Shown: piece by piece, positions 1-64,000 of the stretch | Position numbering within the stretch: position 1 is the first letter of the stretch | Layout: each line of letters starts with the position of its first letter | Assembly (NCBI RefSeq): GCF_032678705.1 | Contig: NZ_JAVTSS010000001.1 | Coordinates: 1 to 64,000 of the forward strand | Source of the DNA: Pedobacter frigiditerrae | GTDB lineage: Bacteria > Bacteroidota > Bacteroidia > Sphingobacteriales > Sphingobacteriaceae | DNA length: 64,000 bases | Direction: 5' to 3' | Notes under the pieces: generated by a model | The model's database searches: none | Told to the model about the DNA's origin: nothing | What the model saw: the letters and a program-made list of their open reading frames with translations, nothing else | Translations under genes and position numbers: made by a program

Positions 1-45
1 GGTAAAGGCAATGGACAGAATACTGGCACCCCTCCTATGGAATAA
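1..45 (+). CDS. 3' end of an unidentified gene (partial)
   Basis: Frame 1 is open from the window edge and reads GKGNGQNTGTPPME before a TAA at 43-45. The Gly/Asn/Pro-rich tail resembles the low-complexity C-termini of secreted or outer-membrane proteins in this phylum, but 14 residues are too few to name a family. A degenerate repeat copy begins a few bases downstream, as after several other genes here. It could be an accidental open frame; only the sequence to the left would decide. Confidence 0.35.
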   Translation, partial: GKGNGQNTGTPPME

Positions 46-56
46 CGAACTTGCCA

Positions 57-108
57 CCTAAACCCGATCGTAGCGAGCACGAAGTAAAGCGGAGAGCGGG
101 ACTGGCGT
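57..108 (-). repeat. Degenerate copy of the nested-hairpin shell repeat
   Basis: Read on the minus strand it begins CAGTCCCGCTCTCCGC and ends ATCGGGTTTAGG, matching the outer ends of the shell repeats at 6231, 26783 and 31429. The centre is short and lacks the usual core hairpin. Confidence 0.45.
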
Positions 109-257
109 TAATATTACCACTTCAGAATCTTTTCCAAAAATAAACATTAGACAATAGTCTTGTTAAAATTTTGTTAAATAGGGCTCAATTCGTAGCGCAA
201 ACTATATTAAAACCGTATTATTGTAAATTACGTTAATCTTAAAAGGGGATTTTAATT

Positions 258-2030
258 ATGAAATTGAAGATTAGTTTATTTTTTGCAGTTGTTTTAGGGC
301 TAAGTGTTCATGTTTTCGCACAAGATAAAAAGGTAAAATTACCTCCTAATTGGTTTAATCTAGATTTATCCACTGATGGATATTTTGGTATTAGTACGGA
401 AAAGGCATATAAAGAACTTTTAAAAGATAAAACCGCTAAACAAAAAGTCGTGGTCGCTGTAATTGATGGCGGCACAGACATAAAACACGAAGATCTTAAG
501 GATGTTCTATGGACTAATGCGAAAGAGATACCAGGAAATGGAATTGACGATGATGGAAATGGATATATTGATGATATACACGGTTGGAATTTTCTGGGAT
601 CGAAAAAGGGGAATCTAGCTTATGATAACTTGGAGTTAGTTAGAATAAAACGAAAATATGAAGCGAAATATCGTTCTACCTTGCCGAGCACTCCTTTAGA
701 TAGCACAGAGAAAAAAGAATATGCGTTATATAGAAGAGTTCAAGCGGAATTTGGACAAAAAGTACAAGAAGCCAGCGACGCATTTCCAATTTATATTGCC
801 ATTAAAAAAATTTTAGATTCAGTTGCTTTCATTAACAAGAAGGAAATCCCATCTCTTGAAGACATCGATAGATATAGGGCTGACGATGAAATAGAAGAGC
901 AGGTAAAAAAAATCATCAGTAAAGGTGCGAAGGATGAAGGTAGCATCGAGAAATTTTATAATACTATTAAAAAAGGTTATTATGAATTAGATGTAATGTT
1001 GAAGTACAACCTAAATGATAAGTTCGACCAAAGATCTGAGTTAGTAGGTGATGATTACTCAAACTCTACTGAACGTAATTACGGTAATAATGACGTTACG
1101 GGTCCGAATGCAGATCATGGAACTCACGTATCGGGTATAATTGGTGCTAATAGAAACAATAATTTAGGCATTTTTGGAGTTGCAAGTAACGTAAGTATAA
1201 TGACGATTAGGGTTGTTCCAGAAGGTGATGAAAGAGATAAAGATGTTGCTAATGGCATTAGATACGCAGTTGATAACGGTGCAAGAATAATTAATATGAG
1301 TTTTGGAAAGGGCTATAAGTGGGATAAAAAAGCTGTAGATGAAGCTGTAAAATATGCAGAAGCTAAAGGTGTATTATTAGTGCATGCAGCCGGGAATGAT
1401 AATAAAAATAACGACACTGAAGAGAATTATCCTAATAAATATTTTGATAGCCCTGAGGCAGAGGCCTATGCTAAAACACATAAAAAGAAAGAATTAAAAG
1501 ATCTTATCCCTCAAAAACCTAATGATAATGTGGGTAACCCTATGGGACCAGGGATGCCAAGAAAAACAGATCCCTTTGCAAAACCAATTGCGCCAGATCC
1601 TGCTAAGTTTGACTTACCTCACGCTAATAATTGGATTGAAGTTGGAGCCATTGCATATAAAGATGATGACGAATTGAAAGCTTCATTCTCAAACTATGGA
1701 AAAAATAATGTAGATGTTTTTGCACCAGGATTTATGATTAACTCTACTACTCCTGGTTCTAAATATGAAGAATTTGATGGGACTAGCATGGCCGCACCAG
1801 TAGTTTCTGGTTTAGCAGCACTCATTTTAAGCTATTATCCAGATTTAAAACCTGCACAACTGAAAGACATCATTGTTCAGTCTGTAGCTAAGGTTAACCA
1901 TAAAATAAAGTATAAAGACAACAAAAATGAAAATGTAAAAGTGTTGTTTTCTGAGATTTGTGTTAGTGGAGGTATTGTTAATGCATACAATGCTTTAAAA
2001 CTAGCCGAATCTTATCAGCTTTCTAAGTAA
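258..2030 (+). CDS. Secreted subtilisin-like serine protease (S8 family)
   Basis: A 590-residue exported protease. Residues 1-21 form a signal peptide ending at VFAQ. The catalytic triad is complete: Asp70 in VIDGGTD, His287 in DHGTHVSG and Ser510 in GTSMAAP; the oxyanion-hole region HAAGND lies near residue 380. About 215 residues separate Asp and His, far more than in subtilisin, and this insert begins with an acidic NGIDDDGNGYIDD stretch that could bind calcium. Such inserts are usual in Bacteroidota S8 proteases. There is no C-terminal sorting domain, so a periplasmic or surface location is inferred. Substrate unknown. Start: the ATG directly in front of the signal peptide. A terminator follows at 2050. 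Confidence 0.93.
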   Translation: MKLKISLFFAVVLGLSVHVFAQDKKVKLPPNWFNLDLSTDGYFGISTEKAYKELLKDKTAKQKVVVAVIDGGTDIKHEDLKDVLWTNAKEIPGNGIDDDGNGYIDDIHGWNFLGSKKGNLAYDNLELVRIKRKYEAKYRSTLPSTPLDSTEKKEYALYRRVQAEFGQKVQEASDAFPIYIAIKKILDSVAFINKKEIPSLEDIDRYRADDEIEEQVKKIISKGAKDEGSIEKFYNTIKKGYYELDVMLKYNLNDKFDQRSELVGDDYSNSTERNYGNNDVTGPNADHGTHVSGIIGANRNNNLGIFGVASNVSIMTIRVVPEGDERDKDVANGIRYAVDNGARIINMSFGKGYKWDKKAVDEAVKYAEAKGVLLVHAAGNDNKNNDTEENYPNKYFDSPEAEAYAKTHKKKELKDLIPQKPNDNVGNPMGPGMPRKTDPFAKPIAPDPAKFDLPHANNWIEVGAIAYKDDDELKASFSNYGKNNVDVFAPGFMINSTTPGSKYEEFDGTSMAAPVVSGLAALILSYYPDLKPAQLKDIIVQSVAKVNHKIKYKDNKNENVKVLFSEICVSGGIVNAYNALKLAESYQLSK

Positions 2031-2049
2031 TTTTAATTTAAATTATTAT

Positions 2050-2084
2050 AAAATCCTTGGTTATTTCTAATCAAGGATTTTTTG
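2050..2084 (+). terminator. Rho-independent terminator after the S8 protease gene
   Basis: AAAATCCTTG and CAAGGATTTT form a 10-bp stem around a 12-base loop that can pair further, followed by a T run. It lies 20 bases after the stop codon. Confidence 0.8.
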
Positions 2085-2293
2085 TTTTTATGGAACCCAT
2101 TTTAAGTAACAATTTGGCGATATTTTTCTAAATCACCTATTCAAAACCTGCTTTAATTACAATTTGACGTTGTTTTATATTTCTTCATAAAAAAAACTAT
2201 TAAACTATTAGTTTTTACTTTTAAGCCATTTTGTTTTTTTGAAGTCTATTCCCTTAATTACGCTGTAGTTGTATTAATAAGCCTTATATAAAC

Positions 2294-3160
2294 ATGAAAA
2301 AAATATACTTGATATTAACCTTAGGATTGTTTGCCTTTAATTCATTTGCTCAAAAATTGCCTGATGTTCAAGAAGTAAATATGCCTGCCCCTGCAAGTAT
2401 TAAGATAGACGGAAAAGCCACAGAGTGGAACGATACTTTCGCCGCAGAAAATAAAAGAACAGAACTTTTTTACAACATTGCAAATGATGATAAAAACATA
2501 TATGTGATTATCAAATCTGCAAACTCTGCTGTAGTTAATAAAATTATGCTTGGCGGAATCACCTTTACAGTAAATGCCCAAGGCAAAAAGAGAGAGAAAG
2601 ATGCCTCATCATTAACTTATCCGGTAATTAATAGGGCTAATAGACAACAAAGAACAGGTGGTGGCCAAGGTCAAGCCAGACAACAAGGAGGTGGTCAAGG
2701 CGGATTTCAGAATAGAGCTCAAATGAGCACTCAGCAAAGAGATTCTATAGCATTAGTACAAAGAAAAACGCAACTGGCAACCGTAAAGGAAATAAAAGTT
2801 TCTGGATTTAAAGCAATCACAGATTCGTTAATCTCTATATACAATGAATACGGCGTTAAGGCTGTAGCTTCATTTGATCAAAAAGGGGCATTTGTTTACG
2901 AATTAGCAATTCCACTAAACATCTTAGAATTATCAACTAGTAGCACAAAAGAATTTGTATATCAGATAAAATTGAACGGACTAAGTAGCATGAACTTCGG
3001 CGGTGGCGGAGGCGGCAACTTCGGTGGAGGAGGTGGAAACTTTGGAGGCGGAAATCGTGGTGGCAATGGCGGTGGTGGGAACTTCGGCGGAGGAGGTGGA
3101 GGCCAAGACCTAATGAGCCCAACAGATTTTTGGGCTAAATATTCATTTCAAAAAAAATAA
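2294..3160 (+). CDS. Secreted CBM9/DOMON-like protein with Gly-rich tail
   Basis: 288 residues. A signal peptide covers residues 1-19 (FAFNSFAQ). Residues about 25-115 contain IKIDGKATEWND and LFYNIANDDKNIYV, the pattern of the CBM9-like/DOMON-like beta-sandwich found in many secreted Bacteroidota proteins. Residues 116-145 are Gln/Gly-rich, and residues about 233-275 are nearly pure Gly with Asn, Phe and Arg. The gene sits 37 bases before a TonB-type outer-membrane gene that also has a Gly tract, so the two are probably co-transcribed. The beta-sandwich assignment is by pattern only; ligand unknown. Confidence 0.8.
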   Translation: MKKIYLILTLGLFAFNSFAQKLPDVQEVNMPAPASIKIDGKATEWNDTFAAENKRTELFYNIANDDKNIYVIIKSANSAVVNKIMLGGITFTVNAQGKKREKDASSLTYPVINRANRQQRTGGGQGQARQQGGGQGGFQNRAQMSTQQRDSIALVQRKTQLATVKEIKVSGFKAITDSLISIYNEYGVKAVASFDQKGAFVYELAIPLNILELSTSSTKEFVYQIKLNGLSSMNFGGGGGGNFGGGGGNFGGGNRGGNGGGGNFGGGGGGQDLMSPTDFWAKYSFQKK

Positions 3161-3197
3161 CATAAAAATACTTTCTATTTAAGATTTAATAATCCTT

Positions 3198-6101
3198 ATG
3201 ACCAATCTTTACTCTCATCACTCTTCCTCATTCTTATTTAAAGGATTATTTTTTCTCCTAATTTTTGTTGGGTTAAACATTGAGCTTTATGCTCAAACGC
3301 CACAAAATGCAAAAACACCACCACCTCCGCTTCCACAACGCGAAATCAGTGGAATTGTAAAAGATACTACAGATGTAGGCTTACCTGGTGTAACTGTGAG
3401 ATTAGCTTCTGAGAAGGACACCTTAGTCATCAGCACAAACACAGACGGAATATTTGTATTCAAAAATGTAAAATCAGCATCCTATACACTTTCTGTAAGC
3501 ATGATGAGCTATAAACCTTTTGTAGGAAAGTTTAAGCAAAATGACGCCATTGCAAGGATTGTAATGGACCCCGTAATTTTAAAAGACGCAGCCAATACTT
3601 TAGGCGAAGTTGTAATTAACGGAACACCATCAATCACCTACAAAACAGATACTGTAGAATATAAAGCTAGCGATTACATTGTTAGAGAGAACGCAACAGT
3701 TGACGAGCTATTAAAAAAGATGGAGGGAATGGAAGTAGGAACAGACGGTACATTAGTTCATCAAGGTACATCGGTTACTAAAGCCAAAATTAATGGTAAA
3801 ACCTATTTAGGTGGCGATGTTGCCACTGCCATACAAAATTTACCTGCAGAAATAGTTGAAAAAATACAAGTAGTTGACGATTATGGCGATCAAGCAGCAA
3901 GAACTGGGGTAAAAGATGGCGACCCAGAAAAGATTTTAAATATTGTAACTCGTGCAGATAAATCTGTAGGCAATACCGCAAATATACAAGGCGGTGCAGG
4001 TAACAACGAACGTTACGAAGGTTCTGTATTTGGTACTCGACTCAACGCAAATCAAACCATTGGTATAAATGCGAGGTTAAATAATACTATTAATGGTGTC
4101 GCTAATAGTGGTGGAAATGGAAGTAACGGTGGTGGCGGTGGTGGCCGTGGTGGAGGCGGCGGAGGAGGAAATACAGGAGGCGGTGGCGGCAGTGGTGGTA
4201 CAACCACTAGTGGCAATGGCGGCTTTTCTTTCCGTGATCAGTTAAACAAAAAAATAAAGGTAAATGCCAATTATCGTTATAATTTCAATAATGTAAATTC
4301 GATAAATAATAGTGAGTCATTGCGTTTTGTGCCTGTAGAAGTTCTACCTTCAACAAATCCCCGTACCTATATAACCAAACCATTGCTGGTTAATAGCAAT
4401 AGCGATGGAAACAACGACAGTAAAACACATAATTTTAATTTCGAACTGGAAGCAGATTTAGATAGTAATAATTACATCAGGTTTAATCCAACCATCAATT
4501 ATACATCTGCCATAACGAGTTCACAATCTGGCTCAAATCAGAGAGGTGCTGTATACCAAAATTCTATAAATTCCAATACAGGGCTTAATAAACGCCCAAA
4601 TTTAGAAGCTATCTTTTTCTATCAGCATACTTTTACCAATAGAAGAAGAAACCTTTCTCTACAAGTAAATTTAAACTCTGCTAAGCAAGAATCAGAATCA
4701 GATCGTAATCAAAATACAACCGAATTTCTTGATTCTACCATGACTACAGTTAAGAAAGACCTAATTACCCACCGATTGGTAGAACGCGATAACCTACAAA
4801 GCACTTATAGAGCAAGTTTAACTTATGTAGAGCCTATCAATGCAAAATCGCAGTTAGAGTTTAATGGCCAGATCAATCGTAACAGTTACGATAATGAAGC
4901 CATCACCAGCGATATTTTAGCTAATGGAAACTTTGCACCAGTAGATTCATTAAGTAACATCTACGACTATTCATTTACACAGAGCAGAATCGCTTTAAAC
5001 TATCGTTATGGAATTAACAATGCATCAAAAGTTCGGTTTTCAGTAGGTGTTACAGCTGTTCCGGCATTGTTAAGTGGTACAAAAGTAAGCTTAGGCACAA
5101 CCACACACAGAAACAGCTTTAACCTAATTCCTATTGCAAGGTTCCAGTATTTATGGTCACGCCAGCACAGCATCCAAATCAATTATTCAGGTAATGCCAG
5201 CGAACCAACGTTCGATCAAATTCAGCCAGTAAGAGATTTGTCTAACCCACAAAGCCCAGTAGTTGGTAACCCTAACCTAAAAGCTACTTTTAACCACTCT
5301 ATTAATACCTCATACAATAATTATATCGCGAACTTAAAGCTTAATTATTCAGTTAACATGAACGCCACGTTTATAGATAATTCGGTAATTAGAAACTCTG
5401 TGCCAATTATTCAAGATGGTGTAACAGCTTACGAAACTAGGTTTATCAATGCATCTGGCGTATACAGAGTGGGTGGTAATTATTCAATAAGTAAACAATT
5501 GGCCGATAGAAAATACAACCTTTCCTTTAATGGTAGTGTAAACCATAATCATAATGTGGCAATGGCAAGAAACATTTCTTATACCACCTCATCGTGGAAC
5601 ATGAACAATCGTTTCGGACCAAGGATAAATCCAACCGAGTGGATAGAGGTTAATCCAAATGTAGGTTACAGTTTCATTAAATCTAGCACTACCCAAGTTG
5701 GTGCACAAGGAAATTTAACCAAAACCTTATCTTTCAATATCGATGGTAAATTTATCGCTTGGCAAAGCTGGATCATTGGGTATAGCGCAAGCAAGAATTT
5801 TGTGAGCGGTATTTCTGCCAACGTAACTTCAAACCCATTTGTTGTAAATAGCTATTTGCAAAAAGAACTTTGGAAACGTAGAGCAACCTTAACTTTCCAA
5901 GCCTTCGATGTCTTTAACCAAAACAACTTCGTAGCAAGAAACCTCTCAGACGATGGTGGTTATACAGATACCAAAACAAACGCATTGAGTCGCTATTTCA
6001 TGATCAGGGCAAGTGTTCGTTTACAAAAATGGAGCGGCGCTAGACCACGTAACGGCAACCAAATGATGAGAAGAGGCGACGGAAGCTTCATGCAAAACTA
6101 G
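3198..6101 (+). CDS. TonB-dependent-receptor-like outer-membrane protein
   Basis: 967 residues. The signal peptide runs to about residue 33 (ELYAQ). Residues about 48-125 are a carboxypeptidase-regulatory-like domain (REISGIVKDTT, LPGVTVRL, GIFVFKNV). A plug-like region follows (LGEVVINGTPSITYKTDTVEY), then a long beta-barrel rich in aromatic/Asn strands. A Gly tract of roughly 45 residues lies near residues 300-345, after the plug. This is the outer membrane beta-barrel family rather than a classical SusC: no SusD gene is adjacent. The transported substrate cannot be told. The co-oriented Gly-rich secreted protein just upstream is a likely partner. Confidence 0.88.
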   Translation: MTNLYSHHSSSFLFKGLFFLLIFVGLNIELYAQTPQNAKTPPPPLPQREISGIVKDTTDVGLPGVTVRLASEKDTLVISTNTDGIFVFKNVKSASYTLSVSMMSYKPFVGKFKQNDAIARIVMDPVILKDAANTLGEVVINGTPSITYKTDTVEYKASDYIVRENATVDELLKKMEGMEVGTDGTLVHQGTSVTKAKINGKTYLGGDVATAIQNLPAEIVEKIQVVDDYGDQAARTGVKDGDPEKILNIVTRADKSVGNTANIQGGAGNNERYEGSVFGTRLNANQTIGINARLNNTINGVANSGGNGSNGGGGGGRGGGGGGGNTGGGGGSGGTTTSGNGGFSFRDQLNKKIKVNANYRYNFNNVNSINNSESLRFVPVEVLPSTNPRTYITKPLLVNSNSDGNNDSKTHNFNFELEADLDSNNYIRFNPTINYTSAITSSQSGSNQRGAVYQNSINSNTGLNKRPNLEAIFFYQHTFTNRRRNLSLQVNLNSAKQESESDRNQNTTEFLDSTMTTVKKDLITHRLVERDNLQSTYRASLTYVEPINAKSQLEFNGQINRNSYDNEAITSDILANGNFAPVDSLSNIYDYSFTQSRIALNYRYGINNASKVRFSVGVTAVPALLSGTKVSLGTTTHRNSFNLIPIARFQYLWSRQHSIQINYSGNASEPTFDQIQPVRDLSNPQSPVVGNPNLKATFNHSINTSYNNYIANLKLNYSVNMNATFIDNSVIRNSVPIIQDGVTAYETRFINASGVYRVGGNYSISKQLADRKYNLSFNGSVNHNHNVAMARNISYTTSSWNMNNRFGPRINPTEWIEVNPNVGYSFIKSSTTQVGAQGNLTKTLSFNIDGKFIAWQSWIIGYSASKNFVSGISANVTSNPFVVNSYLQKELWKRRATLTFQAFDVFNQNNFVARNLSDDGGYTDTKTNALSRYFMIRASVRLQKWSGARPRNGNQMMRRGDGSFMQN

Positions 6102-6135
6102 CATAACACCATCACAAGAATCGATTTTTCCCAAG

Positions 6136-6169
6136 AAGGATGTATTTCAGTTTTTCGGAATACATCCTT
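6136..6169 (+). terminator. Stem-loop after the TonB-type gene, possible terminator
   Basis: AAGGATGTATT and AATACATCCTT form a perfect 11-bp stem with a 12-base loop, 35 bases after the stop codon. The T run behind it is short, so termination efficiency is uncertain. Confidence 0.6.
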
Positions 6170-6230
6170 TCTAATAAATATCAATTATCAATATTTTTTG
6201 AAAAGCAAATACAAAAGCTTTTTTTTAAGC

Positions 6231-6320
6231 CAGCCCCGCCATTCGCTTCAATCTTTTACCCCTAAATCCCCTAAAGGGGAGTGGTAAAAGTATTTTCGCT
6301 GCTGTCGGGTTTAGCAAACA
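6231..6320 (+). repeat. Shell repeat copy A with CCCCTAAAGGGG core
   Basis: Left shell CAGCCCCGCCATTCGCTTCA then ATCTTTTA; the core contains the palindrome CCCCTAAAGGGG; the right shell runs TAAAAGTATTTTCGCTGC then TGTCGGGTTTAGCAAAC. The TTTTA/TAAAA bases next to the core pair with each other, making one long hairpin. Confidence 0.8.
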
Positions 6321-6449
6321 AAAGACAGTGCGAAATATAAAATTTGCAAAGCGCCACCTTCAAAGTCAGAATGACAAAATGAGTGTGTTAAGAAACTACG
6401 CAACCTCTCAAAACTCACAACCCTTCCCTAAGCACGAATACGGCCTCAG

Positions 6450-6465
6450 TCCCGCATGTTCGGGA
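6450..6465. repeat. Micro-palindrome TCCCGCATGTTCGGGA
   Basis: Five-base-pair arms TCCCG/CGGGA around six bases. It belongs to the same TCCCG...CGGGA class as the units at 45561, 46331 and 51979, but here lies outside a recognisable shell. Confidence 0.5.
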
Positions 6466-6861
6466 TCAAGAAAATCAATGAGAGGAACCGTGAAAATAAA
6501 AGCTGTACCGAATTTGTCACCCTGAGTGTAGTCGAAGGGTTAGGTTCTGATCTTTGATTTTTAGCGAAGCTGTTGCAGCCTCGATTTATTAATGAGTTGT
6601 TATTGTTTTTAATGGAATTAATGAGCTCGCTGAAGGGCTCGGTTTTTGGTCCTTTTTCATCAAGGAATATTGCGTAGCAATCTTGAACACCCCTAAAATA
6701 TACAACCGTGAAAAACAGGAAGCCATTCGGCGGCTAGCCGAGGCAAGCCTATAGCGAGGGCAAAATTATGAAATGGGACAATGATAACTAACAGATATCT
6801 CGTTGCTGCGCTCTGTCTATATGACGCTTAATAAGGAGATTGACTGCATACAACCCAAACT

Positions 6862-8154
6862 TTACCCCTTCAGCAACCCCACATAAAAAACCGTCCCTTT
6901 ACCAACCTCACTTTCAAACCAAATCTCCCCATGTTGCAACTCAACATAAGTCTGTGCCAACCTTAAACCTAAGCCAACACCCTTTTCCTGATTAGTGCCA
7001 TAAGTCCCCTTACTCTTTAGCGAAAAGATAAACGGTTTCTCACTCTCCTTAACACCAATACCATTATCACTAACAATAATCAAACACTGTTCTGGCCTTT
7101 CCTCAAAAAAAATCTTTATCGACCCACCCTCGGGCGAAAACTTAATCGCGTTATTTAATAAATTCCGTACAATCAGTTGCAGCATATCAGGATCAGCCAT
7201 TACAGCCAGCTCCTTGTTAACCTCATAATTAAGACTAATACCCTTTTCAGCAGCCAAATTATTCTGCAGATCAATAGTATGATTTAGCGTATCATGCAAG
7301 TTGATGTTAGACAAATTAATAGGCACGCCATCCATTTGATCTTTAGACCAAAGCAAAATGTTTTGTAGCATTTCAGAAGTCTGCCGAGTAGAACTTAATA
7401 GGTTTTTTTCAATCTTCGCCTTTTCATCATTACTAAGCCCCAGTTCATTAAGCAAAGTCAGGTAATTCTCAATAGAAGCCAATGGTGCTTTTAAATCATG
7501 GGCCACAATAGAAAAAAGCTTGTTCTTGGTGGCATTACTTTCCTGTAAAGCAACCAATCTATTTTCGGCGAGGTCTTTCTCCTTGTTGTAACTATTCTTC
7601 ATGAAAACAGTAATCACCGTCATCATGAAAATAATCTCGAAAAACGTTTGCGCCAAATCTAAAAGTTTATGCCTTTCATTCTCATATAAAGGCTTTACCA
7701 ATTCAGGATGAAGATATTCTATCGTTAAAAGCACCACTAAGAATAAAATATTTAGCGGAATCCATATCCAAAACTGTTTCTTGGTACAAACAATCGTTAA
7801 CAAAAAAATAATCAGGATAAAAGTAAACAAGTTTACCCCACTAGAACCAGCAGCTTCAAAATAAGTACCCCCACAAAGTAAATTAAAAGAAAGCGCACAA
7901 ATACCAACAGCAAGAGTTAATTTGTTTTTATACCTCGATAAATAATAACAAAGGAACAATACGCCAATTAGAGGCAACATCAAAAACCCAAACTCAACTA
8001 AACCCAAAGAAAAGTTCACTATTGCATTAACCGAAGCGGTAAAAACAGCAAATATGGTTACGGCATTAAAAATTCTACACTCTAAAGAATAGGCAACTTC
8101 GCTACCAATAAGTTTTTTCCAGAAGGATGAAAAGGTTTCTTTAAATGAATTCAA
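6862..8154 (-). CDS. Membrane sensor histidine kinase (orphan)
   Basis: 430 residues. About six hydrophobic helices fill residues 25-185, with no extracytoplasmic sensor domain of note. A HisKA dimerisation domain follows, with the phospho-acceptor His219 in FSIVAHDLKAPLAS. The C-terminal HATPase_c domain has N-box LLNNAIKFSP, G1 box DNGIGV and GVGLGLRLAQTYVELQHG. No response regulator is encoded nearby, so its partner is elsewhere or unknown. The gene stands alone and its 3' end faces the repeat-rich spacer. Signal unknown; the many helices suggest intramembrane sensing. Confidence 0.92.
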   Translation of the reverse strand: MNSFKETFSSFWKKLIGSEVAYSLECRIFNAVTIFAVFTASVNAIVNFSLGLVEFGFLMLPLIGVLFLCYYLSRYKNKLTLAVGICALSFNLLCGGTYFEAAGSSGVNLFTFILIIFLLTIVCTKKQFWIWIPLNILFLVVLLTIEYLHPELVKPLYENERHKLLDLAQTFFEIIFMMTVITVFMKNSYNKEKDLAENRLVALQESNATKNKLFSIVAHDLKAPLASIENYLTLLNELGLSNDEKAKIEKNLLSSTRQTSEMLQNILLWSKDQMDGVPINLSNINLHDTLNHTIDLQNNLAAEKGISLNYEVNKELAVMADPDMLQLIVRNLLNNAIKFSPEGGSIKIFFEERPEQCLIIVSDNGIGVKESEKPFIFSLKSKGTYGTNQEKGVGLGLRLAQTYVELQHGEIWFESEVGKGTVFYVGLLKG

Positions 8155-8327
8155 AACAGGGTTGATGTTTCACAAATATAGAAATATATGTGATTGCAAT
8201 CTAGAAACGAAGAAAATGAACAAAGTTTATTCCAAATAGGAGTGGGAATGTTTTGGTTTGGATGGGATATAAGTTGTTAAATTTAATAAATTTTCAACGC
8301 TGATTAACTCAATAGCAATCCAACAAA

Positions 8328-8357
8328 AAAAGCCTCAAGAACTTAATCTCAAGGCTT
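8328..8357 (-). terminator. Rho-independent terminator of the tRNA-Met gene
   Basis: On the minus strand AAAGCCTTGAGA and TTCTTGAGGCTTT fold into a stem of about 12 bp with two G-T pairs, followed by a T run. It starts 9 bases after the tRNA 3' end. Confidence 0.75.
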
Positions 8358-8365
8358 TAATCCAG

Positions 8366-8439
8366 TAGCGGGAACGAGAGTTGAACTCGTGACCTCAGGG
8401 TTATGAATCCTGCGCTCTAACCAACTGAGCTACCCCGCC
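8366..8439 (-). tRNA. tRNA-Met, anticodon CAU
   Basis: A full cloverleaf fits: acceptor GGCGGGG with TCCCGCT (G-U at both ends), T8-A9, D arm GCTC/GAGC, anticodon loop TTCATAA with CAT at 34-36, T arm ACGAG/CTCGT with loop TTCAACT, discriminator A. CCA is not encoded. Pair 31-39 in the anticodon stem is A-C rather than Watson-Crick. The lack of the initiator's C1-A72 mismatch and of three G-C pairs at the anticodon points to elongator Met; a lysidine-modified tRNA-Ile2 cannot be excluded by eye but is less likely. Confidence 0.9.
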
Positions 8440-8509
8440 ATTCTTTATTATTATACTTTGCAATAATTATTATATATTACAATAATTATTAGTTTTTTTT
8501 AAAGAGTTG

Positions 8510-8541
8510 CAAATATAGAATAAATTACTTTTCTTTAGAAA
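8510..8541 (-). promoter_or_regulatory. Probable promoter of the tRNA-Met gene
   Basis: On the minus strand TATATTTG (8510-8517) matches the Bacteroidota -7 consensus TAnnTTTG exactly, with TTTC 20 bases upstream in place of TTTG. Transcription would start about 60 bases before the mature tRNA. Confidence 0.45.
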
Positions 8542-8590
8542 TAATAAGTAAAAAAAAGTCCATTATTTTTAAGAATATAGGTGTTATAGG

Positions 8591-8971
8591 ATGTCAGAAA
8601 AGAAAAAATTTACATTAGAATATGAGTTGAGGTCATCTCCCCGTATATTATTCAGTTTTATCAGCGAACCAAACGGCTTATCTCAATGGTTTGCAGACGA
8701 TGTGATTTTTAGAGATCAGGTTTACACCTTCACGTGGGATGACGAAGTGCAAAAAGCAAAAATGCTAAGCATCAAAGAAAACAAATTGGTTAAATTCAAG
8801 TGGTTAGACGATGAGCCGCATTGTTATTTCGAAATGGAGATCGTACAAGACGAATTAACCAACGATGTAGCCTTGGCCATTACCGATTTTGCCACAGATG
8901 AGACACGCTCAGAAAAAACACAAATTTGGGATAATCAAATCACTTACCTCCTTAGCGTAATTGGTGCCTAA
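8591..8971 (+). CDS. START-like (SRPBCC/AHSA1-type) domain protein
   Basis: 126 residues, cytoplasmic. The N-terminal FTLEYELRSSPRILFSFISEPNGLSQWFADDV and the repeated Trp/acidic strands match the small START-like proteins conserved across Bacteroidota, a helix-grip fold with a hydrophobic cavity. No catalytic residues are expected and the ligand is unknown. It is followed 30 bases later by an LptF/LptG permease gene, but a -7-like promoter element lies between them. Confidence 0.82.
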   Translation: MSEKKKFTLEYELRSSPRILFSFISEPNGLSQWFADDVIFRDQVYTFTWDDEVQKAKMLSIKENKLVKFKWLDDEPHCYFEMEIVQDELTNDVALAITDFATDETRSEKTQIWDNQITYLLSVIGA

Positions 8972-8989
8972 ATTTTCGTCGGCTTTGTC

Positions 8990-8997
8990 TATCTTTG
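8990..8997 (+). promoter_or_regulatory. -7 element TATCTTTG upstream of the permease gene
   Basis: Exact match to TAnnTTTG. No -33 TTTG at 19-21 bases was found. The element ends 4 bases before the assigned TTG start codon, so a transcript made here would be leaderless or would miss that start. Confidence 0.3.
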
Positions 8998-9001
8998 TAT
9001 A

Positions 9002-10444
9002 TTGAAAAAGATACATCTATTACTGATAAAGGCATTCATTAGACCATTTTTCGTCACATTTTTTATTGTGATGTTTATTCTATTGATGTTTTTCTTGTTT
9101 AAATACATAGACGATTTAATAGGAAAAGGATTTGAATGGTACACCATTGCCGAGGTCATGATGTATGCCTCAGCATCAAACGTATCAATGGCACTGCCCT
9201 TGGCCATACTTCTTTCCTCTATCATGACCTTTGGTAGTTTGGGCGAAAATTACGAGCTGGTAGCCATTAAATCTGCCGGAGTTTCTTTGCAAAAGGCAAT
9301 GCAGCCGCTCTTTGCGCTCATTATTTGTATTTCCATTGCCTCTTTTTTGTTTTCAGATTACATGTTGCCCAAGGCCAATTTGAAATATGGTTCCCTACTT
9401 TTTGACATGCGTAATAAAAAGCTTTCGTTTTTAATTAAACCAGGGGTTTTTAATAATAGTATCACAAATTACGGAATGAGGATAGAGCGAAAAGGCGAAG
9501 GTGCTGTAGATTCCTTATATGGTATTTTAATTTACGACCACTCTGGTGGTAACGGCATATCAAAAATCGTGATGGCCGAAAAAGGCAAGATGTCTAAAAC
9601 TAAAGATGGCAAGTTTTTAATCTTACAACTCTTCAATGGAGTTAGATATGAGGAGTCTAACGGAAGCGGTAGTAATTCATTTAATCCAAGGCAGGCTTTT
9701 ACCCGAATGCGATTTAAGCAAACAGAAGTTAAGCTAGATTTTTCCAGCTTTGGCAATGGCTTAGATCGTACAGACGAAAATAGTTTCATGAACAACGCTC
9801 AGATGCTAAATCGAAAAGGGCTTACAAAAAGAAGAGACTCGCTAACAAAAAGTTTAGATACCTTAAATAAAGTAACCAAAATTAATACTAGTTCTTATTA
9901 TAAACAGAATAACTACTTAAAAGGCTATACAAAAGTTAAAGCCAAACCTGTAGTTATTAATGGATCTGTTTTAAATGTACTACAAAAAACAAATCGTGTA
10001 CAAGCTTTACAAAATGCCTTCGATCAATCTGAAACCATTAAACAAACACTTAATAATAGGTTGTTAGATTACGATTTTAAGGTGAAGGAAATAATTAAAG
10101 CCAAAATAGAATACCAAAGAAAATATACGCTAGCCATATCTTGTTTGCTGCTTTTCTTTATTGGGGCACCACTAGGAGCTATCATTAGAAAAGGTGGTTT
10201 AGGCTTGCCTGTGGTAATTGCAATTGTGTTCTTCTTAATTTATCACATTATCTCTACCGTAGCAGAAAAATCTGCCAAGGAAGGTTCGTTAGACCCAACC
10301 TTTGGTATGTGGACAGCCATTGTTATCCTCACCCCATTGGGAGTATTCTTAACCTATAAAGCAACCGTAGATTCTGCCTTGTTTGATGTAGATTACTACA
10401 AACAACTAATAGTTGGTTTGTTTAAGCGTAAAAAGAAGGATTAG
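9002..10444 (+). CDS. LptF/LptG-family permease for LPS export
   Basis: 480 residues. One N-terminal helix (about 15-35), two more near 60-120, a large periplasmic region from about 130 to 370, and three C-terminal helices (about 375-450): the YjgP/YjgQ layout. The family forms the membrane part of the LptB2FG transporter that lifts LPS from the inner membrane. The periplasmic domain carries a Lys/Ser/Thr-rich stretch near residues 270-320. F and G paralogues cannot be told apart without alignment. The start is TTG at 9002, chosen because MKKIHLLLIKAFIRPF is the expected N-terminus; the next in-frame ATG falls inside the first helix. Confidence 0.88.
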   Translation: MKKIHLLLIKAFIRPFFVTFFIVMFILLMFFLFKYIDDLIGKGFEWYTIAEVMMYASASNVSMALPLAILLSSIMTFGSLGENYELVAIKSAGVSLQKAMQPLFALIICISIASFLFSDYMLPKANLKYGSLLFDMRNKKLSFLIKPGVFNNSITNYGMRIERKGEGAVDSLYGILIYDHSGGNGISKIVMAEKGKMSKTKDGKFLILQLFNGVRYEESNGSGSNSFNPRQAFTRMRFKQTEVKLDFSSFGNGLDRTDENSFMNNAQMLNRKGLTKRRDSLTKSLDTLNKVTKINTSSYYKQNNYLKGYTKVKAKPVVINGSVLNVLQKTNRVQALQNAFDQSETIKQTLNNRLLDYDFKVKEIIKAKIEYQRKYTLAISCLLLFFIGAPLGAIIRKGGLGLPVVIAIVFFLIYHIISTVAEKSAKEGSLDPTFGMWTAIVILTPLGVFLTYKATVDSALFDVDYYKQLIVGLFKRKKKD

Positions 10445-10473
10445 AAAAAGAAGGGTCTGCATTCCATTGCACT

Positions 10474-10564
10474 TGTAGTCCCGCTTTTCGTTCCAATCTT
10501 TTACCCAAAATCCCCTAAAGGGGAGGGTAAAAGTATTTCCACGGCAATCGGGTTTATTTAACAA
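10474..10564 (+). repeat. Shell repeat copy B with CCCCTAAAGGGG core
   Basis: Left shell TGTAGTCCCGC...CAATCTTTTACCC; core CCCCTAAAGGGG; right shell GGGTAAAAGTATTTCC...ATCGGGTTTATTTAAC. Same core class as copy A, 4.2 kb away. Confidence 0.8.
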
Positions 10565-10680
10565 AGGCAGTAGTTCTTGGGCCATATTCATCGGACAACT
10601 AAGCGGTTAATGGGAATGCGCTGGCGAACTTCGTAGATCTGTGGGCAAGCTAACTTTCCTATAAAAAACAAGCTATTGTT

Positions 10681-10740
10681 AAATAAACCTGATTGAATGG
10701 ATGCCATTTTTCATGGCAAGGAAGAAAAGCGGGGCTGAAG
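10681..10740 (-). repeat. Shell repeat copy B', inverted, with TGCCAT core
   Basis: On the minus strand it reads CAGCCCCGCTTTTCTTCC, a core hairpin TGCCAT-GAAAA-ATGGCA, then a right end with ATCAGGTTTATTT. It lies opposite copy B, so the pair is an inverted repeat about 120 bases apart. Confidence 0.6.
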
Positions 10741-10841
10741 CAACCGATTGTTTACGCCCTTTCATTTTCTAAATAAATTTTTGCTCTTTATTCCTTACTT
10801 ATCAATGATATTTTATGCCAAATTATTGTCGGCAAAGGTTG

Positions 10842-10849
10842 TAACTTTG
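10842..10849 (+). promoter_or_regulatory. -7 element TAACTTTG upstream of ribBA
   Basis: Exact TAnnTTTG match 47 bases before the ribBA ATG, inside a possible GTCGG...CCGAC stem. No clear TTTG at -33. Confidence 0.35.
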
Positions 10850-10896
10850 TACCGACTAATAATAAGGTAATCTTAGCCTTATTTACCAAATACAAA

Positions 10897-12105
10897 ATGG
10901 AAATTAAATTAAATACAATAGAGGAAGCTTTAGAAGAGATAAAAGCTGGTAAAATAATTATTGTAGTAGATGATGAAGATCGCGAAAATGAGGGTGATTT
11001 TATTACCGCTGCAAGAAACGTAACGCCAGAAGTAATTAATTTCATGTCTAAGTATGGCAGAGGTTTAATCTGCGCACCGCTGATAGAAGATTTATGCATC
11101 GATTTAAAGCTCGATTTAATGGTGCAAAATAATACCGTTCTCCACCAAACTCCTTTTACCGTTTCAGTAGATTTAATTGGACAGGGTTGCACAACAGGAA
11201 TATCTACACATGATAGAGCGAAAACTGTACAAGCATTAATTAATCCAGATACTAAACCAGAAGATTTAGGAAGGCCAGGGCATATTTTCCCGTTAAAGGC
11301 AAAACGAGAAGGCGTGTTGCGCAGAACTGGACATACTGAAGCAACTATAGATATTGCTCGTTTGGCAGGTTTTGAGCCAGCAGGTGTATTGGTAGAGATC
11401 ATGAATGATGATGGAACTATGGCTCGTTTGCCAGAGTTAATGGTTATTGCAGAACAACACCAGCTTAAAATAATTTCAATTAAAGATTTAATTGCTTACC
11501 GTTTAGCGGCAGAGAGTTTAATTAGACAGGAAGTTGCAGTTAACTTGCCAACACAATGGGGCGATTTTAAAATGACAGCCTATACTCAATTGAGCAACGG
11601 TGCTACTCATTTGGCCATCACCAAAGGCGAATGGAAAGAAGGTGAGCCAATTTTAGCTAGGATACATAGTTCATGTGTTACTGGAGATATTTTTGGCTCT
11701 TGCCGTTGCGATTGTGGACCGCAATTACACAAGGCACTTCAAATGTTAGAGCAAGAAGGAAAAGGTATTGTGGTTTACATGAACCAAGAGGGTAGAGGTA
11801 TTGGTTTAGTAAATAAGCTTCGCTCATATAACTTGCAGGATGCTGGTTACGATACTGTAGAGGCAAATATAGAATTGGGCTTCAAAGGCGACGAACGTGA
11901 TTACGGTGTTGGTGCGCAGATTTTAAGAGCACAAGGCGTTACTAAAATGAGGTTAATGTCTAACAATCCAACAAAGAGAGCTGGTTTAATCGGCTATGGT
12001 TTAGAGATTGTAGAGAATATTCCCATTGAAATAGAAAGCAATAAACATAATGAGTCTTATTTAATTACCAAGCGTGATAAAATGGGACATCAAATTATGA
12101 AGTAA
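10897..12105 (+). CDS. ribBA: Bifunctional DHBP synthase / GTP cyclohydrolase II
   Basis: 402 residues joining the two entry enzymes of riboflavin synthesis. Residues 1-200 are 3,4-dihydroxy-2-butanone 4-phosphate synthase, with the acidic substrate loop [13 protein letters not shown], and [11 protein letters not shown] further on. Residues about 205-402 are GTP cyclohydrolase II, with the zinc site [17 protein letters not shown] (three Cys) and NQEGRGIGL. Both active sites look intact. ribF, which completes the FMN/FAD route, lies at 36617 in this window. Start: ATG in good frame with the family N-terminus; a -7-like element lies 47 bases upstream. Confidence 0.97.
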
Positions 12106-12111
12106 TATTTT

Positions 12112-12192
12112 GTCTGGATTAGGATTTTTAGGATGATAAGATTTTAGGATTTGAATCCTTCCATCCATAATCCTAAAAATCCTAATCCAGAC
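12112..12192. repeat. Long inverted repeat with 23-bp perfect arms after ribBA
   Basis: Arms at 12112-12134 and 12170-12192 are exact reverse complements, beginning GTCTGGATTAGG. The loop holds a second small hairpin AGGATT-TG-AATCCT. A related half copy, AATCCTGATCCAGAC-like, lies at about 12250-12273 and overlaps the stop codon of the convergent TamB-like gene. It may terminate transcription from both sides, but there is no T run. Confidence 0.8.
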
Positions 12193-12272
12193 TATTTTAG
12201 ATTATTCCATTAATTTATTTGGGATTGGCAAATGATCTTGTCATCCTTTAATCCTGTAAATCCTGATCCAGA

Positions 12273-15200
12273 CTACCTCCTTGGATTATTCTTTTTACTC
12301 TCATTCAAGATAGCTTCCTTATTCACTTTTTCCTTTTTTTCAGCTTCTTTTTTCTTCTGCTCTCTTCTATATTTTCCAGTTATTTTCTGAATGAACTCAC
12401 CAAAAGTGTCAAATTGTTGGGTATAGATTAATCCCAATGAAGTTACATTTGCGTTGGCGCTAACGCCTGGATTTTGGAAAATACTTTGTTGTGTAGGGGG
12501 TTTGTTAGCTAATTTGCCTACTAAGGTTCCATCCTTTTTAATCAGCGCTAAAATCTCTACTTCTCTACCTACATTGTTAGAAAAACCTAACGAATAATCT
12601 GTAGAGCTTTTATTTCTGTCTACTATACCTGCATTGATTACAATTCTATCGTTAAGCAGTTTGAATGTCGCACTTGCTTCATTAGTAGATTGAATATTGA
12701 TGTCGACAAAGTTGAGGTTTAGTGAAGAAAGTACATTGTTAATTTGGTTAAAAATCAGCTCTGTTGCAGTGCTTGTCCCTACAGAACCCAATTGCTGACC
12801 TAAATTCTCTTTACCGGTGCCAGGGGCAAACCTTCTTTGGATAATTAGACTTAAAGCTTGAGTATTTAAGTTATTACCATCGTTAAAATAAGATTGAAAC
12901 TCTTCTTTTTTAGCTGGATTGGCAGGAAAGAAAATGTCCAATTTAATATCTGGTTGTAAAAGCAAACCTGTTAAACCCATTTCAACTTCGGTTTGTACCC
13001 TTTCATCAGATGCTGATGATTGGTCTCTATTGGCTGCCGTATATAAGTCGGCAGTGCTAGCTCTTAGCGCATAGATAGCTTTCAGGTTTATTTGCGCAGT
13101 CGTTGGATTTCCTGTCCATCTAATCGTTCCGCCTTGTCTAATCTCCAAACGTTTATTAATTACCTCTTGAGCCGTGAAATCGAAAATACCTGTTTCGATG
13201 ATATAATCACCTTTCATCTCAAAATCGCCACCACTGTTAATGTTTAACTCTAGTTCTGCATTTCCTTTTCCACTTAGTTTTCCTAAAATGGTATAGATGT
13301 TTGCGGTGCTATTAGGGTCAACCCTTAGCTTGAAGTTCATTTTTAGGCCATCAAAACTAGTCTTCTTTTTAACAACTTGGGCGGTATCCTTACTTACAAA
13401 ATTGATAAAATCTCTATCAGATACTGTTTCAGAACTATTTAAAGGCAAATTAAATACAGTACCCTTTTCTGTTTTAGCATCTATTTCAATTAGCATATTG
13501 TTGGTAGGGCCTTGAAAAGAGAAATTACCAGTTGCGTAAGCCTTACCATAATAGATAGAATTGTCTTTAGATGTCGTGTTTAACGCCATAAAGTTAGTGG
13601 CGGTTAGCTTAACATTTATAGTAGGATCATCTATGTTATTTAAATCTACAGTTCCATTAGCCGTTGCCTTATTCCCATCCACATCTTCCAACACTAGGTC
13701 ATCAATGGCTATTACGCTATTCTCAACAGTTACTCGATCATTTAGTGTGTAAGCAGTCTTTAAGTAATTAACAGTTAACTCTCCCTTGTTAAAGGAAACT
13801 TCACCATTAATTCCAGGCTTTTCAAATTTACCCTTAACAGTTAAATCTGCAGATATATTACCCTTCAAGTTGGAAACTAGTTTCTTAACAAATGGTTCTA
13901 AAATGGTCAATTTAGTGTCATCCATTTTAACGTTAAGATCAATAGATTTTTCCTTTAAATCTAAACCACCAGTTATTTTGAAGGTTTCTTTACCATCGGC
14001 CAATATTTGGGTATAAATATTAGCAACATTCCTAGTTTGGTCATAAGATGATGTATCTGTTAAACTGCCAATATAAATGTTGTTTAGCGTTAAAGAGTCA
14101 ATCCTTAAGCTGTCTGATATTTTTGGAGATTGCATTACATCGTACAACCTGGTTTTACCATTTATATTTCCAGAAAGTGTTACACCTAGCGTCTTAACGA
14201 ATGGGTTTAATGTTTTGAGGCTAAAGTTTTCAAATCCAACAACCAATAAATCCTTAGGGTCATTTGATAAAATCCCATCAACTTTTACCAACTGTTTGTT
14301 GTTGCTCAAGGAGAAGTTATTGATTTCGGTTTTGCCATTGTTAAAGTTGATACGAACCTTCTCTTGTATGCTCCAATCTTCGCTGTTTATTTTTAAGTTG
14401 GAAGGAAGTATACTGATTTTTGCCGTAGTATCAGATGCAAATTCCACAAGGCCGTTTAAGTCCAGCTGGTTGGCATCATCAGCATTTGATAGTTTAACGT
14501 TTAAAGAAAGACTATCATTTCTTAATACATTGGTTAAGTTGACGTTCTTTATAAACAAGCTGTCATTAAGGTCTACCCTGTCTGCTGTAATAATGGCTTG
14601 CAATTGCTTGTCAGTTGTATTCTCGTCTATAATGATGTTGTTGGCGATGATTCCTTTATAAGTTAACTTGTTTATAAAACCATTCAAAGTTGCCTTATTA
14701 TTTCTCGAGTCAAAAGAGCCCACCAAAATTGCTTGGTCATCTAGTTCTAAACCAGGCACCAAAAGTTCTGCAATAGGTTCGAACCGTTTTATTTTTAAGT
14801 TGAAATCAAATATTTGCGTCTTGTAATTTACGATATCTGCTTTTAGGGAAGGAATATAGGTTTTAGCAATCGCTTTGTAGTAAGATACGATGGTGTTTAA
14901 GTCGTATTGCCCTTTTATACTCGCATCGAAAATATCCGATTTTATGGTTAAACTTCGGTCGATACCTAGTCCATTGGCGGTAAGTTGAACCGAATCGATG
15001 TTGTAAATCCCTTTTTTATTATTGAGTGTTATTTTTTGGATGGAAAGATTTCCTTGGATATTATCTAAGTTATCTCCAGAGAAGTTGGTGCTAAATTCAG
15101 CATCAACCATTAAGGAATCTTTGTAAAGTTTTAGTTTTTTCAGCTTTGCTTTTTTAATGCTTGCCTTAAAGTTAAATACAGGGAGTGTTGGATTTAAGTT

Positions 15201-16676
15201 AACGCCACCATCAAAAGCCAGTTGTACATTTTTATCATTAATGCTTAGGTTTCCATCAAAATATTTTTTGTCGAATGTCCCATTGATTTTAACATTTTGA
15301 TACCTATAACCATTAAAATCTATGTAAGATACATTTCCTTTTAACTCCTCTGTCAATGATTTAACTTCAATTCCCTTTCCTTTAACGTATAGTTCAGAAG
15401 TTATTCTTCCTAAGGTTTTTTCATTCAATAGTTCGCCCAGGTTAAAGTCGTAAGTTTTAACATTTCCAGTATAAGAAGGAATTCCATTCTTATCAATCTT
15501 CATGTTCACATCAGACTTAAACCTGCCAAGCTTAGTTTTAAATTCGCCATAGGCGATAAAATCATTCTGGAAACCAGAGAAAGTTCCATTAAAGTTTACG
15601 TTCCCAAATTTGTTTACAATTATTGGAATCGATTTTATTTTCTTTCCTGCTATGTCCGTTAAAATTTCATCTAAATCCTTTTTATTGGTGCCAGCCATCT
15701 CAATCTTCATGTCCATAAAGGTTTGTTCGAAATCTGGCAGCCCTTTCAAGGTAAAGTCACCTTTAATGTAAGTTGCTTTTCCAGCCTTGATAGATAGTTT
15801 TTTCGCTTTTAAATCCCTAACGTAGCCTGTGATTTTACCATCAATATCAATGTCTAATTTCATCTTTTTTAATTCAGGCGTGAAATAGGCAATATCTGAT
15901 GAAGCAATGTGACTATCCTTAAAGTTCGCGTTCATTCTAACTTTGTCTACGAAGTTGTTGAAATCCCTAAATCGCTCAAACTTCATTTGAAAATAGTTTG
16001 TTAGCTTGGTTTTGTTGGTAACCAACATTAAGTTTTGTAGCTCAATAGCATTGGTGTCTATTGATGCTAGCGTGCTAAGGTTTTTTAAGTTGAAACCGCT
16101 TTTTTCCTTAAATGTTAGGTTTTTAATGTTGGCTTGAATTACGTGTTCCCTAGTATTTAAACCCTCAAAAATCCCATTCAACTTCGTTAAGCTGATATCG
16201 TCAAAATTTATCCCATTGATAATGGTGTCTTTCTTTAAGTTTTTGTATTTAAAGGCAATGTTGTTTAATATGATTCTATCAAACAGAAACTGAAATTTTT
16301 TTCTTTTAGGTCTATTTCTTGGGGCCGGGCTGTCAAAATAATCTATAATGAAATCTAAATTTGAAGAACCATCTTTATGGTCTTTTAAAAAAAAGGAACC
16401 ATTGTTAATTTGTACCGTATTTACATCAAGTATTCTCTCTTTTAAGGATAGCTTGTTCAAATCAACCAAAAATTTAGGGAAATTGGCGAGTGTATCTTTC
16501 TGTTGGTCTAAAACAACTAGATTTTCTAGCACTACAGATTTAAATGGTTTAACATATAAACCACCAATAGTTATGGTCGTTTTTAATTCTTTAGATAAAT
16601 AAGCAGCTGCTTTTTTTGCCACATAAGTCTGCACTGGCTTAAACTGGAGTGAAAATGTGATTATAGCAAGCAACAA
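12273..16676 (-). CDS. TamB-like (DUF490) inner-membrane/periplasmic protein
   Basis: At least 1467 residues. An N-terminal anchor is followed by very long beta-strand repeats and a C-terminal DUF490/TamB domain (about 1050-1450, with GNAELELNINSGGDFEMKGDY and FIQRRF-like segments) and a charged Lys/Glu tail. TamB-type proteins form a hydrophobic groove across the periplasm, linked to outer-membrane protein assembly and lipid transport. The first usable start is a TTG at 16674-16676, but the frame stays open to 16742 and the extra codons read KKLLKILLWVVASIILL, a better anchor helix; ATT at 16722-16724 is a possible initiator. The true N-terminus is therefore probably about 16 residues longer. 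Diverges from tsaD. Confidence 0.88.
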   Translation of the reverse strand: MLLAIITFSLQFKPVQTYVAKKAAAYLSKELKTTITIGGLYVKPFKSVVLENLVVLDQQKDTLANFPKFLVDLNKLSLKERILDVNTVQINNGSFFLKDHKDGSSNLDFIIDYFDSPAPRNRPKRKKFQFLFDRIILNNIAFKYKNLKKDTIINGINFDDISLTKLNGIFEGLNTREHVIQANIKNLTFKEKSGFNLKNLSTLASIDTNAIELQNLMLVTNKTKLTNYFQMKFERFRDFNNFVDKVRMNANFKDSHIASSDIAYFTPELKKMKLDIDIDGKITGYVRDLKAKKLSIKAGKATYIKGDFTLKGLPDFEQTFMDMKIEMAGTNKKDLDEILTDIAGKKIKSIPIIVNKFGNVNFNGTFSGFQNDFIAYGEFKTKLGRFKSDVNMKIDKNGIPSYTGNVKTYDFNLGELLNEKTLGRITSELYVKGKGIEVKSLTEELKGNVSYIDFNGYRYQNVKINGTFDKKYFDGNLSINDKNVQLAFDGGVNLNPTLPVFNFKASIKKAKLKKLKLYKDSLMVDAEFSTNFSGDNLDNIQGNLSIQKITLNNKKGIYNIDSVQLTANGLGIDRSLTIKSDIFDASIKGQYDLNTIVSYYKAIAKTYIPSLKADIVNYKTQIFDFNLKIKRFEPIAELLVPGLELDDQAILVGSFDSRNNKATLNGFINKLTYKGIIANNIIIDENTTDKQLQAIITADRVDLNDSLFIKNVNLTNVLRNDSLSLNVKLSNADDANQLDLNGLVEFASDTTAKISILPSNLKINSEDWSIQEKVRINFNNGKTEINNFSLSNNKQLVKVDGILSNDPKDLLVVGFENFSLKTLNPFVKTLGVTLSGNINGKTRLYDVMQSPKISDSLRIDSLTLNNIYIGSLTDTSSYDQTRNVANIYTQILADGKETFKITGGLDLKEKSIDLNVKMDDTKLTILEPFVKKLVSNLKGNISADLTVKGKFEKPGINGEVSFNKGELTVNYLKTAYTLNDRVTVENSVIAIDDLVLEDVDGNKATANGTVDLNNIDDPTINVKLTATNFMALNTTSKDNSIYYGKAYATGNFSFQGPTNNMLIEIDAKTEKGTVFNLPLNSSETVSDRDFINFVSKDTAQVVKKKTSFDGLKMNFKLRVDPNSTANIYTILGKLSGKGNAELELNINSGGDFEMKGDYIIETGIFDFTAQEVINKRLEIRQGGTIRWTGNPTTAQINLKAIYALRASTADLYTAANRDQSSASDERVQTEVEMGLTGLLLQPDIKLDIFFPANPAKKEEFQSYFNDGNNLNTQALSLIIQRRFAPGTGKENLGQQLGSVGTSTATELIFNQINNVLSSLNLNFVDINIQSTNEASATFKLLNDRIVINAGIVDRNKSSTDYSLGFSNNVGREVEILALIKKDGTLVGKLANKPPTQQSIFQNPGVSANANVTSLGLIYTQQFDTFGEFIQKITGKYRREQKKKEAEKKEKVNKEAILNESKKNNPRR

Positions 16677-16750
16677 TATAATTGATGCAACAACCCAAAG
16701 CAGTATTTTTAATAGTTTTTTAATAGTTTTGTAGCTTAATAATTATAAAC

Positions 16751-17752
16751 GTGCCTGTCATACTTGCTATCGAATCATCATGTGATGAAACTTCTGTTGC
16801 TATTTGTAACAACGGCAAAATTACTGCCAATGTTATTGCAAACCAAACAATTCATGAAAATTATGGGGGTGTAATACCAGAATTAGCATCAAGGGTTCAT
16901 CAACAAAATATAGTGCCTGCTGTTCAGCAAGCTTTGGCAATTGCTAAAGTTAGCAAAAATGAGCTAAACGCAGTTGCATTTACTCGTGGTCCTGGGTTAT
17001 TGGGTGCATTATTGGTAGGCGTGTCTTTTGCTAAATCTTTTGCACTTGCACTAGATTTGCCATTAATTGCTGTTAACCACATGCAGGCTCATATTCTGGC
17101 GCATTTTATTGATGAGCCAACACCTAATTTTCCATTTTTATGCCTTACAGTTTCTGGTGGTCACACCCAAATTGTATTGGTTAAAGATTACTTTGATATG
17201 GAGATAGTTGGTGAAACATTAGATGATGCGGCAGGAGAGGCATTCGATAAGACAGCTAAAATCTTACATCTTCCTTATCCTGGGGGACCTCTAATTGATA
17301 AATATGCACAACAGGGAAACCCTTTTGCATTTAAATTTCCTGAACCACAAATACAAGGATTGAATTATAGTTTTAGTGGTTTTAAAACTGCAATTTTGTA
17401 CTTTATAAGAGACAAGCAAAAAGAAAACCCGCAATTTATTGAGCAAAATTTAAATGATATTTGTGCGTCTGTTCAATATAGCATCGTTAATATTTTATTA
17501 AACAAGCTCAAAAAAGCAGCCAAGCAATATGATATTAAAGAAATTGCAATTGCTGGTGGAGTTTCTGCTAACTCTGGGTTAAGAAATTCGTTACTGGCAA
17601 TGGAAGAAAGTTTAGGTTGGAAGGTGTATATTCCAGCTTTTCAATATTGTACTGATAATGCGGGTATGATTGCCATTGCAGGTTATCAGAAGTTTTTAGC
17701 AGGAGAATTTGTAGGGCAAGATGTTTCGCCAATGGCGAGAATGAATTTTTAA
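16751..17752 (+). CDS. tsaD: tRNA N6-threonylcarbamoyladenosine synthase subunit TsaD
   Basis: 333 residues, the usual length. It transfers the threonylcarbamoyl group to A37 of ANN-decoding tRNAs together with TsaB/TsaE. The ASKHA fold is evident: VILAIESSCDETSVAI at the N-terminus, the metal-binding pair His110 and His114 in NHMQAH, SGGHTQIV, and GGVSANSGLR near the C-terminus. The start is GTG at 16751; no ATG is available upstream. The gap to the divergent TamB-like gene is short (74 bases or less). A 71-residue membrane protein gene follows after 11 bases. Confidence 0.97.
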   Translation: MPVILAIESSCDETSVAICNNGKITANVIANQTIHENYGGVIPELASRVHQQNIVPAVQQALAIAKVSKNELNAVAFTRGPGLLGALLVGVSFAKSFALALDLPLIAVNHMQAHILAHFIDEPTPNFPFLCLTVSGGHTQIVLVKDYFDMEIVGETLDDAAGEAFDKTAKILHLPYPGGPLIDKYAQQGNPFAFKFPEPQIQGLNYSFSGFKTAILYFIRDKQKENPQFIEQNLNDICASVQYSIVNILLNKLKKAAKQYDIKEIAIAGGVSANSGLRNSLLAMEESLGWKVYIPAFQYCTDNAGMIAIAGYQKFLAGEFVGQDVSPMARMNF

Positions 17753-17763
17753 ATTATAGTATT

Positions 17764-17979
17764 ATGGGAGCAAATAGTTTTATATTTTTCGGGTTGTTAT
17801 TAATTCCGTTAATCATCTTTTTAGTATGGATGATTAAACAGGATAAAAAAAGAAATTATTTAGGATTAGTTCTTTTAGTGGTGGGGATTATTATTGCAAC
17901 TTATACCATCATCACATTAGATAAAAAATTCTTGAAGAATAATGCTGATGCAGCACCAAAATCTTCAAGTTTTAGATAA
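17764..17979 (+). CDS. Small membrane protein, unknown
   Basis: 71 residues with two hydrophobic helices (about 5-23 and 33-52) joined by a Lys/Arg-rich loop (KQDKKRN), and a hydrophilic tail. No family recognised. It is 11 bases after tsaD in the same direction, so co-transcription is likely. It ends at a bidirectional stem-loop shared with recA. Confidence 0.65.
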   Translation: MGANSFIFFGLLLIPLIIFLVWMIKQDKKRNYLGLVLLVVGIIIATYTIITLDKKFLKNNADAAPKSSSFR

Positions 17980-17986
17980 AAAAAAT

Positions 17987-18026
17987 GAGAAATCTATCAC
18001 CATTATATTTTAGCGATAGATTTCTC
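17987..18026. terminator. Bidirectional stem-loop between the small membrane gene and recA
   Basis: GAGAAATCTATC and GATAGATTTCTC form a perfect 12-bp stem around 16 bases. An A run precedes it on the plus strand (a T run for the minus strand), so it best serves recA, while it can also end the plus-strand gene 8 bases before. Confidence 0.7.
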
Positions 18027-18058
18027 TGCAATGATCTTTTATGAAATAGATGAGTTTT

Positions 18059-19081
18059 CTATATCTTCTCCTCTAATTTATCGCCTGTTACTTCAGCTCT
18101 AATTTTAGCTTCTATTTCTTCAGATAATTCTGGGTTGTCTAATAATAAAGTTTTAACAGCATCTCTTCCTTGTCCAAGTTTAGTTTCTCCATAAGAGAAC
18201 CAAGAACCAGCTTTTTTAATGATGTTAAAATCAACACCTAAATCGATAATTTCTCCAGTTTTAGAAATACCTTCTCCAAACATGATATCAAATTCAGCAA
18301 TTCTAAAAGGCGGTGCCACTTTATTTTTAACGATTTTAACTTTAACCCTATTTCCTGAAACTTCATCAGAATCTTTAATTTGAGAAGTTCTGCGGATGTC
18401 TAAACGTACAGAAGCATAAAACTTCAATGCATTACCACCGGTGGTAGTTTCTGGATTGCCGAACATCACGCCAATTTTTTCACGTAATTGGTTGATGAAA
18501 ATACAGCAGCAGCCAGTTTTTGAAATCGTACCTGTTAATTTACGTAATGCCTGACTCATTAAACGAGCTTGTAAGCCCATTCTGCTGTCACCCATTTCAC
18601 CTTCAATCTCTGCTTTTGGTACTAATGCAGCAACCGAGTCGATAACAATAACATCAATTGCGCCAGAGCGAATTAAATTATCAGCGATTTCTAAAGCTTG
18701 TTCCCCATTATCTGGTTGAGAAATTAAAAGATTATCTACATCAACCCCTAATTTTTTTGCATAACCTTTATCGAATGCATGCTCTGCATCGATAAAAGCA
18801 GCAATGCCGCCTTTTTTCTGTGCTTCTGCAATAATATGTGTAGCCAACGTCGTTTTACCAGAAGATTCTGGTCCGTATATTTCTATCACACGTCCTTTTG
18901 GAACACCGCCAATACCTAAGGCGATATCTAAACTGATTGAACCAGTAGAAATTGAGTCAATGGCTTCAACAGCTGCATCGCCTAATTTCATCACGGATCC
19001 CTTACCGTATGATTTTTCTAATTTATCTAATGTTAATTGTAGTGCTTTTAATTTTTCTGCGTTTGGATTCATGTCTTTCAT
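18059..19081 (-). CDS. recA: Recombinase RecA
   Basis: 340 residues. It forms filaments on single-stranded DNA, drives strand exchange, and promotes LexA-type self-cleavage where present. Walker A GPESSGKT at residues 70-77, Walker B region [13 protein letters not shown], and the loops [20 protein letters not shown] and [16 protein letters not shown] are all present. Length and motif order are normal. A good Bacteroidota promoter lies 60-95 bases upstream; the upstream nth gene reads the same way 100 bases away. Confidence 0.98.
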
Positions 19082-19142
19082 CTCTAAATAATAAATATAT
19101 GTAGCGGCTAATAATCTAATTTTACAATGCTAATAACTTTAG

Positions 19143-19175
19143 CAAACATATTAATTTTAATTTGATTTATGCAAA
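19143..19175 (-). promoter_or_regulatory. recA promoter, TTTG-N21-TATGTTTG
   Basis: On the minus strand TTTG (19172-19175) and TATGTTTG (19143-19150) are 21 bases apart, matching both halves of the Bacteroidota sigma-A consensus. The predicted transcript would start near 19136, giving a leader of about 55 bases. No obvious palindromic SOS operator overlaps it. Confidence 0.6.
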
Positions 19176-19181
19176 TAATAT

Positions 19182-19862
19182 TTAAACTATTTTAATAAAA
19201 TTATCAACATCGCTAATTTCTTTAGTTTTATGAAGCTTTTCAAAGTACTTACACATATAGGTAATTTCGCAAATGTTGCATTTTGGGCTTCTCGCCACGC
19301 AAACATATCTGCCATGTAGAATTAACCAATGATGAGCCATTGCAATGGTATGTTCAGGTAAATTTTTCACTAAATCTTTTTCTACAGCTAATGGTGTTTT
19401 TCCTGTGGTTAATCCAATTCTATTGGCAACTCTAAAAACGTGAGTGTCTACTGCCATAGCTGGCGCATCGTAAATTACAGATGCAATTACATTTGCAGTT
19501 TTACGACCAACCCCTGGCATTTTTTGTAATTGGTCAATGTCTGATGGTACCTGATTGTTAAATTCATTAACCAACATATTTGCCATTCCGACTAAATGTT
19601 TGGCCTTGTTATTAGGGTAACTTACACTTCTGATGTAATCGAAAACTATATCAGGTGTAACTTCTGCCAATGCATTTGCATTTGGAAAACGCTGAAAAAG
19701 ACCTGGAGTTACTTGATTGATTCTTTTATCAGTGCATTGTGCAGAAAGAATAACCGCAACCAATAATTGATAGGGATTGTTATAGTGTAATTCTGTTTCG
19801 GCATTAGGTTGTTTGGCAGCAAAGTGCTTTACAAAAAGTTGATAACGTTCTTTTTTTAGCAT
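19182..19862 (-). CDS. nth: Endonuclease III
   Basis: 226 residues from the ATG at 19860-19862; the frame stays open further upstream but MLKKERYQLFVKHF is the expected beginning. A base-excision repair DNA glycosylase/AP lyase for oxidised pyrimidines. The helix-hairpin-helix LQKMPGVGRKTANV contains the catalytic Lys, the catalytic Asp is in AVDTHVFRVANR, and the 4Fe-4S site C-x6-C-x2-C-x5-C is complete (CVARSPKCNICEITYMC). Confidence 0.96.
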   Translation of the reverse strand: MLKKERYQLFVKHFAAKQPNAETELHYNNPYQLLVAVILSAQCTDKRINQVTPGLFQRFPNANALAEVTPDIVFDYIRSVSYPNNKAKHLVGMANMLVNEFNNQVPSDIDQLQKMPGVGRKTANVIASVIYDAPAMAVDTHVFRVANRIGLTTGKTPLAVEKDLVKNLPEHTIAMAHHWLILHGRYVCVARSPKCNICEITYMCKYFEKLHKTKEISDVDNFIKIV

Positions 19863-19926
19863 AGACAAATATAAGGTAACTCTAACTGGAAATAATATAT
19901 GTCCATTAGAATTATTTGGGCGTTTT

Positions 19927-20037
19927 AACACGCTGTCCGCTGTATCTTTTTGGCTGTCCTTCGACTACCTGCCTACCGCAGGCAGGCGCTCAGGATGACA
20001 GCCAAAAAGGATGCCGCTTCCATCGTTAACGCATTAG
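19927..20037 (+). repeat. Repeat copy H: nested hairpin with CCTGCC micro-palindrome
   Basis: Outer arms CTTTTTGGCTGTC (19946-19958) and GACAGCCAAAAAG (19997-20009) are perfectly complementary. Inside is CCTTCGACTA...CGCTCAGG, and this is split by the palindrome CCTGCCTACCGCAGGCAGG at 19968-19986. The right end AAAAAGGATGCCGCTTCCATC resembles the right shell of other copies; the left shell is degraded. Confidence 0.75.
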
Positions 20038-20062
20038 CAAATCTCAAAACCGTAGTTTGCTG

Positions 20063-21019
20063 TCAATTATTAATCTCCTTGATCAAGTTATCGCATTCAG
20101 CAAATGAATTATATAAAAACTTGTTTCGATGCTTTTCACCTTGCCCGCTAAAGGAAACGGATTTTTTAATTAAGCCTTGCATCCAGTGTTTCGTTTGTTC
20201 GCAGTATAGTTGGTCGTCTGTTTTCAAATAATTGAAAGTATTGAACCTGTTATAACAAGACATACTCCCTTTATAGTCTACTAAATAAGATATACTTCCC
20301 AATACATCACAGTTATACCAATTAAAGCTGTGATCTGGATCGATGGTTTTTTTGCTGCTAATGGCATACATGTTCATGTCTGTTAAACAATACCTAACCT
20401 GTTCTATAATTTGAATGGCCAAAGTTTTATCGATATAACCTGCTTCAAATGCATATCTAATTTGTTCAATTGTGCCATGAACTGTGTCTTTTGCCCATAT
20501 TTCTGTGCAAGGAATTTCTAAATAGATTTGATTTAGTTCTTTTGAAAGCGATATGATTTGCTCGTCGAATGCGCTTGGGTCAAACTTGGTTTCAGAATTC
20601 ATGGCGCTGTCTGACCAAAAAAACAACTTGAAACAAGTGAGTTCTGGATATTTGAAAAAGTGAAATAAAGGAATGTCGTCTGTTGTAATGGTGATGTGCT
20701 TTTTAGATCCGCCCTGAATTTGTTTTAAGTTTTTTAATAGGTCTTGCAAGTACAGCAACATGTTAGGCGTTTCTTGGTCTACACTTAAATAATCAAATGT
20801 TACAGTTGGTAGCTGGTTAGGTTTGTAAAGAAAAGGAATGCCAAAATGGTCTGAAAGCTTTATGATTTGGTAAATGTTTAACAAACTATTCCCTTTTATC
20901 TTTTTATAAGCTTCGTTTACGCTAATTGAAAGTACTTCAGCAACGCTTTGTGCAAGATTTTGGTAAGGTGGAATGGCCGATTTAATTTGTTGGAAGTAAT
21001 TAATCTGAAAATTTAGCAT
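20063..21019 (-). CDS. Probable HTH transcriptional regulator
   Basis: 318 residues, cytoplasmic. Residues about 18-62 (LAQSVAEVLSISVNEAYKKIKG then LLNIYQIIKLSDHFGIPF) look like an XRE/Cro-type helix-turn-helix. The remaining 250 residues are a mixed helix/strand domain rich in aromatic residues with no recognised family. It is divergent from the beta-barrel/nitroreductase/ligase cluster that starts 206 bases away, so local control is plausible. The ATG at 21019 is the only start near the HTH. Regulator function is inferred. Confidence 0.6.
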   Translation of the reverse strand: MLNFQINYFQQIKSAIPPYQNLAQSVAEVLSISVNEAYKKIKGNSLLNIYQIIKLSDHFGIPFLYKPNQLPTVTFDYLSVDQETPNMLLYLQDLLKNLKQIQGGSKKHITITTDDIPLFHFFKYPELTCFKLFFWSDSAMNSETKFDPSAFDEQIISLSKELNQIYLEIPCTEIWAKDTVHGTIEQIRYAFEAGYIDKTLAIQIIEQVRYCLTDMNMYAISSKKTIDPDHSFNWYNCDVLGSISYLVDYKGSMSCYNRFNTFNYLKTDDQLYCEQTKHWMQGLIKKSVSFSGQGEKHRNKFLYNSFAECDNLIKEINN

Positions 21020-21170
21020 AAATAATCTCTCTTGAAGTGAAATGTAGGGAAATTAACATCTCTTTAAGTTAATATAAGCCAAGATACAATTTTTAACGAT
21101 AAGATATCCAGTTCTTTTTCATAAAATTATCTTTTAAAGTTAAGTATTTAGTGTCTGGTATTTTTTAAGG

Positions 21171-21202
21171 TTTATTCTTCAGTTTTTCGTGTTATACTTT
21201 TG
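21171..21202 (+). promoter_or_regulatory. Probable promoter of the barrel-nitroreductase-ligase cluster
   Basis: TTTA (21171-21174), 20 bases, then TACTTTTG (21195-21202): the -7 half is an exact TAnnTTTG match and the -33 half has one mismatch. The start would be about 17 bases before the ATG, with an AGGAG ribosome site at 21219-21223. Confidence 0.5.
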
Positions 21203-21225
21203 GTTAACATTTTAAATCAGGAGTT

Positions 21226-21807
21226 ATGAAAACGAAAATATTAACCATTAGCGTAATCGTATTACTGTTAATTGAAACTAATTCATTTTGCCAAATTCGA
21301 GATTTTACTGGATTCAATAATCTTTACCTAGGTTTTGAAGTAGGTAAATCTAAAACCTATGATAACTATGTGAATGTTGGAATTTGGGCCCAATACGACC
21401 ATAATTATCTTAAAATTGCTATAAGCGATGCTCGAGATAATAGAAGTGAAGAACAAAAATTGTTGAAAGGTGAAGATGACGAAAGCCATATTACCACACC
21501 AGGCTTGGCAGACTTTGGTTTAATTTACGGTAAAACTTATACGCTATTAAAACGTCACCAATTTCAATTTGGAACTGGTGTTTCGGTCGTTGCCAGAACG
21601 GTGCCAGACGAGGAATTCAATCGAACTAAACAGCCTTATTATTTACCTCGTTTTGATGAAGAAATCGCCATTGGCTTACCAGCTGAATTGAGATATAGTT
21701 TTCAGATTAAAAAAGGGGTTGGCATAAATGCATCTTGGAGAGGAAATGCAAACGGAGTTAAAAGCTATGGAAACTTTTCTTTTGGCGCTTCACTAGGTAT
21801 GTTCTAG
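21226..21807 (+). CDS. Secreted, probably outer-membrane beta-barrel protein
   Basis: 193 residues. The signal peptide covers residues 1-22 (TNSFCQ). The mature part alternates polar and aromatic residues in short strands (LYLGFEVGKSKTYDNYVNVG, FGLIYGKTYTLL, HQFQFGTGVSVVA, FSFGASLGMF) and ends in Phe, as outer-membrane barrels do. No named family. First gene of a rightward set with a Tat-exported oxidoreductase (28 bases) and an ANL ligase. A good ribosome site is present, unlike most genes here. Confidence 0.7.
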   Translation: MKTKILTISVIVLLLIETNSFCQIRDFTGFNNLYLGFEVGKSKTYDNYVNVGIWAQYDHNYLKIAISDARDNRSEEQKLLKGEDDESHITTPGLADFGLIYGKTYTLLKRHQFQFGTGVSVVARTVPDEEFNRTKQPYYLPRFDEEIAIGLPAELRYSFQIKKGVGINASWRGNANGVKSYGNFSFGASLGMF

Positions 21808-21835
21808 TGCTTCAATTAATCAAATATTCAAGTTT

Positions 21836-22942
21836 ATGAATGTAATTAGTAGAAGATATTTTTTAAAAACAGGATTTAAAATAACATCAGTCGCTGTCTT
21901 ATTAAATCCTGTTAAGGAGTTGTTTGGCGCTTCGAAACAAATATTTCCTGCTTGGGAGGAACTAGTCGATTATGCTCGTTGGTGCCCCAATGTCCATAAT
22001 CTGCAGCCGCACAAAATAAAAGTTGTATCCGATACCGAAGCACTACTCTATTACGACCCAGCTAGGTTGCTTCCAATTGGCGACCCCAATTGCATTTTTG
22101 TAACCGTAGTTATGGGTATTTTTATTGAATATCTTTCAATTGCTGCCAGTAACCATAATGCGAAAGTTGAAATAGCTCAGGTATTTGACCCGATAAACCT
22201 CAATGCGGACGGATATACAAAGTTCGCAAAGCTAAAACTGGTTCCCGCCAATAATAATGAAGTAATTGATAGGGAGTTAATTTTAAAGAGGAAGACTTCA
22301 AGGTCACACTATAACGGCTTGCCAGTTGACAAAACCGTATTAGAAAAGATTAAAATTCAAGCTAACGAGCTTAACCATAATTTCTTTTATTCTAATGATG
22401 AAAATTTAATAGATTTCATTGTAGGCCTTAATCAAGAAACGTTATTTGAGGATATAAATTCAAGTGCGAACCGAAAAGAGCTTGACCACTTATTCAGATA
22501 TAGTAAAGAAGAGGCACAGGATAAAAAGGATGGACTTTGGTCCAGATGTATGGGCTTTCCTGGAATTCTAATGAAGTCAGTTTTTCGTCAGCCAGAAAGA
22601 TGGGCAGAGGGCATTAAGAAAAAAGTACTAGCTAATTATTATAAAGCATCATTTAATGGAACTGCAACAATCGGTTGGTTTTCTGGCAATTTTTCCGATA
22701 CGGCCGATTGGCTAAATGCAGGAAAAATGCTGGGGAGAAATTGGTTGCTCATCACGAAAGAAAACACCTACATCCAACCATTTGGGTCGCTAATTACAAA
22801 TGTTTCTGCTTATAAAAAAATCAATGAAAAATTGAGCCTAGCTGATGATGATAAGAAAATTTGGATGGTATTTAGGATAGGTTGCAGCAAAGAGCCCACT
22901 AGAAGTTTTAGACTAAGTACTGAGGAAATAATTATTAAATAG
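21836..22942 (+). CDS. Tat-exported Acg-type nitroreductase-like protein
   Basis: 368 residues. The N-terminus SRRYFLKTGF followed by a hydrophobic stretch is a twin-arginine signal, implying export of a folded, cofactor-loaded protein. The body resembles the Acg family of double-domain nitroreductase relatives: ARWCPNVHNLQPHKI (FMN phosphate region), RKTSRSHYNGLPV in mid-protein, TIGWFSG and LNAGKMLGRNWLLIT near the C-terminus. FMN binding is expected from the family; the substrate is unknown. The ligase gene follows after one base. Acg proteins lack a well-defined reaction and may sequester FMN. Confidence 0.75.
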   Translation: MNVISRRYFLKTGFKITSVAVLLNPVKELFGASKQIFPAWEELVDYARWCPNVHNLQPHKIKVVSDTEALLYYDPARLLPIGDPNCIFVTVVMGIFIEYLSIAASNHNAKVEIAQVFDPINLNADGYTKFAKLKLVPANNNEVIDRELILKRKTSRSHYNGLPVDKTVLEKIKIQANELNHNFFYSNDENLIDFIVGLNQETLFEDINSSANRKELDHLFRYSKEEAQDKKDGLWSRCMGFPGILMKSVFRQPERWAEGIKKKVLANYYKASFNGTATIGWFSGNFSDTADWLNAGKMLGRNWLLITKENTYIQPFGSLITNVSAYKKINEKLSLADDDKKIWMVFRIGCSKEPTRSFRLSTEEIIIK

Positions 22943-22943
22943 A

Positions 22944-24449
22944 ATGATGAGACACGTGTTCATTTTGTGCTATGTTAAGTTGCTAAATTGTAGTAGAACT
23001 TTGCTTATGCACTCAGATTTTACGATGAAGTTGTTGTATCTGTCTGGCTTCAATAAGCTCAGGCTTTTTAATGGAAAGGCCAAAGGTTACGCAGAATTTA
23101 TCAATGCAAAAAAACGTGTTCCAGCATATGCTGATTTTTTAGATTCACAAGAATTTTCTTACCCATCATTTAACGGGCTCGTTCCAAATCTTTCTGAAAT
23201 ACCGCTCATGGATAAGGTCAATTATATTAAAAAATATAAATTGGAAGAACGATGCCTGAATGGTAAAATTCCTAATAAAAATGTAGTTATTGATGAATCT
23301 TCCGGTAGCAGTGGTACAGCAACTAATTGGGCAAGAGGGAGATATGAGCGTCAAGTTAATGCCAAAATGATTGCGTTTGGGATGCGCAGTTTATTTGGAG
23401 ATTCCCCTGTATTTATCATTAATGCTTTTGCATTAGGCGCTTGGGCCACGGGTGTTAACATAACGATGAGCTGTGTGAAGTTTGCCAAAATAAAATCGAC
23501 GGGGCCAGATAAAATTAAGATAGCGCATACCATTAACGACTTCGGGAAAAATCACCAATATATTATAATGGGTTATCCACCTTTTTTAAAATCATTAGTG
23601 GATGAGGTAAATATAGATTGGCGGGAATTAGATGTTTCCTTTATATTGGGCGGAGAGTCTATGGCAGAGGAAATGAGAGATTATTTGATAAAAAAAGGCA
23701 TCAAGAAGATTTACAGTTCACTTGGCGCATCAGACTTGGAGTTAAATTTAGCCGCAGAAAATGATTTCACAATTTCATTGAGAAGGTTATTGCGTTCAAA
23801 CGAGTTATTGCGAAAAAGGATTTTAAATTACGATGGAGCAATGCCTATGGTCTTTCAATATAACCCAGCGGATTTTTTAATTGATGTGCGAGAGAATGGA
23901 GAGCTTGTTTTTACAATTTGTAGGTCAGGGTACATTTCGCCTAAAATTAACTACAATATATATGACAAGGGGCATGTTTTGCAGTATCAAGAACTATTAG
24001 CTATTTGCAAAGAACTGAATATTGACGAAGGTCAATTGATAAAATCAAAAACCGATTTGCCTATTCTTTTTCATTATGGTAGGGCAGATATGACTGTTTC
24101 TTTTTATGGGGCTAATATCAGTCCTGTTGATATTCAAGAAGTTATTTATAGTTTGCCAAAACTGGTAGAAACTGTTCATTCTTTTCATATACAAACGCTA
24201 GAAGATGAGCAAGGTGACAAAGGTTTAGTGATAGCTCTGGAAACTAATGAGCGAAAGGGAGCTTTGGATGCTAATGTTCCGGAACTGCAGCAGGCATTCT
24301 TTAATAACCTTGCCAACATCAATCAAGATTTTAGGGAAGCTAGAAAAATGCTGTCTTCTGTTAACCAAATCCAAATTGTTTTTTATGCTTTTGCGGAAGG
24401 GCCATTTAGCGATGCCGATATTAGGATTAAAGCAAAATATGTAGACTAG
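22944..24449 (+). CDS. ANL-superfamily ligase (PaaK/LuxE-like)
   Basis: 501 residues from the first ATG; 23025 (MKLLYLSGFNKLRLF) is an equally likely start, since the first 27 residues are untypical. The phosphate loop is ESSGSSGTATNWARG (around residues 115-130), later IYSSLGASDLE, YNIYDKGHV and GRADMTVSFYGANISPVDIQEV, the last being the hinge to the small C-terminal domain. Enzymes of this class adenylate a carboxylate and pass it to CoA or a protein thiol. Next to a Tat-exported nitroreductase this pair is unusual; the acyl substrate is unknown. The gene overlaps nothing and ends 6 bases before the convergent MFS gene. Confidence 0.75.
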   Translation: MMRHVFILCYVKLLNCSRTLLMHSDFTMKLLYLSGFNKLRLFNGKAKGYAEFINAKKRVPAYADFLDSQEFSYPSFNGLVPNLSEIPLMDKVNYIKKYKLEERCLNGKIPNKNVVIDESSGSSGTATNWARGRYERQVNAKMIAFGMRSLFGDSPVFIINAFALGAWATGVNITMSCVKFAKIKSTGPDKIKIAHTINDFGKNHQYIIMGYPPFLKSLVDEVNIDWRELDVSFILGGESMAEEMRDYLIKKGIKKIYSSLGASDLELNLAAENDFTISLRRLLRSNELLRKRILNYDGAMPMVFQYNPADFLIDVRENGELVFTICRSGYISPKINYNIYDKGHVLQYQELLAICKELNIDEGQLIKSKTDLPILFHYGRADMTVSFYGANISPVDIQEVIYSLPKLVETVHSFHIQTLEDEQGDKGLVIALETNERKGALDANVPELQQAFFNNLANINQDFREARKMLSSVNQIQIVFYAFAEGPFSDADIRIKAKYVD

Positions 24450-24455
24450 CTATTA

Positions 24456-25634
24456 TTAAACGCTTAATTCCGCCTTTAATTTAACCTTAGCAGGATGATG
24501 ACTTCTAATCAGCCAAAATGCAAACATAGCGCCAATCATTGCCATTAATGCGCCAACTAGTGCTGGCCAAGTATAATCGAAACCATAAACTAAAGGTAGT
24601 CCACCGAAGAAGGCACCTAAGGCATTACCAATATTAAAACTAGCCTGACTAGCAGATGCCGCCAACATTTCTGAGCCTTTTGCAGAAGTAATCATTAACA
24701 TTTGAATAGGTGCGGCAAGGGCGAAGGAAACAGCGCCTGTTATAAATGTCATTATTAATGCAAGTACAGGATTGAATGAAGTATAGTGAACAATTATGAG
24801 TGTAATCACCATCGTTAACAATAAAGCAACTGATGCCTTGGCTGGAGAAAATTTATCAGCTAAATAACCACCAATGAAATTGCCACAAAGCATGCCCAGT
24901 CCAGCTAACATAATTATATAAGTAACGCTGTTTGCAGAAAAACCAGCAACATCTGTCATCAGTGGAGCAATGTAGCTATACCATGTAAACAGACCGCCTG
25001 TACCAATAGAAATCATAATGATGATTAACCAAGCTTCTTGTTTTTTAAAGAAACCAAGTTCTGCTTTTAGATCTCTGTTTTTATTTGCTGGCAAAGCTGG
25101 GAGCCATTGTTTAAGACTGATTAGGGTTATGATTCCAACTATGGCTACAACTGCAAATGAAAAGCGCCAAGAAAAATTATGACCGATAAAAGTACCAAGT
25201 GGAACGCCCAAAACATTCGCAATAGTTAAACCAGCAAACATCATAGAGACTGCTTGAGCTGCCTTGCCCTTTTCTGCAATACGGCTAGCCACAACAGAAC
25301 CCACGCCGAAAAAAGCACCGTGTGGTAAGCCAGATAATAATCTTGAAATAAATAATAAGCTAAAGTTTGGAGCAAATGCCGATAAAGCATTAAAAGCTGT
25401 GAACATAATCATCAGCGCAATTAATATTTTTTTAGGTGGAAATTTACCAGCTGCCATTACCAATAGAGGAGCTCCAATGACTACGCCAAGCGCATAAGCA
25501 GAAATTAAGTAACCAGCTTGAGGAATGGTTACGTTTAAATCCTTTGCAATGTCTGGTAGCAGACCCATCATTACAAATTCTGTAATACCAATGCCTAAAC
25601 CGCCTAATGTTAATGGAAGCAAACTCTTTTTCAT
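24456..25634 (-). CDS. MFS transporter (AraJ/drug efflux type)
   Basis: 392 residues from the ATG at 25632-25634; an upstream in-frame start exists but would place the operator palindrome at 25639 inside the gene. Twelve hydrophobic helices. Motif A-like GNFIGGYLADKFSPAKAS between helices 6 and 7, and the antiporter-type RLLSGLPHGAFFGVGSVVAS in helices 4-5, indicate a proton-linked exporter of the AraJ/YdhP group. Substrate unknown, commonly sugars, purines or drugs in the group. Confidence 0.88.
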   Translation of the reverse strand: MKKSLLPLTLGGLGIGITEFVMMGLLPDIAKDLNVTIPQAGYLISAYALGVVIGAPLLVMAAGKFPPKKILIALMIMFTAFNALSAFAPNFSLLFISRLLSGLPHGAFFGVGSVVASRIAEKGKAAQAVSMMFAGLTIANVLGVPLGTFIGHNFSWRFSFAVVAIVGIITLISLKQWLPALPANKNRDLKAELGFFKKQEAWLIIIMISIGTGGLFTWYSYIAPLMTDVAGFSANSVTYIIMLAGLGMLCGNFIGGYLADKFSPAKASVALLLTMVITLIIVHYTSFNPVLALIMTFITGAVSFALAAPIQMLMITSAKGSEMLAASASQASFNIGNALGAFFGGLPLVYGFDYTWPALVGALMAMIGAMFAFWLIRSHHPAKVKLKAELSV

Positions 25635-25638
25635 GTCA

Positions 25639-25661
25639 CTTAGTGTTAAAATTACACTAAG
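25639..25661. promoter_or_regulatory. Operator-like palindrome at the MFS gene start
   Basis: CTTAGTGT and ACACTAAG are perfect 8-bp arms around 7 bases, ending 5 bases before the ATG on the minus strand. The size and place fit a binding site for a dimeric repressor (MarR, TetR or HxlR type). No such regulator gene is adjacent. Confidence 0.5.
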
Positions 25662-25705
25662 CAAAGGTAGGAGATTTAAAGAAAGAGAAAGTCAGAATGT
25701 GGTAA

Positions 25706-25753
25706 TAAAAAAATCCCGCTAGCCAAGGGTTAACGGGATTTTGGTTTTGTAAT
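25706..25753 (-). terminator. Terminator after the toxin gene (copy 1 of a duplicated element)
   Basis: On the minus strand AAAATCCCG...CGGGATTTTTTT is a strong stem with a T run, 12 bases after the toxin stop codon. Its 43-base core and flank (GTAAT to AAATCCCGC) is repeated with one length change at 26352-26395. Confidence 0.8.
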
Positions 25754-25765
25754 TTTTAAGTTGAT

Positions 25766-26092
25766 TTATTCAATATCTTTTAGCCAATTATCAAGGTCTT
25801 TATCACTAATGTCAGATTGCTCAGATTTATCATAAATAGATAAAAGATAGACTTTTGTTTCAATTATTTGAATATGAGTAATTAATCTTGCACCACCGCT
25901 TTTTCCCTTTTGTTTGGAAGCGATGGCAAGTCTGATTTTGAAACAATTATTGCCAATGTTATTTCCTTGTTCAGGATTTTCTTTTAAGGAATTAATGAGG
26001 TCAGCATATTCTTTTTTTAAAGAGGGAAACTTTTTAGCTAATCTTTTTAATTGTTTAGCAAAATAAGCGGTAGCCTCAATACTATAACTCAT
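25766..26092 (-). CDS. RelE/ParE-family toxin
   Basis: 108 residues. The pattern TAYFAKQLKRLAKKFPSLKKEYADLINSLKENP, then FKIRLAIASKQKGKSGGARLITHI and VYLLSIYDKSE, is that of the RelE/ParE superfamily: an N-terminal helical hairpin and a beta sheet with basic residues. RelE members cut mRNA on the ribosome and ParE members block gyrase; which applies here cannot be read by eye. The gene overlaps the antitoxin gene by 11 bases, antitoxin first, the standard arrangement. Confidence 0.83.
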   Translation of the reverse strand: MSYSIEATAYFAKQLKRLAKKFPSLKKEYADLINSLKENPEQGNNIGNNCFKIRLAIASKQKGKSGGARLITHIQIIETKVYLLSIYDKSEQSDISDKDLDNWLKDIE

Positions 26093-26288
26093 TTAACAAT
26101 TGCTCTGCAGTTTGCAATTTAATTTTTCCTTGTTTAGCTAATGTAACTTCTTGAACAGATGCTTTTAATTCCTTAAGAAACTTAGCTTTCTTAGCGCTAA
26201 TTGGCTCAGCTTTAACAAATGATAGGCTATTTAGCAACTCCATCACAAAATCGACTTTGTTGTCTTTAATGTCCAATATTACTTTCAT
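26082..26288 (-). CDS. Antitoxin partner of the RelE/ParE toxin
   Basis: 68 residues. Small, acidic/basic-mixed protein with an N-terminal strand (MKVILDIKDNKVDFVMELLNSL) and a C-terminal helix (TAEQLLNEL) of the sort that wraps a toxin. No clear ribbon-helix-helix. The call rests mostly on position: upstream of and overlapping the toxin gene. Confidence 0.72.
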   Translation of the reverse strand: MKVILDIKDNKVDFVMELLNSLSFVKAEPISAKKAKFLKELKASVQEVTLAKQGKIKLQTAEQLLNEL

Positions 26289-26345
26289 GTTGTTTGAAAA
26301 TTATTTCTTCATATCAAAAATAAGCAAAAACAATGGATGCTCAAA

Positions 26346-26395
26346 TAATAAAAATCCCGCTAGCCAAGGGTTAACGGGATTTTTGGTTTTGTAAT
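26346..26395 (-). terminator. Terminator after the 65-residue gene (copy 2)
   Basis: The same stem-loop as at 25706, immediately after the stop codon of the gene at 26397. The two copies bracket the toxin-antitoxin pair as direct repeats about 640 bases apart. Confidence 0.78.
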
Positions 26396-26396
26396 C

Positions 26397-26594
26397 TTAC
26401 TTCTTTTTTGAGTAAGCTAAAATCTTTTCGATGGTTTCATCCGAGGGATTTTTTACTAGCTCATCTAGCTGAGGTTTAATGCTGTTGTAAAACATTTGGT
26501 CCTGCTGTTCGGCCACATCAGTAGTTTTTTCTACTTTTAGTGGGTTGGGGAAGTTTACAATGTTAGTTGGAGTAGAGGTTTTTGTCATACGCAA
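26397..26594 (-). CDS. Small hypothetical protein
   Basis: 65 residues, hydrophilic, no signal or membrane segment. The C-terminal half (MFYNSIKPQLDELVKNPSDETIEKILAYSKKK) is predicted helical. No family recognised. It stands alone ahead of the toxin-antitoxin pair and has its own terminator, which supports it being a real gene. Confidence 0.6.
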   Translation of the reverse strand: MRMTKTSTPTNIVNFPNPLKVEKTTDVAEQQDQMFYNSIKPQLDELVKNPSDETIEKILAYSKKK

Positions 26595-27005
26595 TCAAAA
26601 TATTTAGTTTTTTTAAAAATAAACGTAATAACATATATTTTATTTCATTAACTAAATAATTATTTCACTTTTTTAAGATTAATTTTCAAAAACCTTAATG
26701 AGTCCATCTAAACAACGTTTTTATGGCAAATTATTTATGCGATTTGCAAAGGTTACGCAAATAGTAGCAGCGGCCGATGTTCTTTAAACCCGACAGCAGT
26801 GGAAATACTTTTGCAAGCTGGGCCCTTCGACTTCGCTACCGATGTAAAATCGGCACAAGTCAGGGTGCCAGCAAAAAGATTGAATCGAATGGCGGGGTTG
26901 CTTTAGCCAAACGGTACTTACAATCGTTTTCAGCTCTTCGACTACGCTCAGAGTGACAGAGGAGTTAAATTACTCCCTCTCCACTTGGAGAGGGTTGGGG
27001 TGAGG
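26595..27005. other. Non-coding spacer with shell repeat C and other palindromes
   Basis: Holds an AT-rich stretch, shell repeat C (26783-26903), a TTCGACTACGCTCAG repeat at 26938-26960, and the palindrome CCCTCTCCACTTGGAGAGGG at about 26974-26993 just before the 3' end of the sigma factor gene. Confidence 0.7.
26783..26903 (-). repeat. Shell repeat copy C with TTCGACT core and CCGAT micro-palindrome
   Basis: On the minus strand: CAACCCCGCCATTCGATTCA, ATCTTTTT, a core CACCCTGACTTG...GCGAAGTCGAAGGG split by CCGATTTTACATCGG (26839-26853), then CAAAAGTATTTCCACTGCTG and TCGGGTTTAAAGAAC. The core is nearly identical to that of copy D at 31429, on the other strand. Confidence 0.85.
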
Positions 27006-27593
27006 CTAAGAATTCTTCGTCGTTACTTCTTTAACCTTCATCATTTTACGCAAATTGCTTAATGCATAACGCATCCGGCCTAAAGCTGTATTAATGCTCA
27101 CGTCTGTTAAATCTGCAATCTCCTTAAAGCTTAAATCTGCATAATGGCGCATGATTAAAACTTCTTTTTGCTCATCTGGCAAGAGATGTATCATTGCTCT
27201 TAAGTCTATGTGGGTTTGTTCACGCAACATTCTTTCTTCTGCACTTTCTTCTAAAATTTGCAAAAGGTTAAGTACGTCGGTGCCATCTGCGCTGGTAATA
27301 ACTGGGGTACGTTTTTCCTTACGGAAATAATCGATAACCAAATTGTGCGCAATACGCATTACCCAAGGTAAAAATTTACCTTCTTCGTTGTAGCGACCAC
27401 TGCGGAGCGTATTAATAACTTTGATGAAGGCATCTTGAAAAATGTCTTCGGCTAGGTATTGGTCTTTAACCAATAAATAAATTGAGGTGTATATTTTGGA
27501 TTTATGTCTTCTTAGTAATTCTTCTAATACAGATTCTTCTCCGCTCAGATATAACTTCACTAAATCCTGATCACTATTCTGCTGTAATTTCAT
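27006..27593 (-). CDS. ECF-type RNA polymerase sigma factor
   Basis: 195 residues. Sigma region 2 (about 14-85) has YLAEDIFQDAFIKVINTL and WVMRIAHNLVIDYFRKEKR. Region 4 (about 130-185) has LLPDEQKEVLIMRHYADLSFKEIADLTDVSINTALGRMRYAL. The spacing fits the RpoE-like class common in Bacteroidota. No anti-sigma gene is adjacent, so control is unclear. It diverges from uvrA over 264 bases. Confidence 0.93.
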   Translation of the reverse strand: MKLQQNSDQDLVKLYLSGEESVLEELLRRHKSKIYTSIYLLVKDQYLAEDIFQDAFIKVINTLRSGRYNEEGKFLPWVMRIAHNLVIDYFRKEKRTPVITSADGTDVLNLLQILEESAEERMLREQTHIDLRAMIHLLPDEQKEVLIMRHYADLSFKEIADLTDVSINTALGRMRYALSNLRKMMKVKEVTTKNS

Positions 27594-27816
27594 AGGAGTG
27601 CGTATAAAAACTATTCTCTTTTTTTATTAAATAATAAATAAGTAGCTGTTTTAATCGATAGCTTTTCTCCTTGTTTTTAAGATGTTGGTTTCTAACTTGT
27701 GTGAGTTATGAATACAAAAGACGTATTTTTTTTTAATAATACAACAATAAATATGTTAAATTTTGTAAAATTTTGCAAAACGCATCTTATATGAGGCTTG
27801 GTTAAAACCAATTTCG

Positions 27817-27824
27817 TAATTTTG
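27817..27824 (+). promoter_or_regulatory. -7 element TAATTTTG upstream of uvrA
   Basis: Exact TAnnTTTG match 33 bases before the uvrA ATG. No TTTG at the proper -33 distance. Confidence 0.4.
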
Positions 27825-27857
27825 GGTTATCAAAAAAGCATAGCTAAGAGGCGGTAA

Positions 27858-30659
27858 ATGAGTAAAGAAATAGAGAAAGATCCACACAAGCATATCATTA
27901 TAAAAGGAGCAAGGGTACACAATCTTAAAAACATTGATGTAGCCATTCCAAAGAACAAATTGGTCGTAATTACTGGGATGTCTGGCTCTGGTAAGTCGTC
28001 TTTAGCATTTGATACTTTATATGCTGAAGGTCAGCGTCGTTACGTAGAAAGTCTGTCTTCTTATGCCCGTCAGTTCATGGGCAGAATGAACAAGCCTGAT
28101 GTAGATTATATTAAAGGTATTGCACCAGCTATCGCGATTGAGCAAAAAGTAATTACCTCAAATCCGCGTTCTACAGTAGGTACTAGTACCGAGATTTACG
28201 ATTACCTAAAATTGCTTTTCTCTAGAATTGGAGTTACCTATTCGCCCATTTCTGGTGCAGTAGTTAAAAAAGATACCGTTACCACAGTGGTGGATTTTAT
28301 AATGGCGCTAGGGAAGGATGCGGTGGTTACTATTTTCTGTCCATTACATCCTCATAACAACCGTTCTGTAAAAGAAGAACTAGCTGTATTATTGCAAAAG
28401 GGATTTTTAAGGGTTTATTTTAAAAATAAAATAGCCAAGATTGAAGATTTATTAGAAGATGAATCTATAAAGGATATTGAGTTAACGGATACGGAAACCA
28501 TTAGAATTTTAATTGACCGTATTGTTGTTAATGAGGAAGAAGAAACTTTAAGTCGCATTGCAGATTCTGTGCAAACTGCATTTTTTGAAGGCAAAGGAGA
28601 TTGTTTTGTAGAACACGAAGGCAAACAAACATTTTTCTGCGACCGTTTTGAATTAGATGGCGTAAAATTCGAGGAACCTACCCCAAACTTTTTCAGTTTT
28701 AATAATCCTTATGGCGCTTGTAAGCGTTGTGAAGGCTATGGAAATGTAATTGGCATTGATGAGGATTTGGTTATTCCTGATAAGAGCAAAAGTTTATATG
28801 ATAATGCTATTGCGCCTTGGCGTGGTGAAAAAATGGGCGAATGGTTAAAGAGGTTTATCAAAAATGCGGATAAATTCGATTTTCCAATTCATCGTTCGTA
28901 TAGCGAATTAACAGAAAAACAACAACGTTTAATTTGGACCGGTAATAAATACTTCGCTGGCTTAGATGATTTCTTTAAGGAGTTAGAAGAGCAAACTTAT
29001 AAAATTCAGTATCGTGTCATGCTTTCTCGTTACCGCGGAAAAACGGTTTGTCCAGATTGTAAGGGAACACGTTTACGTAAAGACGCTTCTTATGTAAAAA
29101 TTAATGGAAAATCTATTTTAGACATGGTTTTAATGCCATTGTCTACTATTCTTCCATTTTTTGAAAAATTAGAGTTATCAGAAACTGAAGTTAAAATCTC
29201 TAAACGTTTATTGGCAGAAGTAACTAGCCGCGTTTTGTATTTAAATAACGTTGGTTTAGGTTACTTGACTTTAAATCGTTTATCAAATACTTTGTCTGGA
29301 GGTGAAAGTCAACGTATTAATTTGGCAACATCCTTAGGAAGTAGTTTAGTTGGTTCGGTATATGTTTTAGATGAACCGAGTATTGGTTTGCACCCAAGAG
29401 ATACGCATAAACTGATTGAAGTTTTAACATCGCTTAGAAATGTGGGTAATACTGTTTTGGTGGTGGAACACGAAGAAGAGATGATGAGAGCTGCCGACCA
29501 TATTATTGATATTGGTCCTGAAGCTGGTATACACGGCGGAAATTTAGTTTTCAGTGGTACTTATGAAGAAATTATTAAAGACGATCAATCATTAACGGGT
29601 AGATATTTAGCTGGCAAGGAAAAAATAGCTATTCCAGAGAAACGTAGAAACTGGAAAGATCATATTTTAATTAAGGGGGCGAGAGAGAACAACTTAAAAA
29701 ACATAGATGTTAAATTCCCATTGGGCATTTTTACTTGTGTAAGTGGTGTTTCAGGTTCTGGAAAAACAAGTTTGGTTAAAAAAATCTTATATCCTGCCTT
29801 GCAGAAAGCCATTGGAAATTACGCAGGTGAACAAACAGGAAGTTATGATGGGATTTATGGCAATATAGATTTAGTTAGCCAAGTAGAAATGGTCGACCAA
29901 AATCCGATTGGTCGTTCTTCTCGTTCAAACCCTGTTACTTATGTAAAAGCTTGGGATGACATTAGAGCCTTGTTTTCGGCGCTGCCAGCAGCAAAAGCAG
30001 CTGGATTAAAACCTGCAGCATTTTCATTCAACGTAGAAGGAGGCAGGTGTGATACTTGCCAAGGTGAAGGTGAAGTGAAAATTGAAATGCAGTTCATGGC
30101 TGATATTTATTTGCCTTGCGAAACATGTGCAGGAAGAAGATTTAAACAACAAGTTTTAGATGTTACTTACCAGGATAAAAACGTTGCCGATATTTTAGAT
30201 TTAACGATTGAAGAAGCCGTTGAATTTTTTGCCAAAGAACCTAAAATATTGCAGAAGTTAAATCCACTTTTAGATGTTGGTTTAGGCTATGTTCATTTAG
30301 GTCAGTCATCTAATACTTTATCGGGAGGTGAGGCGCAACGTATCAAGTTAGCATCTTTCCTGATCAAGGGAAACAATGCGCATAAAACCATGTTCATTTT
30401 TGATGAGCCTACTACAGGATTACACTTCCACGATATTAAAAAGCTCTTAAAAGCATTAAATACGTTGATAGAACAAGGCAATACCATTTTGGTTATTGAG
30501 CATAACATGGATATGATTAAATGTGCAGATTGGGTAATTGATATAGGTCCAGAGGGAGGAGACAAAGGTGGCCATGTTGTTTTTGAAGGCAAACCCGAAG
30601 ACTTGTTAAAAGCAAAAGACTCTTATACCGGTCAATTTTTAAAAGCACATTTGAAATAG
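27858..30659 (+). CDS. uvrA: Excinuclease ABC subunit A
   Basis: 933 residues, normal for the family. The damage-recognition ATPase of nucleotide excision repair, working with UvrB and UvrC. Two ABC ATPase halves: Walker [13 protein letters not shown] near residue 40 and [11 protein letters not shown] near 630; signature motifs [12 protein letters not shown] and [12 protein letters not shown]. Zinc Cys pairs [24 protein letters not shown] and CETCAGRR are intact. A LysE-family gene follows 14 bases later, so it is probably read from the same transcript. Confidence 0.98.
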
Positions 30660-30673
30660 TATCTTAGCAAACT

Positions 30674-31339
30674 ATGCTCTTTTTAACCTTAATTATAGGC
30701 ATCCTTTTAAATGCCATGGGTTATATTCCGCCAGGCAATATAAACCTTACTGTGGCACAGCTTACCATTAATAAAGGCATGCGCCAAGCATTGTACTTTA
30801 TACTTTCATTTTCTATTGTAGAGGTTTTTTTCACTTTTGGGATGATGCGTTTTGCTCGTTGGGTATCCAGTGATGTAAACCTGAACGAAAATGTAAGCGA
30901 AGTAAGGCTGGGCACTTATGTAGATTTGTTCATGATCATGCTCTTTATTGTGATGGGTACTATCACTTGGGTAAATCGTAAAAAAGTTCCAAAAACAAAA
31001 GCTGAAGATAATAGAAGTAAAAAAGGGAGTGTATTTTACGGAATGTTGTTAGGTGTTTTAAACCCTGTACAAATTCCTTTCTGGTTATTCTTTGGTAACT
31101 ATGTTATTCTTCATGAGTGGATTAAAACCGATTACTTATCGCTCGTAATTTTCAGTCTTGGTTCTGGATTAGGTTCTGCACTAGCTTTATATGGTTATGC
31201 ACACTTTGCAAAATATATACAAGAAAAATTCGCGTTAAGCAGCCACTTGATTAATCGGTCAATCGCTATATTCTTATATGTTTTAGCACTGTACTTGGTT
31301 ATTAAACAAATAGGTATTTATTTGCACTGGTGGGGGTAA
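30674..31339 (+). CDS. LysE-family exporter
   Basis: 221 residues with six hydrophobic helices. The N-terminal LLNAMGYIPPGNINLTVAQLTINKGMRQAL resembles the family's PGP-containing first loop, and GVLNPVQIPFWLFFGNYV the second conserved loop. LysE/RhtB members export amino acids such as lysine or threonine; the substrate cannot be read here. Fourteen bases after uvrA and followed by a repeat-rich spacer. Confidence 0.82.
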   Translation: MLFLTLIIGILLNAMGYIPPGNINLTVAQLTINKGMRQALYFILSFSIVEVFFTFGMMRFARWVSSDVNLNENVSEVRLGTYVDLFMIMLFIVMGTITWVNRKKVPKTKAEDNRSKKGSVFYGMLLGVLNPVQIPFWLFFGNYVILHEWIKTDYLSLVIFSLGSGLGSALALYGYAHFAKYIQEKFALSSHLINRSIAIFLYVLALYLVIKQIGIYLHWWG

Positions 31340-31428
31340 TGGGTTTAAGCTAATGCTTATTTGTGAAGTTAGTGAGATTGAAAAATCTCTTTGGTTTGAA
31401 AATGTTAGTCACTAGCTGTTTTGTTAAT

Positions 31429-31570
31429 GCAGCCCCGCCATTCCTGCCCGTCCGGCAGGCGGGCACTACAATCTTTTTGCGCTGTCACCCTGACTTGTGC
31501 CGATTTTACATCGGTAGCGAAGTCGAAAGGCCAGCTTGACAAAAAGTATTTCCGTTGTTGTCGGGTTTAG
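31429..31570 (+). repeat. Shell repeat copy D, three nested levels
   Basis: Left shell CAGCCCCGCCATT, interrupted by the palindrome at 31443-31465 (TGCCCG...CGGGCA), resumes CTACAATCTTTTT. The core CACCCTGACTTG...GCGAAGTCGAA is split by CCGATTTTACATCGG (31500-31514). The right shell is AAAAAGTATTTCCGTTG then TTGTCGGGTTTAG. Inverted relative to copy C. Confidence 0.87.
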
Positions 31571-31683
31571 AAATCAAGTTTGGTGGTAAATGGGTAAGTT
31601 TTAATATATAGCGTATAAATTAAGTCTCGTTACATTTTTACTGATCAAAATACTCATCCACTTACTGTAAATACTCATTTTGC

Positions 31684-31715
31684 TTTTTTAATGTCTTTAG
31701 TTCGGTATAGTTTTG
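31684..31715 (+). promoter_or_regulatory. Possible promoter of the LytTR gene
   Basis: TTTT, 20 bases, TAGTTTTG (31708-31715): exact -7 and one mismatch at -33. The start would be about 36 bases before the ATG. Confidence 0.4.
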
Positions 31716-31758
31716 GTCAAACCATTTTCAATGTCGAACTTGGTAAATTAAATCTATT

Positions 31759-32322
31759 ATGCTTTTAGAATTATTAAGTATGAACTGGGGTGGATTTTTA
31801 ATTAATATTGTCATTCCACTATTCTTTTTCGGGGTACCTTTAACAATAGTCATACTTGTGGTTCGTCGCCTTCTTAAAAAAGATAATTCAAATTATAATT
31901 TCCCAATAAATCATTATACGGTTAATGTAAATGGTCCTAATGAGCCTGGCAAGACACAGAACGCTACGCTGGCAACAGACGTAGTGTTTAAAGAAAAAGG
32001 GAGTTCCAAAATAGCTTTACCTCAACAGAGTGAGATAAGATATGTGGAAATTGCTGAAATCATAAGGTGTGAAGCTGATGATAACTACACGAAGTTTGTT
32101 TTAGCAGGAGAAAACATTTTGGTTTCAAGATCTTTAAAAGAATATGCCGACCAGTTAAAGCCAAAAGGATTTCTACGAACGCATCAAAGCCATTTGGTAA
32201 ACCCAGTTTATGTGAAAAGCTGGCTTAAAGAAGATGGAGGAATGTTGCAGTTAAATAATAATGATAAGATCCCTGTGTCAAAGCCAAATAGGGAGATAGT
32301 TAAAGAAGCTTTAGGAAAATAA
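31759..32322 (+). CDS. Membrane-anchored LytTR DNA-binding regulator
   Basis: 187 residues. One strong transmembrane helix at about 12-40 (FLINIVIPLFFFGVPLTIVILVV) followed by RRLLKK, then a linker and a C-terminal LytTR domain at about 90-187 (EIIRCEADDNYTKFVL, RTHQSHLVNPVYVKSW, IPVSKPNREIVKEAL). No receiver domain. The topology puts the DNA-binding domain in the cytoplasm tethered to the membrane. Target genes and signal unknown; no kinase is adjacent. Confidence 0.85.
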   Translation: MLLELLSMNWGGFLINIVIPLFFFGVPLTIVILVVRRLLKKDNSNYNFPINHYTVNVNGPNEPGKTQNATLATDVVFKEKGSSKIALPQQSEIRYVEIAEIIRCEADDNYTKFVLAGENILVSRSLKEYADQLKPKGFLRTHQSHLVNPVYVKSWLKEDGGMLQLNNNDKIPVSKPNREIVKEALGK

Positions 32323-32330
32323 TAAAATTT

Positions 32331-32399
32331 GTCATTCCGTTCCGAGGGAGCTATGAGTTAGGTTTTCTAAGATAGATTCTTCGCTGCGCTCTGAATGAC
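32331..32399. repeat. GTCATTC...GAATGAC stem-loop repeat
   Basis: Terminal 7-bp arms GTCATTC and GAATGAC enclose a TTCGCTGCGCTC-type interior. It fills the space between two convergent genes and probably ends both transcripts. A second member lies at 33885-33954, and a single arm at 33047. Confidence 0.6.
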
Positions 32400-32402
32400 A
32401 AC

Positions 32403-33005
32403 TCATCTCTGATACTTCCAATTCAACGATTTCCCTTCGGTCAACCATTCAATGGTAGTCACCATTCTTTTTAACTTGGTTGCTTCCGTTTTAGCTGTGG
32501 TAATCCACTCAAGGTATTCTCTTTTATGAGAAGGACTAAAGTTCTCAAAAGTTTGTTTCGCTCTTGGATTTTGATTCAATGCTTCAGTGAAATCTGTAGG
32601 TATAGGTATCTCTGCTTTTGGTGTAGTAACTTTTTTGAGTTTTACACCAGATTCATCAATCCTTAATGCTTCTAAAATGTATTCAGTTAAAATTTTATCA
32701 GAAGGTAAATCTTCTAATTTTTCAATTCTTCCAATACTACCCATGGCTGTGTCTTTTTCATTAAATATTTGATAAGGGTCTTTCATTAACGAAGCTTTCC
32801 AGAAGCCTAAAGTGCAATGCGCTTTAAATGATGCCATGTGACAAATTGCAGCTTTGTATTCAAAATGAGGAAAGCCCCATTTTATAGTTTCATTAATCAA
32901 TGGCGACACTTGATGCACCAAATTTCTAATGTGGTTTAGAATGGGTTGAGCAAAGGGCTCTGCTTTGTTAATGTAATTGTCTACCCGTTCATCATATTGT
33001 GCCAT
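32403..33005 (-). CDS. YdeI/OmpD-associated-like protein (DUF1801 type)
   Basis: 200 residues from the ATG at 33003-33005; an earlier in-frame start adds an untypical ten residues. The N-terminal half (DERVDNYINKAEPFAQPILNHIRNLVHQ, ETIKWGFPHFEY, ICHMASFKAHCTLGFWKASL) is a DUF1801-type fold. The C-terminal part (FTEALNQNPRAKQTFENFSPSHKREYLEWITTAK) is the YdeI/OmpD-associated helical segment. Cytoplasmic. The biochemical role of the family is not established. Confidence 0.85.
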   Translation of the reverse strand: MAQYDERVDNYINKAEPFAQPILNHIRNLVHQVSPLINETIKWGFPHFEYKAAICHMASFKAHCTLGFWKASLMKDPYQIFNEKDTAMGSIGRIEKLEDLPSDKILTEYILEALRIDESGVKLKKVTTPKAEIPIPTDFTEALNQNPRAKQTFENFSPSHKREYLEWITTAKTEATKLKRMVTTIEWLTEGKSLNWKYQR

Positions 33006-33171
33006 AACCAATTGTTTGAAATTAAAAATAAACATTTTTTAACACTGTCATTCCGAAGATTAGCTTGTTATTATTTGTCTGGAAGGATCTAACATCATAA
33101 AACCCACTCAAGAATTCTTCGATTTTTAATGGTTGTGGCTAACAGACCATTGATAAAGAAATGGAACTATT

Positions 33172-33753
33172 TTATTTTGAGATTTTTAAGAAAAATAAAC
33201 TATTTTTTTCATTATAAGCACATTTGTCGAATGTAAATTTACTTTTCTCGAAGTTCACTAAGCAGTTATGTAAAGTGTCATTATCAACTTTGATTTCTAA
33301 TTCTTTTATAAATATTGAAGGCTGGGTGTATTTGCTTAATTTATATCCTAATAATGGACCTCCAGAAAATCCTCTTTCCTCAAAATATTGTATTCGATAT
33401 TTATCTACGTTCCATTCATTTCTTATTTCCACTTTTCCTGCCATCATACCTAAAAAAGTAAGAAACATAAGGCAAGCAAAGGTTATTCCTGTAAAAGCTA
33501 ATGTCAATTTTAAATTAACAATGAATAGGCCATACACACAAGACACAATGATGAGAAATAGTAATTCATTCACTAGAGGAAAAACATAACTATATCCTAG
33601 CAATACAGGGAAGAAAAGAATCAGAGCTGTTGAAAGAATGATTATAATTTTTGTTTTTGATAGCTTCTTCTGTATAAAAAGACCAAAAAATGGAAATACA
33701 GCAAAGCCTAATATGTAAGCGCCAGTTTCTATAAGATAATAAATTAAAGTCAT
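33172..33753 (-). CDS. Hypothetical membrane protein
   Basis: 193 residues. Four to five hydrophobic helices occupy residues 1-115; the C-terminal 75 residues are hydrophilic and probably extracytoplasmic. No family recognised and no partner evident. The ATG at 33753 directly precedes the first helix. Confidence 0.6.
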   Translation of the reverse strand: MTLIYYLIETGAYILGFAVFPFFGLFIQKKLSKTKIIIILSTALILFFPVLLGYSYVFPLVNELLFLIIVSCVYGLFIVNLKLTLAFTGITFACLMFLTFLGMMAGKVEIRNEWNVDKYRIQYFEERGFSGGPLLGYKLSKYTQPSIFIKELEIKVDNDTLHNCLVNFEKSKFTFDKCAYNEKNSLFFLKISK

Positions 33754-33884
33754 TGCAGTATTGTTAGTTATTCCAATGATACGATTTTGATAAATTCTAT
33801 AAGCAACTTTATACTAATTATTTATTGATTAGCTTTTCTGTGCCATTAAGCAACCAAGTCGAGCTGGGTATGACGCACAATAAT

Positions 33885-33954
33885 TGTCATTCCTACTTCG
33901 GAAAAATCTAAGACGAAGAACCATATACAAAGATTTTTTGTTCCTCAGAATGAC
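33885..33954. repeat. GTCATTC...GAATGAC stem-loop repeat, second copy
   Basis: Same terminal arms as at 32331, with a different interior. It ends 11 bases before the antiporter stop codon on the minus strand and could act as its terminator. Confidence 0.55.
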
Positions 33955-33964
33955 AACACTATAG

Positions 33965-36178
33965 TTATTTCAACAGCTCTGGTATTTTCTTATTGTTACC
34001 CACAATCCAAACAATATCTCCATTTTCAAATATCAAATTTGAATCGGGATTTAAAATTCGTTCTCCATTTCTTTCAATTCCTACGACTAGACCTTGAGTT
34101 TGTTCTCTAATGCCAGAATCCCTAATGGTTTGTCCAAAAACAGGTGATTTACTGTTGATAATAACTTTCTGCAATGACATATCTTCCATTGGTATTGATA
34201 TTAACGTTTCATCAACTATGCCTTCAAACAAGGGTTTGATGTTTGCCAACTGGTCGTCTGTTCCAATAATCAATAGCTTATCGTAGGGGTATAACCTCTC
34301 ATCTCTATTAGGTGTAGAGATGTTGATTTTTCCTCTTTCTATCATGGCAATATTAACACCATATTGTTCCCTGATTTTTAGATCGACTAGTGTTTTGCCA
34401 ACGAGCTCAGATTCTGGGGCAACAGTGATTTCAGTTAAGTGAGTATCCCAAGGTAAAATGTTTGGTGTTCTGTTTTCTCGAGCATTTAAGTTCAAAATGA
34501 ATCTTGTCTCCAATTTATTATAAAATGATTGCAGCTTTCTTGAAAAAATAATCATTACCAAAACCACCAATGTTAAGGCAATCATAGCAGCTATCCAGGT
34601 TTCAAAAAATTCATACATCAAAAAACCTACGAAGAAAATTCCTAAAAGTATCCTGAAAACTTCAATGGCAATTAAAGGGCCACGGGTATATCTTTTGTTT
34701 AGCCATAAGTGAGAGTAAGCTGTTTTTTGTATTCTTCTGATGGATAATGCCCATAAAAATGGAGACATCAAAATAAAGGATACAATTACACTAATGATAG
34801 TTGAATTTGAACCAAAATCTAATTGATTTGCTATAAATGGATTTAAAAACCGAGCTGCCAACAAAATGATGGAAATAATAATTACAGCGTGAATAATTGT
34901 ATTAAACATATAAGACCTTAACAAAATTCTCCAGTCGCTCAAAGTGGTAATTCCAGCCGTACCTGAACTATATCTGTCAATCGCGTCTAGCCATTTCTCA
35001 GGAAGCCTGTTGTTTAGGAACTTATAAAATGGCTCTGATAATTTGATTAAATATGGCGTAGTAAAAGTGGTAATTGCAGCTGCGGCAACAGCAATGGGAT
35101 AAAGGAATTCGCTAGTTACTTTTAAGCTCACGCCTAAGGTTGCAATGATAAATGAAAACTCACCAATTTGTGCCAAGCTCATACCAGCTTGTACAGCGGT
35201 TTTAAGAGGTTGACCAGCCAATAAAGCACCTAAAGTTGTAAATAGGATTTTCCCGAAAATGATAACTAGTGTGATGAATAATATGGGTAATGCGTATTCT
35301 ATTAAAACAGTTGGATTGATTAACATACCAACCGAAACAAAAAACACGGCTGCAAATAAATCTTTAACAGATTTTGTTAAATGTTCTATGCGTTCTGCTT
35401 GGGTTGTTTCTGCTAAAATTGAACCCATGATAAATGCACCTAATGCAGGAGAAAAACCAGCTTTGTCTGCTAGTAATACCATCACTAAACATAGAGCAAG
35501 AGATACCACCAACATGGTTTCATCATTCATTAGTTTTTTGGTAGCCTTTAAAAACGTAGGTATTAAGAATATACCACCTAAGAACCATAGCACTAAAAAG
35601 AAACTTAGCTTAAGTATAGATTTAATCATTTCAGGTCCGGCAGATTGCTGACTAACAGCCATTGTAGAAAATAGCACCAATAGTAAAATGGCAACCAAAT
35701 CCTCTACGATAAGTACACCAAATACTAAACCAGCAAACTTTTTATGTTTAATACCAAGTTCTTCAAATGCCTTAATGGTTATCATTGTAGATGATATGGA
35801 AATGATTCCTCCGAGGAAAATACTATCCATGTTATTCCATCCCATTGCAATACCAATTAGGTAACCACATAAAATGATAAATAACACTTTAACAATTGCG
35901 GTTATGGATGAGGAGCCCCCAACTTTAACCAGTTTTTTGAAACTGAATTCTAGTCCGAGGCTAAATAAAAGGAAGATAACACCTATCTCGCCCCAAATGG
36001 TGATGCTTTTATAGTCGCTAACAGTAGGGATAATTTTAATGTGTGGGCCAACCAACAATCCAGCAATGATATAGCCTAAGACTAAAGGTTGTTTTATTTT
36101 TTTAAATAGGAGTGTAATAACTCCAGCTGCGGCAAGAATAAGGCCTAAATCGGCTATTAATACAGGTAAGTGAATCAT
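33965..36178 (-). CDS. CPA2 cation:proton antiporter with two RCK_C domains
   Basis: 737 residues from the ATG at 36176-36178 (MIHLPVLIADLGLIL); an earlier in-frame start adds 14 residues and is less likely. The Na/H exchanger domain with about 12 helices covers residues 1-390 (FKKIKQPLVLGYIIAGLLVGPH, GVIFLLFSLGLEFSFKKL, ADKAGFSPALGAFIMGSI). More helices follow at 410-560. Two successive TrkA_C/RCK_C domains end the protein (about 590-660 and 665-737). There is no nucleotide-binding RCK_N domain, unlike KefB/KefC. K+ or Na+ efflux is likely. A small secreted-protein gene lies upstream. Confidence 0.88.
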   Translation of the reverse strand: MIHLPVLIADLGLILAAAGVITLLFKKIKQPLVLGYIIAGLLVGPHIKIIPTVSDYKSITIWGEIGVIFLLFSLGLEFSFKKLVKVGGSSSITAIVKVLFIILCGYLIGIAMGWNNMDSIFLGGIISISSTMITIKAFEELGIKHKKFAGLVFGVLIVEDLVAILLLVLFSTMAVSQQSAGPEMIKSILKLSFFLVLWFLGGIFLIPTFLKATKKLMNDETMLVVSLALCLVMVLLADKAGFSPALGAFIMGSILAETTQAERIEHLTKSVKDLFAAVFFVSVGMLINPTVLIEYALPILFITLVIIFGKILFTTLGALLAGQPLKTAVQAGMSLAQIGEFSFIIATLGVSLKVTSEFLYPIAVAAAAITTFTTPYLIKLSEPFYKFLNNRLPEKWLDAIDRYSSGTAGITTLSDWRILLRSYMFNTIIHAVIIISIILLAARFLNPFIANQLDFGSNSTIISVIVSFILMSPFLWALSIRRIQKTAYSHLWLNKRYTRGPLIAIEVFRILLGIFFVGFLMYEFFETWIAAMIALTLVVLVMIIFSRKLQSFYNKLETRFILNLNARENRTPNILPWDTHLTEITVAPESELVGKTLVDLKIREQYGVNIAMIERGKINISTPNRDERLYPYDKLLIIGTDDQLANIKPLFEGIVDETLISIPMEDMSLQKVIINSKSPVFGQTIRDSGIREQTQGLVVGIERNGERILNPDSNLIFENGDIVWIVGNNKKIPELLK

Positions 36179-36226
36179 AAAGTATATTTTTTGTTGAGTA
36201 AAAATTAATGTGTTTAGCAAAAATTC

Positions 36227-36565
36227 TTACCAAAAAGTATGCTTTGGAAATAGGCAGTTAAAAATAAACTGATAACTATAATTAACGGTTCTTTTAAAAA
36301 CCTTTGTAGCTTGAGTAGATATAGATTTAAATGTGATCGAGCTATCAGCAAATGTTGCAATAGCTAAAACATGGTGGTTGATATTTTGATGTATTCTATC
36401 AACCAGTTCAAATAAAGGCTCGTTTAAAGAATTAGCTTCTTTTTTTGATGTAAAACTGGGTTTAATAGTCGATTTTTTAATTACAGCATTAGTTTTATTT
36501 TCAATCGCATTAGCGAAGGAAGAATTTAAACCAAATAGCAATATAAAAGCAATTAAAAACCTCAT
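36227..36565 (-). CDS. Small secreted hypothetical protein
   Basis: 112 residues with a clear signal peptide (MRFLIAFILLFGLNSSFANA) and a hydrophilic Lys/Ser-rich mature part. No family recognised. It is 48 bases upstream of the antiporter gene and reads the same way, so it may be co-transcribed with it. Confidence 0.6.
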   Translation of the reverse strand: MRFLIAFILLFGLNSSFANAIENKTNAVIKKSTIKPSFTSKKEANSLNEPLFELVDRIHQNINHHVLAIATFADSSITFKSISTQATKVFKRTVNYSYQFIFNCLFPKHTFW

Positions 36566-36616
36566 TGCTTTAAATATAGTGAAAATAATCTGGTCAGTAG
36601 GCTTGAGGTGCTTTTC

Positions 36617-37609
36617 TTATGTAGGATTTGATGCGAAAAAGGTTAAGGTATCTTGTTTATCTTGATGTAATTGTTCGGTTAAGGCCTCCAATCCAGTAAA
36701 TTTCACATCGTGACGTAAAAACTTTAAAAAATTCATTTTAATGGTTTGACCGTAAATCTCTCGATTAAAATCAAAAATATTCACTTCAATATTCCTTGTC
36801 ATTCCGTTAATGGTTGGGCGTTGCCCGATGTAGGCCATTCCTGTGTAAGTTTGGAGTTGAGAGTTTGGGGTTTTGAGTTCTAGTTCCAAACTCTCATCTC
36901 CAATCTCCGAGCTCATCTCAACTGTTACCGCATAAATGCCATCACTTGGGATGATTTTGTAAGTTTCTTCTACAAAAATGTTTGCTGTAGGGAAACCAAT
37001 TGTTCTTCCAATTTTGTCACCCTTTATAACTGGTCCACTAATAGAAAAATGATATCCTAAATATTTCGCAGCTAAAGAAACATCTCCATCTAACAATGCT
37101 TTACGAATTTTGGTAGAGCTTACAGCTACATCATTAATATCTTGTTCTGGAATTTCTTCAATCTCATATCCATACACTTTTGAAAACTGCTGTAGCTCAT
37201 TCATCCCACCTTTTCTGTCTTTCCCAAAACGGTGGTCGTAACCAACAATTATTTGTTTGGTCCCAATGGTATCTATCAATATGTTTTTGATATAATCTGT
37301 AGCATCAAGATTAGAAAAATCTCGTGTAAATGGCGTAATGATCAAATGGTCTACACCTAGATTCGCTAAAATTTCTGCCTTCTCTTTAATGGTGTTTATC
37401 ATTTTCAAATCTTGGTTTTCTGGATCGATAATCATCCGCGGGTGCGGGAAAAAAGTTAGAATTACACTTTCGCCGCCGGTAGATTTTGCCAATTCGCAAA
37501 GGCGTTTTATAATTTTTTGGTGACCATAGTGAACACCATCAAAAGTGCCGATAGTAACTACAGCATTATTTAGCTTTTTAAACTCAGAAAGTTGATTATA
37601 TATCTTCAA
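36617..37609 (-). CDS. ribF: Bifunctional riboflavin kinase / FAD synthetase
   Basis: 330 residues. The N-terminal FAD synthetase domain has TIGTFDGVHYGHQKII, TFFPHPR and VGYDHRFGKDRKGG. The C-terminal riboflavin kinase domain has GRTIGFPTANI, DGIYAVTVEM and MAYIGQRPTING. It makes FMN, then FAD. Residues about 232-254 (containing DESLELELKTPNSQLQTY) are an extra loop between two kinase strands and are encoded by a hairpin-forming repeat at 36851-36903. Last gene of the leftward operon that begins at ftsX; 10 bases after the YitT gene. Confidence 0.96.
   Translation of the reverse strand: MKIYNQLSEFKKLNNAVVTIGTFDGVHYGHQKIIKRLCELAKSTGGESVILTFFPHPRMIIDPENQDLKMINTIKEKAEILANLGVDHLIITPFTRDFSNLDATDYIKNILIDTIGTKQIIVGYDHRFGKDRKGGMNELQQFSKVYGYEIEEIPEQDINDVAVSSTKIRKALLDGDVSLAAKYLGYHFSISGPVIKGDKIGRTIGFPTANIFVEETYKIIPSDGIYAVTVEMSSEIGDESLELELKTPNSQLQTYTGMAYIGQRPTINGMTRNIEVNIFDFNREIYGQTIKMNFLKFLRHDVKFTGLEALTEQLHQDKQDTLTFFASNPT
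36851..36903. repeat. Imperfect inverted repeat inside the ribF coding sequence
   Basis: Arms TTGGAGTTGAGAGTTTGG (36851-36868) and CCAAACTCTCATCTCCAA (36886-36903) match in 17 of 18 pairs around a 17-base loop. The frame is kept, adding about 20 residues to RibF. The sequence style (runs of GAGTTTTGAG, CTCATCTCC) is that of intergenic repeats rather than of genes. Confidence 0.75.
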
Positions 37610-37619
37610 AACGTATCTT

Positions 37620-38480
37620 TTAATGTAAAGCTTGGCGTTTTACAACACCACCTTTTAAATCTGCAATTTGTTGTTGTACAACAAAAGCATCAGGGTCTAT
37701 TTGTCTAATTTGTGATTGTAACTTGCTCATTTCTAGCTTTGTTACCACAGTATAAATTATATCAATATCTTTTTTCTCTAAATACCCACCTTCGCCTTTA
37801 TAAATGGTAACGCCTCTTCTCATTTCTGTAATAATGAAGTGTTTGATTTCATCATTCTTATCTGAAATAATGGTTACGCCCGTATAAGCCTCTAAACCAT
37901 TTACAATAAAATCTACAGTATTCGAAGCCGATAAATAAGTTAAAATTGCATAAAGGGCAGTTTCAATATTCAAGAAATAAGCTGCAAAAGCAAAAATGAT
38001 AATGTTTAAGATGAGGATGATGTTTCCAACCGTCAACATGCTATTTCTACTGATATACAAAGCTAAAACCTCCGTTCCGTCAATTACGCAACCACCACGC
38101 ATGGCTAAGCCAATTCCTCCTCCTAAAAAGAAACCGCCAAAAAAGGCGATTAAAAGCTTGTCATGTGTAATTGGATTAAATGGCAAAAAAACTAATGCCA
38201 ATGAAAGAAGGCCTATTGCAACAGTGGTTTTGATAGCAAAGCTTTTGCCTATCTGTTTATATCCCATTAAAATAAACGGAATATTAATGATGACAATTAG
38301 GTAAGATAAATTCCAGCCTGTTAAGGCTTTTACCAATAGTGATATACCGGTAACACCGCCATCAATAAAATGACTAGGTAGCAAAAAGCTTTTTAGTCCA
38401 AAACAAGCAGAAACTACACCGCAAATAATTAAAGTTCCCTCTTTTAAAAATCGAGTATTTTTATTCTTTATGCGTTCCAT
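37620..38480 (-). CDS. YitT family membrane protein
   Basis: 286 residues. Five to six hydrophobic helices (about 12-180) with LPSHFIDGGVTGISLL and GGFFLGGGIGLAMRGGCVIDGTEVLALYISR, followed by a C-terminal cytoplasmic DUF2179 domain (about 200-280; FIITEMRRGVTIYKGEGGY). Function of the family is not known. It sits between truB (11 bases) and ribF (10 bases) in the leftward operon. Confidence 0.9.
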   Translation of the reverse strand: MERIKNKNTRFLKEGTLIICGVVSACFGLKSFLLPSHFIDGGVTGISLLVKALTGWNLSYLIVIINIPFILMGYKQIGKSFAIKTTVAIGLLSLALVFLPFNPITHDKLLIAFFGGFFLGGGIGLAMRGGCVIDGTEVLALYISRNSMLTVGNIILILNIIIFAFAAYFLNIETALYAILTYLSASNTVDFIVNGLEAYTGVTIISDKNDEIKHFIITEMRRGVTIYKGEGGYLEKKDIDIIYTVVTKLEMSKLQSQIRQIDPDAFVVQQQIADLKGGVVKRQALH

Positions 38481-38490
38481 AGATTTCGTC

Positions 38491-39225
38491 TTAATCGGTA
38501 TCTGTTTCTAATTTTTTCTCTTCTCGCTTATTGCGAAGATACTGAACCAAATCTGCTACTTCAAATGCATTAGAAAGTAAAAAATTACCACTACGGGTTC
38601 TGGTTAATTTAGAAAGATAGGCAGCATTGTTCAATTGTTTACCGAAATCTGAAACTAGGGAACGAATGTATGTGCCTTTGCTGCAAACTATTCTAAAATC
38701 TACCTCTGGTAGAGCAATCCTAGTAATTTCAAATTCACTAACAGTTACATTCCGTTTACGTAATTCTACTTCTTCGCCTAAACGAGCTTTTACATATAGG
38801 CGTTCTCCATTTACTTTTACTGCAGAATGAGCTGGTGGATATTGTTCTATATCTCCTTTAAAAGGTTCAACTGCTTTATAGATTTCTTCCTCAGTGATTT
38901 TGTCAATAGGAAATTCAGCATCAACTTCGGTTTCCATGTCGAAAGAAGGGGTACTAGCGCCCAGAATCATGGTGCCAGTATATTCTTTCTCCTCTGCTTG
39001 AAAAGTATCGATTTTTTTAGTCAGTTTGCCTGTGCAAATGATTAATAAACCAGTTGCTAAAGGATCTAAAGTTCCTGCGTGACCAACTTTTAGTTTTAGC
39101 GGTTTAAGTGAATTTCTAATTTTACCAACCACATCAAAAGAAGTCCATTTATAGGGTTTGTTGATGAGCAGTAATTCGCCTTCGGCAAAGTTAAAATCAG
39201 GAAATTGAGTTGTATTGTTATCCAA
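38491..39225 (-). CDS. truB: tRNA pseudouridine(55) synthase
   Basis: 244 residues. It makes pseudouridine 55 in the T loop of tRNAs. The catalytic Asp is in KVGHAGTLDPLATGLL; INKPYKWTSFDVVGKIR at the N-terminus and CSKGTYIRSLVSDFG are the other conserved blocks. A small C-terminal part ends the protein without a full PUA domain. Third gene from the end of the ftsX-to-ribF operon; 35 bases after uppP. Confidence 0.96.
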   Translation of the reverse strand: MDNNTTQFPDFNFAEGELLLINKPYKWTSFDVVGKIRNSLKPLKLKVGHAGTLDPLATGLLIICTGKLTKKIDTFQAEEKEYTGTMILGASTPSFDMETEVDAEFPIDKITEEEIYKAVEPFKGDIEQYPPAHSAVKVNGERLYVKARLGEEVELRKRNVTVSEFEITRIALPEVDFRIVCSKGTYIRSLVSDFGKQLNNAAYLSKLTRTRSGNFLLSNAFEVADLVQYLRNKREEKKLETDTD

Positions 39226-39259
39226 AATGGTAATTTAATTTACCGAGCAAAGCTACGGA

Positions 39260-40054
39260 TTAAATGATAGACAGCTGATGCCCTGATAAAATCAACGCAA
39301 TAATAACCAAGCCAACTACAATTCGATACCATCCAAAAATCTTAAAGCCATTTTTATTTAGATAACCAATAAAGCTTTTAATAGCGAGTAAGGCTACAAT
39401 AAATGCAATAACGTTTCCAAATATTAACACTTGAAATTGATCATTAGAAATTTTATGACCCTCTTGATAAAAATCGAGTAATTTTTTACCTGTTGCGGCA
39501 AACATGGTTGGTACTGCTAAAAAGAAGGAAAATTCTGCTGCAGCTTTTCTACTTAATTTTTGGCTCATACCACCTACAATGGTTGCTCCGGAACGAGAAA
39601 CTCCAGGTATCATGGCTAAACATTGTAAGAAGCCAATTTTTAAAGCAGTAAAATAATTGATTTCCTCTTCATCATTTACCGTAGGACTATTGAACCATTT
39701 ATCAACAAATAATAATATAATCCCCCCAACTAATAAAGAAATGCCAACTGTTAATGGGCTTTCTAGCATTGCATCGATTTTATCACTCAATAAAATGCCA
39801 AAGATAGCTGCAGGAATAAATGCAATTACTAATTTAATATAGAAATGGATACTTCTAAAGAACTTTTTGAAGTATAAAACTACAACAGAAAGTATTGCTC
39901 CTAATTGAATGCAGATAGTGAATAATTTAACAAAAGGATCTGAAGCAATTCCCATTACGGAAGAACCAATAATCATGTGGCCCGTAGAAGAAACCGGCAA
40001 AAATTCAGTTAATCCTTCTATAATAGCAAGGATTAAAGCTTGTATATAATTCAA
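39260..40054 (-). CDS. uppP: Undecaprenyl-diphosphate phosphatase
   Basis: 264 residues, integral membrane, seven to eight helices. It recycles the undecaprenyl carrier for peptidoglycan and other envelope polymers. The two conserved loops are [18 protein letters not shown] near the N-terminus and [16 protein letters not shown] in mid-protein. Loss of activity gives bacitracin sensitivity in other bacteria. Three bases separate it from the DUF3098 gene upstream. Confidence 0.96.
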
Positions 40055-40057
40055 AGC

Positions 40058-40285
40058 TTAGTCTTTTAAGATGGCATAAATGCCGAAACCGAAACCAAAT
40101 AACACAATCATGGGTGAAATTAGTGTTCTTCTGGTATCGTAAATATCACCTGTGGTACCAATCATTAAGATAAAGCCAACTAATACTATAGCAATTGCAA
40201 TTAAGTACAATTGGTAATTCTTTTTGGTGAAAACCATGTCTGTTTTTTCTTCCTGTTTTACAGGAGCTGATTTTTTTTCTGCCAT
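40058..40285 (-). CDS. DUF3098 small membrane protein
   Basis: 75 residues with two hydrophobic helices (about 28-46 and 55-72) linked by GTTGDIYDTRRTLISP, the pattern of the Bacteroidota DUF3098 family. It lies between ftsX and uppP, sharing one base with ftsX. Role unknown, possibly connected with division or the envelope by position. Confidence 0.85.
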   Translation of the reverse strand: MAEKKSAPVKQEEKTDMVFTKKNYQLYLIAIAIVLVGFILMIGTTGDIYDTRRTLISPMIVLFGFGFGIYAILKD

Positions 40286-41163
40286 TATCTATAAAGATCG
40301 TAAAGTTTTAAACGTAAATATCTGCTCACTGCAAACAGTGTGCTTATTGAAGTAATGAAAATGCCAACTGCTACCATTCCTACTAATACAAAACCAAATT
40401 CTGCATAGTTTCTTAGGATCAATATCTCTGGTAATTCTTTCTGGGCATAATACAAAAGGCCTAATAAAATGATGATTGCAATAAATGAAGCAATTAAGCC
40501 ATGTAAAGCTGCAACCAAAATAAAAGGCTTTCTGATAAAGTTTTTAGTAGCACCAACCAACTGCATGCTTTTAATTAAAAAGCGTTGCGAGAAGATAGCT
40601 AAACGAATGGTGTTATTGATTAATGCAATTGCGATTACTAATAGAATAATGGCAAAACCCAAAACAATTAAACTAATTGTGCTGATATTTTTATTCACCA
40701 TATCTATTAAAGAACTTTGATAAACTACCTCTTTAACAATAGGGTTTTTTTCGATTTTCTTTTTTAAAGCATCAATATTTGCATTGTTGGCATAATCGGC
40801 CTTCATGTAAACATCAATGGTAGATAGTAAAGGATTGTAACCTAAAAAGTTGACAAAATCTTCACCTAAATCTTTGGTTAAATTGTGTTGTGCAACTTCT
40901 TTGTTAACATATTGAGTTTGTTTAACAGAGACATTACTTTCTACATCCTTTCTAAATGCAAGAATATCAGTTTCCTTTGCGCCTTCGTCAAGAATAATGT
41001 TTAAAACAATATTCTCTTTTACGTAATTGGATAAGTTTTTGGCATGAACTAAAATTAAGCCTAACATACCTAACATCAATAAAACTAATGCAATACTAAA
41101 AATAGTAGAGATGTATATGGTTTTGGTCTTCTTAGAAGCCTCACTTACTTCAAATTCTTCCAT
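40285..41163 (-). CDS. ftsX: Cell division permease FtsX
   Basis: 292 residues from the ATG at 41161-41163 (MEEFEVSEASKKTKTIY); the frame is open 45 codons further but that part is not FtsX-like. One helix at about 20-42, a periplasmic domain (about 45-160) and three C-terminal helices. With the ATPase FtsE it transmits a division signal to periplasmic peptidoglycan hydrolases. ftsE is not adjacent here, as is usual in the phylum. First gene of the six-gene leftward operon. Confidence 0.92.
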   Translation of the reverse strand: MEEFEVSEASKKTKTIYISTIFSIALVLLMLGMLGLILVHAKNLSNYVKENIVLNIILDEGAKETDILAFRKDVESNVSVKQTQYVNKEVAQHNLTKDLGEDFVNFLGYNPLLSTIDVYMKADYANNANIDALKKKIEKNPIVKEVVYQSSLIDMVNKNISTISLIVLGFAIILLVIAIALINNTIRLAIFSQRFLIKSMQLVGATKNFIRKPFILVAALHGLIASFIAIIILLGLLYYAQKELPEILILRNYAEFGFVLVGMVAVGIFITSISTLFAVSRYLRLKLYDLYR

Positions 41164-41380
41164 GTATCTGTGTTTTTGTTTCTGCGAAAATAAAGAAAGA
41201 TAAGCAAAAACGTAAATTTTAGGGCTTTTGTTTTGAACAATTACCTTAATAACCTGCAATTTAACAAAAGCAAATCTTAGCAATTTCAATATTAACATAA
41301 TTTAACTTTTCGTTAATTAATTATACTGGCATGTCATTTGATGCGTTTTGAATATTAGATTAAGAACAAAAACCCCTATT

Positions 41381-41794
41381 ATGAAAAAACAATTATTACT
41401 ATCTAGCCTTATTTTGCTGTTTGTAGCAAGTTTTACAGCTTGTAAAAAAGAAAGTTTTGAAGAAAAGCCACTTAGATCTAAAATGATTGGTAAGTGGCAA
41501 GTAAATAAAATCGATGTGACCTCTGGATCTGGTGAAACGGTTTCTACAACCTATGCCGCTTCTGATTATATTGACTTTAGAGATAATAATGACGATGATG
41601 TTGAACTTGGTTTAGGTACAAATAGATCTGTAGGAAGATTTAGTTCTAGCATAGATAATTCATTTTATATTGATTTTTCTTCAAAGGATTTAGAATGCAT
41701 AGCGACTACAATTACAGAAAACAAGTTCACTTTTACGGGAACTGTAGTAGGTTCAAATCCTAAAATTACAGAGACTTATTATTTGAGTCGTTAA
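41381..41794 (+). CDS. Lipocalin-like lipoprotein, hypothetical
   Basis: 137 residues from the ATG at 41381. Lipoprotein signal with lipobox FTAC at Cys21 or so, followed by KKESFEEKPLRSKMIGKWQVNKIDV, typical of small Bacteroidota lipocalin-like lipoproteins, and beta strands to the end (ITETYYLSR). The ligand is unknown. Stands alone with its own terminator before leuS. Confidence 0.75.
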   Translation: MKKQLLLSSLILLFVASFTACKKESFEEKPLRSKMIGKWQVNKIDVTSGSGETVSTTYAASDYIDFRDNNDDDVELGLGTNRSVGRFSSSIDNSFYIDFSSKDLECIATTITENKFTFTGTVVGSNPKITETYYLSR

Positions 41795-41818
41795 GAAATT
41801 CTGTTAAATATTTATATA

Positions 41819-41852
41819 AACGCTATCTTCTAAATATGAGATGGCGTTTTTT
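41819..41852 (+). terminator. Rho-independent terminator after the lipoprotein gene
   Basis: AACGCTATCT and AGATGGCGTT pair over 10 bp with one G-T, followed by TTTT and more T-rich sequence, 25 bases after the stop. Confidence 0.78.
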
Positions 41853-41889
41853 ATTTAGTTCATCACTTAAAAAACAGGCTTAATTTCCT

Positions 41890-41897
41890 TATTTTTG
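41890..41897 (+). promoter_or_regulatory. -7 element TATTTTTG upstream of leuS
   Basis: Exact TAnnTTTG match 26 bases before the leuS ATG; -33 not evident. Confidence 0.4.
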
Positions 41898-41923
41898 CAA
41901 ACTATTTAAGAACGAGGAAATTA

Positions 41924-44833
41924 ATGGATTATCAATTTGCAGCCATAGAGCAAAAGTGGCAAAAGTTTTGGGCAGAAAATCAAACATTCAAGGCCGATTC
42001 AAATTCTACAAAACCAAAATATTATGTGTTAGATATGTTTCCCTATCCTTCTGGAGCGGGTTTACACGTTGGGCACCCACTTGGTTACATAGCTTCAGAT
42101 ATTTTCTCTAGATACAAAAGACTAAAAGGTTTTAATGTTTTGCATCCAATGGGATATGATTCTTTTGGTTTGCCAGCAGAACAATATGCCATTCAAACGG
42201 GTCAGCATCCAGCAATTACAACTGAAGCAAACATTGCAACTTATCGCCGCCAGTTAGACCAAATTGGTTTTTCTTTCGATTGGAGTAGGGAAGTTCGTAC
42301 CAGTGAGCCAGGTTATTACAAATGGACCCAATGGATTTTCATGCAATTGTTTAATTCTTGGTATAACTTGGAAACTGACAAAGCGGAAGACATTACCACC
42401 TTAATTGAAAAATTTAATGCTAGTGGTAGTGCCGATGTAAAAGCGGTTTGCGATGAAGATGTGCAAAGTTTTATGCCAAGCGATTGGGCAACATTTACTG
42501 ACGAGCAAAAACAAGAAGAACTATTAAAATATCGCCTTACTTATTTAAAGGAAAGCACTGTTAATTGGTGCCCTGCTTTAGGAACTGTTTTAGCGAATGA
42601 TGAAGTGAAGGATGGTTTTTCTGAGCGTGGAGGATATCCTGTTGAACAGAAAAAAATGATGCAATGGAGCATGCGTATTTCTGCTTATGCAGAACGTTTG
42701 TTGCAAGGCTTAAACACCATCGACTGGCCAGAACCCGTTAAAGAAATGCAACGCAACTGGATTGGTAAAAGCGTAGGAGCTAGTGTGCGCTTTAAAATCG
42801 ATACAACCAATCTCAATACGCAAGACGCTATACGCAATACCGATTTTATCGAAGTTTTCACTACCCGTGTAGATACCATCTTTGGTGTTTCATTCATCGT
42901 TTTAGCGCCAGAGCACGAATTGGTTCAAGCTTTAACAACTGATGCTCAAAAAGAATCGATAACTAATTACATTGCTCAAACTAAAAAGAAATCTGAATTA
43001 GACCGCATGGCGGATACTAAAACAGTTTCTGGAGCATTTACGGGCAGTTATGTCATCAACCCTGTTAATAACGAATTGGTGCCTATTTGGATTGCTGATT
43101 ACGTTTTAGCTGGTTATGGAACTGGTGCAGTTATGGGTGTGCCAAGTGGTGATCAACGCGATTGGTTGTTTGCTAAACATTTTGATTTGCCTATTATCCA
43201 AATATTAGACGGACAAAAAGACATTGAAGTAGAAGCAGATCCAACTAAGGAAGGAAAATACATCAACTCTGATTTCATTAACAACTTAGGTTATAAAGAA
43301 GCGGTTTCTTATTTAAATCATTGGTTAGAAAGAGAAGGAGTAGGGAAAGCTAAGTTGAATTACCGTATGCGTGATGCAATTTTTGGTCGCCAGCGTTATT
43401 GGGGAGAACCCATTCCAGTTTACTTTAAAGATGGCTTGCCGTACCTTATTAAGGAAGAAGAATTGCCTTTAATGTTGCCAGAAATTGATAAGTATTTACC
43501 AACTGAAAGTGGTGAGCCACCTTTGGGAAGAGCAACTGATTGGAGCTACGAAAAACAATACGAATACGAACTTTCTACGATGCCAGGTTGGGCGGGCAGT
43601 AGCTGGTATTGGTACCGTTACATGGATGCACAAAACGATTGTGATTTTGCTTCCAAAGAAGCAATTGCCTATTGGAAAGATGTTGATTTATACATCGGTG
43701 GTTCTGAACACGCGACTGGTCACTTGTTATATAGCCGTTTCTGGAACAAGTTTTTGAAAGATTTAGGCTATGTTAACGAAGAGGAGCCTTTCAAAAAGTT
43801 GATTAACCAAGGGATGATACAGGGTAGGTCGAGTATGGTTTATCGATTAAGTGTTTTAAGTAAATCAGGAAACATTAAAGATTCATATTTTATATCACAT
43901 ACACTTTACCAGCAGTATAAGAAAAGTCAAGATAATGGTTTATTAGCCGCTTGGATGATTGATTTCGAATCAGAAGATGAAGTGTCAATCTCTGAAATCC
44001 ATGTTGACGTTAATATTGTTCATAATGATATATTAGACCAGGATAAATTTAGACAATGGAGGCCAGAGTTTATTGATGCAAAATTTATCTATGAAGATGG
44101 CACTAATTCAAAACATACAAAGGGGATATATCATTGTGGTGTAGAGATAGAGAAAATGTCTAAGCGCTATTATAATGTGGTGAATCCAGAAGTATTGGCC
44201 CAACAATACGGTGCTGATACTTTACGTATGTACGAAATGTTCTTAGGTCCATTAGAGCAAAGCAAACCTTGGAATACCAATGGTATTGAAGGTGTATTTA
44301 AGTTCTTACGTAAGTTTTGGCGTTTGTTCCATAATGAAGAATGGGTATTTCACGTTGAAGATTCAATTCCTGCAAAAGCAGAGTTAAAAGCTTTGCATAA
44401 AATCATTAAAAAAGTACAAGATGATGTTGAACGTTTTTCATTCAATACATCAGTTTCTAGCTTTATGATTGCGGTTAACGAGTTAACTGATTTGAAGTGT
44501 AAAAACCGTCAGGTTTTAGAAGATTTAGTAATTGTGCTTTCTCCTTATGCGCCACACATTTGTGAGGAATTATGGTCGTTGCTAGGCAATACGGATTTAT
44601 CAAATGCCGCTTATCCAACCTTTAATCCAGCTTATTTAGAGGAAGCAGAGTTTGCTTATCCAATATCTATTAACGGTAAAATGAAGATGAATTTAAGTTT
44701 AAGCTTAAGTTTAGATGAGGCACAAGCAACTGAAACTGTTTTAGCTAACCAACAAGTTAAAGGATATTTGGAAGGTAAAACCCCTAAAAAAATCATCTTT
44801 GTTAAAGGGAAGATTGTGAATATAGTTGTTTAG
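41924..44833 (+). CDS. leuS: Leucyl-tRNA synthetase
   Basis: 969 residues. Charges tRNA-Leu. HIGH motif HVGH in PSGAGLHVGHPLGY; editing domain with TTRVDTIFG and the GTGAVMGVP block; ATP-site motif reads KMSKR instead of the common KMSKS (EKMSKRYYNVVNP). Two oddities: residues about 292-308 (NLNTQDAIRNTDF) are encoded by a repeat-like stretch at 42810-42840 whose inverted copy lies directly after the stop codon, and residues about 640-690 hold a Ser/Lys/Asp-rich segment not typical of the family. The frame is intact throughout, and the gene is presumably essential and functional. Confidence 0.97.
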   Translation: MDYQFAAIEQKWQKFWAENQTFKADSNSTKPKYYVLDMFPYPSGAGLHVGHPLGYIASDIFSRYKRLKGFNVLHPMGYDSFGLPAEQYAIQTGQHPAITTEANIATYRRQLDQIGFSFDWSREVRTSEPGYYKWTQWIFMQLFNSWYNLETDKAEDITTLIEKFNASGSADVKAVCDEDVQSFMPSDWATFTDEQKQEELLKYRLTYLKESTVNWCPALGTVLANDEVKDGFSERGGYPVEQKKMMQWSMRISAYAERLLQGLNTIDWPEPVKEMQRNWIGKSVGASVRFKIDTTNLNTQDAIRNTDFIEVFTTRVDTIFGVSFIVLAPEHELVQALTTDAQKESITNYIAQTKKKSELDRMADTKTVSGAFTGSYVINPVNNELVPIWIADYVLAGYGTGAVMGVPSGDQRDWLFAKHFDLPIIQILDGQKDIEVEADPTKEGKYINSDFINNLGYKEAVSYLNHWLEREGVGKAKLNYRMRDAIFGRQRYWGEPIPVYFKDGLPYLIKEEELPLMLPEIDKYLPTESGEPPLGRATDWSYEKQYEYELSTMPGWAGSSWYWYRYMDAQNDCDFASKEAIAYWKDVDLYIGGSEHATGHLLYSRFWNKFLKDLGYVNEEEPFKKLINQGMIQGRSSMVYRLSVLSKSGNIKDSYFISHTLYQQYKKSQDNGLLAAWMIDFESEDEVSISEIHVDVNIVHNDILDQDKFRQWRPEFIDAKFIYEDGTNSKHTKGIYHCGVEIEKMSKRYYNVVNPEVLAQQYGADTLRMYEMFLGPLEQSKPWNTNGIEGVFKFLRKFWRLFHNEEWVFHVEDSIPAKAELKALHKIIKKVQDDVERFSFNTSVSSFMIAVNELTDLKCKNRQVLEDLVIVLSPYAPHICEELWSLLGNTDLSNAAYPTFNPAYLEEAEFAYPISINGKMKMNLSLSLSLDEAQATETVLANQQVKGYLEGKTPKKIIFVKGKIVNIVV
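42810..42840. repeat. Repeat unit inside the leuS coding sequence
   Basis: A 31-base stretch starting ATCTCAATACGCA and ending CGCTATACGCAATAC. Its reverse complement recurs at 44833-44863 with 28 of 31 bases the same. It keeps the leuS frame. Confidence 0.75.
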
Positions 44834-44863
44834 TATTGCGTATAGCGATATGCGTATTGAGAT
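44833..44863. repeat. Inverted copy of the leuS-internal repeat at the leuS stop codon
   Basis: Starts at the last base of the TAG codon and reads GTATTGCGTATAGCG, then ATATGCGTATTGAGAT. It contains a CGTATA-GCGA-TATGCG hairpin. Confidence 0.75.
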
Positions 44864-44888
44864 AGGGAGCAGCTGACTAAAAGAAAAT

Positions 44889-44938
44889 TTGAGCCACAGA
44901 TTCGCAGATTTAAAATCTGTTAATCTGTGGCTTTTTCA
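44889..44938 (+). terminator. Stem-loop terminator downstream of leuS
   Basis: AGCCACAGATT and AATCTGTGGCT form a perfect 11-bp stem, with an inner CAGATTTAAAATCTG hairpin, then TTTT. A partial copy (GCAGATTCGCAGATTA) is at about 46260-46275, so the sequence also belongs to a dispersed repeat family. Confidence 0.75.
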
Positions 44939-45013
44939 TTTAAATTCAATGCTCTTTGCGTTCTCTGTGCCTTTCTCTTTTTCTCTGTGGTAAACTCACC
45001 GAAAAAATAATTT

Positions 45014-45028
45014 TCACATTCCTTGTGA
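45014..45028. promoter_or_regulatory. Inverted repeat TCACA-N5-TGTGA ahead of the sigma gene
   Basis: Five-base perfect arms 46 bases upstream of the ECF sigma ATG. Could be a regulator site; short enough to be chance. Confidence 0.25.
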
Positions 45029-45074
45029 TATTTCTGACCTTGCTGCGATTAATAAGGAAAGATGATTTAAATTA

Positions 45075-45569
45075 ATGCAGCACGCCCAACAAGAATTCTT
45101 AAAAATTATTGAAACCAATAAGCGACTCATATTTAAAATATGTAATTCTTATTGCCAAAACGCAGACGACCGTGAAGACTTGGCGCAAGAAATCATATTT
45201 CAGCTATGGAAATCGTGGGGAAATTTCAATAACGATTACAAGTTGTCTACTTGGATGTATCGCATTGCTTTAAACGTCGCTATTTCATTTTATAGAAAAG
45301 AGAGAAAAACAACAAGTACAATTTCAATGGGAGAGCATCTAATAGAAATTGTTGATGAAAATTTGGAAGAAGGTTTAGAGGAGAACTTAAATGCTCTACA
45401 GCAATTCATCAACGAGTTAAAGCCTTTAGATAAAGCATTAATGTTATTGTATCTCGAAGAAAAATCCCATAAAGAAATAGCAGAAATTATAGGTATCACT
45501 TCCACCAATGTGGCCACAAAAATTGGAAGAATTAAAGAACAACTTAAACAAAAATTCTCTTCCCGATAG
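45075..45569 (+). CDS. ECF-type RNA polymerase sigma factor
   Basis: 164 residues. Region 2: YCQNADDREDLAQEIIFQLWKSWGNF and LSTWMYRIALNVAISFYRKERK. Region 4: LKPLDKALMLLYLEEKSHKEIAEIIGITSTNVATKIGRIKEQLKQKF. The last two residues and the TAG stop lie within the palindrome TCCCGATAGCTATCGGGA (45561-45578), so the present C-terminus may have been set by that element. A membrane-protein gene follows 23 bases later and is the probable partner or anti-sigma factor. Confidence 0.92.
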   Translation: MQHAQQEFLKIIETNKRLIFKICNSYCQNADDREDLAQEIIFQLWKSWGNFNNDYKLSTWMYRIALNVAISFYRKERKTTSTISMGEHLIEIVDENLEEGLEENLNALQQFINELKPLDKALMLLYLEEKSHKEIAEIIGITSTNVATKIGRIKEQLKQKFSSR

Positions 45570-45578
45570 CTATCGGGA
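45561..45578. repeat. Micro-palindrome TCCCGATAGCTATCGGGA at the sigma stop codon
   Basis: An 18-base perfect palindrome. The TAG at 45567-45569 is the stop codon of the sigma gene. A one-base variant is at 46331-46348. Confidence 0.8.
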
Positions 45579-45592
45579 CTAAAATTAATCTC

Positions 45593-46240
45593 ATGGAAAA
45601 TATAGAAATCATCAATCTTTGGAAACAGTATGATGAAAAATTAGAAAAATCACTTTCTCTTAATCAAAAAATTATAACCGAATTACAACAGCAAAAAGCA
45701 AAAAATGCACTAAGGCCAGCGAGAAATTATAAAATCTTTGCCGTGTTTTTTGGGGTTCTTTATGCAGCAATGATTGTATACTTTATGTTCTATCTAAAGC
45801 CATATGCCTCTATCTTTTTTAAGGTTTCAGTAGGTATACATTTATTGGTTATCGTAATAGCTATTGCGATGTATATTAGGCAAATAGTGTTAATAAGCGA
45901 GATTGATAATAGTCAGAATGTTATTCAAATGCAACAGAAATTGGCTTGTTTAAGAGTGTCGACCGTTAATGCAATTGCAGTTTGTTTTTTACAGTTTCCA
46001 GTTTTTAGCACTTGGAATATCACTTTCAGGATGATTAATGAAACACCATTAAATTTTTGGCTCATTCAAATGCCAATTGTTGCCCTATTTACTTTCGCAG
46101 GCATTTGGCTATTTAGAAACGTGGACATTAAAAACATGGACAAAAAATGGTTCAAAATTATGTTCTATGGTGTAGAGTGGAGTTCAATCATTAAATCGGG
46201 TAAATTTTTAAAAGAGATAGAGACTTTTGAGAAAAACTAG
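45593..46240 (+). CDS. Membrane protein downstream of the ECF sigma factor
   Basis: 215 residues. An N-terminal cytoplasmic helix (about 1-45; LWKQYDEKLEKSLSLNQKIITELQQQKAKNAL) is followed by four hydrophobic helices (about 48-68, 76-95, 120-140, 150-172) and a C-terminal cytoplasmic tail. No zinc-type anti-sigma motif. The fixed neighbourhood with the sigma gene suggests it modulates it; that is inference. Family name not known. Confidence 0.65.
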   Translation: MENIEIINLWKQYDEKLEKSLSLNQKIITELQQQKAKNALRPARNYKIFAVFFGVLYAAMIVYFMFYLKPYASIFFKVSVGIHLLVIVIAIAMYIRQIVLISEIDNSQNVIQMQQKLACLRVSTVNAIAVCFLQFPVFSTWNITFRMINETPLNFWLIQMPIVALFTFAGIWLFRNVDIKNMDKKWFKIMFYGVEWSSIIKSGKFLKEIETFEKN

Positions 46241-46317
46241 TTGTTGCTTTAAGTTAGCCGCAGATTCGCAGATTATGTTTTTGAAAATTGCAACCTCAAA
46301 TAGTAGCAGAATTTTTG

Positions 46318-46455
46318 TTTAATAAACTGGTCCCGATAGTTATCGGGAGAAACGAAAATCCTTTTTGTTGTTATGGTAGCGCTTCGACTACGCTCAGTGT
46401 GACAGTACAAAAAGATTGCAGTGAACCTGCCTGCCGGTGGGCAGGAAGCCAGAGT
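46318..46455 (-). repeat. Shell repeat copy I, two micro-palindromes in the shell
   Basis: On the minus strand: CCTGCC...GGCAGG (46426-46445) in the left shell, then TGCAATCTTTTT; a core with CACACTGAGCGTAGTCGAAG; right shell CAAAAAGGATTTTCG, interrupted by TCCCGATAACTATCGGGA (46331-46348), ending GTTTATTAAAC. The left palindrome is at the same shell position as in copy D. Confidence 0.75.
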
Positions 46456-46490
46456 GACTTTAATTTCTGAAGACAAGTGCTTTTCAAATA

Positions 46491-46528
46491 ACATCTTCCA
46501 TCTTACCTTTTCCATTTTACATTAAATA
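46491..46528 (-). repeat. ATGTAAAATGG-type dispersed repeat
   Basis: On the minus strand it reads ATGTAAAATGGAAAAGG then TAAGATGGAAGATG. A plus-strand relative is at 54261-54296. Confidence 0.5.
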
Positions 46529-46609
46529 ATTCGTCGATAAATTTCTACCGTTCACCGCCATTTTAATTCAGGCTGTCTAAAATCTATATAGGTATTTTGT
46601 AACAAAACC

Positions 46610-46617
46610 TACATTTG
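46610..46617 (+). promoter_or_regulatory. -7 element TACATTTG ahead of the receptor leader
   Basis: Exact TAnnTTTG match; a start near 46624 would place both small leader frames in the transcript. No -33 TTTG at 19-21 bases (one lies 10 bases upstream). Confidence 0.45.
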
Positions 46618-46649
46618 CAAGACTAAATACAAACAAAACAAATAATACA

Positions 46650-46735
46650 ATGAAAACCTGCATAAGCTTACAATCTATCTGACTACAAGGAAGAAAAATA
46701 TGCTAAAAAGCTTATGCAAGCTTGAAAACCTTTAA
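46650..46735 (+). promoter_or_regulatory. Structured leader with two short ORFs before the receptor gene
   Basis: Arms TGCATAAGCTT (46659-46669) and AAGCTTATGCA (46708-46718) are perfectly complementary over 11 bp with a 38-base loop, and TGAAAACCT is directly repeated at 46651 and 46723. The first frame, 46650-46682, codes MKTCISLQSI; the second, 46700-46735, codes MLKSLCKLENL, with AAGGAAG 6 bases upstream of its ATG. The second frame ends 16 bases before the receptor ATG. Translation of either would disturb the stem, so a control role is possible. Confidence 0.45.
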
Positions 46736-46751
46736 AAAACAATATATTAAA

Positions 46752-49166
46752 ATGAAAAAAATTCTACTTCTATGTACCGGTTTACTGATCATGTTTAACG
46801 CTAAGGCACAATTCCCTGGAATGGGAGGTAGCACAGCGCCAAAAGTAACTGGTCGTATCACAGCAACTATTATAGATTCATTAACCAAACAACCAGTAGA
46901 TTACGCTACTATATCTTTAGTAAAAGTAAAAGATAACAAAACGGTTAATGGTGGCGTAACGGATGATAAAGGAAAAATCTCTTTACAAAATGTTGCTGCT
47001 GATGAATATAAATTGACCATTGGTTTTATTGGTTATAAATCGAAAACAGTAAGTGTTAAAACAACGCTTCAAAAACCAGATTTTGCTGTAGGGAATATTT
47101 TTTTAAGTCCAACCTCCAATACTCTAAATGAGGTAAGCGTAGTTGGCGCAAAAGCTGTGGTTGAAAATAAAATAGACCGTTTAGTTTATAATGCAGAGGC
47201 CGATGCTACCAATGCTGGTGGCGATGCGACAGATGTTATGCGTAAAGTGCCAATGTTATCTGTAGATATTAATGGTAATGTACAATTGCGTGGAAGCTCG
47301 GTAAGGGTTTTAATTAATGGAAAACCATCTGGTACAATGGCAAACAGCGTTGCAGATGCATTAAAAATGATTCCTGCAGACCAAATTAAAAGTGTAGAGG
47401 TGATTACCAATCCATCGGCTAAATATGATGCTGAGGGTTCTGGTGGTATTATCAATATCATCACTAAAAAAAGTAATGCTGAAGGTGTAAGTGGTAGTGT
47501 TAACGCAACTGCAGGTACTCGTCAAAACAGCGGTGCATTTAATTTAACAGCTAAAACTGGTCGTTTAAGCGTAAATACAGCTTTAGGTACTCAATTGGCC
47601 TATCCACAAGAATCAAGAGTGGTATTCCGTAATCAAACTACTACAAATAACGTTACCACAGATATTTTGCAAGATGGTACTTCAGATTGGACAAGGGAAG
47701 CATACAATGGTAGTTTAGGTTTAGACTACGATTTTAATGCTTACAATAACATCAGCACAAACGCTAAGTACACTCGTTTTTATAATGGTGGCCCAGGTAG
47801 GTCGGGCATTTTTACGAATAACGTGCAATCTGGTAAAATTGTAAGTAGCACCGATATGAGTAATGGCAACCTAGATTGGAATATGGATTATAAGTTAACT
47901 ACCAAAAAACAAGGCGAAGAGTTTTCTGTTTCTGGTCAATTAACTTCTGGCAAGAATACTAACGAGTTTTCTAACGACTACCAAACTTCTGCTGGTGTGC
48001 CAATTAGCTATTTGGCGAGCAATAACGTTGGCGAAAATAAAGAATACACTGCTCAAACAGATTATATTTATCCCTTTAGTAAAACGGTAACTTTTGAGGC
48101 AGGTGGTAAAGCTATTTTTAGAAATATCCAAAGTCAGTATGGCGCTGGAACTAACCAAGATTTTGATTACGACCAAAATGTAGGCGCTGCTTACAGTACA
48201 ATCGCTTTTAATTTGACTAAAAAAATTCAGTTTAAAGGCGGTGTTAGGGCAGAATATACAGCTATCAATTTCTCTAACAGCAAAAACGATTATTTCAACG
48301 TGTTCCCTAGCGCTATTTTATCTCAAACTATTAAAGGTAAAACAACATTAAAATTGGCATATAATCGTAGAGTGCAACGTCCGAGTTTGGCATATTTAAA
48401 TCCGTTCCGTAACGAAGCTAATCAGTTCAGTGTATTCCAAGGTAACCCTAGTTTAAGACCAGAGTTGAGTGATAACATGGAGTTTGGTTATTCAACATAC
48501 ATTAAAGGTTCAATCATTAATGCCTCTTTATTCTATCGCAATACCAAAAATATCATCGAAACGGTTAATAAAAACGATGTGTCTGGTAAAATTCTATCAA
48601 CTTTTGAAAATGTTGGTACAACACAAAGTTTTGGTTTTAACTTATTTGCTTCTTACAATCCTGTTCCAAAATGGACATTGATGAGTAACATCGCCTTAAA
48701 TACTTATGAAATTAACAGTAGGCCAGACTTTAAGGGTATGAATGAGGGAACGTTTTTAAACTATAACTTCTTTATGCGTTCTGCAAATTCATTTAAAGGT
48801 GGTTGGAATTTAGAGTTTTTTGGTGTGGTTAACTCACCTCGTTATACTTATCAAAGTAAAACAGAACCTATGTTCTTTTATGGTGGAGCTGTTAAAAAAG
48901 ACATCTTCAAAAAACAAGGTAGTATTGGTTTAAATGTTTTAAATCCGTTCAAACGCGATTTGCATATAGAAACTGTAACTCAGGGTGATAACAACTTCCA
49001 AAGCCAAAACATTTACTATCCATTACGTTCATTTGGATTAAACTTTAGCTACAAATTCGGTAAGTTGAAATTTACTGAGAAAAAGAAAATCAAAAACGAC
49101 GATATCAAACAAGACCAAAACCAACAAGGTGGTCAAGGTGGTGGTATGGGTGGCCAAGGAAAATAA
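46752..49166 (+). CDS. TonB-dependent-receptor-like outer-membrane protein
   Basis: 804 residues from the ATG at 46752; an upstream in-frame TTG would lie in the leader. Signal peptide to about residue 20 (LLIMFNAKAQ). A carboxypeptidase-regulatory-like domain at about 30-110 (GRITATIIDSLTKQPVDYATISLV, KISLQNVAADEYKLTI), plug (VENKIDRLVYNAEAD, VRVLINGKPSG, VEVITNPSAKYDAEGSGGIINI), then the barrel. This is the CirA/outer membrane beta-barrel type without a SusD neighbour. The C-terminus ends in a Gln/Gly tail (GGQGGGMGGQGK) rather than a terminal Phe strand. Ligand unknown. The ECF sigma gene pair upstream is a possible regulator. Confidence 0.88.
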   Translation: MKKILLLCTGLLIMFNAKAQFPGMGGSTAPKVTGRITATIIDSLTKQPVDYATISLVKVKDNKTVNGGVTDDKGKISLQNVAADEYKLTIGFIGYKSKTVSVKTTLQKPDFAVGNIFLSPTSNTLNEVSVVGAKAVVENKIDRLVYNAEADATNAGGDATDVMRKVPMLSVDINGNVQLRGSSVRVLINGKPSGTMANSVADALKMIPADQIKSVEVITNPSAKYDAEGSGGIINIITKKSNAEGVSGSVNATAGTRQNSGAFNLTAKTGRLSVNTALGTQLAYPQESRVVFRNQTTTNNVTTDILQDGTSDWTREAYNGSLGLDYDFNAYNNISTNAKYTRFYNGGPGRSGIFTNNVQSGKIVSSTDMSNGNLDWNMDYKLTTKKQGEEFSVSGQLTSGKNTNEFSNDYQTSAGVPISYLASNNVGENKEYTAQTDYIYPFSKTVTFEAGGKAIFRNIQSQYGAGTNQDFDYDQNVGAAYSTIAFNLTKKIQFKGGVRAEYTAINFSNSKNDYFNVFPSAILSQTIKGKTTLKLAYNRRVQRPSLAYLNPFRNEANQFSVFQGNPSLRPELSDNMEFGYSTYIKGSIINASLFYRNTKNIIETVNKNDVSGKILSTFENVGTTQSFGFNLFASYNPVPKWTLMSNIALNTYEINSRPDFKGMNEGTFLNYNFFMRSANSFKGGWNLEFFGVVNSPRYTYQSKTEPMFFYGGAVKKDIFKKQGSIGLNVLNPFKRDLHIETVTQGDNNFQSQNIYYPLRSFGLNFSYKFGKLKFTEKKKIKNDDIKQDQNQQGGQGGGMGGQGK

Positions 49167-49190
49167 TCACACAACACAAATAAACATTAG

Positions 49191-49218
49191 GCCTTCCCGA
49201 ATATCTGGAGGGCCTTTT
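49191..49218 (+). terminator. Rho-independent terminator after the receptor gene
   Basis: AGGCCTTCC and GGAGGGCCT pair over 9 bp with one G-T, followed by six T, 24 bases after the stop. Confidence 0.82.
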
Positions 49219-49355
49219 TTGTTGTTGGGTATCCTAAAAAGATGGTCACGCTGAGCATAGTCGAAGCGCATTTTAAAAGTCGTCGACTAAACTCAGACTG
49301 ACACATTAAAAATTTTTTATGATTATAAAAACAAGGTCAGGATTTCATTGGAAAT

Positions 49356-49445
49356 TGTAGTCCTGCCAACGCTACAATCTTTTTTGCCCTTCGACAAGCT
49401 CAGGATGACAAAAAAAGATTTCCGCTAATGTCAGGTTTATATAAC
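49356..49445 (+). repeat. Shell repeat copy E with simple TTCGACAAGCTCAGG core
   Basis: Left TGTAGTCCTGCC...CTACAATCTTTTTT; core CCTTCGACAAGCTCAGG and ATGAC, uninterrupted; right AAAAAAAGATTTCCGC then TAATGTCAGGTTTATATAAC. It shows what the core looks like without an inserted palindrome. Confidence 0.82.
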
Positions 49446-49476
49446 AATGTAAGCGTTTCAAAATCTTGCTGTACTT

Positions 49477-49492
49477 TTTGCCATTTGGCAAA
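49477..49492. promoter_or_regulatory. Operator TTTGCCATTTGGCAAA at the Crp/Fnr gene
   Basis: Perfect 7-bp arms TTTGCCA/TGGCAAA with two central bases, 33 bases upstream of the regulator ATG. The same site, reverse-complemented, is at 50104-50119. The arm length and 16-base size suit a dimeric Crp/Fnr-type protein, hence probable autoregulation. Confidence 0.6.
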
Positions 49493-49525
49493 TCTTATGG
49501 AAATAACTTTTGCTAACTTGTCTGC

Positions 49526-50092
49526 ATGAAAGAATTAATCGCTTACCTATTGCAGTTTGGCAACCTAAATCCACACCAAATCGAACTAATTACTGGCAAG
49601 GCAAATGAGTTAACACTTAAAAAGGATGAGTACTTTTCTGAAGCAGGAAAAATTGCCAAACAAGTTGGCTTTGTTATAGAGGGAATTGTAAGAGTTTGTT
49701 ACTACAATAATCGAGGAGAAGAAATTACGAAATATTTTATCGAAGAAAATAATTTGGTTGTCGATTTGGAGAGTTTTGACAATGGAATTTGCTCGAGTGC
49801 TTATGTGCAGGCCATTACAGATTGCAAATTAATTGTTTTCGAAAAAAAGGATTGGCAAGAATTGTTAGACACCATTGTAGGATGGGACACCATTGTGCAT
49901 AAAATTATTTCTAAAGCATTACGGCAAAAAGTAGAAAGAAGAAGCCCGCTTGTTTCAGAAGATGGCAAAACAAGATACTTGATGTTCTTAGATATCTATC
50001 CGAATGTAGTTAATCGTATTCCACTTTCTTACGTTGCTTCTTACTTAGGCCTCACACAATCATCACTGAGTAGGATACGAAAAAATATTTAA
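49526..50092 (+). CDS. Crp/Fnr-family transcriptional regulator
   Basis: 188 residues. An N-terminal cyclic-nucleotide-binding-type beta-roll (about 20-115; LKKDEYFSEAGKIAKQVGFVIEGIVRVCYYN, EEITKYFIEENNLVVD) and a C-terminal winged-helix remnant (about 150-188; RIPLSYVASYLGLTQSSLSRIRKNI). No iron-sulphur Cys cluster of Fnr and no clear cAMP phosphate loop, so the effector is unknown. Palindromes TTTGCCA-N2-TGGCAAA lie in front of it and in front of the SDR gene 79 bases downstream. Confidence 0.9.
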   Translation: MKELIAYLLQFGNLNPHQIELITGKANELTLKKDEYFSEAGKIAKQVGFVIEGIVRVCYYNNRGEEITKYFIEENNLVVDLESFDNGICSSAYVQAITDCKLIVFEKKDWQELLDTIVGWDTIVHKIISKALRQKVERRSPLVSEDGKTRYLMFLDIYPNVVNRIPLSYVASYLGLTQSSLSRIRKNI

Positions 50093-50103
50093 TCAAATTG
50101 CTT

Positions 50104-50119
50104 TTTGCCAAATGGCAAA
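50104..50119. promoter_or_regulatory. Operator TTTGCCAAATGGCAAA at the SDR gene
   Basis: Identical arms to the site at 49477 with AA in the centre; 51 bases upstream of the SDR start and 12 bases after the regulator stop. Confidence 0.6.
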
Positions 50120-50170
50120 TGATTTCAAATTTAAACGAAGCACCTTTGTTTATAATTTAAAACAAGTAAA

Positions 50171-50908
50171 ATGAAATCAGTATTAATTACAGGAGCCAAT
50201 AGAAGCATTGGTTTAGAAATAGCAAAACAACTATCACAAAAAGGATTATTCGTTTATTTGGGTAGTCGCGATCTGCAAAAAGGAATTGCAGTTGTAAAAG
50301 AATTAAGTGAAAACGGTTTTCAAAACATCAAAGCGATAGAAATTGACTCTACAAAGCCAGATACTATCTTATCAGCTAAAAACATAATCGAAAGTGAACA
50401 AGGAAAATTAGATATCTTAATCAACAATGCAGGTATAAGCGGGCCTTTCCCTCAAGCAATTCCAGAAGCAACTATTGAAGGTATACAAGAAGTATTTGAC
50501 ACCAATTTCTTCGGCGTAATCAGCGTAACCCAAGCATTTCTAGAATTGCTTAAAAAATCAGAAAACCCGAGAATAAGCAACATTACTTCTGGCCTTGCTT
50601 CTTTAACTTTACATAGCGACCCGAGTTGGAAATATTACAACTTCAAGGCTACAAGTTACATGACCTCAAAAGCGGCACTTAATGCCTTCACCATCATATT
50701 AGCTTTTGAATTAAAAGATTTGAAGTTTAAGGTAAATGCCATTGACCCAGGTTACACGGCAACAGATTTTAATCACCACAGCGGACCAGGAACAGTAGAA
50801 AGTGCTGCAAGTTTTATCATTAAACATACCTTAACAAGTGATGAGGCGCCAACTGGTCAGTTTTATAGCAATGATATTGAAGACGAAACTCAAGTTAGTC
50901 CTTGGTAA
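50171..50908 (+). CDS. SDR-family NAD(P)-dependent oxidoreductase
   Basis: 245 residues. Rossmann motif TGANRSIGLEIAKQL (a T-G-A-x3-I-G-L version of TGxxxGIG) at residues 7-21, NNAG in LDILINNAGISG, the active-site Ser in SNITSGLASL and the YxxxK equivalent YMTSKAALNAF. The GSRD after strand 2 suggests preference for NADPH. Substrate unknown. Downstream of the Crp/Fnr gene and probably controlled by it through the shared operator. Confidence 0.9.
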   Translation: MKSVLITGANRSIGLEIAKQLSQKGLFVYLGSRDLQKGIAVVKELSENGFQNIKAIEIDSTKPDTILSAKNIIESEQGKLDILINNAGISGPFPQAIPEATIEGIQEVFDTNFFGVISVTQAFLELLKKSENPRISNITSGLASLTLHSDPSWKYYNFKATSYMTSKAALNAFTIILAFELKDLKFKVNAIDPGYTATDFNHHSGPGTVESAASFIIKHTLTSDEAPTGQFYSNDIEDETQVSPW

Positions 50909-50935
50909 TAAATATTGTAAAGCCTGCCATACATT

Positions 50936-50968
50936 AAATGCTCAAAGGTTTTAGACTTTTGAGCATTT
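50936..50968 (+). terminator. Stem-loop terminator after the SDR gene
   Basis: AAATGCTCAAA and TTTGAGCATTT form a perfect 11-bp stem with an 11-base loop, 27 bases after the stop; the following GTGTTATATT is only weakly T-rich. Confidence 0.68.
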
Positions 50969-51025
50969 GTGTTATATTGGGCTGTCGTAAAATTTGCGAG
51001 CGAAGCCTAAATCCTGTTATAGCAA

Positions 51026-51637
51026 ATGAAAGTTTCAGAAGACTTACAAAAATTAATACCCTTTGGCTATCTTTTTTTAGTGGTGATGGGTATATTAAAA
51101 GAAAGCGTAATTTTTTATCAGTTGGGCATTAATATTTTAAAATATTCTACGCTAATGGATATTTTAATTAGTCCCATTGCTACACTCACAACTCACCCCA
51201 TCACCTTTTTAGCGACCATGTCTCTTTTTGTTTTATGCTATTATTTGCCATCTATTTTATACAAAAATGACCATAGAAAATGGATAAAAAAGATGTTCGA
51301 GTTAAAGCAGACCAAACTTGATTTGCCAGATATGGAGATTAAAAGATATTACGCCCTTATTTCAATTAAATTCCTTGCTGTTTTGTTGCTGTCTATTTAT
51401 TTGGGTTATGGTGCTGCCGAAGGATTTATGACTGCTAAAAGCATAAAAGAAGGGAAGTTAAAATATAATCACACGCTAAATTATTGTAATGGTGGAAGTG
51501 AACAAATTAGCCTAATCAATTCAAATACCGTGTATTATTTTTATGTTGCTAAAGGAAGTAAAACCATTAAAATTGCACCAATTGGAGCGATAAAAAATAT
51601 CGAATTAACCAATAACAGAATGTTTAAAAATGAGTAA
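51026..51637 (+). CDS. Hypothetical membrane protein
   Basis: 203 residues with about four hydrophobic helices (10-25, 42-58, 60-80, 108-125) and a soluble C-terminal part (about 130-203) that is probably extracytoplasmic. No family recognised. It overlaps the next gene by 8 bases, which implies translational coupling of the pair. Confidence 0.6.
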   Translation: MKVSEDLQKLIPFGYLFLVVMGILKESVIFYQLGINILKYSTLMDILISPIATLTTHPITFLATMSLFVLCYYLPSILYKNDHRKWIKKMFELKQTKLDLPDMEIKRYYALISIKFLAVLLLSIYLGYGAAEGFMTAKSIKEGKLKYNHTLNYCNGGSEQISLINSNTVYYFYVAKGSKTIKIAPIGAIKNIELTNNRMFKNE

Positions 51638-51875
51638 GAAAAGCCTGTCGGAATTAAGTAATGAGGAGTTGCTTAAAAATGAAAAAACATTAAAAACAAT
51701 AACATCAATGTTGGCCGGAGCAATACTTTTGCTGTTCATTGTAAATATATTCCTAGCTTTTAAAAAGGGGTTTAGCGCTTTAAGTGCTGTTCCTATAGCA
51801 TTATTGCCAATTGTAATTATCAATTTTAATTCTTTAAAAGAAATGAAAAAAGAGATAAAAGCGAGGAATTTGTAG
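51630..51875 (+). CDS. Small hypothetical membrane protein
   Basis: 81 residues. Residues 1-22 are Ser/Leu/Glu-rich (MSKKSLSELSNEELLKNEKTLK, a likely cytoplasmic helix), followed by two hydrophobic helices (about 25-43 and 50-66) and a basic tail. Such SxxELxxxEKxLK openings are common in small Bacteroidota membrane proteins of unknown role. Coupled to the gene before it. Confidence 0.6.
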   Translation: MSKKSLSELSNEELLKNEKTLKTITSMLAGAILLLFIVNIFLAFKKGFSALSAVPIALLPIVIINFNSLKEMKKEIKARNL

Positions 51876-51938
51876 TGATCAGTTTCTTTTGCGCATTATC
51901 TAATTTCTAGAAAAACAATGGCAGTATTTCATAGGAGA

Positions 51939-52049
51939 TTGTAGTCCTGCCAACACTCAATCTTTTTTGTCCTTCGACTCCCGAAGAAGTCGGGACAGGT
52001 ACGCTCAAGATGAAAAAAAGGATTTTCGCTAATGTCAGGTTTAGCTAAC
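51939..52049 (+). repeat. Shell repeat copy F with TCCCGA micro-palindrome
   Basis: Left TGTAGTCCTGCCAACACT, AATCTTTTTT; core CCTTCGACT...ACGCTCAAG split by TCCCGAAGAAGTCGGGA (51979-51995) plus CAGGT; right AAAAAAAGGATTTTCGC then TAATGTCAGGTTTAGCTAAC. Closest relative of copy E, differing by the insertion. Confidence 0.83.
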
Positions 52050-52129
52050 AGTGGGTATAAGCTTTTTTGAACGGTATGTTTGCAAGTAGCTATTCAACAA
52101 TTAGACAATAAAGCAATCTAACAATCTAT

Positions 52130-53761
52130 CTACTTCTTCTTCACCCTTTTCAAAATCATTAAACTTAGCGGATTAATTGGATAACCACTAATGTTATTCT
52201 GTAACATCACTACAGATTGGTCGTATAGAATAGGCACAACAGAGGCATTTTCCATTACCATGTTATCCATTTTGTAATAAAGCTCATAGCGTTTTTTGGC
52301 ATCGCTTTCAAAATAACTTTGCTCGAAAAGCTTGTCAAATTCATCGTTAAAATAACCAGTATAGTTAGGGCCGAAAGGAACTCTGTTTTTAGAATAAAAA
52401 ACCGACAAATAATTCTCTCCATCAGGATAATCGGCAATCCATGAACCCCGAAAAAAGTTAACTTCATTTTTGGCCATCATGTCACGCAGGCTTGCACTCG
52501 GACTTACATCCACTTTAGCCTTTATGCCTAAATTGCTTAACTCTCCCTGAATAAATTCAATCAAATCTTTATAAGTTGTAGAAGTGCTTAAAGTAACTTC
52601 TGGCATTCCTTTTCCATTTGGAAAACCTGCTTCAGCTAATAGTTTTGCTGCTAAAGCAGGATTGTAATCGTAGCCTTTAACCCTTGTACTGTCAAAACCT
52701 GGCATCCCTTTAGGTATAAAGCCCGATGTTGCAGGAACGCCAACACTGTTTCTCAAGTATTTGATTAATTTGGGTTTGTCGATACCGTAATTTATAGCTT
52801 GTCTAACTTTTCTAAATCTTAAAGGCGAGTTTTGAACAATGGTTTTAGAACTGTCGACCAAAATGCCAACATATTCTGTACACAAATAAGGACCTTTTAT
52901 TAACTGAAACTTGCCTTTGTATTTGCTGGTCATTTTGCCGCTTTTGGTTAAAATATCGTCTCGATAACTTCCATCAACACTGTTAAAAAAGTCTAATTCC
53001 TTTTTAATGAAATTCATAAAGGCACTTTGTTTGTCGGTTATGAAAGTTACTTTAACGGCATCTAAATATGGCAAACGAACATTGCCGTCTTTTTCCCAAT
53101 AGTTTTCGTTTTTGAGCAATACTAGAATCTCATCTTCTTTCCAGTATTTAAACTTAAATGGGCCAGTCCCAACCGGATGATTACGAAAATCTTTGCCATA
53201 ATGTTCAACCACTTCCTTTGGTACAACTGAACAATATTGAGCAGTTAATAATTGCATAAAAGCAGGAAATGGTTTTAATAAAGTAATTTGAAAGGTGCTG
53301 TCGTTTAATGCTTTAAATCCATTGGCATCTTTTACTTTGTCGCTAAAAATCCATCCTCCAGATGAGGCTACTTTTGGGTCAATTAAACGATAAAAACTGT
53401 ATGCAAAATCTGCTGCGACAACTTTTCGTCCTTTGCCGCCTTTAAATAAAGGGTCGTCTTGAAAGAAGACATCATCTCTTAAATTGAAGGTATAAGTTAA
53501 ACCATCTTTAGACATTTGCCAAGTTTTAGCAATACAAGGAATAGGATTTAAGGCACTGTCTACCTGAACCAAACCATTAAAAATCTGATTAATCATCCAA
53601 ATGGCATTTTGGTTACGAGCAAAAGCGGGGTCTAACGAAGTTACATTTTGGTCTAGGTTAATATTGAAAACTTTTTTGCCATCATTATCGTCTTTACCTT
53701 TGCAGGAAACAATTATCAACAGGCAAAAAATCCAAAATATATCGCTTATAATTCTACGCAT
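52130..53761 (-). CDS. Peptide/nickel-type ABC transporter substrate-binding lipoprotein
   Basis: 543 residues from the ATG at 53759-53761. Signal peptide with lipobox IVSC (Cys about 20), then KGKDDND. The SBP_bac_5 fold is shown by NLDQNVTSLDPAFARNQNAIWMINQIFNGLV, KTWQMSKDGLTYTFNLRDDVFFQDD and AINYGIDKPKLIKYL. These proteins bind oligopeptides or similar ligands outside the cytoplasmic membrane. No permease or ATPase genes are adjacent, so it is an orphan binding protein here. Divergent from the gene at 53807 with only 45 bases between starts. Confidence 0.9.
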   Translation of the reverse strand: MRRIISDIFWIFCLLIIVSCKGKDDNDGKKVFNINLDQNVTSLDPAFARNQNAIWMINQIFNGLVQVDSALNPIPCIAKTWQMSKDGLTYTFNLRDDVFFQDDPLFKGGKGRKVVAADFAYSFYRLIDPKVASSGGWIFSDKVKDANGFKALNDSTFQITLLKPFPAFMQLLTAQYCSVVPKEVVEHYGKDFRNHPVGTGPFKFKYWKEDEILVLLKNENYWEKDGNVRLPYLDAVKVTFITDKQSAFMNFIKKELDFFNSVDGSYRDDILTKSGKMTSKYKGKFQLIKGPYLCTEYVGILVDSSKTIVQNSPLRFRKVRQAINYGIDKPKLIKYLRNSVGVPATSGFIPKGMPGFDSTRVKGYDYNPALAAKLLAEAGFPNGKGMPEVTLSTSTTYKDLIEFIQGELSNLGIKAKVDVSPSASLRDMMAKNEVNFFRGSWIADYPDGENYLSVFYSKNRVPFGPNYTGYFNDEFDKLFEQSYFESDAKKRYELYYKMDNMVMENASVVPILYDQSVVMLQNNISGYPINPLSLMILKRVKKK

Positions 53762-53806
53762 CAGTTTAGGAATACTATTTTTGTACAAATTAATAAATAA
53801 ATTCAG

Positions 53807-54262
53807 ATGTCTTTTTTAAATGAGCTTATAAATAGTGAAAATGATGAAATTTTACGAGAAGAATTACACGAGCGTGTAGATATCGTTACGCATAAAATTA
53901 AGTTTATGGAGAAAGTGCCTGTAATTTGTCTAAATGCAGGCAATGAAATCCACTCGGGTTTAAACCATTTAATAGAATTAGCTGGTGGCGAATTAGTGCC
54001 TGTTGCATTGGATGCAAAAGTTGTTATTTACGCAGAATACCAAGCAGGAATTGGAGATTTATTAGGAAAAGTAGCTGATGCAATTTCACCTCAATGGCCA
54101 GCTGTTACTTATAACCACGTTTATATTTTAGATGACAGTCACGTTATAGCAAAACTTGCTGCAGACCAAGTAACCGATTTAGAAGATATTGCAGAAATGC
54201 TACATCCAGGCTTTTTCGTTTTTGGAAACGAAGGAAAGAATTGGATAAATTTCAGTTCTTAA
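53807..54262 (+). CDS. BtuF-like single-lobe protein
   Basis: 151 residues, no signal peptide. PVICLNAGNEIHSGLNHLIELAGGELV and PAVTYNHVYILDDSHVIAK...LEDIAEMLHPGFF resemble the C-terminal lobe of cobalamin/metallophore-binding proteins of the BtuF fold (their LVELAGG and AV..GRVYAVD..LAEILHP segments). The N-terminal lobe is missing and the protein would be cytoplasmic, so it is unlikely to be a classical transporter component. It could be a free-standing regulator or chaperone; the assignment is by pattern and tentative. Confidence 0.55.
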   Translation: MSFLNELINSENDEILREELHERVDIVTHKIKFMEKVPVICLNAGNEIHSGLNHLIELAGGELVPVALDAKVVIYAEYQAGIGDLLGKVADAISPQWPAVTYNHVYILDDSHVIAKLAADQVTDLEDIAEMLHPGFFVFGNEGKNWINFSS

Positions 54263-54296
54263 ATGTAAAAGGTAAAATGTAAGATGGAAAATGTGA
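54261..54296 (+). repeat. ATGTAAAATGG-type dispersed repeat
   Basis: Starts at the BtuF-like gene's stop codon (AAATGTAAAAGGTAAAATG, TAAGATGGAAAATG). Related to the minus-strand copy at 46491. Confidence 0.5.
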
Positions 54297-54336
54297 TTTG
54301 CATCTTGTCTCAATTCGTAATACTCACTTCTCAATT

Positions 54337-54858
54337 CTAATAGGCTGCAAACTTATCCATCTGTTGGTTCACAAATTTCAAAGTATCTTCTTTGGTTAAT
54401 TGAGCATTTTCATCCAACTCTGTTTTAATATCAGCAATGTGCAAGCGTAATGGCATTACATTTAAATGCAGGTAAGCGCACACGCCATTGAAGTGCTCAA
54501 TACCACGAATGTTGCCATATTTGCCAGAAGAAATGCCAACTAAACAAGCTTTTTTATCGTAAAAACTTTCTGGGAAAGAGCAGGCGTCAATAAATGTTTT
54601 AAGCACACCAGGAAAACTACCATTGTATTCGGGAATCACAAAGAGGAATTTATTGGTTTTGGTAACTAAATCTTGAATCTTTGAAAAAGCTTCACTTCTT
54701 TTTCCGTATAAGTCGCTGCCAATTATAGTTTCTGGTAAATCTTGTAAGTCTAATAATTCAGTTTTCAATCCCTTTTCTGCCAGTTGGTTCTGATAAAATT
54801 GGGCAACTTTTAAGGTGTTGCTATTCGGTCTATTAGTGCCTGCTATTATAGTAATCAT
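54337..54858 (-). CDS. NADPH-dependent FMN reductase
   Basis: 173 residues from the ATG at 54856-54858 (MITIIAGTNRPNSNTLK); an earlier in-frame start gives an untypical extension. A flavodoxin-like fold: the FMN phosphate loop is GTNRPNSNTLKVA, the second flavin contact is VIPEYNGSFPGVLKTFIDAC. It reduces FMN or quinones with NAD(P)H; azoreductase activity is known in relatives. Single gene, divergent from parA. Confidence 0.88.
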   Translation of the reverse strand: MITIIAGTNRPNSNTLKVAQFYQNQLAEKGLKTELLDLQDLPETIIGSDLYGKRSEAFSKIQDLVTKTNKFLFVIPEYNGSFPGVLKTFIDACSFPESFYDKKACLVGISSGKYGNIRGIEHFNGVCAYLHLNVMPLRLHIADIKTELDENAQLTKEDTLKFVNQQMDKFAAY

Positions 54859-55036
54859 GCTAAAAAATGTTGATAAGATGTGCAAAACACTTATGCCTTT
54901 AATACTTAAATTAGGTTTTAGTTTGTATCTTAGCTAATTGTTAAATGTGCTTGTTTTGATGCAAAAATAGCATTTTCTGAACATTAATATTGTAAAATAA
55001 TTCATACTACGGTCTGATACTTTTTTAAAAAAATAG

Positions 55037-55840
55037 ATGAGTAAAATTATTGCTTTAGCAAACCAAAAAGGCGGTGTAGGTAAAACAACTTCGTCGATAA
55101 ATTTAGCAGCCAGCTTAGCGGTTTTAGAATATAAAACACTTTTAGTGGATGCAGATCCACAAGCAAACTCTACATCGGGTATTGGTTTCGACCCAAGAAA
55201 TATCAAGAATAGTATTTACGAGTGTATCATCAATGATGTTGACCCGCTAGATGCGATTGTTAAAACTGAAACGCCAAATTTAGATTTATTACCAGCTCAT
55301 ATTGATTTAGTTGGTGCTGAAATTGAAATGATTAACTTAACCAGTCGTGAATATAAAATGAAGGCTGTTTTGGAGAAGGTTAAAGACCAATATGATTTTA
55401 TCATTATTGATTGTTCTCCATCCTTAGGTTTAATTACCATTAACTCATTAACAGCTGCAGATTCTGTAATTATCCCGGTTCAATGCGAATATTTCGCTTT
55501 AGAGGGTTTAGGTAAATTGTTAAACACAATTAAAATTGTTCAGAGTCGTTTAAATCCTGAGTTAGAGATTGAAGGTATTTTGTTGACAATGTATGATGTG
55601 AGATTGCGTTTATCTAATCAAGTGGTAGAAGAGGTTAAAACACATTTTCAAGATTTAGTTTTCGATACCATTATTCAACGTAATACACGTTTAAGCGAAG
55701 CACCGAGTTACGGCGTGTCTGTAATTATGCATGATGCAAACTGTAAAGGTGCTATTAACTATTTAAACTTAGCTAGGGAAATTGTTCGTAAAAATGGTTT
55801 AGTAACCGAAGAACAAGATGTAACTACTGCAACTATATAA
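55037..55840 (+). CDS. parA: Chromosome-partitioning ATPase ParA
   Basis: 267 residues. Deviant Walker A KGGVGKTTSSINLAA at residues 11-25, Walker B IIIDCSPSLGLIT, and the C-terminal RNTRLSEAPSYGVSV typical of chromosomal Soj/ParA. With ParB it segregates the replication origin region. Nine bases separate it from parB. Usual length for the family. Confidence 0.96.
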   Translation: MSKIIALANQKGGVGKTTSSINLAASLAVLEYKTLLVDADPQANSTSGIGFDPRNIKNSIYECIINDVDPLDAIVKTETPNLDLLPAHIDLVGAEIEMINLTSREYKMKAVLEKVKDQYDFIIIDCSPSLGLITINSLTAADSVIIPVQCEYFALEGLGKLLNTIKIVQSRLNPELEIEGILLTMYDVRLRLSNQVVEEVKTHFQDLVFDTIIQRNTRLSEAPSYGVSVIMHDANCKGAINYLNLAREIVRKNGLVTEEQDVTTATI

Positions 55841-55849
55841 TTTTTTTAG

Positions 55850-56749
55850 ATGACATCTTTTCAGCGAAAAACAGGTTTAGGAAAAGGATTAAGTGCGCTT
55901 TTGGATGATAATGATTCAGTTCATCCTCCGAAAAATGGTAATGATTCTTTAGAGCAAACCGCCCAAATAGGTAGCATAAGTGAAGTTAATATCAATGATA
56001 TAGAAACCAATCCTTATCAGCCTCGTACGGAATTTGACCAAGTTGCTTTAAATGAACTTTCGGAATCTATTAAGGTTCAAGGTTTAATTCAGCCTATCAC
56101 CGTTAGGAAAAACGGAAATAAATATCAGTTAATTTCTGGTGAACGTAGATTAAGAGCCTCTAAACTTGCTGGTTTAACTCAAATTCCAGCTTACATTCGC
56201 ACAGCGGATAATCAGCAAATGCTAGAAATGGCATTGATTGAAAATATTCAACGTGAAAATTTAAATGCCATCGAGGTTGCATTAAGTTTTCAGATGATGA
56301 TTGAAGAATGTAATCTTAAACCTGAGCAATTGGGTGAGCGTGTAGGTAAAAACCGTACTACGGTAAGTAATTACCTTCGTTTATTGAAATTGCCTCCAGT
56401 TATTCAGGCATCTATTAGAGATGGAAAAATTTCTATGGGTCACGCTCGTGCTTTAATCAGTGTAGAAGAAGAAGCAAAACAATTGTTTATTCATCAAGAA
56501 ATCTTAGACAAAGGTTTATCTGTTCGTAAGGTAGAGGAATTAGTTCGTAGCATCCACCATGTGCAAGTAAAACCCAAGGCTAATCCTGTTGGCGTTTCAT
56601 TTGAGTACCAAAAATTACAAAAAGATTTGGCTTCTAAATTTGCTACCAAAGTAAAATTAAAGGTAAACGACAATGGAAAAGGAGCTATAGAAATTCCTTT
56701 TGTCTCTAACGATGACCTCAATAGAATCCTTGAACTTTTAGATTGGTAA
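55850..56749 (+). CDS. parB: Chromosome-partitioning protein ParB
   Basis: 299 residues. The N-terminal GLGKGLSALL start is typical. The CTP-binding/ParB box is ETNPYQPRTEFD and ISGERRLRASKLAG, later LIENIQRENLNAIEVA, with the HTH at LGERVGKNRTTVSNYLRLL. A DUF5683 gene starts on the last base of its stop codon (TAATG), so translation is coupled. No parS site was found by eye in the window. Confidence 0.95.
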   Translation: MTSFQRKTGLGKGLSALLDDNDSVHPPKNGNDSLEQTAQIGSISEVNINDIETNPYQPRTEFDQVALNELSESIKVQGLIQPITVRKNGNKYQLISGERRLRASKLAGLTQIPAYIRTADNQQMLEMALIENIQRENLNAIEVALSFQMMIEECNLKPEQLGERVGKNRTTVSNYLRLLKLPPVIQASIRDGKISMGHARALISVEEEAKQLFIHQEILDKGLSVRKVEELVRSIHHVQVKPKANPVGVSFEYQKLQKDLASKFATKVKLKVNDNGKGAIEIPFVSNDDLNRILELLDW

Positions 56750-57420
56750 TGCGATTCCTATTGCTTTTAATTACATCTCTTTTAACTTTTGCTACGGTAA
56801 AGGCGCAAAATCCTGTAGTTAAGAAACCAGCAGATACAACCAAGGATAGAATAGATACCTTAAGATCTCCAGAATATGTAAACCTTGGCAAAATTGCTGG
56901 TAAAAAGGCAGTTCGCCGCTCTCTAATTTTTCCTGGACTAGGGCAAATGTATAACTACGGTTTGGTAGTTGAGGATGTAAAAAGCGGAGCAGTTCCAGGA
57001 AAAAGAATTGGTCAAAAAATATACCTAATAGGTAAAATGGGAGCCATTTATGCGGGCGGAACTTTGTTGGTTATGTCTTACATAGATAACAGACATGAAT
57101 ACAAAAGGTTCTTAAGCGAATTACAATATCGCCAGTTAAATAACAACCAACCTAATCCCGATGGGAATCTATCTCAATACACAAACACCGAAGCATTAAC
57201 AATTGCCAAAAATATTTATAAGCGTAACAGTCAAGTTGTTTTAATATCTTTAGTAGGTTTATATGGCTTAAACGTGCTTGACGCTTATGTAACTGCCCGC
57301 TTAAAATATTTTAATGTCGATGACACATTGTCTTTCAAAATCTCACCATCTACAATTAATAACAATACAATGTATGGCTATTCTCCAGCGCCAGCATTAA
57401 AACTCACCATAAAATTATGA
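56749..57420 (+). CDS. DUF5683 membrane protein
   Basis: 223 residues from the ATG overlapping the parB stop codon. Signal peptide (ITSLLTFATVKAQ), a basic segment, then GKKAVRRSLIFPGLGQMYNYGLVVED and two hydrophobic helices (about 98-115, 165-180). This is the Bacteroidota DUF5683 family, regularly found between parB and dapB. Function unknown. Its stop codon overlaps the dapB ATG (ATGA). Confidence 0.88.
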   Translation: MRFLLLLITSLLTFATVKAQNPVVKKPADTTKDRIDTLRSPEYVNLGKIAGKKAVRRSLIFPGLGQMYNYGLVVEDVKSGAVPGKRIGQKIYLIGKMGAIYAGGTLLVMSYIDNRHEYKRFLSELQYRQLNNNQPNPDGNLSQYTNTEALTIAKNIYKRNSQVVLISLVGLYGLNVLDAYVTARLKYFNVDDTLSFKISPSTINNNTMYGYSPAPALKLTIKL

Positions 57421-58160
57421 AAATAGCATTATTAGGTTACGGCAAAATGGGTCAAATTATAGAGCGTTTTGCTTTAGAAAGAGGTCATGAAGTTGTACTT
57501 AAAATAAATATTGATAACGTAGAAGATTTTACTTTAGAAAACTTAAAAAAGGCGGATGTTGCTATTGATTTTAGTGCACCTGATGCTGCGGTAGATAATA
57601 TTTACAAGTGTTTTGAAGCTAATTTACCTGTTGTTGTTGGTACAACTGGTTGGTATGGCAAATTGCAAGAAATTAAAAATGATTGTTTAAGCAGTAACAA
57701 TACTTTACTTTATGGTTCTAACTTTAGCGTTGGCGTTAATTTGTTTTTCCATTTAAATAAAGTATTAGCAAAGCTGATGAATAACTATCCAGCTTACGAA
57801 GTGCAGGTGGAGGAGATACATCATACACAAAAGTTGGATGCTCCAAGTGGAACAGCCATGACAATTGCCGAAGAAATTATTGAAGAGTTGGATAGGAAAT
57901 CAGAATGGTTAAATGAGGTAGTAGGAACTCCAATTCCAGATGTAATTAAAAATGAACAACTATTAATTGAATCTCATAGAATTGAAAATGTACCAGGTAC
58001 TCACACTGTGGTTTATAGTTCTGAAGTTGATGATATAGAAATAAAACATACTGCACATAATAGGGCAGGATTTGCTTTGGGAGCTGTTATAGCTGCCGAA
58101 TGGTTACAAAATAAACAAGGCTTTTATAACATTGCTGATGTTTTTAATTTTAATAAATAA
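57417..58160 (+). CDS. dapB: 4-hydroxy-tetrahydrodipicolinate reductase
   Basis: 247 residues. Makes tetrahydrodipicolinate for lysine and diaminopimelate (peptidoglycan). NAD(P)-binding N-terminus LLGYGKMGQII, VGTTGWYGKL, and the substrate motif EEIHHTQKLDAPSGTAMT with the catalytic His and Lys. Length is on the short side of normal. Overlaps the upstream gene by four bases and is followed by lepB after three. Confidence 0.96.
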   Translation: MKIALLGYGKMGQIIERFALERGHEVVLKINIDNVEDFTLENLKKADVAIDFSAPDAAVDNIYKCFEANLPVVVGTTGWYGKLQEIKNDCLSSNNTLLYGSNFSVGVNLFFHLNKVLAKLMNNYPAYEVQVEEIHHTQKLDAPSGTAMTIAEEIIEELDRKSEWLNEVVGTPIPDVIKNEQLLIESHRIENVPGTHTVVYSSEVDDIEIKHTAHNRAGFALGAVIAAEWLQNKQGFYNIADVFNFNK

Positions 58161-58163
58161 GAT

Positions 58164-59360
58164 ATGAATTGGAAATTCTGGCAGAAAAATAAAAATGCCG
58201 AACCAAAAAAGAAAAAGAGTAAAACCAGAGAATGGACTGACGCCATTATCTTCGCCGTTGTTGCGGCAACAATTATAAGGGTTTTCTTTATCGAAGCTTA
58301 TACCATTCCTTCTGGTTCAATGGAAAAGTCACTATTAGTCGGCGACTTCTTATTTGTAAGTAAAGTAAATTATGGTGCTCGTATCCCAATGACACCGGTT
58401 GCCTTTCCTTTTTCGCATCACACTTTACCTTTTACAGCTACCACAAAAGCATATTGGGATGGCGTACAATGGAAATACAGAAGATTACCGGGTTTACAAG
58501 ATATTAAACGTAATGATGTTGTGGTTTTCAACTTCCCAGAGGGAGATACGGTTGCTTTAGATGCGCAAGATGATAATTACTACAGGATGGTTGCGAGAAG
58601 TAGTTGGCAAGAAGTGAATACTACGCATCCAATTACCAGCAGGCCAGTTGACAAACGTGAAAACTTTATTAAACGTTGTATTGCCATATCTGGTGATACA
58701 ATTAGCATGAAAAATGGTATTGCAAATGTTAATGGTAAAAACGAGCCATTAAAAAATACTGGTATGATGCCTTATCGTATTCAGTTTACCAATACAGAAA
58801 TTCAAACAAAACCTTTAGAAGAAATAGGGTTTGTTACAAACGATATGCAGCAAGAGTCCGCAGATACTTATTTAGCTAATGCATCATTCGAAATGATTAC
58901 CGAACTTAAGAAGTTGGGTATTGTTAAATCTGCAACTATGCTTGCGGCTCCTGAAGCTCAAGAACCGAGTAGCGTATTTCCTTATGATAAAAACAGGAAA
59001 TGGAATATTGATAATTTCGGGCCAATTGTGGTTCCTAAAAAAGGATGGACTGTTCAACTAGATAGCAATACGATGCCTTTATATTACAGGTCGATAAGAA
59101 CTTACGAAGGCAACAAGGTGGAGAAAAAAGGGAATGATTGGTATATCAACGATAAAATTGCTACATCTTACACTTTTAAAATGAATTACTATTGGATGAT
59201 GGGTGATAATCGCCATAATTCAGCCGACTCGAGAATTTGGGGATTTGTACCAGAAGACCATATTGTAGGAAAAGCCTTATTTATTTGGATGAGCTTTGAC
59301 AGCAATGGTTCTTGGTTCAGTAAGATTAGATGGAGTAGAATATTTAAAGGAATAAACTAA
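58164..59360 (+). CDS. lepB: Signal peptidase I
   Basis: 398 residues. Cleaves signal peptides of exported proteins at the inner membrane. One N-terminal helix (about 27-43), catalytic Ser52 in IPSGSMEKSLL, catalytic Lys170 in FIKRCIAISGD, and the C-terminal box MGDNRHNSADSRIWGFV. Larger than E. coli LepB owing to inserted periplasmic segments, usual in Bacteroidota. Last gene of the parA operon, with a strong terminator. Confidence 0.96.
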   Translation: MNWKFWQKNKNAEPKKKKSKTREWTDAIIFAVVAATIIRVFFIEAYTIPSGSMEKSLLVGDFLFVSKVNYGARIPMTPVAFPFSHHTLPFTATTKAYWDGVQWKYRRLPGLQDIKRNDVVVFNFPEGDTVALDAQDDNYYRMVARSSWQEVNTTHPITSRPVDKRENFIKRCIAISGDTISMKNGIANVNGKNEPLKNTGMMPYRIQFTNTEIQTKPLEEIGFVTNDMQQESADTYLANASFEMITELKKLGIVKSATMLAAPEAQEPSSVFPYDKNRKWNIDNFGPIVVPKKGWTVQLDSNTMPLYYRSIRTYEGNKVEKKGNDWYINDKIATSYTFKMNYYWMMGDNRHNSADSRIWGFVPEDHIVGKALFIWMSFDSNGSWFSKIRWSRIFKGIN

Positions 59361-59393
59361 ACCCAACCCCTAAAAGGGCTTGCAAACAACATA

Positions 59394-59425
59394 AAACCTC
59401 GTAGTCAAAGCTACGAGGTTTTTTT
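59394..59425 (+). terminator. Rho-independent terminator of the parA-lepB operon
   Basis: AAAACCTCGTAG and CTACGAGGTTTT are a perfect 12-bp stem with a 6-base loop, followed by TTT. Confidence 0.9.
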
Positions 59426-59488
59426 GTGAAAATAATTTTATGCAATTTCTTATCAATTGTCATCTACTTATTATAAACCATAACATAA

Positions 59489-61369
59489 ATGACGCTTATG
59501 AGAAACCTATTCCTTTTTACCCACTTAATTTTATCTAACTTTCTAGCTATAGCTCAAGAAAACCAAATCCCAGCTATTTCTAAAATTACTAATGTAACTG
59601 TATTTATTAGCGGTGCGCAAGTACACAGACAAACAGAAATGTTGGATGTACCACAAGGTGTAAGTCAATTTGTTTTTGCTGGACTTTCTTCTGCCATAGA
59701 TGTACAAAGCATACAAGCCAAGGGCGAAGGTAATTTTACAATCCTGTCTGTAACTCAACAGAAGAATTTTTTACTAGAGAAAAAAAACTCAGAAGAGAAG
59801 ACAAATTATATCAATACTATTGCAGAATTAAATGAAAAAATAGCACTCTTAAGAAATGAGAGCGATGTTTACAAAGCTGAGGAAGAAATGTTAGTTAAGA
59901 ACCAGATGGTGATGGGGCCAAATGTAAATTACGATTTGGTGAAGTTAAAACAGGCGCTGGACTTTCAAAAACAAAGATTGTCTGAGGCAAAAAATAAACA
60001 AATAGAAATTACAAAATCAATTGCCAAGCTTCAAACTGATTTAAATAAATACAACAATCAGTTAAATGAATTAAATGGAAAATCATTAAAAAACTCTAAT
60101 GATGTAATTGTAAAGGTATCGGCTAAGTTAGCTACAAAGGGAAAATTTTCCTTAACCTATATGGTTAACAATGCTGGTTGGTATCCATCTTATGACATAA
60201 GAGCAAAAGATGTTTCTAGTCCGATTGAATTAGTTTACAAAGCAAACGTTTCACAGAGTTCTGGTGAAGATTGGAAGAATGTAAGGCTAGCATTATCATC
60301 AGGTAACCCGACAACAAATAGTACAAAACCTAGTTTAGGTACATATAACCTAGGCTATATTAGAGATGGATATTCAACAAATAATATCTCTACTTCAAGT
60401 GTGAGGATAATTAAAGGGAAAGTTTTTGGTGATGATGGATTGACTGTTCCGGGAGCTTCAATACGTGTTAAAAATACATCTGTTGGAACTTCTACAGATG
60501 TAAACGGAAATTATACCATTCAACTTCCAGTTGGCGCAACTACTTTAGTGGCTACTTATATTGGGTATGTTACTAAAGAAGCACAAGCTCATTCAAATTA
60601 TGTAAACATTAGTCTAGAGCAAGATAGTAAATCATTAAGTGAGGTTGTAGTTGTGGGTTATGGCAGTCAGGATAAATCATATTTAGTGGGATCGATAGCG
60701 GGTACGGTATCAAAAGCAAAAAAAGAAACTCAGGCTGTAGAAGTTAATGCAGTTGAAAAACAAACAAATGTTGTATTCGATATTAAAAACCCTTACACCA
60801 TTTTAAGCGATGGAAAACAATTCGCTGTCGAGATAGGTGATTATGATTTTAAAGCGGATTACGAGTATTATTCAGCCCCTAAATTAAGCGAAGAAGCTTT
60901 TTTAACAGCTAAAATTAATGGCTTTAGTGAAGCTAATTTAATCAGCGGAGAAGCTAACATTTTCTTTGAAGGTACTTATTTAGGCAAGACTTTATTAGAT
61001 GTTCAGAATTCTTCCGATACTTTGACTTTATCGCTAGGCACGGATAAAAATGTAATCATCAAAAGGGAGAAGCAAAAGGATTTTAATGAAAGACAGTTTA
61101 TAGGTTCTTCTCAGAAAGATAGCAGGAGTTTTATAATTGATATTAAGAATAGAAAATCTCAAGCCATCAATTTAATTATTGAAGACCAGTTGCCAATCTC
61201 TACAAATGGCGATATTACAGTTGAGAGACAAGAAATATCTAAGTCTAGATATGATGAAACCAATGGAAAATTAACTTGGCAAATGCTTTTACAACCTAAT
61301 GAGCAGAAGAAGCTGGCTTTAAAATATCAAGTAAAATATCCTAAGAATAAACCAATTAATTTGGAGTAG
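59489..61369 (+). CDS. DUF4139/MuiA-type protein with inserted SusC-like domain
   Basis: 626 residues (ATG at 59498 would also serve). Signal peptide to about residue 22 (FLAIAQ). N-terminal DUF4140-like segment (VTVFISGAQVHRQTEML), coiled coil at about 95-200, and the DUF4139 core, whose GWYPSYDIRAKDVSSPIELVYKANVSQSSGEDW is at 230-262. A carboxypeptidase-regulatory-like domain (residues 306-380; GKVFGDDGLTVPGASIRVKN, TDVNGNYTIQLP, VATYIGY) plus SLSEVVVVGYGSQ interrupts DUF4139. DUF4139 then resumes to the end (QISKSRYDETNGKLTW, LALKYQVKYPKN). The inserted part is that seen at the N-terminus of TonB receptors. Confidence 0.83.
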   Translation: MTLMRNLFLFTHLILSNFLAIAQENQIPAISKITNVTVFISGAQVHRQTEMLDVPQGVSQFVFAGLSSAIDVQSIQAKGEGNFTILSVTQQKNFLLEKKNSEEKTNYINTIAELNEKIALLRNESDVYKAEEEMLVKNQMVMGPNVNYDLVKLKQALDFQKQRLSEAKNKQIEITKSIAKLQTDLNKYNNQLNELNGKSLKNSNDVIVKVSAKLATKGKFSLTYMVNNAGWYPSYDIRAKDVSSPIELVYKANVSQSSGEDWKNVRLALSSGNPTTNSTKPSLGTYNLGYIRDGYSTNNISTSSVRIIKGKVFGDDGLTVPGASIRVKNTSVGTSTDVNGNYTIQLPVGATTLVATYIGYVTKEAQAHSNYVNISLEQDSKSLSEVVVVGYGSQDKSYLVGSIAGTVSKAKKETQAVEVNAVEKQTNVVFDIKNPYTILSDGKQFAVEIGDYDFKADYEYYSAPKLSEEAFLTAKINGFSEANLISGEANIFFEGTYLGKTLLDVQNSSDTLTLSLGTDKNVIIKREKQKDFNERQFIGSSQKDSRSFIIDIKNRKSQAINLIIEDQLPISTNGDITVERQEISKSRYDETNGKLTWQMLLQPNEQKKLALKYQVKYPKNKPINLE

Positions 61370-61377
61370 AATTCCTT

Positions 61378-61424
61378 AGTCATCCGATGAATATAGGCAG
61401 AACGGCTATATTCATCGGATGACT
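61378..61424. terminator. Perfect 19-bp inverted repeat between convergent genes
   Basis: Arms at 61378-61396 and 61406-61424 (AGTCATCCGATGAATATAG and its complement) with a 9-base loop. It sits 9 bases after one stop codon and 6 before the other, so it may end both transcripts, although there is no T run. Confidence 0.65.
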
Positions 61425-61429
61425 ACTTG

Positions 61430-62512
61430 CTACAATCCCTCAATCCCAAGCTTTTCAGCCAATTCATTCAAGTCGTTAACTACAATATCAATAATAGGGA
61501 TTCCAGCTACTTTTCTTTCTAGTTCAAAATCATGCTCAGGTTCTCCTGGAATAATTACTTTTTTATTAGGGTCAATTGTCTTAGCGCTTTTGAAACGCTC
61601 AATCCAATTGTCTAAATGATTTTTAAAATCTTCCGCAGGGCGAAAACCATCAACACGCATAGCACCTAAAAAATGACCTAAACCTTCGCCTACAGGGTTT
61701 GCTGACGGTTCCAAAAATGCCACGAAAGGCGGAACCCAAGGCCCATAATTAGCGCCAGAAAGCACAGCTGATAATATGTCTACAGTTGCGCTTAATCCAT
61801 AACCTTTGTGACTGCCATGATCTTTATCGCTACCTAATGGCAACAAAGAACCACCACTTTTCAACTCATTTGGATTGATAGAGTTTTTTCCGTCTTTATC
61901 TTGTACCCAGCCATCTGGAATTTCCTTGTTAGCTCTTTGTGCAATTTCTAATTTGCCATTTGCAGCAGCCGCGGTTGCCATATCTACAATAACTGGCGGA
62001 TATTTCCCAGCTGGAAAAGCATAACACATTGGGTTGGTACCTAATAAACGTTCATTGGCATAAGTAGGGGCAACCAATGGACTAGCATTAGTCATGCTAA
62101 TGCCTATCATGTCTTTTTCTACCGCCATTAAAGCATGATAGCCAGCAATACCGAAGTGATTTGAATTTTTTACCGACACCCAACCACTGCCGTACTTCTC
62201 TGCTTTTTCAATAGCGACTTTCATAGCAAAAGGAGCAACAACTAATCCTAAACCAGCATCCCCATCTATTGTTGCGGTCGTTGGTGTTTCATGAACTATT
62301 CTGATGTTCGGCGTTGCATTGATTCTTTTCTTTTCCCACAAACGAACATAGCCGCTTAAACGAGCCACGCCATGAGAATCAATGCCTCTTAAATCAGATT
62401 TTATTAAAACATCAGTTGCTAATTCAGCATGTTCATCGGAACAGCCCATCTTTTTAAAAACAGAATAAGTAAAAGCTCTAAGTTTTTGTTCGGTAAAATT
62501 TATAAAGATCAT
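61430..62512 (-). CDS. Ldh-family (malate/L-lactate/L-sulfolactate-type) dehydrogenase
   Basis: 360 residues. NAD(P)-dependent oxidoreductase of the MDH2/LDH2 fold, not related to classical malate dehydrogenase. HGVARLSGYVR with the conserved His (SHGVARL), SNHFGIAGYH, GTNPMCYAFP and DMATAAAANGKLEIA are family blocks, and GSDKDHGSHKGYGLSATVDIL near residue 230 another. The substrate is not predictable from sequence: malate, lactate, ureidoglycolate and sulfolactate enzymes share the fold. Stands alone; the ATG at 62512 is well placed. Confidence 0.88.
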   Translation of the reverse strand: MIFINFTEQKLRAFTYSVFKKMGCSDEHAELATDVLIKSDLRGIDSHGVARLSGYVRLWEKKRINATPNIRIVHETPTTATIDGDAGLGLVVAPFAMKVAIEKAEKYGSGWVSVKNSNHFGIAGYHALMAVEKDMIGISMTNASPLVAPTYANERLLGTNPMCYAFPAGKYPPVIVDMATAAAANGKLEIAQRANKEIPDGWVQDKDGKNSINPNELKSGGSLLPLGSDKDHGSHKGYGLSATVDILSAVLSGANYGPWVPPFVAFLEPSANPVGEGLGHFLGAMRVDGFRPAEDFKNHLDNWIERFKSAKTIDPNKKVIIPGEPEHDFELERKVAGIPIIDIVVNDLNELAEKLGIEGL

Positions 62513-62613
62513 TTTGTTAGATGTGAGTATTGAGATATGAGAAGTGAGATTGGGTGCATATTGCTAGTGGGCTATCTATCTTTCCGACTTTCGGTCTCTC
62601 GGACTTTCCGACT

Positions 62614-64000
62614 TTAAGGCAACAACAAAGTAAAATCACCACCCAAGGGTTGGAAATTTTCAATTAACGTGGAAAGAAAATCTTCTCCATAATTTACATA
62701 CATAGGAGCAAGGTTTACTACTCTTTCTTGTAATGTTCCACTCGGGAAAAGCCTGGCTTTTACGTTTTCAATTTGTTCTAAAGAAACCTTGTGCTTTCTT
62801 TTTTCTGCCCTGAAAAGTTTTTTCTCAAGGTTAACAAGTAAATGACTGGTTTTGGTTTTTGCCGAATCTGTCGACTTTTCTAAGGTCTTATCTATTTTAA
62901 AGGCATTCAATTTAATTTGCTCGAAAATCCCTTGCACGGCTCTCATTTCATCGGCTAAACTCAGATTAGAATCCGTATTTTCTTTAATCCAACGATGTTT
63001 TAATTCCTCAACTGGTAAAAAAGCATCTTCCAGTTTAAAGCCTAATTTATTTAAGTTTTGTGCACTTCTTTTATCAATCAGCAATGCTGAATTACGAAGT
63101 AAAAGCACAGGGAAGTCCACTTCGTAAAAATCGAAATTTGCCTTTAACTGCATCCAATAAGAGACCTCCGCACCACCACCAATGTAAGCGATATTAGGCA
63201 AGATAACTTCTTGGTATAAAGGTCGCATGATTACATTCGGACTAAATCTCTCTGGATGATAATCGATTTCCTTTAGCAATTCTTCTTTTGAAAAACTGAT
63301 GTCTGTATGATTTACGGTAAATAAATCACCCTTTTCAATTATTCTTTCCCGAAGATTATCTATCAAATAAAAGAAATTGATATCCCTTCCATTTACTTGA
63401 GTTTTATAACCTTTTTGCTCTAAAGTTTCGCTGGTTTTTTCAGTTAGCTGTGCGCTGTTTTGCTCAGTAATATCTTGTTTAATGATAGCACTGAATTGGC
63501 TTTTTAATTTGGCATCATCCGCATTGATAATAACCAAGCCATATCTTTCAAATAAGCTGTTTACTAAAACCCTAGTGGCATCTGCTAGATTGTCGTTTTG
63601 CAAATAGGCCTGCTCAACTAGTTTAGCCAGTTTTTTGCCATTTTTGCTTATGCCTAGATAAGCTTTATAAGCCATAACAGCTGCTTCGACAGTTTTAGTG
63701 TTTAACCTACCAGTTGCACCGTTAGTTTGTTGTATCCAACTGATATTTTTTTCATCAACGCTAACATGGTTGATTTCCTCAAAATCATGGTCTTCGGTTG
63801 CCATCCAGTAAATAGGAACAAAATTCTTTTCAGGATAGGCTATTTTTAGCTCAAGGGCTAAATTTATGGTGGTTACAATTTTGTAGATGAAGTATAGAGG
63901 ACCTGTAAATAAATTAAGCTGGTGTCCAGTTGTAATGGTAAACGTGTTTTCATCCGCCAGTAAATTAATATTATAATTTACTGATTTATTAGTTTTGACA
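62614..64000 (-). CDS. bshC: Bacillithiol biosynthesis cysteine-adding enzyme BshC (5' truncated)
   Basis: The frame runs off the right edge; the N-terminal part is outside. Visible residues include TGHQLNLFTGPLYFIYKIV, VPIYWMATEDHDFEEINH, NGRDINFFYLIDNLRERI, NVIMRPLYQEVILPNIAYIGG, AEVSYWMQLK and a C-terminal coiled coil; these are BshC blocks. The enzyme is thought to add cysteine to GlcN-malate, the last step in making bacillithiol. The frame has an ATG at 63804, but the upstream sequence is conserved and in frame, so that is not the start. The 100 bases downstream are simple repeats. Confidence 0.93.
   Translation of the reverse strand, partial: VKTNKSVNYNINLLADENTFTITTGHQLNLFTGPLYFIYKIVTTINLALELKIAYPEKNFVPIYWMATEDHDFEEINHVSVDEKNISWIQQTNGATGRLNTKTVEAAVMAYKAYLGISKNGKKLAKLVEQAYLQNDNLADATRVLVNSLFERYGLVIINADDAKLKSQFSAIIKQDITEQNSAQLTEKTSETLEQKGYKTQVNGRDINFFYLIDNLRERIIEKGDLFTVNHTDISFSKEELLKEIDYHPERFSPNVIMRPLYQEVILPNIAYIGGGAEVSYWMQLKANFDFYEVDFPVLLLRNSALLIDKRSAQNLNKLGFKLEDAFLPVEELKHRWIKENTDSNLSLADEMRAVQGIFEQIKLNAFKIDKTLEKSTDSAKTKTSHLLVNLEKKLFRAEKRKHKVSLEQIENVKARLFPSGTLQERVVNLAPMYVNYGEDFLSTLIENFQPLGGDFTLLLP

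Follow-up and report, generated by a model that had tools for sequence, protein, structure and literature searches.

A palindromic heptamer array in frame within ribF of Pedobacter and its dispersed relatives

Main finding

The essential vitamin-B2 enzyme gene ribF of Pedobacter frigiditerrae carries an in-frame insert that belongs to a repeat found at many other places in the same genome. Built of degenerate heptamers, the element forms a palindromic array with a purine-rich arm, a loop and a pyrimidine-rich arm, and is not a fixed palindrome. We consider it probable that the insert is the coding copy of a dispersed heptamer-array element of the Sphingobacteriaceae, housed at an old and tolerated site where a genome-wide process keeps rewriting it.

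The insert and its host protein

In the window, by which we mean the whole stretch of 64,000 nucleotides that was analysed, ribF occupies positions 36617..37609 of the minus strand and encodes a bifunctional riboflavin kinase/FMN adenylyltransferase of 330 aa. Its apparent start is a TTG at window position 37609, upstream of which the frame is open and holds no ATG. Both expected domains are present (Pfam FAD_syn, E 1.9e-50; Flavokinase, E 2.3e-39), and among named species the protein is closest to RibF of P. frigiditerrae (95%). The variable stretch lies between the motifs IYAV and MAYIG (residues 229-257; 36839..36925, minus strand) and measures 87 nt, compared with 33 nt in a short-loop clade of the genus. 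The first-pass annotation had put the addition at about 20 residues; the insert is real but slightly smaller, since the 54 extra nt lengthen by 18 residues a short surface loop that has 11 residues in other RibF proteins of the genus.

As had been proposed at first pass, the insert falls between two strands of the kinase domain. In the AlphaFold model (overall pLDDT 75), residues 236-249 form a loop predicted to be disordered (pLDDT < 50), flanked by strands 224-233 and 252-263. The nearest solved structures are those of the Corynebacterium ammoniagenes FAD synthetase (4uze/2x0k, Z 28), whose own loop at the position of the insert is also longer. The earlier statement that RibF proteins normally run directly from one strand to the next holds for one Pedobacter clade and for some genera, but not for Corynebacterium. 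Given the disordered turn and the longer Corynebacterium loop, this turn looks tolerant of extra residues, and the insert peptide is probably tolerated rather than needed. The open frame and the conserved motifs suggest that RibF with the insert would still be active.

The inverted repeat seen at first pass is indeed there. On the minus strand, the purine-rich arm (36886..36906; sense AGATTGGAGATGAGAGTTTGG, translated in the ribF frame to IGDESLE) is followed by a 17-nt spacer forming the hairpin loop (36869..36885) and by the pyrimidine-rich arm (36848..36868; sense CCAAACTCTCAACTCCAAACT, translated in the ribF frame to PNSQLQT). The arms are 21 nt long and 90% complementary. The 18-nt arm of the first-pass annotation recurs nowhere in the window outside the two arms, which match it with 0 and 1 mismatch; 0.04 matches are expected by chance. 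The sense-strand RNA of the repeat folds at -27.3 kcal/mol (z = -6.6), a value equalled by none of 200 shuffles. A feature overlooked at first pass is that the arms consist of 7-nt units, on the plus strand agtttgg, agttgag and agtttgg; more generally, the units are AGTYNRR-like in the purine-rich arm and YYNRACT-like in the pyrimidine-rich arm. The self-match of the insert at lag 7 is 0.63, which was reached by 0 of 20,000 arm-wise shuffles preserving the base composition of the two halves.

Other copies across the genome

Searching the genome (4.85 Mb, 4 contigs) with a 91-nt stretch, complemented by samples, locates partial or full copies at about 40 places (E<=10), the top non-self match being 81% identical over 63 nt (E 4e-10). 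The expectation of a dispersed and mostly intergenic repeat is borne out, and the possibility that the genome held no other copy is set aside. Several of the copies between genes are complete hairpins with purine-rich arm, loop and pyrimidine-rich arm. One full heptamer hairpin lies between divergent genes and runs up to the start codon of an rsmI-like gene (L008, C2:254849-254918). A 464-kb contiguous sample screened with a strict pattern contains 5 array loci, a number too small to be treated statistically.

Other copies are read in frame, namely in aroA (NELGGKSLEFGSDSQPSTPNSQL), lysA (QLQTPNSKLST) and argC (SQNSQLST), and further ones lie in the open frames of a BtuF-like gene, an MqnD-like gene and at the end of miaA (these names were read from the translations). 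The ribF hairpin is open in only one of its six frames, which is the one ribF uses, while full copies in this genome have one to three of six frames open. The parallel drawn at first pass with the in-frame palindromic elements of Rickettsia holds for ribF and extends to aroA, lysA and argC. Because it is a palindrome of 7-nt units, the element tends to read SLEFGVW in its first arm and PNSKLQT in its second, whichever way it is oriented. ArgC of this genome also contains a second in-frame repeat-like stretch (APPPSGRAGVG; L027 / L260), which is G+C-rich and unrelated to the heptamer arrays; LPSGEGRGG occurs in the other ArgC loop of another species (L270).

Age of the ribF site

RibF was compared across 58 genomes of the genus and 80 named loci, in which the IYAV-MAYIG interval ranges from 11 residues in the short form to as many as 62. 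Heptamer inserts occupy the site in the majority of Pedobacter sampled and in no fewer than three further genera of the family, where they are built from other heptamers, so that the first-pass picture of a single intergenic hairpin inserted and fixed in this gene is not supported. On a ribF tree computed without the insert columns, insert presence requires only 2 changes. The 31 short-loop rows group together as a single clade, and the second short case, P. insulae, falls among the insert bearers. We rejected P. insulae (G022) as a clean empty site: it sits among insert bearers, and its short loop is more likely a collapsed array. A family-wide tree nests the short-loop clade among insert-bearing Pedobacter (moderate support, 91 and 95; midpoint root). 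The neighbours of this clade there are genera with 7-nt-periodic RibF inserts (L203-L205, L206, L208, L213), and more distant genera are mixed. With this midpoint root, the short loop is not favoured as the ancestral state. Occupation of the site probably goes back to before the genus and was later lost in places, as far as a tree of moderate support with a midpoint root can tell.

These observations weigh against a recent event, in which a mobile palindromic element similar to those of Rickettsia would have entered an empty ribF site in frame, perhaps moved by a Y1/RAYT transposase. Such an event would account for the dispersed copies and for the in-frame copies in unrelated genes, and PF01797 (Y1) transposases are found in 34 of 36 genomes with the insert compared with 2 of 21 without it. 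We nevertheless regard it as unlikely, as the site is already filled in most sampled Pedobacter and in other genera, and the short-loop clade appears to have lost its insert. Moreover, the RAYT genes examined are flanked by unrelated REPs of their own and not by heptamer arrays: at the threshold used, no array was detected beside Y1/RAYT genes at 20 loci, several of which are flanked by other REPs. GTAG, in turn, is present at the outer end in just 11 of the 78 arrays. RAYT was accordingly rejected as the mover of the arrays in spite of the strong co-occurrence, there being neither an adjoining array nor a consistent GTAG tag. The co-occurrence of transposase and insert may reflect the common history of one repeat-rich clade. 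Y1/RAYT transposases are almost wholly confined to array-rich Pedobacter (e.g., L294, C1:250190-250522), and the short-loop clade has almost none.

Heptamer rhythm and sequence turnover at the site

The reading of the insert as the coding form of a dispersed array is supported by its periodicity. Over 64 distinct ribF inserts the match at lag 7 is 0.54 (0.48 at lag 14 and 0.45 at lag 21), as against 0.225 in the preceding 95 codons. Lag 7 is the best of lags 2-12 in 53 of the 64, and the 5' half is the purine-richer one in 60. The loops of aroA and argC in the same genus behave alike, each with a lag-7 match of 0.47, compared with 0.23 in a control downstream in aroA. The units themselves vary between species (AACTCYM, GGACTTC, GGACATC, AACCCTC), and the alignment gives no sign of the family-wide conservation of loop sequence that would have refuted the first-pass reading.

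Lengths vary as well. Between two species whose ribF genes are otherwise 96% identical (L198 and L082), the arrays differ by exactly 21 nt, i.e., three units or seven codons. This does not amount to a strict rule of seven-codon steps, which we tried and rejected: among differing pairs with a core identity >=0.84, such steps are exact in only 32 of 149 (the pairs being non-independent), and one-codon differences are common among relatives. Length differences instead cluster at 1-2 and at 6-8 codons, with almost none at 3-5. Similar flavours of insert recur on distant branches while some close relatives have wholly different ones, which points to exchange or rewriting.

The state of the ribF insert can be set against the number of arrays in each genome, counted in 60 genomes with a three-heptamer pattern. 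The 21 genomes without the insert have a median of 0 arrays (maximum 2) and the 36 with it a median of 35 (p 6e-10, uncorrected for kinship). Among insert-bearing lineages of the genus, the heptamer strength of the insert rises with the number of arrays per Mb (rho 0.59, p 1e-4, across related species). In the five genomes of lowest density (<=1.2 arrays per Mb), the inserts are non-heptameric or have nearly or wholly vanished. Both the count and the decay correlations span related species, with only 2 insert changes on the ribF tree and too few independent pairs for a test. In addition, the three inserts tested all have their highest mean match with arrays of their own genome. Taken together, the array counts, the correlation with density, the period in aroA and argC and the own-genome match favour one genome-wide process that reaches coding copies. 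Heptamer arrays are patchy through the class Bacteroidia; since a reversed control pattern is sometimes equally frequent, this survey is only a lead.

The same data make it quite improbable that the insert is an ordinary hypervariable, low-complexity loop whose likeness to intergenic sequence is a coincidence of composition. The predicted disorder and the longer loops at this position in other RibF proteins, such as that of Corynebacterium, would fit such a loop. However, a 7-nt period is no multiple of 3 and is missing from the adjacent ribF sequence, close copies exist between genes, and the heptamer strength of the insert follows the array density of the genome. For the decayed inserts L062, L045 and L057, the description as an ordinary loop may hold.

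Strong folding is not conserved at the site. Across the 64 inserts the median z is only -1.1, 30% fall below -2, and many arms no longer pair. As the letters differ widely and strong folds are confined to a minority, the conserved trait is the heptamer rhythm together with the purine-arm/pyrimidine-arm polarity, in place of the strong hairpin on which the first-pass annotation had focused. That the hairpin is a selected regulatory element of the ribF mRNA, acting on pausing, folding or stability, is hardly credible in spite of the strong fold of the P. frigiditerrae copy, given this median and the absence of the insert from whole clades.

Placement of arrays in other genomes

The position of arrays relative to genes was determined for 60 loci drawn from pattern hits in four other genomes, with genes called by simple open frames. 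Arrays were counted inside open frames 9 times and between genes 55 times. A gene 3' end is no more than 10 bp away in 25 of 48 cases, and a 5' end in 7 of 43 (p 4e-4). When an array is flush with a gene 3' end, its purine strand is in the sense of the gene (17 of 17; L312-L371). TAG stops are slightly enriched at flush arrays (9/17 vs 35/129), and part of the 3'-end placement could arise from arrays that themselves provide the stop codon.

In other Pedobacter species, in-frame arrays are seen in essential or core genes that are leuS-like (L349), ispG-like (L366), polysaccharide deacetylase-like (L322) and helicase-like (L355); the leuS-like and ispG-like cases are among the 9 arrays inside open frames. 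Long (AACCCTA)n arrays of up to about 157 bp also occur (L356, L345, L368, L336); plant telomeres are made of this heptamer as well.

A possible course of events

We propose that the ribF site was already occupied before the genus arose. Slippage within arrays, combined with gene conversion or re-insertion from other copies, would constitute the genome-wide process that goes on rewriting the insert, with selection demanding only an open frame and a length in multiples of three. Under this demand, pure heptamer changes would survive as three-unit steps of 21 nt or seven codons. Where the process stopped, the coding copy would decay into an ordinary loop or disappear. A broader version, which we put forward as a tentative idea with the odds against it, is that an active, undescribed process writes and homogenises lineage-specific heptamer arrays throughout the Sphingobacteriaceae, and perhaps much of the class Bacteroidia, both at gene ends and inside essential genes. 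If so, the sequence of a loop in a core enzyme would be set by the current repeat of the genome and not by selection on the protein.

To our knowledge, repeats lying in frame in essential genes have been described chiefly in Rickettsia. Pedobacter is a free-living genus with many sequenced species, in which one orthologous site can be followed over a long time as the insert is present, is rewritten, changes length by 21-nt steps, decays and is lost. Its division into array-rich and nearly array-free parts makes the cause of short-repeat spread in bacteria directly testable, and shows how new loops in proteins can originate from non-coding repeats.

Comparison with known repeat systems

We found no description of such arrays in Pedobacter or its relatives in the open-access literature. 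Rickettsia palindromic elements are dispersed and lie in frame in unrelated metabolic genes, the products of which probably still work (PMC10969869, PMC3733652). They are about 150 bp long and fall into ten families, in a description that makes no mention of heptamer arrays (PMC10969869). The Pedobacter element is likewise palindromic, dispersed and in frame in unrelated protein genes. In contrast to these elements with their family-specific sequence, it is about 60 nt long, consists of degenerate 7-nt units and differs between orthologous sites; its ribF site probably predates the genus, with the sequence rewritten among species.

The STRR of cyanobacteria are dispersed tandem heptanucleotide repeats that are mainly intergenic and patchy across lineages. 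Pedobacter similarly has tandem 7-nt units at many genomic places; the host, however, is not a cyanobacterium, and the units seen are AACTCYM, GGACTTC, AACCCTA and others. The TAACTGA repeats of Beggiatoaceae, cyanobacteria and a few Bacteroidetes are also dispersed tandem heptamers, mainly intergenic and patchy (PMC4679880). The Pedobacter heptamers differ from both: they are degenerate, are often arranged in two inverted arms, vary inside a species as well as from one species to the next, and turn up repeatedly in frame within core genes.

REP sequences, associated with RAYT, are short dispersed palindromes tagged with GTAG and CGTC (PMC3733652). The arrays resemble them in being short dispersed palindromes in genomes that also hold Y1 transposases. 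They differ in having no consistent tag (GTAG at 11 of 78 ends where 3.6 are expected, a count that covers GTAG) and in leaving the flanks of the Pedobacter RAYT genes to other REPs. As to MITEs, the ends of the element are its inverted arms, and no clean empty ribF site was found in which a target-site duplication could be read. The ribF insert is a real and unusual in-frame coding repeat, nearest to the Rickettsia palindromic elements by its placement in proteins and to the heptamer tandem repeats by its unit.
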